A program made the position numbers and the translations under genes. Positions 1 through 43,342 of a stretch of 43,342 nucleotides of DNA are shown piece after piece. The number at the start of each line of letters is the position of its first letter. Within the stretch, counting starts at the first letter, position 1. Origin of the DNA: Deltaproteobacteria bacterium (GTDB taxonomy: Bacteria > Desulfobacterota > Desulfomonilia > Desulfomonilales > Desulfomonilaceae); assembly GCA_021777225.1 (NCBI GenBank), contig JAJYDQ010000033.1, positions 1 to 43,342 of the forward strand, given 5' to 3'. The notes beneath the pieces are model-generated. The model was not told where the DNA came from. It ran no database searches and was given only the letters and a program-made list of their open reading frames with translations.

Positions 1-445
1 CTTTCAGTTTTTCGATGAGAGCGTAATTGCCTAATCCCTTCAAACTGTTATCAATCTCTATTCGTACGGCGTCTTTGTTAATGAAAATTGTGTAAATATC
101 ATCTGTCTTAGGTATGCTTTCCAGAACAATCGCCGCGTAACCAAGTTTGGCAAGAGTCTGGGAAGCCATGCCGCCTGCATTGGATTCCTTGATTCCTCCC
201 GTAAGAGGACTCTTACATCCAACGGACAAACGACCTGAGTTGGCTGCTATTGACCCACTTAACAAGCCGGGCGCGATGATAAGCTTGTTTTCGGCGCCTA
301 GCGCATGGCACAGCGGTGGGACTTCCTTGGCTACGATAGCGGATGTCAACGCTCTACCACCAAGGCCGGCGTACTCACCTAACGGCACTAAGGACGTCTT
401 GGGACCTCCTTGCGCTCCCATGTCAACACGTAAAATTTTTTCCAT
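1..445 (-). CDS. Aldehyde:ferredoxin oxidoreductase, N-terminal part (runs off the window)
   Basis: Only the first 148 codons are present; the gene continues past the left edge. The product begins MEKILRVDMGAQGG, followed by a GLGGRALTS segment and a stretch matching the AOR N-terminal domain (LIIAPGLLSG, SGRLSVGCKSPLTGG, NAGGMASQTLAKLGYAAIV). In this family that domain forms the base that binds the bis-pterin tungsten (or molybdenum) cofactor. The enzymes interconvert aldehydes and carboxylic acids with ferredoxin in the cytoplasm. The ATG at 443-445 is preceded by GGAGGA at good spacing, which fixes the start. A MoaD-like gene lies 228 bases upstream on the same strand, a common AOR neighbour. 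The iron-sulfur and C-terminal domains, and therefore the exact subfamily, are not visible here. Confidence 0.88.
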   Translation of the reverse strand, partial: MEKILRVDMGAQGGPKTSLVPLGEYAGLGGRALTSAIVAKEVPPLCHALGAENKLIIAPGLLSGSIAANSGRLSVGCKSPLTGGIKESNAGGMASQTLAKLGYAAIVLESIPKTDDIYTIFINKDAVRIEIDNSLKGLGNYALIEKLK

Positions 446-673
446 GGGTCATCCTCCATTAGATCAGGCGAAAAGACGCAGAATTAAAAAATTGGTAACG
501 GCGCGATGCCGCACGACCATCAAGGGTTCGAATCGATATTAATGATATGATTTGGAAGAAAGGCAGTCAAGAACAAAAAACTAAAAAAGCTAATAATATG
601 TATATGTTATGCCTATGGTGACATAATGGAAGCCCTGTTTAAGGAAGTATGTCAGCGCTCGCACAATACGATG

Positions 674-913
674 TCATCCTCCAGCTATGGTAGGAAATAC
701 GGCCAAACGATCATTTTCGTGCAGTTCCTGACTCCTGACTGCTGATCTCCCATTGATCAGCAGAATCAGTGATATGTCAGTGGGTAATCCCACTTGTCTC
801 AACACATCATTTACAGAAGTCTTTGGCTGGATCTCCAACTGGATCAGGTCTCCAGCCACAGATCCTGGAACGAACCGGGTCAAGGACGCGTACAGGATGA
901 AATCGATTTTCAT
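674..913 (-). CDS. MoaD/ThiS-family sulfur carrier protein
   Basis: This is a 79-residue protein with the ubiquitin-like MoaD fold pattern: a first strand (MKIDFILYASLTRF), a middle segment containing LLINGRSA and a C-terminal end of DRLAVFPTIAGG. The terminal Gly-Gly is the residue pair that is adenylated and thiocarboxylated in MoaD and ThiS. MoaD donates sulfur to build the dithiolene of molybdopterin. Because the next gene downstream encodes an aldehyde oxidoreductase, which needs a pterin cofactor, a dedicated role in tungsto- or molybdopterin synthesis is the best inference; a ThiS role is less likely as no thiamine genes are near. AGGGA lies 3 bases before the ATG. A strong hairpin at 953-976 separates it from mltG upstream. 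Confidence 0.82.
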   Translation of the reverse strand: MKIDFILYASLTRFVPGSVAGDLIQLEIQPKTSVNDVLRQVGLPTDISLILLINGRSAVRSQELHENDRLAVFPTIAGG

Positions 914-952
914 TTTTCCCTACATTTTGTTTTTTATGTGTTGTTGGCGCAG

Positions 953-976
953 AATTGCGCCGGACGGCGCAATTCG
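953..976 (-). terminator. Perfect hairpin between mltG and the moaD-like gene
   Basis: A 10-bp perfect inverted repeat, GAATTGCGCC and GGCGCAATTC, encloses a 4-base loop (GGAC). It lies just after the mltG stop codon on the minus strand and before the moaD-like start. A run of T follows only about 15 bases further on, so it is either a weak intrinsic terminator or an mRNA-stabilising hairpin. The stem itself is unambiguous; the function is inferred. Confidence 0.5.
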
Positions 977-1015
977 CCTCACATTTCGAGCATCCAAAAG
1001 CCTATTGTGAGGCTA

Positions 1016-2074
1016 TCAGGGTGTTAAGGAACTGGGTTGCCTCTGGTAGAGATGTACCCATTTGTTGTGCTCTGCAAGATTGTTTGAAAATTGGTGGCTA
1101 CCGTCATTTTTTGCCACGAAATATAGGTAGTCTACCGCAGCCGGCATTACCGCCGCTATTAGTGATTCTTTGCCTGGATTGGCAATCGGACCTGGGGGAA
1201 GTCCAGTATTCTGATAGGTGTTATATGGTTGTTTACGGTCAAGGTCGGTCCGAGTAATTTTTGCTCCCATAGGTTTGATGCCGTATATTACAGTCGGATC
1301 ACACTGGAGTTTCATATTTTGTCGCAGACGGTTATGAAAGACTGCTGAAACTAAAGGGTGCTCATTGGGTTTGGCCTCTTTTTCAATAAGTGAGGCAAGA
1401 GTAACTACCTGTAGCGGACTCCATCCATATTTCTCAGCCGTTTCCCTGACATATTTATCATATACCGAGTGGAATCTTGATACCATTTTTTTTGCTACAA
1501 GCTTCACGTTGGACCTTTCGGACGGTCTTAGAAAATAGGTGTCAGGGAAAAGAAAACCTTCGAGGGAGACGCTTTCGATACCCAATTCATGAAGAAAACC
1601 TTGGTCTGAAGCAGTAGTGAGAAAGTCCTTTTTGGACGCAATACCCCTTTGTTCAAACAGGTCAGCAATTTGAAAAATGTTGTATCCTTCAGGAATTGTA
1701 ATTGTAAACACCAGGGTTTTGCCGGAAATAAGTAAGTCCAGGACATTCCCAGGGTCGCTTCCAGTCTTCAGGAGATAGTCTCCTGCTTTCACATGGCGCT
1801 GTTCACCCCTGATAAAAGCGACAATCTTAAAAACCAGTTTACTGGAAATAACACCCTGATCCTGAAGTATGCTACCAACCTCCGACAGCGAAGCCCCCTT
1901 GGGTATAGTTACAACAACGTCATGACTGGGAACGGTCTTCTCGGAACCAGAAGCAAGTAAATGGCGGACCATTTCGGGAAAGTTGGAATAGAGATAATGT
2001 CCCCCGACGGCGAGGACAATCAGTAAAGCAATGGCGGAAGCTGTCTTAACTATAGAGAAAACAGGAATTTTCAT
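1016..2074 (-). CDS. mltG: Endolytic murein transglycosylase MltG (YceG-like)
   Basis: The 352-residue product has one N-terminal membrane segment (about residues 10-30), then a LysM-like region and a YceG/MltG catalytic domain. The hallmark is TLASLIEKEAKPNEHPLV with the likely catalytic glutamate at residue 231, followed by the conserved LQCDPTVIYG and NTYQNTGLPPGPIANPG segments. MltG cuts nascent glycan strands at the inner membrane and is thought to set glycan length. Its ATG overlaps the ruvX stop codon by 4 bases (2071-2074), so the two are translationally coupled; the ruvX-mltG pairing is common in bacteria. Length is normal for the family. No anomaly is seen. Confidence 0.95.
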   Translation of the reverse strand: MKIPVFSIVKTASAIALLIVLAVGGHYLYSNFPEMVRHLLASGSEKTVPSHDVVVTIPKGASLSEVGSILQDQGVISSKLVFKIVAFIRGEQRHVKAGDYLLKTGSDPGNVLDLLISGKTLVFTITIPEGYNIFQIADLFEQRGIASKKDFLTTASDQGFLHELGIESVSLEGFLFPDTYFLRPSERSNVKLVAKKMVSRFHSVYDKYVRETAEKYGWSPLQVVTLASLIEKEAKPNEHPLVSAVFHNRLRQNMKLQCDPTVIYGIKPMGAKITRTDLDRKQPYNTYQNTGLPPGPIANPGKESLIAAVMPAAVDYLYFVAKNDGSHQFSNNLAEHNKWVHLYQRQPSSLTP

Positions 2075-2502
2075 GATTCGAACAATGCCTCGTTACGCCG
2101 GCGGTCCAGATGACCTTGTAGGATCAACGCTGCGGCAACCTTGTCAATAATCTTTCTGCGTTTGGCTCTGCTCATGTCCGCCTCCAACAGGGCGCGTTCG
2201 GCCGCTACCGTTGTTAATCGTTCATCCCATTCGTAAACCGGCAGAGTAACATTTTCAGCTATAAGGTCTTTGAATTTTCTAACTTTTTCCACCTGCTGAC
2301 CTTCGGAACCGTCCATGTTGTAAGGTACGCCAATCACAATCTCTGTTACCTCATAATCACGAACAATTTCAAGTAGTCGAAGGAGATCTCTTTGTGGATT
2401 GGTTGACGATATTGTTTCTAGGGCCTGAGCTATAATTCCGGATTGATCGCTGAGGGCCACGCCAATCCTCTTTGAACCTATGTCTAGTCCTAAAGCTCGC
2501 AA
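2071..2502 (-). CDS. ruvX: Holliday junction resolvase-like protein RuvX/YqgF
   Basis: The 143-residue protein has the RNase H-like YqgF fold: the first strand MRALGLDIGSKRIGVALSD carries the first acidic residue (Asp7), and VYEWDERLTTVAAERAL plus the closing KIIDKVAAALILQGHLD motif are typical. Family members process the 5' end of pre-16S rRNA and have been proposed as Holliday junction resolvases. The gene is upstream of and overlaps mltG. The preceding hypothetical gene is separated by a likely terminator at 2521-2558, so ruvX probably starts its own transcript. Confidence 0.94.
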   Translation of the reverse strand: MRALGLDIGSKRIGVALSDQSGIIAQALETISSTNPQRDLLRLLEIVRDYEVTEIVIGVPYNMDGSEGQQVEKVRKFKDLIAENVTLPVYEWDERLTTVAAERALLEADMSRAKRRKIIDKVAAALILQGHLDRRRNEALFES

Positions 2503-2520
2503 TTGTGTTACCCCTTGCCT

Positions 2521-2558
2521 AAAATAAAAAGAAGCTGTCCTAATTAAATTAAGACAGC
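2521..2558 (-). terminator. Intrinsic terminator after the hypothetical gene
   Basis: On the minus strand GCTGTC (2553-2558) pairs with GACAGC (2534-2539), extended by an A/T-rich inner stem, and is followed by TTCTTTTTATTTT. This has the stem plus U-tract form of a Rho-independent terminator. It sits about 90 bases beyond the end of the gene at 2645-3301 and about 30 before ruvX. Confidence 0.75.
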
Positions 2559-2644
2559 ACGTTTATTTGATTGTTGCCGGGGTGTCAAGTTTTTAGGCTT
2601 CACGCATTAGTATCTAGGCTCGAGAAGCATTTGTCAGGCCGGCT

Positions 2645-3301
2645 TCACATGGTCTGATCCACCCCAGTCATCGATGACGCTGTTTCGAAATGTTTTGGCA
2701 TCTGACGTAGAGGGTCCTTGTAATTCAAAATGGCTTTAGCTACCTCGAGAATATAGGTAATGTCATCAGCAGTTGAGTAGGGTATGCACTTTTCGGCGCC
2801 TACTGGCAGGGAAACGCCTGTAAGCCGCTGTGGAAGTTTTGTGATTCTTACGTTGCGGAGCAGACGATCTGGTAATTTTGCTATGGCTTCGTTTGAAATC
2901 AATACCAGATTTTCATCCTCAGATACCATCGCCAGTCCTGGGATAGACCTATTTTTCCGGCCTTTGACCTCTCTCAGTCCGTCCTTTAGCTGTTGATTCA
3001 GGGAACTTAAGTTGACCCGAATTTCTGCTATCGCTGTGATGCCCTCGATTGCCTGTCGCCTTTGGATTGTGTCGCCAATAATCAGGGCCTCTTCAAAACT
3101 GTCGAGGGATTCAGGCAGGAATTTTCGGGATAAATTGGCGCGGGCTTCTATCAGCATATTGCGGGCCTCCGGTTCATCAAGCGCGTCAGGATCAAAGGCC
3201 TTGCTGTAACATTCTATGGCCGACGCAATGTCCCCTCGTTCCAGCAGTTCGCGGCCTTTTACGACATATGAGAAATCGTCAGAATTGTTGTTGCTATGCA
3301 T
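2645..3301 (-). CDS. Hypothetical protein with an N-terminal TPR-like helix pair
   Basis: I do not recognise this 218-residue protein. Residues about 13-60 look like a degenerate tetratricopeptide repeat (GRELLERGDIASAIECYSKAF, then a second helix rich in Glu and Arg). The middle, about 75-115, is helical and charged and may be coiled coil. The C-terminal half has mixed strand and helix character and no motif I can name. There is no signal peptide or membrane segment, so it is probably cytoplasmic. It stands alone, with a terminator after it and a long intergenic region before it. No ribosome-binding site is obvious before the ATG. Confidence 0.7.
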   Translation of the reverse strand: MHSNNNSDDFSYVVKGRELLERGDIASAIECYSKAFDPDALDEPEARNMLIEARANLSRKFLPESLDSFEEALIIGDTIQRRQAIEGITAIAEIRVNLSSLNQQLKDGLREVKGRKNRSIPGLAMVSEDENLVLISNEAIAKLPDRLLRNVRITKLPQRLTGVSLPVGAEKCIPYSTADDITYILEVAKAILNYKDPLRQMPKHFETASSMTGVDQTM

Positions 3302-3824
3302 TTTGGGTCACTCGCGATGTTTAGTTTATTGTTTACAGGAAAACTCCGGTTATCAAAAAAGGGCATGGTAAGAATAAATTCACAACCATTGCTTGATGAT
3401 CAAATACAAAACTGAGCCAATAAAATGCGTGATGCCTACATTTATTATAGATTCCGCGATAATTTACGTGTTCCCGTGTTGACCAACTCCGACCCGGAAG
3501 TTACCTACCAAATGAAATGTAGGTATTATTAAATGTAATATTAAACGAGATGTTATACTCATTTAATGAAGCGATGCATAACATGTTATCGTTAACTTTA
3601 CAACAAAATAAGTGATACGGTTAGTTTTAGATGAAGATTTAGAGGAAAACCTTTCCAGCGACAATTAATCTTGATACTTGTTGAAGCCAAGCCGTTAAAA
3701 TGATAGGAGTGCTAAGAAAAGAAATCCTTGGCCAATAAATTGAGGCGTTACGAGAGAAGCCCCAGATAACCGATTGGTGATCGTTTCATCTTTCCATTTC
3801 TTGTGTTGAACGAAGTCCTGTTTG
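3302..3824. other. A/T-rich divergent intergenic region
   Basis: These 523 bases separate the minus-strand hypothetical gene from the plus-strand sensor kinase and hold no convincing gene. There is one inverted repeat, TACCTAC (3502-3508) and GTAGGTA (3519-3525), with a 10-base loop, and many A/T-rich hexamers that could serve as promoters in either direction. I could not single out a sigma-54 or sigma-70 promoter with confidence. Confidence 0.5.
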
Positions 3825-5633
3825 ATGAAAATCAGAGAATTGATGCGATATCTTCCTGTCTTATCCATAGTGCTTGTCGCTGGTACTTTGCTTGTCATTG
3901 TTGTTATTTTTACAATCAGGAATATTAACGCGCAGAACCAGAGGATGGAGGAATTTACTTTAAGGCAGGGGATTTCCGTAATACGTACACTGGAAGCAGG
4001 AACTCGAACCGGCTTCATGGAGGGAGATTGGGGGATCGAATATTTACAGATGCTCATTGAGCAAGCGGCTAAAGATCCCGATGTCGAGTGGGTGGGACTA
4101 ATAAATAGTGACGGGATGATTGTGGCGCACAGTGAACCGGCAAAGATCGGCCTTCGTTTGCTCATGGGCAAGGAGCTTCAGACGGTCCGTACTGTGATCC
4201 GTACTGGTGAGCCTCTTTCATTCAAACGTGAGTTGCCGGACGGGAAAACAATTTTTGAAATTTGGAAACCTTTCACCCCTTTTCCAGATCAACTGGCGGA
4301 AAGTGAAATAGCTGCGAAGCACACGCGCATAGGTCAGGAGCTACTCGATCTGTTTGATCGTGAGCAGAAGCAGGTACTTTTTCTTGGGCTGAAGATGGAC
4401 CGTTTCAAGGAAATTCGACGACAGGAAATTGTGTTTGCCGTGTTCATGGGGGCGGTGCTTTTTATCGTAGGTTCTGCAAGTGTCTATTTTGTATTTGTGG
4501 TCCAGAATGCCTACCTTGTAAGGCGAACCCTCGACGAAATGCGAACATACACGAGGAATGTTCTGGAAAGCATGGCAAACGGCCTGATCACCGTGGATCG
4601 ATCATTACGTGTCGCTACCTACAATCCAAACGCGCTGGAGATCTTGAGAAAAACTAAGGAAGACCTGGATGGAAAGTCGATATCCGAGATATTGCCTGTA
4701 GAAGATGAAATCAGGAAGGTCCTTTCTGACCCAAATTCAATTTTGGAAAAGGAGGTCAAAGTAAATGGAGATGGGAAGGGTAAGAATTTCCTGGCTCTGA
4801 CTGTTTCACCATTGAAGGATCAGGAGTCCACAAGGCCTCGTGGCGCTGTCGTTATCTTGCGTGACATGACCATAATTCGTGAGCTTGAGCAAAAGATTAT
4901 CGTGAGTGAAAAGTTTGCGGCCCTTGGCCGTTTGTCCGCGGGGGTAGCGCATGAGATTCGCAATCCGCTTAACTCCATTCGTGGTTTCATTCAATATTTC
5001 CAAAAGAAGCTTTCAATGGAACCCGAAGACTATCGCTACACTGAGTTAATGTTGACTGAAGTCGACCGACTCAATCGCGTAATATCTAAGCTCCTGGCCT
5101 ATTCGAAGCCGCGCGAGCCCCGCCTGACCATAAGATCGGCAGAAGAAATTGTCGATCATTGCGTGAGAGTGGTAGAGCGTGAAGCTCTTGAAGCAGGAGT
5201 GGATATGGTGGTGGCCGCTATTGAAAATGATCTTCCTTTGGTGCTTGTTGATTCGGACCAGATGACTCAAGTATTTCTGAACATACTTATCAACGCGATC
5301 GAAGCCACACAAAGAGGTGGAAAAGTTACAGTGAGATTGCTCACGGACACTCATGGAAGATTACAGGTTGTCACTGAAGATACGGGTGAGGGGATTCCTC
5401 GAGAAAATATTGACAAGCTGTTTGATCCGTTTTTCTCCACCAAGAAAAAAGGCACTGGGCTGGGACTTGCTATTGTAAAAAGTATTATTGAGGGCCATGG
5501 GGGTGAGATTGAGGTTGAATCGGACAATAGCGGCACAAAATTCATTGTTATTCTAAATCCCTATGAACCGCCCCAAGAAGTGTCGTTAGAACAGGTTGAG
5601 GCCGAGGTTGACCGGGCCTCTGCCATTTCATAA
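3825..5633 (+). CDS. Membrane sensor histidine kinase with a PAS domain (ZraS/HydH-like architecture)
   Basis: The 602-residue protein has a first membrane segment (about 10-31), an extracytoplasmic sensing region of about 170 residues, a second membrane segment (about 202-230), a PAS domain (about 245-350) and a complete kinase core. The H-box is GVAHEIRNPLNSIRGF with phospho-accepting His376; the N-box (NILINAIEAT), G1 (EDTGEGIP) and G2 (KGTGLGLAIVKSIIEGHGG) boxes are intact, so it should be active. The partner regulator follows 96 bases downstream. I chose the ATG at 3825 over a TTG one codon earlier; the ribosome-binding site is weak for both. The signal sensed cannot be told from the sequence. 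Confidence 0.93.
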   Translation: MKIRELMRYLPVLSIVLVAGTLLVIVVIFTIRNINAQNQRMEEFTLRQGISVIRTLEAGTRTGFMEGDWGIEYLQMLIEQAAKDPDVEWVGLINSDGMIVAHSEPAKIGLRLLMGKELQTVRTVIRTGEPLSFKRELPDGKTIFEIWKPFTPFPDQLAESEIAAKHTRIGQELLDLFDREQKQVLFLGLKMDRFKEIRRQEIVFAVFMGAVLFIVGSASVYFVFVVQNAYLVRRTLDEMRTYTRNVLESMANGLITVDRSLRVATYNPNALEILRKTKEDLDGKSISEILPVEDEIRKVLSDPNSILEKEVKVNGDGKGKNFLALTVSPLKDQESTRPRGAVVILRDMTIIRELEQKIIVSEKFAALGRLSAGVAHEIRNPLNSIRGFIQYFQKKLSMEPEDYRYTELMLTEVDRLNRVISKLLAYSKPREPRLTIRSAEEIVDHCVRVVEREALEAGVDMVVAAIENDLPLVLVDSDQMTQVFLNILINAIEATQRGGKVTVRLLTDTHGRLQVVTEDTGEGIPRENIDKLFDPFFSTKKKGTGLGLAIVKSIIEGHGGEIEVESDNSGTKFIVILNPYEPPQEVSLEQVEAEVDRASAIS

Positions 5634-5729
5634 TTATCAATCCAGCCGTTAGGAATTTTGGAAGAATCATGCCATGATGACGGCGAATATCCGTATTTGT
5701 AGTTTTTTATCCAGGTAAATGGATCTCTT

Positions 5730-7127
5730 ATGAATGCAAGACAGGCGAAAATTCTAGTCGTTGATGATGAGCCATCCCAGAGGAAGATGCTAAAAGCCAA
5801 CCTTTCCTTGGACGGTTATCAAGTTTTTGAGGCTGAAGATGGTAAAGACGCCATAGAACGGGTGTCAGACGAATTTTTCGATTTAATCCTCATGGACAAT
5901 AGAATGACCAATGTGGATGGTATCGAAGCTTTGCGTGAAATCAAAAAAATTTCACCTGGGATCCCGGTCATCATAATCACAGCATACGCTTCTGTAGAAA
6001 CGGCTATTGAAGCTTTGCAAGCCGGAGCGCATGATTATCTGACCAAACCTCTCGACATAGAAGAATTAAGAATAAAGGTTCAACAGACACTAGAGTTCTG
6101 GAGATTAAAAGAGGAAAATATTCTCCAGAAAAGACGCATAGAGAATTTATTTGACGCGTCTCAAATTGTGGGCCGTTCCCACAAGATGAGGCAGGTCCTT
6201 GAGACCGTCGCAATGGTGGCGCCCACCGAGGCTTCAGTGCTCATCCTAGGCGAATCCGGCACTGGTAAGGAGTTGATTGCAAATGCTTTACACCAAGGGT
6301 CGTCAAGATCAGACAAGAGATTCATCAAGATCAACTGTGCTGCGCTCCCGGAGACACTTCTGGAAAGTGAGTTGTTCGGTCACGAGAGAGGCGCTTTCAC
6401 AGGCGCCGTGGGACGACGACCAGGCAGGTTTGAACTTGCTGATGGAGGCACGATATTTCTCGATGAAATTGGCGAGATGACACCCTCTACTCAGTCCAAA
6501 CTTCTGCGTGTCCTCCAGGAACGCGAATTTGAACCTTTAGGGTCTACCAAGACCGTGAAAGTCGATATCAGAATATTGAGCGCCACCAACAAGGACCTCA
6601 AGGAGGAAGTCAAGCGAGGGACGTTTCGTGAAGACCTTTTTTATCGGCTGAATGTAGTGCCCATTCAGTTACCGCCATTACGAGAGCGTAAGGAAGATAT
6701 CCCACTCCTGACTGAACATTTTCTCAAAATTTACAATGAAAAGAATGGACGTCATTTAAAGGGTTTCCATCCGAGGGCCCTCGACGCGATGATGCGCTAT
6801 TCCTGGCCAGGAAACATCAGGGAACTGGAAAATGTAGTAGAGCGCGCTGTTATCTTAACCCGTGATGAGTACGTTTCGCTCCCTGAGGTGCCTGAATCTA
6901 TTGCGCGTGCAGTTGAGGACCCAGTGCAGGGGATCAACACGGACGGCATAAGGCCTGGAGCGACAATACGTGAGGTTGAAAAGGAACTTATTCTTGTAAC
7001 ATTGGCACACAACGATGGTAACAGGACAAGAAGCGCTGCCGAGCTTGGAATTACTCGCCGAACCTTGCAGAACAAGTTGAAAGAATACGGCATTGATCAT
7101 CATGGAACTGATGGTCACCTGGAATAA
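5730..7127 (+). CDS. Sigma-54-dependent response regulator (NtrC/AtoC family)
   Basis: The 465-residue protein has three intact domains. The receiver (1-120) carries Asp12-Asp13, phospho-accepting Asp56 and Lys106 (YLTKPLD). The AAA+ domain (about 145-380) has Walker A GESGTGKE, the GAFTGA loop at 221-226 that contacts sigma-54, and Walker B GGTIFLDEIGEM. The C-terminal Fis-type helix-turn-helix (about 415-460) includes GNRTRSAAELGITRRTLQNK. It activates sigma-54 promoters after phosphorylation, presumably by the kinase encoded just upstream. Neither neighbour is an obvious target, and I found no clear -24/-12 promoter in the flanking intergenic regions. Confidence 0.95.
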   Translation: MNARQAKILVVDDEPSQRKMLKANLSLDGYQVFEAEDGKDAIERVSDEFFDLILMDNRMTNVDGIEALREIKKISPGIPVIIITAYASVETAIEALQAGAHDYLTKPLDIEELRIKVQQTLEFWRLKEENILQKRRIENLFDASQIVGRSHKMRQVLETVAMVAPTEASVLILGESGTGKELIANALHQGSSRSDKRFIKINCAALPETLLESELFGHERGAFTGAVGRRPGRFELADGGTIFLDEIGEMTPSTQSKLLRVLQEREFEPLGSTKTVKVDIRILSATNKDLKEEVKRGTFREDLFYRLNVVPIQLPPLRERKEDIPLLTEHFLKIYNEKNGRHLKGFHPRALDAMMRYSWPGNIRELENVVERAVILTRDEYVSLPEVPESIARAVEDPVQGINTDGIRPGATIREVEKELILVTLAHNDGNRTRSAAELGITRRTLQNKLKEYGIDHHGTDGHLE

Positions 7128-7205
7128 CCCGAGTCCATGCTGTTTATTTGATCTCTATTTTAGGCATGATCAAGAAGTTCACGCCTGTTAATATTCCAAG
7201 CAATT

Positions 7206-7229
7206 AATCTCCCATGTTTAGGGGAGATT
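7206..7229 (+). terminator. Possible terminator after the response regulator gene
   Basis: AATCTCCC (7206-7213) and GGGAGATT (7222-7229) form an 8-bp stem with an 8-base loop. Only a short, mixed T-rich tract (CTTGC) follows on the plus strand, so the terminator call is weak although the stem is perfect. Confidence 0.35.
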
Positions 7230-7326
7230 CTTGCGCTGCAAGCCATACTAAGCCGTAGAACCTGCGCCCCGGAATCTTCGGATTTAGTTTCAGTTAAATG
7301 AAATTACATCAGATATGTTGATATGC

Positions 7327-7374
7327 AAAAAATGGGATTGGGGGAACGCCTCGTTTTGCGAAACGGACCCCCAA
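7327..7374 (-). terminator. Intrinsic terminator after the coiled-coil protein gene
   Basis: TTGGGGG (7338-7344) pairs with CCCCCAA (7368-7374), and CGTTT with AAACG forms an inner stem. On the minus strand the hairpin is followed within five bases by TTTTTT (7327-7332). It lies about 60 bases past the stop codon of the minus-strand gene that ends at 7433. Confidence 0.65.
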
Positions 7375-7432
7375 AAAGAGGAGGTACGATTAACGTGGCA
7401 TCTTAACTAGACGCCTGTTGGTGAGCAAACGG

Positions 7433-8203
7433 TCAGCTTCCACCTGGAGCAGGGGTGGGGAAGACCGCCGGGGTTGCCGAAGTCGAGGGCGCAGACTGAG
7501 TTGTGGTTGGTTGATCCGTTTCAGGCTGCGCGATCGTAGTTTCTGGTTGGATTGAAAGACCTGGAAGCGTCGGGTCCATCTCTGTTGTGCCGTCAGGTGT
7601 TCCTGACGATGTAGTTTCCACTGTAGGGGGATGGCTGTAAGGGCAGCTCGATGTCATCGTAGTTGTTGTGGTTGATGATGTTGCTGGGGAACTAGATGTC
7701 ATCGATGTCTGAGGAGTTGCGCTCAAGGCGTTGGAACTCTTCACAGCCAGTGAACTCGAGCTGGTCGGATCCGTCTCGCCTGTGACCTGTTCATAAGTCT
7801 GCCTCATGCGGTTCAGAAGGTCAGATGTCCGAGACAATTGATCCTCAATACTGCTGAGTGAAACAGTAGAAATGACTGACAGATCATTCTGCATGCTGGA
7901 AACGGTCTGGTTAGCCTGGTCTTTTTGCTGCTGGAGTTGATCTCTGAGCCGCTGAAGCTGTTCCATCTGAATTGCCAGATCTTCTTCGGACTTCTGAATT
8001 TGTTGGCCAATTCTTAATCTGGCGAGTTCAATCTGGCTGTCCGAAGATGAGCGAGCAGCTTTTATTTGCTCAATCTGCGCCTCTATCGAGGCCTTTAAGT
8101 TGTTGATTTGGGTCGAAAGGCCAGTAGCGGTCTGTGCACCTGCCGTCGAGGCTACAAGGCAGATCCCGAGCAAGATTGTGAACGCTTTGGCTAATAGTTT
8201 CAT
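7433..8203 (-). CDS. Secreted coiled-coil protein with a Ser/Thr/Pro-rich tail, unknown function
   Basis: The product is about 256 residues from the ATG at 8201-8203, chosen because GGAAG lies 7 bases before it; in-frame starts further upstream lack this. It begins with a clear signal peptide (MKLLAKAFTILLGICLVASTAGA, probable cleavage after AGA). Residues about 30-140 form a Gln- and Leu-rich coiled coil (for example LAIQMEQLQRLRDQLQQQKDQ). The remaining C-terminal third is almost only Ser, Thr, Pro, Ala and Gly, with runs such as SSSPATSSTTTTTMTSS, and is likely disordered. It is probably periplasmic or outer-membrane-associated. I know of no family assignment, and it is followed by its own terminator. 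Confidence 0.72.
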   Translation of the reverse strand: MKLLAKAFTILLGICLVASTAGAQTATGLSTQINNLKASIEAQIEQIKAARSSSDSQIELARLRIGQQIQKSEEDLAIQMEQLQRLRDQLQQQKDQANQTVSSMQNDLSVISTVSLSSIEDQLSRTSDLLNRMRQTYEQVTGETDPTSSSSLAVKSSNALSATPQTSMTSSSPATSSTTTTTMTSSCPYSHPPTVETTSSGTPDGTTEMDPTLPGLSIQPETTIAQPETDQPTTTQSAPSTSATPAVFPTPAPGGS

Positions 8204-8294
8204 AAGCATTCTTCCGATCAATGGCTTCAGTATAATTCTAGGCATAATATATCATTTATTACAAATTGTTGCAATATATAATTAAAGTAAATTA

Positions 8295-9341
8295 TTATTT
8301 CAGGGAATCCGTTGAGATCGAAAAGGCGGGCTGCAGAATGTTTTCTTCCAAAGCAGGAAAATAAACTCTAAATTCAGGATACCTGAGAAGATTTCGCGAT
8401 ATGTTTTTTGCTGTCCTTGGAATGGATGACAAATATCGTGGGAGCCTTCTGACCGAAACCTGATAGCCAAATGTTCCAAGGGCCTTAATGTTCCTTTGTA
8501 ACGATATGATATCAAATATTCTTCGGAAATGATCATGGCTTGGATCTATAAGGTGATCCGCCTTTTCAAGATAATGGACAATTAATCGCTCCACGAGATC
8601 CTCAGGCAGTGAAAGATACGAATCTCTAAGCAACGATGCGAGATCATATTGGGCCGGGCCCATCCTCGCGTCCTGGAAATCGATCATGTAAAGACGGTCA
8701 TTCTTAATCATGAGGTTTCTGGAATGGTAGTCGCGATGAGTAAAAAACCTGGGTTCGGCCGCCAACTCCTTACAAATCTTATGAAAAAAAGAATTCATTG
8801 CTTCAATTGTCACGGATGATGGATTCTTAGCCGCCCAACCTCTAACAAAATGGGTCACAAAAAAATTCATTTCCTGCATCAATTTCATTTCGTCAAACGC
8901 AAGGTCAAAGGCTCTACAACGCAACGAGTGTTTCAAAGGGGTTTTTTGCAAGTGAACAAGTGTGTCCACTGCAAGCATGTACAGATTTTTTAATCCTTTA
9001 GTGTTGGCGCCAATCGCCAGGCTTTCCAGAAGGTCATCTCCCAAATCCTCCAGAATAATGACCCCTAAAGCAGCATCATGGGAAAAAATTCGTGGGACTG
9101 CCACTCCTAGATTTTCCAGATATCGTTGAATTTCAACAAAGGCGCTTTCTTCATTTGACCCGGGTTCTCGCACAACCATTGATATGGCGGATTGCCCGTC
9201 CTGAAAAGTAACCCTGAAATATATCCGTGTTGAAGCGTCCCCCGCAAGTTGTTTATATGAAATAGGTTTACCGATTTCGGATGCGGCCCTGCCAATTCTT
9301 TGCACAATAGTGGAGTTTTCAATCAAGCGGAATTTCTCCAT
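8295..9341 (-). CDS. Aminoglycoside phosphotransferase-fold sugar kinase, AmgK-like
   Basis: The 348-residue protein has an APH-type kinase fold. The catalytic loop reads THRDYHSRNLM with the Asp-x-x-x-x-Asn arrangement, followed by the metal-binding MIDFQDARMGPAQYDLASLLRDSY. This form is typical of AmgK, which phosphorylates N-acetylmuramic acid (and GlcNAc) at the anomeric carbon during cell-wall recycling. Its start lies 23 bases inside the end of the nucleotidyltransferase gene upstream, so the two are coupled as in the amgK-murU pair known from Pseudomonas. The substrate remains an inference; APH-fold kinases are diverse. Together with ddl upstream the context is peptidoglycan precursor supply. 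Confidence 0.75.
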   Translation of the reverse strand: MEKFRLIENSTIVQRIGRAASEIGKPISYKQLAGDASTRIYFRVTFQDGQSAISMVVREPGSNEESAFVEIQRYLENLGVAVPRIFSHDAALGVIILEDLGDDLLESLAIGANTKGLKNLYMLAVDTLVHLQKTPLKHSLRCRAFDLAFDEMKLMQEMNFFVTHFVRGWAAKNPSSVTIEAMNSFFHKICKELAAEPRFFTHRDYHSRNLMIKNDRLYMIDFQDARMGPAQYDLASLLRDSYLSLPEDLVERLIVHYLEKADHLIDPSHDHFRRIFDIISLQRNIKALGTFGYQVSVRRLPRYLSSIPRTAKNISRNLLRYPEFRVYFPALEENILQPAFSISTDSLK

Positions 9342-10284
9342 TTCTAGTAATCACTCTATTTTCAAGGTCCCCTTTGAGACAAACACCTCGTCCCACTATA
9401 CAATGTCTAATCCTTGCGCCCCGACGTACGCTGCAATTTTCCCACAATATTGAATCTCCAATTTCACAATCTTCTTCAATTACAGACCCTTGACCGATTG
9501 CGACATATGGCCCCATTCTTTCCGGTTCCCGTACAATCACTCCATTACCTATCACGCAAGGTGGCCTAATGCGCGAATAGTCAAAGACTTCTTTCTGAGT
9601 TGCAAGATAACGGGCTGGCGTGCCCAAATCATTCCAGTATCCCTGAACTGGGCACCCACAAATCTTCAAGCCTTTGGTTATGGACGGTTCGTATACATCA
9701 GCCACTATTTCTGAAAAGCCACTCGGTTTGATGAGTCTAAAAATGTCCCTGGATAAAACCGTTATGCCCGTGAAAACATATGCCTGTCCGTGATTTCTCG
9801 AATTTTCTCTAGTCCTGGGGAACGAGTGAATCCGATAGCTGGAATCAATTCTTATCGGGGTATGTTGATATGGAGGGTTTTGAGGCCATAGCGCTAATGT
9901 GGCCAGCGAGTCGTTCCGAACATGAAAGTCAATCACTTTAGATATATCAAATTCGAAAAAAATGTCACCATTGACCATAAGAAATGTTTCATCCTTGAAA
10001 AATGATTCATTTGCTTTAAGCCCACCGGCTGTCCCAAGAATTTCAGGTTCATAAGAGAACGAAACGTCTGAGGTATTCTCAAAGACCAAGTCGAAACACT
10101 GTTTTATTGTTTCGGGAAGGGTATGGAGATTCAGTCTAAACTCCGTAATCCCGAACGCTCTAAGCTTCTCCAATATAGTCCGGACCAAAGGGTTTCCCAA
10201 TAATGGGATGGCGGGTTTAGCCCTTTCCAGTGTCAGGGGTCTTAGACGCGAGCCACGTCCGGCAGCAAGAACCATTGCCTTCAT
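9319..10284 (-). CDS. Sugar-1-phosphate nucleotidyltransferase, MurU-like with a hexapeptide tail
   Basis: The 321-residue protein opens with the nucleotidyltransferase signature MKAMVLAAGRGSRLRPLTLERAKPAIPLLGNPLV and has the metal-binding VNGDIFFEF segment and WNDLGTPARYL. Residues about 230-310 contain hexapeptide-type repeats (VIGNGVIV, VAIGQGSVIEEDCEIGDSIL) forming a left-handed beta helix, which the shorter Pseudomonas MurU lacks. Family members join a sugar-1-phosphate to a nucleotide. Coupling to the AmgK-like kinase suggests MurNAc-1-phosphate to UDP-MurNAc; a GDP-mannose or dTDP-sugar role is the main alternative, because the C-terminal helix is common in those enzymes. It ends inside the kinase gene and begins 9 bases after ddl. 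Confidence 0.78.
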   Translation of the reverse strand: MKAMVLAAGRGSRLRPLTLERAKPAIPLLGNPLVRTILEKLRAFGITEFRLNLHTLPETIKQCFDLVFENTSDVSFSYEPEILGTAGGLKANESFFKDETFLMVNGDIFFEFDISKVIDFHVRNDSLATLALWPQNPPYQHTPIRIDSSYRIHSFPRTRENSRNHGQAYVFTGITVLSRDIFRLIKPSGFSEIVADVYEPSITKGLKICGCPVQGYWNDLGTPARYLATQKEVFDYSRIRPPCVIGNGVIVREPERMGPYVAIGQGSVIEEDCEIGDSILWENCSVRRGARIRHCIVGRGVCLKGDLENRVITRNGEIPLD

Positions 10285-10293
10285 TTGGTTTAA

Positions 10294-11388
10294 CTATCTA
10301 TCTATTAGAATGGCATTTTTGTCATGGTAACGTTCCAACGCCAGCAAAATGAGCTTGTCGACCAATTGATTGTACGCCAATCCGCACGACTCCCATAGTT
10401 TGGGATACATGCTGATGGATGTGAAGCCTGGTAAGGTGTTTATCTCATTAACTACGACTTCGTCGTTTGGAGTCAGAAACATGTCAACACGAGCCAGGCC
10501 ACTTCCATCAACAGCCCGATAAGCCGTTAAAGCGGCTTGCTGGGCCATGGCGACTTCGTTAGCGGTCAGTTTAGCGGGAATAGCCAATTCCGCTGTATCA
10601 CGCAAATATTTCTCTTCATAATTGTAAAAGACCGAATGGGAAACTATTTCTCCTGGGACAGACACTATTGCGTCTTCATTCCCCAGAACGCTTACTTCAA
10701 TTTCTCTGCCTTGTATTCCATCTTCAACCAGTATCTTCCTATCGTATTTTGCAGCTTGATCAATAGCGTCTTCCAGCGCCGACAAGTCAGAGACTTTCGA
10801 GATTCCAACTGAGGACCCAAGATTGGCCGGTTTTACAAACAGAGGTAATGGGCGGTTTCTCAATTCATTAACAATGGTTTCAGGGTCTTTCTTCCATTCC
10901 AGGCGATAGAACCATGAGAAGGGCCCGACGTTGAGACCACACTCCCTAAAAACAGCTTTCATGATGATTTTATCCATGCCTACGGCGGAGGCCAGTGTTC
11001 CACACCCTACATATGGAATATCGGCCAAATCCAGTAATCCCTGTAAAGTCCCGTCCTCTCCAAAAGTGCCGTGAAGAACTGGAAAAACGACATCGATTGG
11101 AAACCGTTCAAAACAATTATGTCCCGTCAACTTTAAGAATCCGCCATATTCGGGATCAGGCGCCAGAATCAATCTTTGGCCGGCCTGGGGACATTCCAGA
11201 GGACTGAAAGAGCCTAACGCTTCTTCCCTAGCGTACCACGATCCGTCTCTCGTTACAAAGATTGGGGTAACGGAATATTTATCCCTGTCCATAGCTGCGA
11301 AAACCGACGCGGCAGACCTTATGGAAACTTCATGCTCGGCTGATCTTCCACCGTAGATTATCGCTATCCTTAGTTTAGTCTTTGTCAT
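10294..11388 (-). CDS. ddl: D-alanine--D-alanine ligase
   Basis: The 364-residue protein is an ATP-grasp ligase with the Ddl signatures: YGGRSAEHEVSIRSA near the N-terminus, VFPVLHGTFGEDGTLQGLLDLADIPYVG, KPANLGSSVGISKV, and the C-terminal EINTLPGFTSISMYPKLWE that binds the magnesium ions. It makes the D-Ala-D-Ala dipeptide for peptidoglycan in the cytoplasm. I took the ATG at 11386-11388 because GGGAGG precedes it; an upstream in-frame start would add 14 residues with no better ribosome-binding site. It leads a three-gene unit with the MurU-like and AmgK-like genes. Confidence 0.94.
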   Translation of the reverse strand: MTKTKLRIAIIYGGRSAEHEVSIRSAASVFAAMDRDKYSVTPIFVTRDGSWYAREEALGSFSPLECPQAGQRLILAPDPEYGGFLKLTGHNCFERFPIDVVFPVLHGTFGEDGTLQGLLDLADIPYVGCGTLASAVGMDKIIMKAVFRECGLNVGPFSWFYRLEWKKDPETIVNELRNRPLPLFVKPANLGSSVGISKVSDLSALEDAIDQAAKYDRKILVEDGIQGREIEVSVLGNEDAIVSVPGEIVSHSVFYNYEEKYLRDTAELAIPAKLTANEVAMAQQAALTAYRAVDGSGLARVDMFLTPNDEVVVNEINTLPGFTSISMYPKLWESCGLAYNQLVDKLILLALERYHDKNAILIDR

Positions 11389-11626
11389 CCGACCTCCCGG
11401 ACACATCCTACGATAAGTGGTCAATAACACAAAGCAGCTCGGTTAGGAACCATTTTGCAAGCCAATGGATTACCGATCGGTCGAGATCTGACTGGCTGAA
11501 TTCGAAAATACCCATAGGCGTCGGTTGCAACCGAATTGCAATTGTGACAATAATATGTGCACCGCAAGCTTCAGCCCGATTGAAATTTATAACTTATTAT
11601 GTTCAGGACTAATCCAAGAGGCCGAT

Positions 11627-11956
11627 ATGCCGCTTCATGTAAGATCAAAAATTTGGATTGAAAACGACGAAGGGAAGCTGATTATTGGAACTGGCCGCCT
11701 GTTAATCCTTGAAGCTATCATGGAACAGGGATCTATGAACAAGGCGGCCCAGAAACTCAAACAACCATTCAGGGCGGTCTGGGGAAAAATACGCGCAACC
11801 GAAGAACGCTGTGGGTTTAAACTGGTTAATGCCACAAAGGACGGCACAAGACTTACGAGCGAGGGGCTCCAACTTTTGTGGGCGTACACTAGACTTAGAA
11901 ATAGATGCGAGAAATTTACCGACGCTCAGTTCAAGGAGCTTTTTGATGACTTTTAG
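11627..11956 (+). CDS. ModE-like winged-helix regulator (DNA-binding domain only)
   Basis: The 109-residue protein consists of a LysR/ModE-type winged helix-turn-helix: GTGRLLILEAIMEQGSMNKAAQKL forms the first helices, followed by a recognition helix region (FRAVWGKIRATEERCGFKLV) and the wing (LTSEGLQLL). Full-length ModE has additional C-terminal molybdate-binding (TOBE/MopI) domains, absent here, so this protein is not expected to bind molybdate itself in the known way. The start at 11627 has AAGAGG 5 bases upstream. It is followed 28 bases later by fdhD, suggesting that it serves the formate dehydrogenase/molybdenum locus, which is an inference. Confidence 0.82.
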   Translation: MPLHVRSKIWIENDEGKLIIGTGRLLILEAIMEQGSMNKAAQKLKQPFRAVWGKIRATEERCGFKLVNATKDGTRLTSEGLQLLWAYTRLRNRCEKFTDAQFKELFDDF

Positions 11957-11984
11957 AAAACGATCTCGAGAAAATATTTGAGAA

Positions 11985-12878
11985 ATGGGTGGGAAGATTG
12001 TGAAGAAAAATATTGGCCGGGATCAGTTCACTGGTTCCGAAACAGTGGATCAAACAGAAGATTCGGAATTGACTCAACAATTTCCGGTGACGCGATTTTC
12101 AGACGGGTCATTTTCCAACCGTTTGATTACTCTTGCCAAGGAAACTCCATACACACTGTTTGTCAATGATGAGGAAATACTTTCGATTGCCACTTTGCCA
12201 ACTAACCTGGAGGATCTCTTCATAGGCTTTCTGGTTTCGGAAGGAGTTTTGACTGACCCATCAGAAATTTTGGCGACCAGGGTTGATCGATTCAGCAGAA
12301 TAGTCTCAATCGAGGTGAATTTGCCCGAAGATCAACTGGGAAAAATTAAGAAGAAGGGTATGTTAACATCAGGCTGCGCTGGAGGCGTCGTATTCTCCGT
12401 GGAGATGGCCTTGCAACCAAAACGTGACACTGGTCCTGTTCCAACATTCACTGCGGACCTGATATTGAAGAGAATGAAAGAATTGGACACATTTAAGGGA
12501 GTTTATGATCTGACAAGAGGCGCCCATGCGGCGGCGGTGGCTTCGGTGGATCGAACCATCGCAATACGCGAAGACATAGGGCGGCACAATGCTATCGACA
12601 AGATAATCGGATATTGTTTTCTTGGGGGAATTGACCCTTCTGATAAAATCCTGCTGACCACAGGGAGAATCACTTCGGAAGCTGCTTCTAAGGCGTCCAG
12701 GTCAAAATTTCCCATCATTGTCTCTCGTTCAAGCGCAAGCTCAACCGCCGTCAACATTGCCCGACAGGTAGGTCTTGATATTGTGACGTACGCTAGGGCC
12801 GGCAGGTTTAATTTTTTCGGCCACGGCGCCGTAAACCTGTCTCCGGTACTAGATCAAAAGCGAAATTCCCCGGACTAA
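11985..12878 (+). CDS. fdhD: Formate dehydrogenase accessory sulfurtransferase FdhD
   Basis: The 297-residue product matches FdhD: ETPYTLFVNDEEI, LPTNLEDLFIGFLVSEGVL, the loop LTSGCAGGVVF, the signature REDIGRHNAIDKIIGY and the C-terminal TGRITSEAASKASRSKFPI and YARAGRFNFFGH. FdhD passes sulfur from a cysteine desulfurase to the bis-MGD cofactor of formate dehydrogenase and is needed for its activity. Escherichia coli FdhD uses a CxxC loop; here only one cysteine, Cys131, is present in the corresponding loop. The gene converges with fdhA, its expected client. The first 25-30 residues are variable and the start is less certain than the rest; a GTG at 12000 is an alternative. Confidence 0.93.
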   Translation: MGGKIVKKNIGRDQFTGSETVDQTEDSELTQQFPVTRFSDGSFSNRLITLAKETPYTLFVNDEEILSIATLPTNLEDLFIGFLVSEGVLTDPSEILATRVDRFSRIVSIEVNLPEDQLGKIKKKGMLTSGCAGGVVFSVEMALQPKRDTGPVPTFTADLILKRMKELDTFKGVYDLTRGAHAAAVASVDRTIAIREDIGRHNAIDKIIGYCFLGGIDPSDKILLTTGRITSEAASKASRSKFPIIVSRSSASSTAVNIARQVGLDIVTYARAGRFNFFGHGAVNLSPVLDQKRNSPD

Positions 12879-12919
12879 TCACAATCGGAGTTTCAGACGG
12901 GGGCTACATGAATCGACCC

Positions 12920-12948
12920 GGAGAGAATTCGTCGTGAATGATCTCTCC
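12920..12948. terminator. Hairpin between convergent fdhD and fdhA
   Basis: GGAGAGA (12920-12926) and TCTCTCC (12942-12948) pair, with an inner ATTC/GAAT stem. It sits between the two convergent stop codons and could serve both strands. There is no strong T-tract on either side, so the terminator role is tentative. Confidence 0.4.
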
Positions 12949-12982
12949 AAGTCGTTGTTCATGTCAGTCTGATAAAAGGTTG

Positions 12983-15058
12983 TCAGGCGTTTGCGGCTAC
13001 CTCTGTCTCCAGAGAGTTCGATTCTTCCAGTTTTTCTACCCTAACAGCGCACACCTTGTATTCAGGTATTTTACATATTGGATCAAGCGCAGGATTTGTC
13101 AGGACGTTCGCATTGGCTTCCATGAAATGAAAGCTCATGAAAATAGTTCCCGGTTCTACTATGTCAGTGACCACAGCCTTTGTGATTACTGTGCCGCGAC
13201 GCGAAACAATCTTGCAATTTTCACCACTGGTTAGCCCTATAGCTTTTGCGTCATGTGGATGGATTTCAATGTATCCCTCAGACATTTCATTTTCCAGCGT
13301 AATGGAGTTACGTGTCATTGTGCCGGTGTGGTAATGCGGAAAGAACCTGCCAGTGGTCAGCAATGTGGGAAATTCTTCATCAGCGAGTTCCTCAGGTGGT
13401 CGGTATTCCAAGGCGTGAAACAGTCCTCTGCCGCGTGTAAACCTGTCCTTGTGGAGTATCGGAGTGCCGGGGTGGTCCTTGGTGGGACATGGCCAAGGTA
13501 TGGGACCCTTCTCCAAACGGGCGTAACTTAAGCCGGCGTAACTGGGAGTCACCAAGGCGATCTCGTCGAAGATTTTTTCCGGAGATTCATAAGTCATTGG
13601 CAAGCCAAATCGTGTTGAGATGTCGCATATTATCCGCCAATCCGGTTTGGCGTCACCAGGGGGATTGACAGCCTTCCTGATTCTCAGGACATTGCGTTCA
13701 GTGTTGGAAAAAGTCCCATCTTTCTCCGCAAATGAAGCCCCTGGAAATACCACATCAGCAATCTTGGCCGTGTCGGTAAGGAAAATATCAATAACCGCTA
13801 GGAATTCAGCCTCCTCGAGCGCATGCTTAACATGTTTTACATCGGGATCGCTGCCCGCCGGGTTTTCGCCAAGGATCACCATGCCCTTGATTGAGCCGTC
13901 TTCAAGCCCATGCATCATCTCCATTATGGTAAAACCAACCTTGGACGATAACTGGGTATTCCACATCTGTTCAAACTTTTTACGGTTATTTTCGTCCGTT
14001 ACAACCTGATAAGCCGGGTAAACGTTTGGTAGTCCACCCATGTCGCACGCTCCCTGGACGTTGTTTTGGCCGCGCAATGGGTTAACGCCGCAGGAGGGTT
14101 TACCAATCTTCCCCGTTAACATGGAGAGATTCGCTAATGACTTCACATTATCCACGCCATGTGAGTGCTGAGTAATGCCCATAGCGTACAAGATCGTTGA
14201 TTTGTCTGAGGAAGCAAAGGTAATTGCGATCTTTTCAAGATCTTCAACGGATACTCCCGTTATTTCGGAGACTTTTTCAGGAGGATAATTTTTTAACGTT
14301 TGTTCAAGTTTTTCAAAACCTTCTGTTCGTTCCTCAATAAAAGGTTTGTCATGAAGGCCTTTGGAAACAATAACATTCATGAGGCCATTTATCAGGGCGA
14401 CATCCGAGCCTAGTTTCTGCCTAACATGAATGTCGGCGACAGACGTGACATGAATTCTGCGGGGGTCCGCTACGATAATTTTTGCGCCCTTTGCTTTGGC
14501 TTTGTAAATTCTACTGGCTATAAGTGGATGGGCAACAGAAGTATTAGATCCGATAATGAAAATGCAGTCGGCGTCCTCAATCTCGGGGATCGAGTTTGTC
14601 ATGGCTCCACTCCCGAAAGCGGCGGCAAGACCTGCCACCGTTGAAGAGTGTCAAAGCCTTGCGCAGTGATCTACATTATTTGTTCCAAACCCTACCCGGC
14701 AAAATTTCTGAAAAAGATAATTTTCTTCATTGCTACATTTTGCTGATGAAAGGAAAGCCATGCTGTCCCCACCATACTTTGCCTTTATTTCCTGTAAACG
14801 TGACGCGGTGAAATCCAGCGCCTCGTCCCATGAAACTTCCTGAAGAACCCCATCCTTTTTCAACAGGGGTTTTGTCAATCTCTGAGGACTCTGAACAAAC
14901 TCATGGACGTTCCATCCCTTGATACAAAGCTTCCCCTGATTCATCGGATTGGTTTTGGAAGGCAGAGTTTGTGTTATTCTACCGTCCACTGTCTCCAAAA
15001 GTATCTCGCACCCACATCCGCAATAGGGACATGTCGTTCTTACATACTCAATTTCCAT
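12983..15058 (-). CDS. fdhA: Selenocysteine-containing formate dehydrogenase, catalytic subunit
   Basis: One gene of 691 residues is interrupted in a naive reading by TGA at 14651-14653. Before it the product has the [4Fe-4S] ligands (TCPYCGCGCEI, then LCIKGWN) and ends NNVDHCARL; after it the frame continues HSSTVAGLAAAFGSG without a break. In this family the position between ARL/ARV and HS/HGPTV is the Cys or Sec that binds Mo or W, so TGA encodes selenocysteine (residue 136). A SECIS hairpin follows. Molybdopterin oxidoreductase and dinucleotide-binding domains extend to the C-terminus (GEVAA-type tail not conserved). It oxidises formate or reduces CO2. No electron-transfer subunit gene is adjacent, and there is no N-terminal ferredoxin extension or Tat signal, so it is cytoplasmic. 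AGGAGG precedes the start. Confidence 0.95.
14620..14640 (-). promoter_or_regulatory. Bacterial SECIS hairpin for selenocysteine insertion in fdhA
   Basis: Ten bases after the TGA the mRNA forms an 8-bp stem, CGGUGGCA with UGCCGCCG (one G-U pair), closed by the loop GGUCU. The same GGUCU apical sequence occurs in the Escherichia coli fdhF SECIS, where SelB recognises the loop G and U, and the distance from the UGA is nearly the same (about 11 bases there). The hairpin lies wholly within coding sequence, as bacterial SECIS elements do. Confidence 0.9.
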
Positions 15059-15520
15059 AATGCCGCCTCCTCAAACGAGATCACTCTCTGCCCACCAATC
15101 TGGTAACAAACTAGCCATAGTTTCTATATAACGGAATTGAAACCGCAAATGAGATAAATCAATGGGTTCGTTTTCAAATATGGGCCGACACAAAGACGTA
15201 TTAAGTTATAATGTATCATCAGCGCCAGGTGTAATCAAGAGACTTCGAAGCTTTGTTGTAAATGGCCTTGAAATGGCCCATAAAAAAATTGCCGAGCTTT
15301 TCGCCGGCTCGGCTTTTTAGGAGGTAACGAAGCGTGGAGGCTTGCAGCAATAATGCTTCGCTTTAATTTATGAACTTATTATATTAATTTAACTACACAA
15401 TGTCAACAATTAATCCGAAATTGGACGTTATGTGGAAAACGCCAGTTCTGCAGGGGCTACATCCGGAGCCGCTACACATCATGATTATGCAAACTAAATC
15501 CAGGAAGTTTTCATATTGAG
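15059..15520. other. Intergenic region upstream of fdhA
   Basis: These 462 bases separate the fdhA start from the end of the membrane protein gene at 15521. They carry the fdhA promoter region (not resolved; TTATATAG at 15128-15135 on the minus strand is one candidate -10) and the strong terminator at 15282-15318. The part from 15340 to 15520 shows nothing that I can assign. Confidence 0.5.
15282..15318. terminator. Bidirectional intrinsic terminator
   Basis: GCCGAGC (15291-15297) pairs with GCTCGGC (15307-15313). The stem is followed by TTTTT on the plus strand and, on the minus strand, by AATTTTTTT. It most likely ends the long minus-strand fab-glyA transcript, about 200 bases past the last stop codon, before the fdhA promoter. 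Confidence 0.8.
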
Positions 15521-15994
15521 TTAACGTCGTTTAGGTTTCCTTGATGTGTCCATATTGGATTTTGTGGCTGAACGCGAACCAATAAGCCACCCAAGGACGA
15601 TCACGTTCATTGCTAGACTTCCAATCTCAAAAAATTGTGTGAGTCCAGAATCCAGATAACCTTCATCCGCCATCCTAAGTACATGGAAACCCAGGATCGG
15701 AGTGTCGATAACGAGGTAAACGATGGCGCAAACCACTGCGGTAGCTTTTTCATTCCAGAAAGCCACTCCCAGCAGAAAGGCCGGTATCAAGGCTACCGCG
15801 AAATAAAAGATTTCAAACTTGACTGCGGTAGAATATGGAGTGGGATCCAACCCCAGCATATACAGGTAACAAAAGTAAAGAAAGCTTTTTAGGTAGAACC
15901 ACAGCCCTGCCAGCCAGAAAATTAAAGGGAAGTCGACATCGAACCGTCTCTCGGGAAACAGTTTAAAGTTTCTTAATGTTCCTGCGCCGGCCAT
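15521..15994 (-). CDS. Small integral membrane protein, unknown function
   Basis: The product of about 157 residues has four likely membrane segments (roughly LIFWLAGLWFYLKSFLYFCYLYML, IFYFAVALIPAFLLGVAFW, ATAVVCAIVYLVIDTPILGF and SLAMNVIVLGWLIGS) and a basic C-terminal tail (RKPKRR). I do not recognise the family. The ATG at 15992-15994 is preceded by GGTGGA at 7 bases and lies just after the glyA stop; a start 7 codons upstream would overlap glyA by 20 bases. It is the last gene of the fab-glyA run, but its role cannot be inferred from that. Confidence 0.72.
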   Translation of the reverse strand: MAGAGTLRNFKLFPERRFDVDFPLIFWLAGLWFYLKSFLYFCYLYMLGLDPTPYSTAVKFEIFYFAVALIPAFLLGVAFWNEKATAVVCAIVYLVIDTPILGFHVLRMADEGYLDSGLTQFFEIGSLAMNVIVLGWLIGSRSATKSNMDTSRKPKRR

Positions 15995-15995
15995 C

Positions 15996-17249
15996 TTAGA
16001 TTCCACCTTTCCCATTCATATAAAGAGGAAATTTGACACACAATTCTCTAACATTTTCCCCTATTCTACGGATGACCGACTCATTGGTTCGGTTCTCTAT
16101 CGCTTCAGATATCCAAGACGCAATTGTGCGCATTTCATTGGTCCCCATTTGTCTGGTTGTAATTGCAGGGGTTCCAATCCTTATACCGGAGGCTTTTCCA
16201 GGGGGTAGGGGATCGAAGGGTATGGCATTCTTGTTTACTGTTATACCAGCAGCTTCCAGGATTTCCTGAGCCTGGGCGCCATTAACATTTTTATCCGTTA
16301 GGTCAACGAGCACCAGATGGTTATCGGTTCCGCCCGAAACAATCCTGAAACCATGACTCATCAATTCCTGAGCAAGAGTTTTCGCATTCTGGACGACTCG
16401 TGATTGGTATTCTCTAAACTGCGGGGTTGCAGCCTCTTTTAACGCTACAGCTTTACCAGCGATGACATGCATCAGAGGTCCACCCTGCATTCCAGGGAAG
16501 ATGCACGAATCTAGGACAGACGCCCATTTCTTTTTGCACATTACGATCCCTCCTCTGGGACCGCGCAATGTTTTGTGTGTGGTGGTGGTGACAAAATCGG
16601 CGTCTTTAGCTGGAGAAGGATGCAATCCGGTTACGACCAGCCCGGCTATGTGGGCGATATCCGCCATCAAAACAGCGTCCACCTCTCGGGCTATTTCACC
16701 AAAAATTGAGTAATCGATAATTCTCGGATAGGCGCTTGCCCCGGCTATAATCATTCTGGGGCGATGTTTCATAGCAAGTGTGCGGACCATATCATAATCG
16801 ATAAGGTGATCTTCCCGTCTGACCGAATAAGGGACCACCCTGTAAATCTTTCCCGAAAAATTTTTGGGGTGCCCCATGGAAAGATGGCCGCCATGCGCAA
16901 GATCCATACCCAAATAGGTCTCGCCAGGTTCCATCACAGAGAAGAAAACGGCCATGTTTGCCTGAGTTCCGGAGTGCGGCTGAACATTGGCGTGGTCGAC
17001 CCCGAATATTTCAGCAGCCCTGGTTCTAGCAATTTCTTCTATAATATCTACGTTTGAGCAACCACCGTAATATCGATGTCCGGGGTAGCCCTCGGCGTAC
17101 TTATTTGTGAGGATACTCCCTTGAGCCTCCATTACCGCAGACGATGTAAAATTTTCCGACGCGATCATTTCCAACCGATATTCCTGGCGCATTCTCTCCT
17201 GTGCGATTATGTCATATATTTCAGGGTCAGTTTTTTGAAGTGGATTCAT
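15996..17249 (-). CDS. glyA: Serine hydroxymethyltransferase
   Basis: The 417-residue protein is a complete PLP-dependent [41 protein letters not shown], the [12 protein letters not shown] segment, [12 protein letters not shown] and [14 protein letters not shown] with the PLP lysine at 226. It interconverts serine and glycine while charging tetrahydrofolate with a one-carbon unit, in the cytoplasm. It follows rpiB by about 140 bases on the same strand. No glycine riboswitch is apparent upstream. Confidence 0.97.
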
Positions 17250-17392
17250 GTTTTTCCTCTATTTGAAGCCTCAAAGGACGCGTAGCCGGTCGCTTTGGAA
17301 ATTCTGTAACCGTATATGTCTGACAATTTTGGCGGACTTTAGGGATTTCATGATAATGAAATATTGATTGACCGGTCTACGATGAGAAAAAA

Positions 17393-17827
17393 TTAAAATG
17401 ATTCGATAATGTCTATTCGTCTTTTGTGACGCCCAGCTTCGAATTCGGTTTTGAGCCATACGTCCAGGATTGATATAGCCAGGTCCTGTCCAAGGACCCT
17501 GGAACCTAAACAAAGGACATTGGAATCATTATGTGCCCTGCTCATACGCGCCTGATATTCGTTTGCGCATAAAGCCGCTCTTATACCCTTGAGCCTGTTG
17601 GCCGCCATAGACATACCGATACCGGTACCGCAGACCAAAACCCCTTTTGGGGCCTTGCCGTCTTGAATTTGCTTACACAGTTCAGCGGCAAATACTGGAT
17701 AGTCGCAAGAGTTTTCAGAGAAACAACCTACATCAAGAACCTCGTACCCTTTTTGGACGAGTTCTTGCTTGACTATTTCCTTCAAATTGAACCCAGCATG
17801 GTCGGACCCGATCAAAACAATCGCCAT
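17393..17827 (-). CDS. rpiB: Ribose-5-phosphate isomerase B
   Basis: The 144-residue protein has the RpiB/LacAB hallmarks: IVLIGSDHAGFNLKEIV at the N-terminus, a DYPVFAAELC segment, VCGTGIGMSMAANRLKGIRAALC with the active-site cysteine region, and ARMSRAHNDSNVLCLGSRVLG. It interconverts ribose-5-phosphate and ribulose-5-phosphate in the pentose phosphate pathway. The ATG at 17825-17827 is 4 bases after the fabF stop and has AGGAGA upstream within the fabF end. A longer reading frame overlapping fabF is not supported by the family alignment. Confidence 0.95.
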   Translation of the reverse strand: MAIVLIGSDHAGFNLKEIVKQELVQKGYEVLDVGCFSENSCDYPVFAAELCKQIQDGKAPKGVLVCGTGIGMSMAANRLKGIRAALCANEYQARMSRAHNDSNVLCLGSRVLGQDLAISILDVWLKTEFEAGRHKRRIDIIESF

Positions 17828-17831
17828 TTTA

Positions 17832-19070
17832 CTAAGGTCTCCTGAACAAAAGGGACACGTTTTGGCCACCAAATGCGAAGCTGTTCGATATAGCGTATTC
17901 GACACTACGATTTACCCGCACGTTGGGCGTGTAATTAAGATCACACTCCGGATCTGGTGAGTCAAGGTTTAATGTTGGAGGTATCATACCGCTCTCCAGA
18001 GTCAGAGCGGTAAATATCGCTTCTATGGCGCCAGCGGCCCCTAAAGTGTGACCCGTCATGGACTTGGTGGAACTGATGGACAATTTATAGGCCGATTTCC
18101 CAAACGAACTTTTAATTGCGAGCGTTTCCGTCTTGTCATTCAATTCGGTGGATGTACCGTGAGCATTTATATATTCAACCCGTTCGGGTTCGATGCCAGC
18201 GTCTTGAATAGCCAAACGCATTGCCTGACTGGCGCCGGCGCCATTCGGATCCGGCATCACTACGTGATAAGCGTCTGATGTGGCGCCATATCCAACTATT
18301 TCAGCATGAATAGTTGCCTCTCGACTTTTCGCATGGTCCATTGATTCCAGGGTCAGCATACCGGCGCCCTCTGCCAACACAAAACCGTCTCTGTCACGGT
18401 CGAATGGTCTAGAGGCTTTTGCCGGTTCGTCATTCCTGGTTGAAAGCGCCCTCAACGCATTGAAAGCCGAGATGGCGAATTCACCCACTACGGCTTCCGC
18501 TCCACCGGTAATTGCAACGTCCGCTGATCCAGACGCTATGAGCCTGTATGCTTCGCCTATTGCTGAGGCGCTGGAAGCGCAAGCGTTGACAATCCCAAAA
18601 TTGGGTCCCTTCAGACCGAATCTCATGGCGATCAATCCGGGCAACAAATTGACTACCGCCATAGGGATCATCATTGGGGGCATCCTTTTTGGGCCCTTTT
18701 CCCTCAACACCTCATATCCAGCCTCGATCGTAGAAAGGCCGCCAATCCCGGATCCTATTACAACTGCGTAACGATATGGATCAGCGGGAGGGGTGATCAA
18801 CCCAGAGGCTTGAACAGCCTCACAGGCCGCAACTAGACCTATTTGCTGATGACGGTCGAGACGGCGTAACTCTTTGACCGGAACGTATTGCAACGGGTCG
18901 AATTCTGACGGAACTTCCCCTGCAATTCTGGTCTGGCACCTTTTAGGATCAAACAAGGTAATTGGGCGAATGCCCGATTGGCCACAAGTGAGCTGATTCC
19001 AGTTTTTATCAACACCTGTGCCGAGACAGGTGACCAAACCCATTCCAGTGATTGCAACCCTACGCCGCAA
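17832..19070 (-). CDS. fabF: 3-oxoacyl-ACP synthase II
   Basis: The 412-residue protein is a full-length condensing enzyme with the Cys-His-His triad: Cys164 in VNACASSASAIGEA, the first His in NAHGTSTELNDKTET and the second in SMTGHTLGAAGAIEA. It elongates acyl-ACP with malonyl-ACP in fatty acid synthesis. It lies in the order acpP-fabF-rpiB-glyA on the minus strand, with 36 bases from acpP. The C-terminus keeps the family's NSFAFGGQNVSLLF motif. No anomaly is seen. Confidence 0.97.
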   Translation of the reverse strand: MRRRVAITGMGLVTCLGTGVDKNWNQLTCGQSGIRPITLFDPKRCQTRIAGEVPSEFDPLQYVPVKELRRLDRHQQIGLVAACEAVQASGLITPPADPYRYAVVIGSGIGGLSTIEAGYEVLREKGPKRMPPMMIPMAVVNLLPGLIAMRFGLKGPNFGIVNACASSASAIGEAYRLIASGSADVAITGGAEAVVGEFAISAFNALRALSTRNDEPAKASRPFDRDRDGFVLAEGAGMLTLESMDHAKSREATIHAEIVGYGATSDAYHVVMPDPNGAGASQAMRLAIQDAGIEPERVEYINAHGTSTELNDKTETLAIKSSFGKSAYKLSISSTKSMTGHTLGAAGAIEAIFTALTLESGMIPPTLNLDSPDPECDLNYTPNVRVNRSVEYAISNSFAFGGQNVSLLFRRP

Positions 19071-19106
19071 GCGTTCCTCCCAACTTTTTACGAATAGAAA
19101 GAATAT

Positions 19107-19352
19107 TTAGGACTTCTTTTGACTAACCTTGATGAAATCAGCCACATCCTGAACCGTTCGGATCTTTTCGACCTCTTCGTCGCTGATTTCCATCCCAAAT
19201 TCATCTTCCAGTAAAGCAATCATGTCGTAAATATCCAAAGATTCCGCGCCCAGATCCTCTACAATCTTGGAATCTAATCGAATATTTTCTTTGTTAACGT
19301 CCACCAGTACTTCAGCGACAAGGTCAACGATCTTTTTTTCAATATCATCCAT
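19107..19352 (-). CDS. acpP: Acyl carrier protein
   Basis: The 81-residue acidic protein has the ACP four-helix pattern. The phosphopantetheine site is GAESLDIYDMIALLEDEFGMEISDEE with Ser38; the usual Asp before the Ser is Glu here, a conservative change. It carries acyl chains for the Fab enzymes encoded around it. GGAGA lies before the ATG. Its position between fabG and fabF is the classical one. Confidence 0.96.
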   Translation of the reverse strand: MDDIEKKIVDLVAEVLVDVNKENIRLDSKIVEDLGAESLDIYDMIALLEDEFGMEISDEEVEKIRTVQDVADFIKVSQKKS

Positions 19353-19450
19353 ACCGGATCTCCTTGAATTTTTTTCACTATTAACAACAGCGAAAAGAGT
19401 TCCTAGTCTAAAGGAAAACAGATTTCGCTGTTCTGTTCATCCCATTGGCG

Positions 19451-20215
19451 TTACATATATAGTCCGCCATTAATTCTAAAAACCTGACCAGTAATATAAT
19501 TAGCCATGTCTGAGCAAAGAAACACAACGCAAGCCGCTACATCTTCCGGTGTCCCAAACCTGCCTAATGGAACATGCTTCAAAATCGCATCGACCTGTTC
19601 CGGATTCAGTTGATTTGACATTCCCCCAGATATCATCCCCGGCGTCACGCAGTTTATCAATATATTGCGAGGCGCCAATTCCCTGGCCAGAGCCTTAGTC
19701 AAGCCGATCAGACCCGCTTTTGCCGCTGAATAGTTTGCCTGTCCAGCGTTTCCCAGTTCTCCCGCCGCAGATGATATATTCACTATTCTACCGTAGCGCT
19801 TCCTAATCATACTTTTGGTCAACATCCTACACATGTTGAAAGCGCCCGTCAGGTTTGTGTTCAGAACATCATTCCAGTCCACGTCCTTCATTCGTCCCAC
19901 GAGGCCGTCTCTCGCGATCCCGGCATTATTAACGAGTATTTCTATTGACTTGCGTTGCTGAAGGATGTCGTTCACATTTTTGTCTACTTGCTCGGAATCA
20001 GAGACGTCGAATTTCAGCAGGGCCCCGTCGCCTCCCAATTCGACAATTGTTCGGAAGGTTTCAGTGGCAGCGTCATCATCAGATTTGTAATTGATTATCA
20101 CGAAGGCGCCATACCTGGCCAAATCAATAGCAATCTGACGCCCTATTCCGCGTGCGCCTCCAGTAACCAGAGCCGTTTGGCCTTTAAAATTCATCCATGG
20201 AACTACGCCGCTCAT
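19451..20215 (-). CDS. fabG: 3-oxoacyl-ACP reductase
   Basis: The 254-residue short-chain dehydrogenase has the Rossmann motif TALVTGGARGIGRQIA, NNAGIARDG, the catalytic Ser-Tyr-Lys set (VNISSAAGELGNAGQANYSAAKAGLIGL) and the FabG C-terminal YITGQVFRINGGLYM. It reduces 3-oxoacyl-ACP with NADPH. The ATG overlaps the fabD stop by 4 bases and has GGAG 7 bases upstream, which supports this start over an ATG 7 codons later. Confidence 0.96.
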   Translation of the reverse strand: MSGVVPWMNFKGQTALVTGGARGIGRQIAIDLARYGAFVIINYKSDDDAATETFRTIVELGGDGALLKFDVSDSEQVDKNVNDILQQRKSIEILVNNAGIARDGLVGRMKDVDWNDVLNTNLTGAFNMCRMLTKSMIRKRYGRIVNISSAAGELGNAGQANYSAAKAGLIGLTKALARELAPRNILINCVTPGMISGGMSNQLNPEQVDAILKHVPLGRFGTPEDVAACVVFLCSDMANYITGQVFRINGGLYM

Positions 20216-21177
20216 GCAAACGCTCCATGGATGTCGTTGATTGTCTGAGAGTCTGACAGAGAAGTGACGGAGACGGTGCGATCAATTCTCCGCATCAAAC
20301 CGGACAAAACTTTTCCAGGCCCAATTTCCAGGAATTGTGAAGCCTTTAAAGAAATCATCTTTCTGATACACGACTCCCAGAGAACAGGAGACACTAGCTG
20401 TTTTAGCAATAGAGCCTTCATATCCATAGGGGTGTCAGGATAAGGTTCAGCGTTTACGTTGGCGATTACGCGAAAACGGAGGGGAGAAAGAACAGTTTCA
20501 TCGATTACCGATTTCAGGCTTTCTCGCGCGGAATCCATGAGACAAGTGTGAAATGCAGACGAAACAGGTAATATGACAACGCGCGACCGCCTTTCTTTAC
20601 TCAATATGTCAGCGGCCCGTTTTAGAGCGTCACAAGTTCCGGATATCACACACTGGTCGGGTGAGTTGTAGTTGGCTATCTCGAGGACCGATCCCCTTTT
20701 TTCGGATTCTACAATCTCGTATATTCTATCAACCGGTACCCCAATAACAGCCGCCATACCGCAGGTCCCGGGAGGCTGAGCTTTGTCCATGGTCTCCGCT
20801 CTAACCTTCACGAGTCTTAGAGCGTCTTCGAAAGTTAGCGCGCCTGCAGCGCACAATGCGCTATACTCGCCAAGAGAGTGTCCTGCCGCAACTATTGGAT
20901 TCAGACCCGGTTGGTTTTCCACTAAACGCCATACCAGCATGGAATGGACAAATATGGCAGGCTGGGTATGAACTGTTTGGTTCAGCTCATTACCGTTGAC
21001 GCCTCCCATAATTCGGCTCAATGAATATCCGAGGATTTCGTCGGCCAAAGCAAGAGTTTCGCGCGAATCATTGTTCTCACGGACAATGTCTAAAGCCATT
21101 CCTGGAAACTGTGACCCCTGTCCGGGGAACATCAAAGCTACGGAATAGTCGCCGGAAGGTACGGGTTCGGGGGCCAT
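20212..21177 (-). CDS. fabD: Malonyl-CoA:ACP transacylase
   Basis: The product of 321 residues has MFPGQGSQFPGMA, the nucleophile elbow GHSLGEYSALCAAGAL (Ser at about 101) and the catalytic His in SSAFHTCLM. It loads malonate onto ACP. I chose the ATG at 21175-21177, preceded by GAAAGAAAGA; a TTG four codons earlier is possible. In many bacteria plsX and fabH lie between rpmF and fabD; here fabD follows rpmF directly by 18 bases. Confidence 0.95.
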   Translation of the reverse strand: MAPEPVPSGDYSVALMFPGQGSQFPGMALDIVRENNDSRETLALADEILGYSLSRIMGGVNGNELNQTVHTQPAIFVHSMLVWRLVENQPGLNPIVAAGHSLGEYSALCAAGALTFEDALRLVKVRAETMDKAQPPGTCGMAAVIGVPVDRIYEIVESEKRGSVLEIANYNSPDQCVISGTCDALKRAADILSKERRSRVVILPVSSAFHTCLMDSARESLKSVIDETVLSPLRFRVIANVNAEPYPDTPMDMKALLLKQLVSPVLWESCIRKMISLKASQFLEIGPGKVLSGLMRRIDRTVSVTSLSDSQTINDIHGAFA

Positions 21178-21195
21178 TCTTTCTTTCAAAACTCG

Positions 21196-21372
21196 CTAGT
21201 CAACATTGAGGACGGTCCGGTCTTTATAATACCCGCAACTCGGACATACTCTGTGGGGCGCTACCGGTTGAGAACATTCCGGGCATTTTGAAAGATTTAT
21301 CGGCGTCAACTTCTTGTGAGTTCGCCTCTTATCACGTCTTGTACGGGATACCCGTTTTTTGGGGACTGGCAT
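21196..21372 (-). CDS. rpmF: Ribosomal protein L32
   Basis: This 58-residue gene begins MPVPKKRVSRTRRDKRRTHK, the near-universal L32 start, and continues with a zinc ribbon of four cysteines at residues 30, 33, 43 and 46 (CPEC and CPSC), so it is the zinc-binding form. L32 is part of the large ribosomal subunit. It lies between yceD and fabD, which is the standard order. It ends NVD before a TAG at 21196-21198. Confidence 0.96.
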   Translation of the reverse strand: MPVPKKRVSRTRRDKRRTHKKLTPINLSKCPECSQPVAPHRVCPSCGYYKDRTVLNVD

Positions 21373-21389
21373 TTTAAATCCTTCTCACA

Positions 21390-21935
21390 TCAATTGTTAA
21401 GTCTTGACTTCAGTATTGCGAGCTTTTTCCAACGAGGATCAACTGATTCCCCCGCAGAACAGGAGCAACCATCATGTTCGATGGCGCCGCCGCATTGGGG
21501 ACAAAGCCCGAGACAATCGTCTTTACACAATGGTTTCATCGGAATGTCCAGAGAAATTTCCTGAACGATCAACTCACCAAGGTCAATTTCTTCATTATGA
21601 ATGATGACTTCGTTGAAATCCAACTCAAAGTTCATCTCATGTTCGTCGTCTTGTCGAATCTCTCGTCGCGCCGCGAGGTCTAGATTGATAGGAATTGAAG
21701 ACTCGAATTGACAAAGACATCTAGAGCAATTCATGGTAATATTGACTTCTACGGCGCCGGAAATCAATATTTCATCAATATCTTTCATAATTGTGACATG
21801 ACCCCTAATCTTGGGATCAATGACAACATCAGTCGGCAATCTTAGGCCTGAAAGCGCCTCGCCCAAAATATTTTTCGATTCATCGAATTGAATTTCCAAA
21901 CCATCGGGCGATATGTCTTCAACCGGAATTTTCAT
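21390..21935 (-). CDS. YceD/DUF177 family protein
   Basis: The 181-residue protein matches the YceD (DUF177) family by its position before rpmF and by its pattern: a beta-rich N-terminal half with a CSRC pair (MNCSRCLCQFE), an acidic middle (IDLGELIVQEISLDIPMKPLC) and the C-terminal cysteine cluster CKDDCLGLCPQCGG. The family is linked to 23S rRNA and large-subunit maturation in plants and bacteria. It is the first gene of the long minus-strand fab run and has a likely promoter upstream. Confidence 0.9.
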   Translation of the reverse strand: MKIPVEDISPDGLEIQFDESKNILGEALSGLRLPTDVVIDPKIRGHVTIMKDIDEILISGAVEVNITMNCSRCLCQFESSIPINLDLAARREIRQDDEHEMNFELDFNEVIIHNEEIDLGELIVQEISLDIPMKPLCKDDCLGLCPQCGGAIEHDGCSCSAGESVDPRWKKLAILKSRLNN

Positions 21936-21979
21936 TTTAATGGCACGGCCTGAAATACTTTTGTCAAGTACAAACTGTA

Positions 21980-22008
21980 AAAATATAGAGATTTATTAAT
22001 TAAGTCAA
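21980..22008 (-). promoter_or_regulatory. Likely sigma-70 promoter of the yceD-rpmF-fab run
   Basis: On the minus strand TTGACT (22003-22008) and TATTTT (21980-21985) are separated by 17 bases, about 45 bases before the yceD ATG. The -35 matches consensus at five of six positions; the -10 at four. A second TTGACA nearer the gene lacks a well-spaced -10. Confidence 0.5.
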
Positions 22009-22052
22009 GCTAAAAAGCTAATTTCCAAATATCATGAAACTTTTTAAGAGTC

Positions 22053-23177
22053 TCAGTTTTGCGTTCCAATACATTTCTGAGAAATTACACTGTCCCATCT
22101 AGCTAACCATTTTTCTATTATTGGGAATACTTCCTCACGCGCCCTCTTGCCCAGCAACAGGTCCACATGACCATAATCCTGCTCTAGTCCCGTCTGTTTA
22201 CCCAAAATCACGCTTTCTCTGACGCAACCGTCGGCGCTAGCTTCACAAACCGATAAAACGGCCTTCTGGGGAGCCATGATATCTTTTGCCCCAGAAATGG
22301 CAAGCAATGGAGTCTTTGATTCTTCGATGCCTTGCAAATAGGGTCTGCCGGAAGGACCTGCGAACTTACCTTCTGAAAGGAATCGAGCCATGTCCGACCA
22401 CAGGGCGCTTGAAGATACCGGCTCAATCCCGATAGCTGAAATCTTGCGAATAACCCACCATTCAATATTTTCCGAACAAAAAAGCGTCGAAAGGAGACCC
22501 GGGCAGAATCTCAAAATCGGGAAAAAACACTTTATCAAAAGAATCATGGGATTGAATGGAATCACTTTTAACACTGCGCCTATTTTCAGGACATGCCTGA
22601 ATTGATGGGTTTGCATTCCTGTAAAATCTGTTGGAGACCCCAATGCTACTGCGGAAGCAACACCTGATGATTTTTTACGCGAGATGTAGGCTTCGATCAG
22701 CATACCACCCATGCTGTGTCCGACCCAGTGGACGGAGTCCGCTCCCGTTTCATTGATCACGTTCCTAATAATCGCCTCCACATCATAGTCGAGGTGATCG
22801 TCAAAACTCCAATTTAGCGGGTTGTCCGACAGAAGTATTCCTGGACGTCCACTGCAGCCCGACCCTCTGAGTTCCGCCACCCATACGTCCCGATTCTGAC
22901 TTCTAAGGTAATCCGCAAGCGAGGGGGCATTGTTCAGGTCGAACATGAATCTGTTTCCGGCAATTCCATGACAAAGTATTACAGGTTTACCGATTCTTGG
23001 GCCTCGCGGCGCATAATTGTGAAGGGCGATCCTCCAGCCATCATCCGTCAATGCAAAAATAGTTCGGTCCTGCTTTGTCTCAGTCGACTCCAGATAGGAC
23101 CACAAAGTGGGCAAAGCATATATTAGGACGCATCCGATAACGCAGACCATGATCACGTCCAAAAAAAAATTTAGCAT
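22053..23177 (-). CDS. Membrane-anchored alpha/beta hydrolase
   Basis: The 374-residue protein starts with a hydrophobic anchor (FFLDVIMVCVIGCVLIYALPTLW) and then has an alpha/beta hydrolase domain: the oxyanion segment VILCHGIAGNRFMF, nucleophile elbow VHWVGHSMGGMLIEA, a probable acid in SGAKDIMAP and the catalytic His in DYGHVDLLLGKRA. The arrangement resembles lipase or PhaC-like hydrolases; the substrate is unknown. I took the ATG at 23175-23177 because GAGGA precedes it by 4 bases; an upstream reading frame adds about 34 residues without support. It is divergent from the VWA-OmpA gene. Confidence 0.83.
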   Translation of the reverse strand: MLNFFLDVIMVCVIGCVLIYALPTLWSYLESTETKQDRTIFALTDDGWRIALHNYAPRGPRIGKPVILCHGIAGNRFMFDLNNAPSLADYLRSQNRDVWVAELRGSGCSGRPGILLSDNPLNWSFDDHLDYDVEAIIRNVINETGADSVHWVGHSMGGMLIEAYISRKKSSGVASAVALGSPTDFTGMQTHQFRHVLKIGAVLKVIPFNPMILLIKCFFPILRFCPGLLSTLFCSENIEWWVIRKISAIGIEPVSSSALWSDMARFLSEGKFAGPSGRPYLQGIEESKTPLLAISGAKDIMAPQKAVLSVCEASADGCVRESVILGKQTGLEQDYGHVDLLLGKRAREEVFPIIEKWLARWDSVISQKCIGTQN

Positions 23178-23334
23178 GACATCCTCATATAATTTTAAAA
23201 CGAACGAGACACAGAAACTCCAGACCATGCCTATTTCGGTATAATTGTTGACAATATGGGCATCCTCTGCTAATTGCAAGCAAATCAGAAAAAGGCCGTT
23301 ATTTTGCGGCTACAGGCTCTCTCAGGAGCGAGTA

Positions 23335-24387
23335 ATGCGAACTTCCCGGCGTTTTCTAGGCCGTTTAATCATAATTCTTCCTTTGATCGTTTGTTTAACC
23401 CTCTTCAGTCGAGGCGCTTTTGGTGATGATTGTCGCAAAGTCATCAACATTCTTGTGCTGTTTGACGCCTCGGGTTTTATGAAAGAGAAGGATCATTACC
23501 AAATTCTGTTAAGACAAATGGATTTATTTGGGAAAGCCATGCCCTTGACAGCAGACGGTTTTTTTAACGTAGGCCTTAGACATTACGGCTTAAAGGTCGG
23601 AATGGGTTGCAATAGCACTGAAAGTATTCTGGCTATACAGCCGTGGGACCCGGAGAGATTTATTAATTCATTTCCCAAGACAGTATCTTACGGGACCAGC
23701 GCTATTGCCGCCGGATTGCGCGCCTCCGGTGACGAGATCGCGTCAGCGAATGGCAAAAGCATCATATTGCTTATTGGTGGTGGTATGGATTCATGCAAGG
23801 CGGACCCAATCAAAACAGCGGAGCAGATTTGTAGGAATAATCCCGATCTTGAGATACACACTTTCCAGATCGGAAACTCTCAGGATGGGACATATTTTCT
23901 CAAGGGAATTGCTCAGGTAGGAAGAGGAGAGTACCATAACGTTGCGGAATTTGGTTCGCCGGCGGGATGGCACGCGTGGATGCTGAAATATTGGGTCAAA
24001 CCGTGTGCTGGAACGTCTAGGCCCGCCCCGGCCGGATTTAGCCCTATATTGTTCGATTTCAACAGTTTTTCCGTAGCGTCCAAGGATCCTGCCACAAATG
24101 CTGCGAACAGGGCTACTCTTGACGCTGTTGCTGTGGCGTTGCGACAAAATCCAAATTCCAGGGTTACGCTCAATGGTTATTCTGATGGACGAGGAAAGCC
24201 TGAACAGAATCTCGCCATTGCGCGTAAACGCGCTGAGAGTGTGGCTCAATTTCTTGCTACCATGTATGGTATTCCGAGATCTCGGATTCGCGTTATGGCC
24301 ATGTCCGCCGGTCAGTCGCCAGCGTCCAGTCCATATGGTCAGGATGATCGAGGGAGTCGTAGAGTAGAAATAGAGTTGAACCAGTAA
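23335..24387 (+). CDS. Exported von Willebrand A-OmpA domain protein
   Basis: The 350-residue protein has a signal peptide (RFLGRLIIILPLIVCLTLFSRGAFG), a VWA-like domain (about 36-215) starting INILVLFDASGFM, and an OmpA/MotB-like C-terminal domain (about 230-350) with NSRVTLNGYSDGRGKPEQNLAIARKRAESV and RVMAMSAGQSP...DDRGSRRVEIEL. The OmpA domain is expected to bind peptidoglycan. The VWA metal site normally reads DxSxS; here the third residue is Phe (DASGF), so metal binding may be altered. AGGAG lies 6 bases before the ATG. It is followed by a TPR protein, perhaps a partner. The biological role is unknown. Confidence 0.84.
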   Translation: MRTSRRFLGRLIIILPLIVCLTLFSRGAFGDDCRKVINILVLFDASGFMKEKDHYQILLRQMDLFGKAMPLTADGFFNVGLRHYGLKVGMGCNSTESILAIQPWDPERFINSFPKTVSYGTSAIAAGLRASGDEIASANGKSIILLIGGGMDSCKADPIKTAEQICRNNPDLEIHTFQIGNSQDGTYFLKGIAQVGRGEYHNVAEFGSPAGWHAWMLKYWVKPCAGTSRPAPAGFSPILFDFNSFSVASKDPATNAANRATLDAVAVALRQNPNSRVTLNGYSDGRGKPEQNLAIARKRAESVAQFLATMYGIPRSRIRVMAMSAGQSPASSPYGQDDRGSRRVEIELNQ

Positions 24388-24600
24388 TACGGAGAGGCTG
24401 AAACTAGGGGGAAATTGGCTTCATTCCGATCAGATACACCATTGCTTTGCATGCGCTTTTACAGGCGCAATTACCTCACAAGATCCCTGTCCGCAAGTTC
24501 TTCTCATTTCAGCATGGACATACTCTCGCAAAAACAAATGTGCCGCACAAGACAAGAAAAAGCTGCGAACCGCTTGTTACATTTATGCGATTTGTTTAAA

Positions 24601-25191
24601 ATGTACAAACGAACCACACCGTGTCACGTGGAGAACAACATTTACAACATTTTGGGCAAATATTGGTTGGCCGCTTTTTTTTCTGCTATGATTGTTATTT
24701 TTTGGACGGGTGAGCCTTTCGGCCAAAACAATGGAACGCAAGATTTACAGGTCCTAAGGTTGTTGAATGTCGGAAAATCACTTATACAAAGGATGCATTA
24801 CCTTGAGGCCTTTGATCTGCTGGAGGAAGCCAGGGATTCTCTGGATGTTTCTGGATCTGATCGACCAGAACTTTATGCGGACATTCTCTATGAATTGGCC
24901 CAAGCCAAGATAAAGGCAAGATTGTATCAAAATTTTCCGGCTTATTATGTGAAAACCGCACTAGACGATATTCAGGCTTCCAACAGGATTCGGGAGCGAT
25001 CGGACACCACTGCTCCGCAAAAACTCGCTGACGGATATTATCTTGAGGGTTTTATCCATAAGAAGTTTTTCATGCGTAGAGAACAGGCTGAAAAGAATTT
25101 CTTGAAGGCTCTCAAGATCGATCCAGGATCCGTAGCTGCAAAACGGGAATTGAGCGAGCTGATTGGAAATGACGATAAGGAAATCAAATAA
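24601..25191 (+). CDS. TPR-containing protein with an N-terminal membrane segment, unknown function
   Basis: The product of about 196 residues has a hydrophobic segment (YWLAAFFSAMIVIFWTGEPFG), probably a signal peptide or anchor, followed by helical repeats of TPR type (LLNVGKSLIQRMHYLEAFDLLEEA, LYADILYELAQAKIKARLY, ADGYYLEGFIHKKFFMRREQAEKNFLKALKIDP). The open frame extends upstream to 24415, but those residues look non-coding in composition and no good ribosome-binding site marks any start; the ATG at 24601 is my choice because it gives a sensible leader. It lies 200 bases after the VWA-OmpA gene and may act with it at the envelope, which is only an inference. Confidence 0.6.
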   Translation: MYKRTTPCHVENNIYNILGKYWLAAFFSAMIVIFWTGEPFGQNNGTQDLQVLRLLNVGKSLIQRMHYLEAFDLLEEARDSLDVSGSDRPELYADILYELAQAKIKARLYQNFPAYYVKTALDDIQASNRIRERSDTTAPQKLADGYYLEGFIHKKFFMRREQAEKNFLKALKIDPGSVAAKRELSELIGNDDKEIK

Positions 25192-25248
25192 TGTGGCTTC
25201 TCAGTCTTGGTCTGCCCCGAATACAAAATTGTGGAACATGAGGAATAA

Positions 25249-25491
25249 ATGTCACTAGATCTTAAAGGATCAGTCGAAACTGACAATTTTGATGTTGGTT
25301 TAGAGAAGCTAAAGGTAATAGTGGAAAAGATGGAGAGTGGAGGGCTTGGTCTGCAGGAAAGCCTGAGGTTGTTTGAAGAAGGTGTGGGAGTTTCGCGAAC
25401 ATTGTTCGAAATATTGAGTCAGTCGGAAGGTAAAGTTGAGGAACTTTTGGCCGATCTGGACCGTATTTCGTTCAGTCGTGGAGAAGGTTAG
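25249..25491 (+). CDS. xseB: Exodeoxyribonuclease VII small subunit
   Basis: The 80-residue protein fits XseB: FDVGLEKLKVIVEKMESGGLGLQESLRLFEEGVGVSRTL is the conserved two-helix core. It binds XseA to form exonuclease VII, which degrades single-stranded DNA. AGGAA lies 3-4 bases before the ATG. It is directly upstream of ispA and dxs, a very common gene order. The xseA gene is not in this window. Confidence 0.95.
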   Translation: MSLDLKGSVETDNFDVGLEKLKVIVEKMESGGLGLQESLRLFEEGVGVSRTLFEILSQSEGKVEELLADLDRISFSRGEG

Positions 25492-25495
25492 TTTA

Positions 25496-26392
25496 TTGGA
25501 TTCAGTCCTTGAAAAATTTATTTCCCAAAACCGAGACCTAGTAGACGAGGCCCTGGACAAATTTGTCCCGAGCGCTGAACTGGAACCTCAGTCTCTACAC
25601 GAGGCCATGCGATACAGTATTTTCGCTGGCGGGAAACGTATCAGACCTATTCTGGCAATGACCGCTGCGGAGATTGTCGGCGCTGACAAATCGGACATAA
25701 TGCCTTTAGCTGTAGCATTGGAGTGTGTCCATACGTATTCTCTTATTCATGACGATTTGCCGGCCATGGATAATGACGATTATCGCAGGGGCAAGCCAAC
25801 TTGCCACAAAGTTTTCGGGGAAGCCACTGCAATTCTGGCGGGCGACGCTTTAGTCACCCTTGCCTTTGAGATTCTCGGTTCTGTAGAATTATCAAGGATA
25901 TTTCCGTGTCATCGTGTCCTGGCGGTCATCCGTGATGTGGCTGAAGCCTGTGGTTCGAGAGGATTGATAGCAGGACAGGCGTTGGACATGTATTTCGAGG
26001 GGAAACCAGCGGACAACGCAGCGATAGAAAAGATAATACTTAACAAAACAGCGGCCCTCATAAGGGCCGCTGTCACAAGTGGGGCCCTGCTGGCGGGGGC
26101 GGACAGAGCTCAGTTAGACATCTTTTACAAGTTTGGAGAAAAACTCGGGATCATTTTCCAGATAAGGGACGATTTGTTGGACTTGGAAGGTGATCCGGAA
26201 AAACTTGGCAAGGCGGTGAAGAAAGATGGAAAGCGGGGTAAGGCCACTTATCCGTCTTTACATGGAGCCGATCATTCGAGACGGTTAATTCTAAATCTTC
26301 TAGCCGAGGCTAGAGAATTGATTAAACCTTTTGGCGAAACAGCTCGTTGTTTGGTATTGCTCACGGAATTTGTCGCCCGGCGGATGAGTTAA
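25496..26392 (+). CDS. ispA: Geranyl/farnesyl diphosphate synthase
   Basis: The 298-residue polyprenyl synthetase has both aspartate-rich motifs, HDDLPAMDNDDYRRGKP (first DD at about 86-87) and QIRDDLLDLEGDPEKLGK, plus the GGKRIRPIL substrate site. It condenses isopentenyl diphosphate with allylic diphosphates to C15 or C20 chains. I chose a TTG start at 25496, four bases after the xseB stop, because GGAGAAGG lies 8 bases upstream and the resulting N-terminus (MDSVLEKFISQ) is typical. An earlier in-frame GTG (25478) would overlap xseB. It is followed by dxs, which supplies its precursors. Confidence 0.94.
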   Translation: MDSVLEKFISQNRDLVDEALDKFVPSAELEPQSLHEAMRYSIFAGGKRIRPILAMTAAEIVGADKSDIMPLAVALECVHTYSLIHDDLPAMDNDDYRRGKPTCHKVFGEATAILAGDALVTLAFEILGSVELSRIFPCHRVLAVIRDVAEACGSRGLIAGQALDMYFEGKPADNAAIEKIILNKTAALIRAAVTSGALLAGADRAQLDIFYKFGEKLGIIFQIRDDLLDLEGDPEKLGKAVKKDGKRGKATYPSLHGADHSRRLILNLLAEARELIKPFGETARCLVLLTEFVARRMS

Positions 26393-26410
26393 TTTTTTTG
26401 CGGATGGGAA

Positions 26411-28369
26411 ATGGAAGAGCATCAAATTAGAAATACGGAATATACAGTACTCAATCAGGTTCAGTCACCGGAAGACCTCAAGAAATTGCCTTTTGAATCG
26501 CTTAAGACACTTAGTGATGAGGTCCGGGACCTCATCATTAGAACAGTCTCGGACAATGGAGGCCATTTGGCGTCCAGTCTAGGGGTCGTCGAATTGACGA
26601 TTGCGCTGTTAAGGGTTTTTTCTCCGCCGGAGGATCGGATTGTTTTTGATGTAGGACATCAGGCATATGCTTACAAGATATTGACCGGCCGACGGGACAG
26701 GTTCCATTCTTTAAGGTCAAGGGGAGGAATTGCGGGATTCCCCAAGCGAAGAGAAAGCGAGTATGATTTTTTCGACACAGGCCACGCCGGCAATGCTATC
26801 AGCGTGGCCGCCGGATTTGCCCAGGCCCGCTGTTTGAGTGGAGAGGACCACAAGGTCATTGCGCTGGTTGGTGATGGATCTCTTACTTGTGGTGTTTCTT
26901 ACGAAGGATTAAATCAGGCCGGCGCCGCAGAAAAGGACCTTATAATAATCCTGAACGACAACGAGATGTCTATTTCACCGAATGTGGGGGCCATGGCCGC
27001 CTACTTGAACCGGATCATGACCGGTCAAGTTGTTACCCGATTCAGAAACGAAATCAAGAGTATCCTGAAGAATATTCCGGGATTTATGGGCCGTTCCATT
27101 TACGGTGTCGCCCGTCAATTCGAAGATGCTTTAAAGGGTTTCATTACGCCGGGACGTCTTTTTGAGGACCTTGGTTTCAATTACGTGGGGCCAATCGACG
27201 GGCATCACTTGCGGCATTTGATTGAGACCCTAACCAATGTGAAAAGATTTCGAAAGCCAGTGCTTTTGCACACTATTACTTGCAAGGGGAAAGGTTATTG
27301 TTGCGCTGAGGAGGATCCAAGCATGTTTCACGGCGTTGGGCCGTTTGAAATAGCAACTGGCAAGGCACGCGCATCCGACAACTCTCCTACATATACTGCC
27401 GTGTTTGGGCAAACAATGATCAAACTGGCCGAAAGAGACCCAAAAATCATGGCAATAACAGCGGCCATGGAATATGGAACGGGTTTGGCCGTATTCGGAG
27501 AAATCTTTCCCAAAAGGTTCTTTGATGTCGGCATAGCGGAACAACACGGCGTAATTTTCGCCGCTGGTTTGGCTTGCGAGGGTTATAAACCTGTTGTGGC
27601 TATATATTCAACGTTCTTTCAACGTGGTTATGATCATATAATTCATGATGTTTGCATGCAGAATTTACCGGTAATTTTCGCTATGGATAGGGCTGGTGTC
27701 GTAGGAGAGGATGGTCCGACGCATCATGGGGTCTTTGATGTGGCCTTTACCAGAAATGTGCCGAATCTAGTGGTAATCGCCCCTTCCTCAGAAGATGAAC
27801 TGGCTGACATGCTCTTTACCGCGATTGAATCGGGATCGCCTTGCGCTATACGGTATCCTCGAGCAAAAGGCGTTGGGGTTCCAATAAAGGATTTCCCTGA
27901 GATCGTTCCCTTGGGTAAAGGGGCGATTGTCCGGCACGGGAGTGATCTTGTCATGCTGGCGTTGGGGTCCATGCTGTATCCAGCTCTCCAAGCGGCTGAG
28001 ATTCTCGAGACATTTGGTATTTCTGCCTGCGTCGTAAATCCAAGATTTGTAAAACCTCTTGATAGTGAGTTGATTGTACGACTGGCGCGGGCCACTGGTC
28101 GTGTGATAACCGTCGAAGAGGGTGTTCTTGCCGGCGGATTTGGTAGCGCAGTTCTAGAACTGCTGGCCGACGAAGGATTGACTGACGTTAAGGTTATACG
28201 CCTTGGAATTCCAGATGTGTTTGTAGAACACGGGACTCGAAACGAACTTCTCGAGGATTACGGATTAACTCCGCAGGGTATAGCCAATGCCGCTTACACT
28301 TTTTATAAAACTAATACTGTATTGAACCGGACTTCCCATAATGAATCGCTAGGCGCAGGCCCTCACTGA
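26411..28369 (+). CDS. dxs: 1-deoxy-D-xylulose-5-phosphate synthase
   Basis: The 652-residue transketolase-family enzyme has LASSLGVVELTIALLRVF, FDVGHQAYAYKILTGR, the thiamine diphosphate motif GDGSLTCGVSYEGLNQAG...NDNEMSISPNVGA, and the pyrimidine-domain segment DVGIAEQHGVIFAAGLA. It makes DXP from pyruvate and glyceraldehyde-3-phosphate, the first step of the non-mevalonate isoprenoid pathway. It closes the xseB-ispA-dxs unit, 18 bases after ispA. Length is normal. The last 20 residues are not conserved. Confidence 0.97.
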   Translation: MEEHQIRNTEYTVLNQVQSPEDLKKLPFESLKTLSDEVRDLIIRTVSDNGGHLASSLGVVELTIALLRVFSPPEDRIVFDVGHQAYAYKILTGRRDRFHSLRSRGGIAGFPKRRESEYDFFDTGHAGNAISVAAGFAQARCLSGEDHKVIALVGDGSLTCGVSYEGLNQAGAAEKDLIIILNDNEMSISPNVGAMAAYLNRIMTGQVVTRFRNEIKSILKNIPGFMGRSIYGVARQFEDALKGFITPGRLFEDLGFNYVGPIDGHHLRHLIETLTNVKRFRKPVLLHTITCKGKGYCCAEEDPSMFHGVGPFEIATGKARASDNSPTYTAVFGQTMIKLAERDPKIMAITAAMEYGTGLAVFGEIFPKRFFDVGIAEQHGVIFAAGLACEGYKPVVAIYSTFFQRGYDHIIHDVCMQNLPVIFAMDRAGVVGEDGPTHHGVFDVAFTRNVPNLVVIAPSSEDELADMLFTAIESGSPCAIRYPRAKGVGVPIKDFPEIVPLGKGAIVRHGSDLVMLALGSMLYPALQAAEILETFGISACVVNPRFVKPLDSELIVRLARATGRVITVEEGVLAGGFGSAVLELLADEGLTDVKVIRLGIPDVFVEHGTRNELLEDYGLTPQGIANAAYTFYKTNTVLNRTSHNESLGAGPH

Positions 28370-28487
28370 ACACTCGGATCAAGTGTATGGCGCAGACGCC
28401 TGGAGCTGTGACATTTCCTTTCCGCTCCCGATAAATTGGTGGTTTACCTTGAACTAAATTCGGCCAAAGCCTTAGTTTTTTGTATTT

Positions 28488-28573
28488 CCTGATAACCCGT
28501 CTGTGAGTTCAAGTAGACATATAGTCATAAAAGGGGCAATTCAGAGTTCCTGCCAAGTGGCGCCCCTATCAGG
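28488..28573. other. Nested inverted repeats between dxs and the malic enzyme gene
   Basis: In the convergent gap, CCTGAT (28488-28493) can pair with ATCAGG (28568-28573), and inside it AGGGGC (28532-28537) with GCCCCT (28562-28567). The inner and outer 3' arms are contiguous. This may be a terminator structure or part of a transcribed RNA; there is no clear T-tract, so no function is assigned. Confidence 0.3.
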
Positions 28574-28657
28574 GCAGTGGTACTCAAGTTAAGAAGTCTG
28601 GGACGGACACTTTCTGCCATGTGATGAATTTGACTAATGGTTAATGCGTCACTTCAG

Positions 28658-30058
28658 TCACAGGCCTCCGCTGAAAGCCGCCGCATTTGCGACCGCAGTA
28701 GCTACTGCGGGGCACACGCCCTTGTTGAAGATGCCTGGGATTATGTTTTGATCAGCCAGTTCATCTTCCGGGATTAAGCCAGCGATTGCGGCGGATGCCG
28801 CCAGTCTCATCTCCCGCGTAATTTTCCTTGCGCGGACACTTAAGGCCCCTTTGAAAATTCCAGGGAAAACAAGAGCGTTATTAATCTGATTAGGGAAGTC
28901 ACTTCGACCTGTAGCGACTATCTGAGCATAATCGAGCGCCTCCCATGGGTTGACTTCAGGTATAGGATTAGCAAGGGCGAAAACGATGGATTTCGGGGCC
29001 ATGACTTCAAGATCCTTTGGATCGAGCAGGTTTCCTGCGGATAGTCCAATGAATACATCGACTCCAACCAGCGCTTCCTTGAGTGGACTCTGGATACCTT
29101 CAGGATTGGTGAGTCGGGCAATTTCTTCCTTGATTGGATTCATACCTTCAACCCGACCAGGATATAAGGCCCCCGAGCGGTCGCAACAGAGAATTTGGCG
29201 CGCTCCGGCTTCTAGTAGAGTCTTGATACATGCCACACCAGCCGCGCCTGTTCCGGAAACAAGAATTCTAACGTCACTCAAGCGTTTACCCACCCTCTTG
29301 AGGGCGTTCCTCAAAGCCGCCAGGACGGCAATTGACGTGCCATGCTGATCATCATGGAACACTGGGATGTCGAGTTCTTCCGTCAACCGTTTTTCAACCT
29401 CAAAACATCTTGGAGCTGAAATATCCTCGAGGTTTACGGCGGCGAAAACAGGGCTGATGGCTTTAACTGCGGCCACAATTTCATCGGTGGTAGACGCGTT
29501 TAAGCAGATGGGGAATGCGTTGACCCCGGCGAACTCCTTGAACAACATGGACTTTCCTTCCATGACAGGCAGGGCCCCAAGAGGGCCGATGTTGCCTAAC
29601 CCGAGTACAGCGGACCCATCAGTCACAATTGCTACCGTATTTCCTTTTATGGTATACTTATAAGCTTCTTCGGCGTTTCTAGCTATGGCCATAGAGATTC
29701 GACCAACACCAGGAGTATAGGCCATCGAAAGATCTTCCCGGCCTGCTAGCCTCTTTGTGGGGGTTATCTCTATTTTCCCACCCTTATGATATTGAAATGT
29801 CCGGTCGGTGACGGCGATTACTTCCACTTGAGGCATTGCCTTAAGGGTATCAACTATTCGTTGCTCGTGATTTTCATCGCTGGCGTAAATGTCAAAATCC
29901 CTTATGACATGGTCTTTTTGAATTTTTACAATAGGAATTGAGCCTACCAGAGCGTCCATCTCACCTATTGTTGTAGCAATTCTGGCCAACGCTCCGGGAC
30001 GTCTCTCAAACCTGACTCTAATGGTGAGACTATGACTGGGACTTGATTGAACGAGCAT
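28658..30058 (-). CDS. NAD(P)-dependent malic enzyme with an N-terminal ACT domain
   Basis: The 466-residue protein has an ACT domain at about 10-85 (LTIRVRFERRPGALARIATTIGEMDA) fused to a short-form malic enzyme: MAYTPGVGRISMAIA, the NTVAIVTDGSAVLGLGNIGPLGALPVMEGK core, PVFHDDQHGTSIAVLAAL with metal ligands, and the dinucleotide site VSGTGAAGVACIKTL. It converts malate to pyruvate and CO2. The ACT domain suggests allosteric control by a small molecule, probably an amino acid; this fusion is known in other bacteria. It is transcribed divergently from pyruvate kinase, so the pair covers the pyruvate node. An AGGAGG-like sequence precedes the ATG. Confidence 0.95.
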   Translation of the reverse strand: MLVQSSPSHSLTIRVRFERRPGALARIATTIGEMDALVGSIPIVKIQKDHVIRDFDIYASDENHEQRIVDTLKAMPQVEVIAVTDRTFQYHKGGKIEITPTKRLAGREDLSMAYTPGVGRISMAIARNAEEAYKYTIKGNTVAIVTDGSAVLGLGNIGPLGALPVMEGKSMLFKEFAGVNAFPICLNASTTDEIVAAVKAISPVFAAVNLEDISAPRCFEVEKRLTEELDIPVFHDDQHGTSIAVLAALRNALKRVGKRLSDVRILVSGTGAAGVACIKTLLEAGARQILCCDRSGALYPGRVEGMNPIKEEIARLTNPEGIQSPLKEALVGVDVFIGLSAGNLLDPKDLEVMAPKSIVFALANPIPEVNPWEALDYAQIVATGRSDFPNQINNALVFPGIFKGALSVRARKITREMRLAASAAIAGLIPEDELADQNIIPGIFNKGVCPAVATAVANAAAFSGGL

Positions 30059-30417
30059 GGTTCCTCCTGCTGAACAGAAAACCGTGAATGACGAGCATGA
30101 TCATACAAGATGTCAATGCGATTTGGTATCTTTTTAAGCCACATTTATAATTGTATCATATCACTTCTCACTTGAGGAAGTAAGTTCAGTATGCAGACCA
30201 AAGATATCATGAATTAGACATTTGGAACCATCCATCACTTCTTAATCTGCGCAGTTCTTTACTTGTGAGGGTGGTTAAAAATGTTTTTGATTTCCAATTT
30301 TCACGACCGATTCGTTAGGTTTATGTGAGCGAACAGAATTTGCAACCATCAAGCAATGATATACTATAAAATGAAATATTAAGATCGGGTATAACAAAAT
30401 CGGATCAAGGTGAAAAC
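30059..30417. other. Divergent promoter region between malic enzyme and pyruvate kinase genes
   Basis: These 359 A/T-rich bases hold no gene that I can support. A possible pyk promoter is listed separately. On the minus strand several TATAAT-like hexamers near 30140-30155 could serve the malic enzyme gene, but none has a convincing -35. Confidence 0.5.
30340..30367 (+). promoter_or_regulatory. Possible pyk promoter
   Basis: TTGCAA (30340-30345) and TACTAT (30362-30367) are 16 bases apart and end about 50 bases before the pyk start. Both hexamers are partial matches to the sigma-70 consensus, so the call is tentative. Confidence 0.35.
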
Positions 30418-31851
30418 ATGGCGCTTCCGCTTAACAAAACGAAAATAGTTTGCACAATCGGTCCAGCTTCCAGGTCGCCTGAAACCATAGAGCAGATGGT
30501 ACTGGCAGGCATGAATGTGGCCAGGATCAATTTCTCTCACGGGGACTTTACAGATCATAATGAAGTGATAGCAAATATACGTGAGGTTTCCTCCCGACAC
30601 GGGCGAGATGTGGCTATTCTGGCGGATCTGCCCGGTCCAAAGATTCGGATAGGAAACCTCAAAGAGGAGCCTGTGGAATTGAGGACCGGGGATCAAATTT
30701 CCCTTACCATTGACGAAATTCAAGGTGATCGGAACCGTGTTTCTGTGAATCTGCCCAATCTTCCACAAACGGTTAAAAAGGGTGATCAGATATTCTTGAA
30801 CGATGGTCTCATTCAGCTCGAGGCAGTCAGCATTACGGGCCACGATGTAAATTGTGTCGTTCGGGTGGGGGCGGAATTACGGTCCAGAAAGGGTTTGAAC
30901 CTCCCCGGGATATCCTTGGGTATAGGAGCGTTTACAGACAGAGACTATGAATGTCTTCGATTTGCCTTGGATCATCAGGTGGACGCCGTAAGCCAGTCGT
31001 TCGTCGAGTCAGCTTCCGACATAGGCGCTCTTCGAGACGCAGCGTCGGTACTTGGGGCCAGCCCGTTTGTAATAGCCAAGATCGAAAGATCACGAGCGCT
31101 GGACAATATTGATGAAATTCTTGCGGCTGCTGATGGCATAATGATTGCTCGCGGTGATCTCGGGGTTGAGACGCCAATCGAGCGAATTGCGCTGGTTCAA
31201 AAAGAGATCATGGCAAAGGCGAATACACTTGGCAAACCTGTCATAACAGCTACCCAGATGCTTGAATCCATGACCAGTAACAGAAGACCAACTCGGGCCG
31301 AATCAACCGATGTAGCGAATGCGATTCTTGATGGGACGGACTGTGTAATGCTATCGGCCGAATCCGCCACTGGTCAGTACCCTATAGACGCTGTAGCCAC
31401 ACTCTCGAGGATTGCTTCTGCCACTGAAGCCTACCGATGTCAGCGGCCGATTGGACATTTCCTGGCTATGCCGGAAATCGACGAGAAACTCAACATACGA
31501 GACTTGATCGCTGTCAGCGTGAAAAACGCGGTGGAGCATGTACAGCCCGCCGTGATCTTTGCTCCGACTCGTTCAGGGGCTTCAGCTCGTAGCATGAGTC
31601 GTTTTAAGCTCCCGGTCTGGGTTGTTGCTGTGAGTTCCCTGCAGACCACGTGTAGGAGGCTGCAATTCTCCTACGGCGTTATTCCTGAGCTTGTTGATGA
31701 GGATCCTGACGACTGGCGAGCCTTTACCGGCGAGTGGCTAAACCGTCATGACATTGACGGAAAACTCGTTGTTTTGACTCAAGGTCCATCAGCCAAGCAT
31801 CCGGAAACCAACAACCGCATGGAGATAGTCGATCTTTCAAGAGTGTTCTGA
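30418..31851 (+). CDS. pyk: Pyruvate kinase
   Basis: The 477-residue protein has the full pyruvate kinase barrel: KTKIVCTIGPASRSPETIEQM, ARINFSHGD, DLPGPKIRIG, the metal-binding IMIARGDLGVE and TATQMLESM, followed by a C-terminal regulatory-type domain. It transfers phosphate from phosphoenolpyruvate to ADP, the last step of glycolysis. AGGTGA lies 4 bases before the ATG. It is divergent from the malic enzyme gene. The last 50 residues look like a normal C-terminal domain without a phosphohistidine extension. Confidence 0.97.
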   Translation: MALPLNKTKIVCTIGPASRSPETIEQMVLAGMNVARINFSHGDFTDHNEVIANIREVSSRHGRDVAILADLPGPKIRIGNLKEEPVELRTGDQISLTIDEIQGDRNRVSVNLPNLPQTVKKGDQIFLNDGLIQLEAVSITGHDVNCVVRVGAELRSRKGLNLPGISLGIGAFTDRDYECLRFALDHQVDAVSQSFVESASDIGALRDAASVLGASPFVIAKIERSRALDNIDEILAAADGIMIARGDLGVETPIERIALVQKEIMAKANTLGKPVITATQMLESMTSNRRPTRAESTDVANAILDGTDCVMLSAESATGQYPIDAVATLSRIASATEAYRCQRPIGHFLAMPEIDEKLNIRDLIAVSVKNAVEHVQPAVIFAPTRSGASARSMSRFKLPVWVVAVSSLQTTCRRLQFSYGVIPELVDEDPDDWRAFTGEWLNRHDIDGKLVVLTQGPSAKHPETNNRMEIVDLSRVF

Positions 31852-32155
31852 TTGTTCGCCGAGGGCATAATCAATGATGAGTTATTAAATCAAAGCCTCA
31901 GTGTTATTGTGTCTACACTGAGGCTTCGCTGTCGGGATAGCGCAAGGAGGAAGCTACCCGATATCCTTTAATGGGGTAATTAAAGTATATGTATATTAAT
32001 ATCATATTGATCATGAATTGCAACACGTTTTTCAGCCGGTTGTAACTGTTGACCGGTAGGCAAAGATTGATATCGCCACGACGAGGAGCAGCCTTGGTTT
32101 GGGACAGTCACACTGAAATTCAAAGTGACTCTGTTAACAATGACGGATTCCTATC
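31852..32155. other. Convergent intergenic region after pyk and the RND pump gene
   Basis: These 304 bases contain the strong hairpin at 31893-31926 and a weaker one, AGTCAC (32106-32111) with GTGACT (32125-32130), just past the RND stop codon. I see no gene. Confidence 0.55.
31893..31926. terminator. Strong hairpin between convergent pyk and RND pump genes
   Basis: AAGCCTCAGTGT (31893-31904) and ACACTGAGGCTT (31915-31926) form a perfect 12-bp stem with a 10-base loop, about 40 bases after the pyk stop. Neither side has a long T-tract (the minus side reads TTTGATTT), but position and stem strength favour a terminator serving one or both strands. Confidence 0.6.
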
Positions 32156-35100
32156 CTATCGATAGCCTTGGTTTTTTGTTTTAAATATCCGGTGAATAAC
32201 TACATAAAAGAGTGGAATGAAGAAAACCGCTAGGAATGTTCCAGTTATCATTCCTCCTAAAACGCTTGTGCCGATTGCTTTTTGAGCGCCCGCGCCGGCT
32301 CCCGAGGCTAATGCCAGCGGTAGTACTCCGAAGCCAAACGCCAGCGATGTCATAACTATCGGTCGTAGCCGCAATTTTGCCCCTTCCAGGGTTGCTTCGA
32401 CTATTCCTATTCCCTCTCCCAGCTTATCCTTTGCGAATTGTACGATAAGAATGGCGTTCTTGGTGGTCAACCCCAAGGTAGTGAGAAGCCCTATCTGGAA
32501 ATAGACGTCGTTTGGTAATCCTCTAAATGACGAAGCCAGTACCCCTCCAATCGCTCCAAGAGGCAACGCGAGCATGATCGAAAATGGAACAGTCCAACTC
32601 TCGTAAAGAGCCGCGAGAAAAAGGAAGATCACTAACATGGAAAATGCGTAAAGCATGGGCGCCTGGGAACTCGCCATGCGTTCCTGGTAGGAAAGACCGT
32701 TCCAGTCAAATCCGATACCTGTGGGTAACTTCGACACAATCTCTTCCATGGTCCGCATCGCCTCGCCTGAACTCCTTCCCGGGCCTGGTTCACCCCATAT
32801 GTTTATGGACGGAAAAGAGTTATAGCGCTCCAGTTTTGGAGAACCCGAAATCCAGCGTCCGGACGCAAAAGAAGAAAAGGGGACCATCTTACTCGCTGCA
32901 TTGCGCACATAGAGTTTCTCGAGGTCTTTGGGCAACATCCGATATGGAGAGTCCGCCTGAGCATATACGCGTTTGACCCGCCCGGCCTGGATAAAGTCAT
33001 TGACATAGGCGCTACCGAAGGCCGCTGAGATGGTGGTGTGGATGGATGTGATGGGGGTTCCCAGAGCGCCTGCTTTTCTCCAATCCACGTCAATTCGATA
33101 TTGGGGAACATCTTCCAGACCGTTGGGACGAACCCTCGTCAATCTTGGGTCTTGCATGGCCATTCCCAAGAGTTGATTACGGGCCATCATCAGGTTGGTG
33201 TGGCCTAAACCTCCACGATCCTGTAATTGAAAATCAAACCCCTTGGCCTGACCGAGTTCGATGACAGCCGGTGGCGGAAACGCGAACACCATGGCATTGC
33301 GGATCTTTGAGAACGCATCCATGGCCCTTCCAGCCAAGGCATCAGCCTTCAGATCGGGTCGGTCGCGAAGCTTCCAGTCTTTGAGCTTAACAAATGCCAG
33401 GCCCACGTTCTGTCCATTTCCGGAAAAGCTGAAACCGGCGATCGTCATGCAGGATTCAACAGCGTCTTTTTCAGTTACCAGGAAATGGTAGTTCACCTTC
33501 TTCAAGACCTCCTCGGTTTGTTCCATTGTCGAATTTGCCGCAAGCATCGCCTGAACAAAAAGTATTCCCTGATCTTCATCAGGGAGATACGCAGTGGGCA
33601 TGCGCTGAAACAGGAACCCTAACGCGACCACAATTAGCAGGAATACAAACAGGTAGCGCAGTTGTCTTGAAAGGACACGACCGACCATCATCATGTACCT
33701 GTCTCGGGCCCAAAAGAACATGTGGTCGAACCACAGCAAGAACGGCCGAAAAAGAAAAAATCCGGTCTCAGCCGCCTCATGGCCTTTTCCCGTAGTTTTG
33801 AGAAGCGACGCGCATAGAACTGGTGTGAGTATTAGGGCGACGACAACCGACAGGAGCATAGAGGCTATAATGGTCACGGAAAACTGTCGGTAGATAACAC
33901 CGGTGGAGCCTGCAAAGAAAGCCATCGGGCCGAATACTGCGGAAAGGACCAAGCCAATTCCGATCAGCGCGCTGGTTATCTCTCCCATAGACTTTCTGGC
34001 CGCTTCCTTCGCCGAAAGACCTTCCTCACTCATGATTCGTTCCACGTTTTCCACCACCACGATGGCGTCGTCTACCAATAGCCCGATAGCCAGCACCATA
34101 GCAAACATAGTCAGCATGTTGATGGAAAACCCGAATAGCCCCAGAAGCGCAAAGGTCCCGAGGATCACCACCGGCACAGCGATGGTCGGAATCAGGGTAG
34201 CCCGGATGTTTCCGAGGAAAAGATACATGACCAGGAAGACCAGCAGGATGGCCTCAAAAAGGGTCTTGACAACCTCCTCGATGGCTGCTGTGACAAAGGG
34301 GGTTGTGTCGTATGGATATATTACCTTCATCCCCTGCGGGAAATACCGGCTCATCTCTTTCAGCTTTGCTTTGACAGCGTTAGCCGTATCAAGCGCGTTA
34401 GCTCCGGCTGACTGCCGGATGGCCTGCGCAGCCGCGGGTTTACCGTTGTAGACGGCAAACTGATTGTAGAACTCGGCGCCTAATTCGGTCCGTCCCACAT
34501 CCTTTATCCGCACCACGGACCCATCCGGATTCATACGGATTGGGATTGCGGCGAATTCTTCAGGGGTCTTGAGAAGGTTTTGGACAATAATCGAAGCATT
34601 CAAACGCTGACCTTCCACAGCGGGCGCTCCGCCGAACTGACCAGCCGAGACCTCCACATTGTAGGCGCGAAGCGCAGTAATGACGTCTTCAACAGTCATT
34701 TGGTATTCAGTAAGTTTATCAGGGTTTAGCCATACTCGCATAGCGTACTGGGAGCCGAAACTTTCAACCTCGCCCACTCCCGGCACACGTGCCAGGACCT
34801 TCTCGAGATTGGACTGGGCATAGTCTTCCAAGTCCTTGTCGTCCATGCTTCCATCTTCTGAGATCAGGCCTACCACCATTAGATAGTTTTTGGTCGATTT
34901 GCTGACCTTAACGCCTTGGCGCTGGACGACCTCCGGCAGGCTTGCCGTGGCGAGCTGGAGTTTGTTTTGCACTTGAGCCCAAGCAAGATCCGGGTCAGTT
35001 CCCGGAGCAAAGGTCAACTCGATGCGGGAGGCTCCGGTTGAATCACTGGTGGAAGACATATACAGCATTTTGTCAAAGCCGGTCATCTTCTGTTCAATGA

Positions 35101-35293
35101 TCTGCGTCACGCTGTTTTCAACCGTCTCAGCCGAAGCCCCAGGATAAATGGAGTCAATCGCGATTGATGGCGGAGCGATCGGTGGATACTGTGATATGGG
35201 TAGATTGTATATTGCCAGGCCGCCCGCTACGATCATGATAATTGCTATGACCCAGGCGAAGACCGGACGGTCCAGAAAGAACTTTGATAGCAT
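32156..35293 (-). CDS. RND efflux pump, HAE1/AcrB family inner-membrane transporter
   Basis: The 1045-residue protein is a full-length hydrophobe/amphiphile RND pump. It begins MLSKFFLDRPVFAWVIAIIM, has the TM4 proton-relay pair in GLLVDDAIVVVENVERIM and the TM10 lysine in TTKNAILIVQFAKD, with two large periplasmic loops. Such pumps expel lipophilic drugs, detergents or solvents through a tripartite complex powered by the proton gradient. The membrane fusion protein gene lies 12 bases upstream and a TetR repressor gene before that. No TolC-type outer membrane channel gene is present beside it, so it must share one encoded elsewhere. The substrate cannot be told from the sequence. Confidence 0.96.
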   Translation of the reverse strand: MLSKFFLDRPVFAWVIAIIMIVAGGLAIYNLPISQYPPIAPPSIAIDSIYPGASAETVENSVTQIIEQKMTGFDKMLYMSSTSDSTGASRIELTFAPGTDPDLAWAQVQNKLQLATASLPEVVQRQGVKVSKSTKNYLMVVGLISEDGSMDDKDLEDYAQSNLEKVLARVPGVGEVESFGSQYAMRVWLNPDKLTEYQMTVEDVITALRAYNVEVSAGQFGGAPAVEGQRLNASIIVQNLLKTPEEFAAIPIRMNPDGSVVRIKDVGRTELGAEFYNQFAVYNGKPAAAQAIRQSAGANALDTANAVKAKLKEMSRYFPQGMKVIYPYDTTPFVTAAIEEVVKTLFEAILLVFLVMYLFLGNIRATLIPTIAVPVVILGTFALLGLFGFSINMLTMFAMVLAIGLLVDDAIVVVENVERIMSEEGLSAKEAARKSMGEITSALIGIGLVLSAVFGPMAFFAGSTGVIYRQFSVTIIASMLLSVVVALILTPVLCASLLKTTGKGHEAAETGFFLFRPFLLWFDHMFFWARDRYMMMVGRVLSRQLRYLFVFLLIVVALGFLFQRMPTAYLPDEDQGILFVQAMLAANSTMEQTEEVLKKVNYHFLVTEKDAVESCMTIAGFSFSGNGQNVGLAFVKLKDWKLRDRPDLKADALAGRAMDAFSKIRNAMVFAFPPPAVIELGQAKGFDFQLQDRGGLGHTNLMMARNQLLGMAMQDPRLTRVRPNGLEDVPQYRIDVDWRKAGALGTPITSIHTTISAAFGSAYVNDFIQAGRVKRVYAQADSPYRMLPKDLEKLYVRNAASKMVPFSSFASGRWISGSPKLERYNSFPSINIWGEPGPGRSSGEAMRTMEEIVSKLPTGIGFDWNGLSYQERMASSQAPMLYAFSMLVIFLFLAALYESWTVPFSIMLALPLGAIGGVLASSFRGLPNDVYFQIGLLTTLGLTTKNAILIVQFAKDKLGEGIGIVEATLEGAKLRLRPIVMTSLAFGFGVLPLALASGAGAGAQKAIGTSVLGGMITGTFLAVFFIPLFYVVIHRIFKTKNQGYR

Positions 35294-35305
35294 TATGTTT
35301 CCCCG

Positions 35306-36496
35306 TCAGTTCGATTTTCCCGCCGGCCAAGTCTTAGTCCCGGTTTCCGAATCAGCCTTCGCTACAGATTCAAAAGGGATGACCTTTACTGCAACACCTG
35401 GCCGAATTTTCTGCGTGCCTTCGACGATCACACGATCGCCTGATGCAAGGCCCGAAGACACGAGCCACTTGTCCCCGATAGCACGATCTAGCGCCAGCCT
35501 TCTCTGCTGGACCTTGTCGCCGGCTTCCACGACTAGCGCAGTGGGATTACCCTTTGGGTCGCGTGATACTGCTTGCTGGGGAACAAGAATGGCCTGATCG
35601 TTTATACCTTCCTCCACCACTGCCCTGACGAACATGCCCGGAAGTAGAAGTCCTTCTGGATTTGGGAACACCAGCCTCAGGACTACAGACCCGGTTGAGG
35701 GATCTACAGTGACATCACGAAACAAAAAATTCCCTTCCAACGGATACGATTTGCCATTTTCCAGGATGAGCTTGACTTTCTTCTGATTCGCTCCGTCTCG
35801 ATTCAGACGGCCATCTTCCAGGCGTCGCTTTAATTGCAGCAGTTCAGTGGTGGATTGCGGAACATCTACATATATGGGGTCGAGTTGTTGAATGGTTGCC
35901 AGTACCAGGGCCTGATAAGCTGTCACCAAGGCGCCATCGGTCACGTTGGATTTGCCGATGCGCCCCGAGATGGGAGCGGTGACACGGGTATAGCTCAAAT
36001 TGATACGGGAAGTATTAACAGCAGCCTTGCAATACTCGATATCAGCTTCAGCCTGTTTCAGAGCGGCCTCCTTGTCGTCGTAGTCCTGTTGGCTGACAGC
36101 GTTTTTGGCAAGCAATGTTTTGGATCGTTCAGCCGTCAACCAGACAGCATGACAATTGGCCTCCGATTTCGCGAGGGCGGCTTCAGCACTGTCCAGTGAC
36201 GCCTGAAAAGGAGCGGGATCAATCTGATAAAGCACCTGGCCAGCCTTAACATCGGAACCCTCCTCAAACATGCGTTTCTGAATGATTCCATTGACCTGCG
36301 GTCGGATCTCAGCGACGAGAAAGGCGGACGTTCGGCCAGGCAATTCAGTTGTCAGCAGAAGCTGCTCAGGCTGAACCATCATTGCAGTCACTTCAGGGAG
36401 ACTTTTCGAGGTATGTTGCCTCTGTTGATCGCATCCAAAAAGAAGTAACGCTGCGCTAGTGACTGCCGCAAATGCCAAAAGCCTTTGCAAAATCAT
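35306..36496 (-). CDS. RND efflux membrane fusion (periplasmic adaptor) lipoprotein
   Basis: The product of 396 residues begins MILQRLLAFAAVTSAALLLFGC, a lipoprotein signal with the acylated Cys. It then shows the AcrA architecture: lipoyl half (AEIRPQVNGIIQKRMFEEGSDVKAGQVLYQIDP), a helical hairpin, the second lipoyl half (LSYTRVTAPISGRIGKSNVTDGALV) and a beta-barrel domain. It links the RND pump to an outer membrane channel. The start is uncertain: an ATG at 36599-36601, eight bases after tetR and preceded by AGGAA, would add a 35-residue leader before the signal peptide, which is unusual. The gene is co-transcribed with tetR and the pump. Confidence 0.92.
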   Translation of the reverse strand: MILQRLLAFAAVTSAALLLFGCDQQRQHTSKSLPEVTAMMVQPEQLLLTTELPGRTSAFLVAEIRPQVNGIIQKRMFEEGSDVKAGQVLYQIDPAPFQASLDSAEAALAKSEANCHAVWLTAERSKTLLAKNAVSQQDYDDKEAALKQAEADIEYCKAAVNTSRINLSYTRVTAPISGRIGKSNVTDGALVTAYQALVLATIQQLDPIYVDVPQSTTELLQLKRRLEDGRLNRDGANQKKVKLILENGKSYPLEGNFLFRDVTVDPSTGSVVLRLVFPNPEGLLLPGMFVRAVVEEGINDQAILVPQQAVSRDPKGNPTALVVEAGDKVQQRRLALDRAIGDKWLVSSGLASGDRVIVEGTQKIRPGVAVKVIPFESVAKADSETGTKTWPAGKSN

Positions 36497-36608
36497 GACG
36501 AACCGTTGATGGGCAGTGTAATCGTGAATCTCAGCGTTAGAGCTTTTACATCGATCGTTTCCCTTTCGATGGTAATATTTCGTGGTTTTTCCCTGCATCA
36601 TTTTATTC

Positions 36609-37256
36609 CTAGTCCAGAACACCATTGAAAAAAATTTCCGCGGCGGCTGACAAGTTATCCGTCTCGCGAGATCGGGTGGGATCTTCCATCATCCGGAAAA
36701 GAAAAGAGTTGATTGTTCCTTCAAGCGCCAGAGCCATATAATAGGGATCAAGGCTCCGAAACACATGATCTTTGATGCCCTTCTCAAAGATTGAAGCCAA
36801 TAGCCCGATTCCTTCATCGTAAAGCTTAAGAATGTCCTGGTCCAAACCAGCTTTTATGTTAAAGCTCGCTCCTCTGGTTTCGGCAAAATACAGGCGCATG
36901 ACCGGTAGATTGTTGAAAAACAGTTCTCGACGGACGGCGATGTACCTGTTGATGGCTTCAAGAGGATTCCGTTCCTGTTCGAGGACCTGCATGAGAGCAT
37001 GGTGATACTTTTCTGCCATCTCCATGATAAGGGCTTTGTACAAGTCCTCCTTATTACGAAAGAATTTATATAATGTTCCGATTCCGAACTCTGCTTCACT
37101 GGCTATCTCATGCATGGAGACGTTGTGATACCCTTTTTCTGAGAAGAGTTTCAGCGCAGCTTCGAGTATTTCTCCGCGCTGCCGCAATTTTTCTCGATCC
37201 CTCCGAGGGAGGCTTTCAGGTATTGCATTGGCGGCTTCCATCGATGAAATACTCAT
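36609..37256 (-). CDS. TetR/AcrR-family transcriptional repressor
   Basis: The 215-residue protein has the TetR DNA-binding domain at about 25-75 (ILEAALKLFSEKGYHNVSMHEIASEAEFGIGTLYKFFRNKEDLYKALI) and an all-helical ligand-binding C-terminal half. It is first in the operon tetR-adaptor-pump, so it most likely represses its own operon until a pump substrate binds. A perfect palindrome lies 27-46 bases before its ATG and over the predicted -10 box. AAGGAG precedes the start at good spacing. Confidence 0.93.
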   Translation of the reverse strand: MSISSMEAANAIPESLPRRDREKLRQRGEILEAALKLFSEKGYHNVSMHEIASEAEFGIGTLYKFFRNKEDLYKALIMEMAEKYHHALMQVLEQERNPLEAINRYIAVRRELFFNNLPVMRLYFAETRGASFNIKAGLDQDILKLYDEGIGLLASIFEKGIKDHVFRSLDPYYMALALEGTINSFLFRMMEDPTRSRETDNLSAAAEIFFNGVLD

Positions 37257-37282
37257 TTACTTCTCCTTGTGACATCATATTC

Positions 37283-37302
37283 AGAATGTGACGTCACATT
37301 CT
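37283..37302. promoter_or_regulatory. Perfect palindromic operator, probably bound by TetR
   Basis: AGAATGTGACGTCACATTCT is a perfect 20-bp palindrome, the size and symmetry usual for TetR-family operators. It overlaps the predicted -10 box of the tetR-adaptor-pump operon, so bound repressor would block RNA polymerase. The binding protein is inferred from position. Confidence 0.75.
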
Positions 37303-37326
37303 CTTACTCCCTGAGGTGACAGTCAA
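37298..37326 (-). promoter_or_regulatory. Likely promoter of the tetR-efflux operon
   Basis: On the minus strand TTGACT (37321-37326) and GAGAAT (37298-37303) are 17 bases apart, 42 bases before the tetR ATG. The -35 matches consensus at five of six positions. The -10 is weaker but lies inside the palindrome half-site. Confidence 0.55.
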
Positions 37327-37609
37327 GAAAAAATCATCATTCAACAAACAATTATGAGAGTTGCGAGATTTCGACCCCTGGGGTTAGATCATGGGGGTTT
37401 CGGGAAACATGCCACGTAAGTTTCCCATTTATAAGAATTACTTGTTTGCCCGAGAGGTAACATTGGCGATGATGCCGTTCGGTAGAAACACTAGGCGGAG
37501 GGACGCTGTCAATGTTCTTGGTGTCGAATTCCGTAATTATGATAGATAATGCGTGGTTTCCAAAAAGAGTTGAAAAATCTTTTGGATTTTAAGACCACGT
37601 CCTATTGAA

Positions 37610-37847
37610 CTACAGTTTCGCGATTTCTGAATGTTTGAATTCGCGCGGATAGCGCGGCTGGTTGGTTTTTTGCAACTTAATGATATCTGTGGCCTCAGGA
37701 GAAATTCTAATAGAGAAATGACTCCTTCTTGCCGACGCGAGCATGTCGGAAAAGGTGAAAGATTTTTTTGACGATACCATGAGCGGTGAAACACCGCATA
37801 AATCTAATCCCGTAAATTCCAAAAGGATATGGTATTTCTTTTTTCAT
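37610..37847 (-). pseudogene. Possible small gene with a one-base frameshift after the start
   Basis: A strong ribosome-binding site (AAGGAGG, 37856-37862 region) precedes an ATG at 37845-37847, but the frame after it gives only an unremarkable 46-residue peptide. If the run of six A after the ATG were five, the product would read MKKKYHILLEFTGLDLCGVS and continue for about 78 residues with good protein-like composition (SSKKSFTFSDMLASARRSHF, PEATDIIKLQKTNQ) to the TAG at 37610. I do not recognise the family. It may be a pseudogene, a slippage-controlled gene, a sequence error or chance. Confidence 0.35.
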
Positions 37848-38078
37848 CTTGGCGTTCCTCCTTCCCCCTTGTTTGTTTCCAAAAAACGGGTTCGCGCGGA
37901 ACGCCTTGTTTTTCAACCATTATTCACCCGCCCCACTGACTTTTCATACAAAAAAGGCGAAACTTTAGACCAACATAATGTTGAACCTAAATTGCAATAC
38001 TTTTCTCAAAATGAACGCGACAATTATCTGTGAACACCTGGACGACCAATGTTACAAGTGGTCTTAAAGCCGCACAAA

Positions 38079-38543
38079 TTAGATAGATTTGGTTTCTTTT
38101 GGGAACTCGGATTTCCTGTGGCTCGGATTGGAATTGGATTTTTGTCTTGAATTCAACAGGAAATATGCGCCCGCTAATGACAACATCAAAATACCCATGT
38201 CAGAAAAAGTTAAACTTGACAGCTTGCTCTGATCCAGAATAATAATTTTTCTCGCCATGGCGACCAGCGCCACGATCAATATGATTTGAGCGCTTATAAT
38301 CCGGTCCTTGTGAAACGAGTATATAGTTTCCATTAATTCCAGCCCGATTAATACCAACAATAACATCCCGAACAGTTCCAGAAGGTTATCTACCTTCAGA
38401 ATTAAGACTGGTGGGGCAAATACATCCTTCACCATCAGATAACCAACATCGACAGTGGCCAAAATTATAACGACAGCAATTATGATCATCAGAATGTAAC
38501 TTATAAATCTCTCAAATTTTTTTAGGAGATTGGATACATCCAT
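38079..38543 (-). CDS. PsiE-like membrane protein
   Basis: The product of 154 residues has four predicted membrane segments (YILMIIIAVVIILATVDVGYLMV, LELFGMLLLVLIGLELMETIY, IISAQIILIVALVAMARKIIIL, FSDMGILMLSLAGAYFLL). The motif LLELFGMLLLVLIGLELMETI and ALVAMARKIIILD resemble the phosphate-starvation-inducible PsiE family. The function of PsiE is unknown. The ATG at 38541-38543 has GGAG 6 bases upstream and is favoured over one four codons earlier. An HdeD-like gene lies 117 bases upstream on the same strand. The charged C-terminal tail is not conserved. Confidence 0.8.
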   Translation of the reverse strand: MDVSNLLKKFERFISYILMIIIAVVIILATVDVGYLMVKDVFAPPVLILKVDNLLELFGMLLLVLIGLELMETIYSFHKDRIISAQIILIVALVAMARKIIILDQSKLSSLTFSDMGILMLSLAGAYFLLNSRQKSNSNPSHRKSEFPKETKSI

Positions 38544-38660
38544 ACTGGACTCCATAAAGACGACAATTTACATGGACCGAGACGTTGGTTATGCTTTTAT
38601 GCCACTTCATTTTCCAAATTTGATCGACGCATTCATATTCAACACTTGGGGTAGATATTT

Positions 38661-39251
38661 CTATATAGAGGCGGTCTTATTCGCCTTTCTGGCAGCCAGA
38701 GCGATGAAGATGTAAGACCATCCGTTTGTGATAAGTTCTATAGCGATAAAAAGGCCTATAACAAAGAGGCCGGATAGTGGCCAATGGGTCAGAATAATTC
38801 CTCCCAAAATTATAGATATTACACCCCCGACCAAAGGCACAAACCAGCTTCCCATTCCTCGCATCTGCAGGGCCATGACTACGCGGACTATGCCGATGCA
38901 CATGAGCGCAGCCCCAAGCACCCACGTCAGAAGCATCTTAGCTGCAAAGGGTTCTTGAATGACAAAAACACCTGCAATTATATAAAGAGCAGCCATCAGA
39001 ACGTGGTATATGACGCTTTTCCATCCCAGACATTTTAGGGCTTCGATCAACTGCGCCACCCCACCAACGATAAAAAGTATTCCAAAAAACAAGGTGCCGG
39101 CCAAAGAAAGAACAAAAAGTCTTCCAAGACCGACTAACCCCAGGATGATGAAAAGGACTCCCATACCGAAGAGCCATCCCCAGTTCTTGCCCAAATCGCC
39201 TAAAATGGCTTCCGAAGCCTTTGCCGAAGATTTGTCAACTTGACTTGCCAT
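38661..39251 (-). CDS. HdeD-family membrane protein
   Basis: The 196-residue protein has six membrane segments in the HdeD pattern (NWGWLFGMGVLFIILGLVGL, GTLFFGILFIVGGVAQLIEAL, YHVLMAALYIIAGVFVIQEPFAA, LLTWVLGAALMCIGIVRVVMAL, WFVPLVGGVISIILGGIIL, LFVIGLFIAIELITNGWSYI). HdeD is linked to acid resistance in enterobacteria; elsewhere its role is not known. AAGGAGGA lies before the ATG. It may be co-transcribed with the PsiE-like gene. The region directly upstream on the other strand is a decayed segment. Confidence 0.87.
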   Translation of the reverse strand: MASQVDKSSAKASEAILGDLGKNWGWLFGMGVLFIILGLVGLGRLFVLSLAGTLFFGILFIVGGVAQLIEALKCLGWKSVIYHVLMAALYIIAGVFVIQEPFAAKMLLTWVLGAALMCIGIVRVVMALQMRGMGSWFVPLVGGVISIILGGIILTHWPLSGLFVIGLFIAIELITNGWSYIFIALAARKANKTASI

Positions 39252-39462
39252 TACAAAATCCTCCTTTGGAGCCGTGATTACAAGCCCATGACATGAGCTT
39301 ACACCAACCGTAATTGAATTCCTACAAATTTACTAACGTGATTTTTTCGAATTCAAAGCAAGGAAGAGTTCTATAAATTTAGATTTCCAATGTTGATATT
39401 GTCGTAGAACAGCGAAACTATAAATAGAACAACTATGACACAAAAATAATGACAGGTCCCCG

Positions 39463-39715
39463 ACATGCGCCCTGTTGCCCAACGCCACAACTTTGATTCT
39501 TCTTGCGCCAGTGATTATTCGTGTGGCGAAGGAGCTTAAATCAGATTTTGTCGATCCGATCATAATGACGGCAATCGTTAGCAATTCTAAAGGGATGCTC
39601 ACACTGGTTGGTGATCCCGCGACCTTTCTGGTTGGCGGTTCAATAGGCATGACTTTCGGCCATTAACTTCAAAAAGTCAGTCTTGGTTGTTTGCTGGGAG
39701 GCATCGGCGCAATGT
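39463..39715 (+). pseudogene. Remnant of an ArsB/SLC13-type ion transporter
   Basis: One frame reads LLPNATTLILLAPVIIRVAKELK, then IVSNSKGMLTLVGDPATFLVGG and IGMTFGH, a TAA stop at 39664-39666, and LQKVSLGCLLGGIG. This matches the central loop of the ArsB/SLC13 permease family, where the usual forms are DNVTTVLLLAPVTIRIA and ASNIGGTATLIGDPPN. The Gly-Gly of SNIGGT is lost here, a stop follows, and both the N- and C-terminal transmembrane regions are absent, so it is a fragment of a dead gene. Confidence 0.7.
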
Positions 39716-39837
39716 CGCGCCTGCTTGCCAACATTCGGGCGGTTGCCGCTTCGGTGGTGATGACCAGGGGTTATTTTGTGGTAGTAGAAGCTGTCCCGGA
39801 CGTAGCGCCCGCTGCCAGCTTTACAGCCTGGCCTGCC

Positions 39838-40212
39838 ACCACGCTGCCGGTATTCATCGTCAATGAGCCGACTGGTTCGGTTTTCAACCTCAATTGCTCC
39901 TATTGCTTCTACCGCAAGAAGGAACTTGTCTGCCCTAGCAGAGTAGCTTTCGCATGAGTGATGAAGTGCTTAATAAATACATATAGTGACTAACTGAGTC
40001 GCACCAGGCTGGCAAAGTGACCGTTGCCTGCTAGGGCGACAAACCGACCCTAATGGGCGTCGGCTTATACCGACGAGCCATCGATCTACAGGAAAGATAT
40101 CGCAGGTCGGGCATGACTTTCGAGAACACCTTGCCGACAAACGTTACCCCACTGAACCACGAACGGCGTGAGTTCCCTGGAGAGAATGACTTCCTTACAG
40201 GTATCGGCTATG
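39838..40212 (+). pseudogene. Remnant of an anaerobic sulfatase-maturating radical SAM enzyme (anSME)
   Basis: The first part (frame of 39691) reads FIVNEPTGSVFNLNCSYCFYRKKEL, the anSME N-terminus, but the first cysteine of the CxxxCxxC cluster motif has become Phe. A frameshift near 39940 leads to SSFRMSDEVLNKYI, then stops at 39984, 39987 and 40032, and the homologous frame resumes as GDKPTLMGVGLYRRAIDLQERYRRSGMTFENTL and ends near ENDFLTGIG. Intact anSME reads AWQGGEPTLMG and NTLQTNGTLLDDEW at these places. Only about the N-terminal third remains. anSME converts Cys or Ser of type I sulfatases to formylglycine; no such sulfatase is in the window. Confidence 0.82.
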
Positions 40213-40392
40213 TTGTTGCGGATATCATCCTTAGTGTAGCGCCCTACCTGTCAGCAGCAACACATGATGTTGAAGAATTTTTTCACATCCCCAATCTCAG
40301 GTTTGAGAAAGGGTTTCGGAATAAAGCAGCACTGGACGAATTTTTACTGGCGTGACTATTACTAATCGATCACATTAAAATGGAGGCTCCGT

Positions 40393-42408
40393 ATGACTGA
40401 ACAGAAGAAGCCTAACGAGAACATATCCCGCAAGATCGCAACGCGGGATGGCGTGCATGAACTCAAGGACGAAAACCCGATCAGGCATTTTCACAAGAAG
40501 GGGAAAATGCCTTCGAAATTCACCGTGGAGATGCAGCAAGAACTTCGAAAGACTCTCCCATTTGAGGACCAGCGGGATTTTGAGGAAAGTAAAAGAGGCT
40601 TCATCGCCGCGCCACCTTACAAACAGATCAAAGCCGAGGCAGGCAATGTGGCCTGGGATATTGGCAGTTACGAGTTCCTTCTTGAAGACAAGGACATTGA
40701 CTCCATCCATCCCTCTTTGCAGAGGCAGGCCATCCTAAACATGTCTTACGGTCTATACGAAGTGTTGCCGGACAAGATTTACCAGGTGCGCGGCTTCGAC
40801 CTTGCCAATATGACCTTTATCAAGGGTGACACAGGCTGGATAGTGTTCGATACGCTAACCACCAAAGAAACCGCAGAAGCAGCGCTGGCTTTCATCAATG
40901 AAAATCTTGGCCAGCGTCCGGTAGTGGCAGTTGTCTATTCGCATTCCCACGTAGATCATTACGGAGGCGTTCGAGGTATCGTGAACGAGGAGGATGTCCT
41001 GAGCGGCAAAGTACCGATTATCGCACCAATAGGCTTCATGGAACACGCTGTTTCCGAGAATGTACATGCCGGTAACGCAATGAACCGGCGTCTGTTTTAT
41101 CAGTATGGAGCCCTACTGCCAAGAAGCCCATTCGGTCATGTGGATCAAGCTATTGGCAAGAGCGTTGCCCTGGCCAATATTGGCCTAATTCCGCCAACTC
41201 GGTTAATCGCGCAAGACATCGAGGAACTGAGCGTCGACGGCGTGAAAATGGTGTTTCAAAATACGCCTGGCACAGAGGCGCCAGCGGAGATGAACACATG
41301 GTTTCCGGACTTCAAGGCTTTCTGGGCCGCGGAGAACATCACAGGCACGGTTCATAACATTTACACCTTGCGCGGCGCTCTCATCCGTGATCCGCTGTTG
41401 TGGTCTAAAAAGATCAATGAAGCGCTTTATTTTTTTGGCCAGGAGGCTGAGGTCATGTTTTCGTCACATAATTGGCCACGTTGGGGAAATGCTCGTATCC
41501 AGGAAGTCATGCGAACGCAGCGTGACATCTATGCAAACCTTAACAACGAGGTCCTTCACCTGGCCAACAAAGGTGTGACTATCAACGAGGTGCACAATGT
41601 TTACAAGCCACCAAAGAGTTTGCAGGAACAATGGGCTGCTCACAGCTATCACGGTTCAGAAGAACATAACAGCCGTGCGGTTATCAACCGGTATCTCGGT
41701 TACTGGGACTGCAATCCTGCCACGTTGACACCACTTTCACCACGCGATTCAGCGCCTCTCTACGTGGAAATGATGGGGGGCGCCAGCAAGATCATAAAAA
41801 AGGGAAAAGAACTGTACGATCAAGGGAAATACAGATACGCTCAAGAGATCTTGAACAAACTTGTCTATGCTGAACCGACCAACCGGGAGGCCAAGGATCT
41901 GCTAGCGGATGTATTTGAGCAGATCGGGTACCAGAAGGAAAGCTCAAGCTTGCGCAACAGTTTCCTCGCAGCAGCCCATGAACTGAGGTCAGGTATTGCC
42001 AACATTCCGGTGAAGTCTTCCAGTCCGGATACGATTCGGGCAATTTCCACGGATTTGTGGCTCGACTTCTTGGGGATTATGATCGACACCCAGAAGGCAG
42101 AAGGCATTAAGTTCATCATGAACTTAGTTCATCCTGATATCGACGAGAAGTACGTCGTCGAGATGAGTAACGCTACTCTTACCAGCGCAAAGGGTTTTAA
42201 GGCGAACAACCCTGATATTACTTTAACCATTAATCGCTCAGACCTGGAAACTGTTATGCTGGGCAATTCCTCATTCGTTGAGCAGGTTAGAGCTGGCAAA
42301 GCAAAACTGGAGGGCAATCCAGAACCTTTAATGCAACTAATGAGCGTTTTGGTTCAATTTACACCTGACTTCGAGATAATGCCTGGAACTAAAGGCCAAA
42401 GACCATAA
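40393..42408 (+). CDS. Metallo-beta-lactamase-fold alkylsulfatase (SdsA1/YjcS family)
   Basis: The 671-residue protein has a metallo-beta-lactamase domain with the zinc motif VYSHSHVDHYGG (His184, His186, Asp188, His189), the family signatures NTPGTEAPAEMNTWFPD and MFSSHNWPRWGNARI, a helical dimerisation domain (about 460-530, EMMGGASKIIKKGKELYDQGKYRYAQEILNKLV) and an SCP2-like C-terminal domain (about 545-665). These enzymes hydrolyse sulfate esters of alkyl chains such as dodecyl sulfate and need no formylglycine. SdsA1 is exported; no signal peptide is visible here, so it is probably cytoplasmic. GGAGG lies 6 bases before the ATG. The neighbourhood of pseudogenes and a transporter suggests an acquired segment. 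Confidence 0.94.
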   Translation: MTEQKKPNENISRKIATRDGVHELKDENPIRHFHKKGKMPSKFTVEMQQELRKTLPFEDQRDFEESKRGFIAAPPYKQIKAEAGNVAWDIGSYEFLLEDKDIDSIHPSLQRQAILNMSYGLYEVLPDKIYQVRGFDLANMTFIKGDTGWIVFDTLTTKETAEAALAFINENLGQRPVVAVVYSHSHVDHYGGVRGIVNEEDVLSGKVPIIAPIGFMEHAVSENVHAGNAMNRRLFYQYGALLPRSPFGHVDQAIGKSVALANIGLIPPTRLIAQDIEELSVDGVKMVFQNTPGTEAPAEMNTWFPDFKAFWAAENITGTVHNIYTLRGALIRDPLLWSKKINEALYFFGQEAEVMFSSHNWPRWGNARIQEVMRTQRDIYANLNNEVLHLANKGVTINEVHNVYKPPKSLQEQWAAHSYHGSEEHNSRAVINRYLGYWDCNPATLTPLSPRDSAPLYVEMMGGASKIIKKGKELYDQGKYRYAQEILNKLVYAEPTNREAKDLLADVFEQIGYQKESSSLRNSFLAAAHELRSGIANIPVKSSSPDTIRAISTDLWLDFLGIMIDTQKAEGIKFIMNLVHPDIDEKYVVEMSNATLTSAKGFKANNPDITLTINRSDLETVMLGNSSFVEQVRAGKAKLEGNPEPLMQLMSVLVQFTPDFEIMPGTKGQRP

Positions 42409-42881
42409 ACCGGAGAAGGGGCACTTCGGACAAACACGGTCAGTTCGAGAAGATGAAGAGCGATATTTGAACTACAGTAAGCGACATAACAATTCACACT
42501 AGGGAACGCGACAAATTGATGAACCGTTGTTATGAAACTGTCCTCTGATTTCTTTGGCGAAATACTCGGATGCAGCGGTCTGTTCTGAGAGCAAGCCACA
42601 CCGAAGTGGAGAAATTGAGTCAAGAGTATAAGGCGGCCAGGTGGCCCTAGTGTTCATGCGATAGAAGAAATGGGCCTGCATATACGCCGAGGAACGCAAG
42701 GACTTCGAGATTATACAACATATTTAGGGCCCGCTTCTGGTTAGTCAGGGCATGGCCGAACGTGTGGCGCCTCGGAGTCTGGGAGTGGGGGCAGAATGTT
42801 TCAGGAATTGACTTTCAAGTATTGACGAGGAGGACTAGCAGCTTTTGAAAATGGGCCGTGCCAGGGCTCGGGATTACAATC
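42409..42881. other. Intergenic region after the alkylsulfatase
   Basis: These 473 bases hold no gene that I can support. The short frames on both strands have stops and no recognisable domain, and the stretch may be further decayed sequence. I see no clear terminator after the alkylsulfatase stop codon. Confidence 0.5.
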
Positions 42882-43342
42882 ATGGATAACCCCATTTTAC
42901 TCATGTTTGTCACCATGACTATTTTCAGCCTCATGCTCGCCATGGGGGTTAGCCACTCCTTTCAACAACTCACATCCCTGTGGCGTCGACCTGAGTTATT
43001 GCCCCGCTCCCTCCTTGCTGTAATCGTGCTGGTCCCGCTGGTGGTGGGCTTATTGTTATGGGTGTTCAATTTATCACTCTCTGTAGCCACCGGCCTCGCT
43101 GTGTTGGCCGCCGCGCCTGGCGCCCCGCTCACCTGCAAACGGCCCCAAATGGCCGGAGGGGATCCCACATACACCGCCAGTCTGCAGTTAACGCTGGTTT
43201 TGCTGGCTGTAGTGACTACACCACTTATACTGGCTATTTTTAGGGCTCTGTTTGAACTGCCAGGCCTGAGGCTGACCCCTTTCGAGGTGGCCCGGCAAGT
43301 AGCCCGAGTCACATTCTTGCCGGTTATCACTGGTCTGCTCAT
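42882..43342 (+). CDS. Bile acid:sodium symporter (BASS)-family transporter, N-terminal part
   Basis: The gene runs off the right edge; 153 codons are visible. The product begins MDNPILLMFVTMTIFSLMLAMG and has the BASS/SBF pattern of membrane segments with VLAAAPGAPLTCKRPQMAGG and TASLQLTLVLLAVVTTPLILAIF. Family members carry organic anions, including bile acids and sulfonated or sulfated compounds, with sodium. Being next to an alkylsulfatase it may bring in organic sulfate or export a product, but that is speculation. The ATG at 42882 has only a weak ribosome-binding site (GGAT). The antisense frame is not real. Confidence 0.8.
   Translation, partial: MDNPILLMFVTMTIFSLMLAMGVSHSFQQLTSLWRRPELLPRSLLAVIVLVPLVVGLLLWVFNLSLSVATGLAVLAAAPGAPLTCKRPQMAGGDPTYTASLQLTLVLLAVVTTPLILAIFRALFELPGLRLTPFEVARQVARVTFLPVITGLL

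Follow-up and report, generated by a model that had tools for sequence, protein, structure and literature searches.

A predicted TetR-family operator over the promoter of a tetR-adaptor-pump locus in a Desulfomonilaceae bacterium

MtrR of Neisseria gonorrhoeae is a TetR-family repressor that controls the mtrCDE efflux operon by way of a degenerate dyad (PMC8053128). TetR proteins occupy operators of 15-17 bp as a single dimer and operators of 22-32 bp as a pair of dimers, and QacR and CprB, whose operators are 28 and 22 bp long, respectively, recruit two dimers cooperatively (PMC4150764). The locus described here lies in a stretch of 43,342 nucleotides from a deltaproteobacterium (contig JAJYDQ010000033.1), the whole of which was analyzed and is called the window. 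It resembles the MtrR/mtrCDE system in combining a predicted TetR-family repressor, an efflux operon and a dyad, but the MtrR consensus given in PMC8053128, MCRTRCRN4YGYAYGK, differs from the core TGACGTCA discussed below. Like the operators of QacR and CprB, the 20-bp palindrome of the window could suit two dimers, and it fits the one-dimer mode too; unlike them, the relatives of the locus carry a second copy in tandem at 20 bp, and no orthology is claimed.

The window encodes, in order on the minus strand, a TetR-family regulator of 215 aa (36609-37256; Pfam TetR_N, 64 bits, cut-off 24, E = 1.1e-17), an RND periplasmic adaptor of the MexA/AcrA type (35306-36625; NCBIfam RND_mfp, 286.6 bits, cut-off 94.9) and an AcrB-type RND pump of 1045 aa (32156-35293; TIGR00915, 1579 bits, cut-off 940). 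These assignments agree with the initial annotation, which had placed the palindrome in front of a tetR-adaptor-pump operon. The predicted fold of the regulator is helical (mean pLDDT 84.9), its top PDB matches are TetR-family proteins with TM-scores of 0.5-0.7 by query length, and the FadR structures 3whb and 5gpa are among the structural matches. With TetR_N above the curated cut-off and a modeled helical fold like that of solved TetR proteins, the regulator is assigned to the TetR family. Because the listed ATG of the adaptor overlaps tetR, its true start is probably further in; the similarity among relatives starts near 36460, about 150 bp past tetR, and the true gap between the two genes is not fixed. 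Past the pump, the next long frame (30418-31851) runs on the opposite strand, thus no outer-membrane channel gene follows the pump directly. Near the operon are also genes for a PsiE-type membrane protein (38079-38555), a DUF308/HdeD-like membrane protein (38661-39251) and an alkyl-sulfatase-like protein with a metallo-beta-lactamase fold (40393-42408).

Among the NCBIfam models, the best match of the regulator is FadR of Bacillus, at 56.3 bits and far under the cut-off of 200, while the MtrR model gives 50.8 bits, below its cut-off of 280. The operator of Bacillus FadR is a TGAATGA...TCATTCA dyad, which resembles the GAAT-N4-ATTC found in far TetR relatives of the window regulator; unlike FadR, the regulator has RND efflux genes as its neighbors. 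In this respect the locus is like those of AcrR and the acrEF/envCD regulator, where a TetR gene adjoins an AcrAB-type pump, and the scores on the two corresponding models, 39.1 bits (cut-off 271) and 29.7 bits (cut-off 274), are both below threshold. Among the matches listed from the open-licence literature, no bacterial TetR or other repressor operator with TGACGTCA or GTGACGTCAC was described. The predicted switch is sound but fairly ordinary, of a kind that is biologically expected, with an operator that was not found described in that literature. What the locus adds is a candidate repressor-operator pair, evidence tying the motif to the regulator, a possible tandem second site and, for a TetR group whose genes are often found ahead of RND efflux genes in sulfate reducers and syntrophs, a transferable operator motif. 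The motif allows pump regulation to be predicted from sequence in named isolates, e.g., Desulfobulbus rhabdoformis and Desulfosarcina alkanivorans.

The predicted main operator, AGAATGTGACGTCACATTCT, occupies positions 37283-37302 and is a perfect 20-bp palindrome, symmetric in 10 of 10 base pairs, as the initial annotation had claimed; it is also the longest gap-free palindrome of the window. When the window as a whole was shuffled 200 times with dinucleotides preserved, 13 of the shuffles contained a palindrome of at least 20 bp. On the minus strand, a -35 box TTGACT (37326-37321) and a weak -10 box GAGAAT (37303-37298) are separated by a 17-bp spacer and match the consensus at 9 of 12 positions; the palindrome covers five of the six -10 bases, so that the overlap and spacing noted earlier were recovered. 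By hand count, the -35 box lies 30 bp from the core TGAC. This pair is one of six promoter-like sites found in a scan of 2.2 kb (36500-38700), where 4.5 +/- 2.1 are expected, and no Rfam match to an RNA element was obtained in the same interval at E values up to 1. The poor -10 box counts against the operator reading, and many relatives have TATAAT or a similar hexamer in the same columns. Neither the length of the palindrome nor the promoter-like pair is compelling on its own; the position and the comparison across relatives are. Another long perfect palindrome of the window, CCGCAGTAGCTACTGCGG (18 bp, 28693-28710), lies within a frame of 466 aa (28658-30058).

TetR relatives were collected by a search of 60 relative genomes, which gave 30 loci including that of the window, and from named genomes, where 59 of 62 loci were used. 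This yielded 79 non-redundant upstream regions, 71 of them from relatives with at least 40% TetR identity, and the eight below 40% were counted apart. Six loci (L003, L004, L005, L007, L008 and L009) were left out as duplicates of named loci, three (L048, L052 and L015) for near-identical upstream sequence, and four more because only 43 bp of upstream sequence was present (L062) or identity was 26-32% (L099-L101); the pairs L002/L041, L040/L041, L014/L018 and L047/L061 were retained despite common 30-mers. Part of the named relatives was picked with peptide patterns that take in the DNA-binding domain (YHNVSMHE), which biases the sample towards like operators. The nearest named relatives of the regulator come from metagenome genomes labeled Syntrophaceae (88% and 78% identity) and Desulfomonile (68%), which makes a host from this part of the Thermodesulfobacteriota probable. 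Conservation in the two nearest was set aside as evidence because the whole 350 bp upstream is conserved and adds nothing; across these roughly 350 non-coding bp (37257-37609), identity to them is 78-96% per 50-bp block, then falls to 50-66%. Perfect symmetry was likewise rejected as a conserved trait, since the same two relatives keep 8 of the 10 pairs (AGAATGTGACGTCAGGTTCT).

The most frequent 8-mer in the 71 upstream regions is TGACGTCA, found in 21 of them. When the far relatives are included, 21 of 79 regions contain it, compared with a mean of 0.22 and a largest value of 2 over 50 shuffle rounds, and it is absent from the first 200 coding bases of all 79 genes. At a threshold of 12 bits, a motif model iterated from the TGACGTCA sites, with the consensus TATAATRTGACGTCAYRTTC, detects sites in 56 of the 71 regions, compared with a mean of 0.28 and a largest value of 1 over 50 shuffle rounds; scanned over the initial 200 bases of these genes, it detects a site in 0 of 71. 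A permissive threshold of 7 bits gives 103 sites in 63 of 71 regions, with a shuffled mean of 3.0. In a 5-fold held-out model, 55 of 71 regions had a site, and a harder hold-out, in which 13 loci (L010-L023) were scanned after training on L044 onward, retained 6 of 13, compared with a shuffled mean of 0.02. The 15 regions without a 12-bit site include that of L042 (68% identity) on the gene strand. Furthermore, with a model trained on the 59 regions whose TetR is below 60% identity, the palindrome ranks first and second in the whole window (27.0 bits on the plus strand and 22.5 bits on the minus strand), followed by a match of 15.0 bits at 28321-28344, inside a coding frame, and by the possible second copy, here at 37262-37285 with 12.8 bits. 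Single matches of 14-16 bits prove little, because such scores also occur inside coding frames, as at 28321-28344 and in L115 (below). The position relative to the promoter is conserved as well: of the 56 regions with a site of at least 12 bits, 46 have TTGAC[AT] at most 60 bp ahead of the last site, and in 29 of the 56 it begins 29 or 30 bp upstream of the TGAC core.

Whether the site goes with the regulator or with the pump was addressed at 25 pump loci whose adaptor is at least 57% identical. Sixteen carry the TetR gene, two of which are cut by a contig end, leaving 14 that could be evaluated. With the full model, all 14 have a site of at least 12 bits on either strand (in L110 only opposite the gene strand), and 11 of 14 reach this value with a model from 55 regions that excludes the pump loci, the scores of L120, L122 and L127 dropping to 7.4-10.3 bits. 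In contrast, no site was found at eight of eight pump loci whose adaptor has no close TetR next to it, where the largest scores were 7.8 bits (full model) and 7.9 bits (held out). A ninth such locus, L115, had a match near the pump of genome G010 (15.9 bits, 13.7 held out); it lies inside a kinase-like ORF of 671 aa and was set aside, and this genome does have a TetR gene 2.4 kb upstream of the adaptor. Among the 59 named loci, scanned with the full model, the site is present in 25 of 32 evaluable TetR relatives followed by a close adaptor, in 12 of 14 that have a distant adaptor only, in 9 of 10 for which no adaptor was found and in the single divergent case; a close adaptor follows TetR in 34 of the 59. 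The site therefore tracks the regulator rather than the pump. In L081 (3491-5621), the genes of a close adaptor and pump point away from TetR instead of lying downstream of it, and two sites 20 bp apart stand in between.

We conclude, with a probability of roughly 0.85, that the TetR-family regulator encoded directly downstream has the palindrome as its operator. The operator and the autoregulation predicted by the initial annotation gain support from the conservation of the site in TetR relatives, from its conserved distance to the -35 box and from the way it tracks the regulator, not the pump. By comparison of sequences, the site is conserved with the regulator, is fixed relative to the -35 box and tends to double at 20 bp in relatives. 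As in a local autorepressor of an efflux operon, the predicted dyad lies over the promoter of the regulator's own gene and is conserved with that gene. Beyond this, we infer direct binding, the choice of repression over activation, an inducer, the stoichiometry, the use of a second copy and the transcription of the three genes as one unit. One TetR dimer, or two as a pair, would occupy 37283-37302, perhaps assisted by a weaker copy at 37268-37282, and would cover the -10 box and the presumed start of the tetR-adaptor-pump promoter. Repression by blocking of RNA polymerase is proposed because the site sits over the -10 box. A small molecule, probably a substrate of the pump, would then free TetR, and regulator and pump would rise together.

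Other readings of the palindrome were weighed against this one. Another, perhaps global, regulator, for example one of the CRP/FNR type, might bind it and control the pump, as the half TGTGA looks like a CRP half-site; however, CRP half-sites are separated by 6 bp, whereas the halves of the palindrome are 2 bp apart. The absence of the site from all eight pump loci without a close TetR (the intragenic match of L115 set aside), its persistence beside TetR when the adaptor is distant (12 of 14) and the uniqueness of the 20-mer in the genome at up to three mismatches make such control quite improbable. A functionless palindrome produced by base composition would fit the 13 of 200 shuffled windows and the imperfect symmetry of the nearest relatives, but it is scarcely credible given that 56 of 71 upstream regions have a related core, compared with a mean of 0.28 after shuffling, and that the distance of this core to the -35 box is fixed in 29 of 56.

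It is also unlikely that TetR activates instead of repressing, or that it governs tetR alone while the pump has a separate promoter. In favor of these readings, the weak -10 box could need help, and the start of the adaptor, and with it the tetR-adaptor gap, is not fixed; however, a site over the -10 box and the start region is in the position of a repressor, and the three genes stand in order on one strand, with a close adaptor after TetR in 34 of the 59 named loci.

The genome search for more copies suggested by the initial annotation was run on the 4.04-Mb draft (97.6% completeness), and no other match to the 20-mer was found at up to three mismatches, on the basis of which TetR is probably an autorepressor with one target. 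The sites of relatives differ by more than three mismatches, so that weaker targets could escape this search. A wider regulon was sought with a looser 16-mer, AATRTGACGTCAYATT, and rejected: at one mismatch it matches 2 of 41 genomes, compared with 3 of 41 for the reversed control, and the pattern is insensitive, missing TetR-bearing relatives such as G002 and G010. In the host genome, the second match of the 16-mer falls within an ORF, presumably tatD-like from its sequence, and was taken as chance.

Many relatives carry more than one site. The spacing of successive sites is exactly 20 bp in 29 of 40 cases at the 7-bit threshold, and pairs 19-21 bp apart occur at 12 bits in 25 of 71 regions, against none in 50 shuffle rounds. 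In L092, L060 and L087, for example, copy 1 fills the spacer between the -35 and -10 boxes and copy 2 joins the -10 box. In the window, the second position is taken by the perfect palindrome and, instead of a spacer copy, there is a weaker copy 19 bp downstream, seen as a 15-nt direct repeat, TGTGACATCATATTC (37268-37282) and TGTGACGTCACATTC (37287-37301), whose units are 87% alike and which had been missed earlier. With the full model the weaker copy scores 15.0 bits on the plus strand and 0.3 on the gene strand, and no more than half of it is retained in L006 and in L040, L041 and L042, the last three keeping GTCA. Because of this one-strand score and partial retention, 37268-37282 is held as a possible, not an established, second operator copy.

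All eight far TetR relatives (30-37% identity) have GAA[TC]-N4-[AG]TTC upstream, against a shuffled mean of 0.19, and in three of the eight such motifs are paired 19 bp apart; this count is suggestive only, because the pattern was chosen after viewing the same sequences. A tentative reading, to which we give somewhat less than even odds, is that this TetR clade has an operator grammar of its own, with two and sometimes three in-phase copies at 19-20 bp, the first inside the spacer between the -35 and -10 boxes and the second fused to the -10 box, the core being TGACGTCA in close members and GAA[TC]-N4-[AG]TTC in far ones. Dimers would be stacked along the promoter; in the window, two of them would sit on opposite faces of the palindrome, which would hold a 12-bp site for each, GAATGTGACGTC and its complement, the two sites overlapping. 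In L027, L030 and L031, the TetR start is preceded by pairs of GAAT-N4-ATTC-like dyads spaced at exactly 19 bp. In L021, a 43% relative, the usual motif is replaced by a long inverted repeat with complementarity at 20 of 21 positions, whose arms start 96 and 65 bp before the TetR match.
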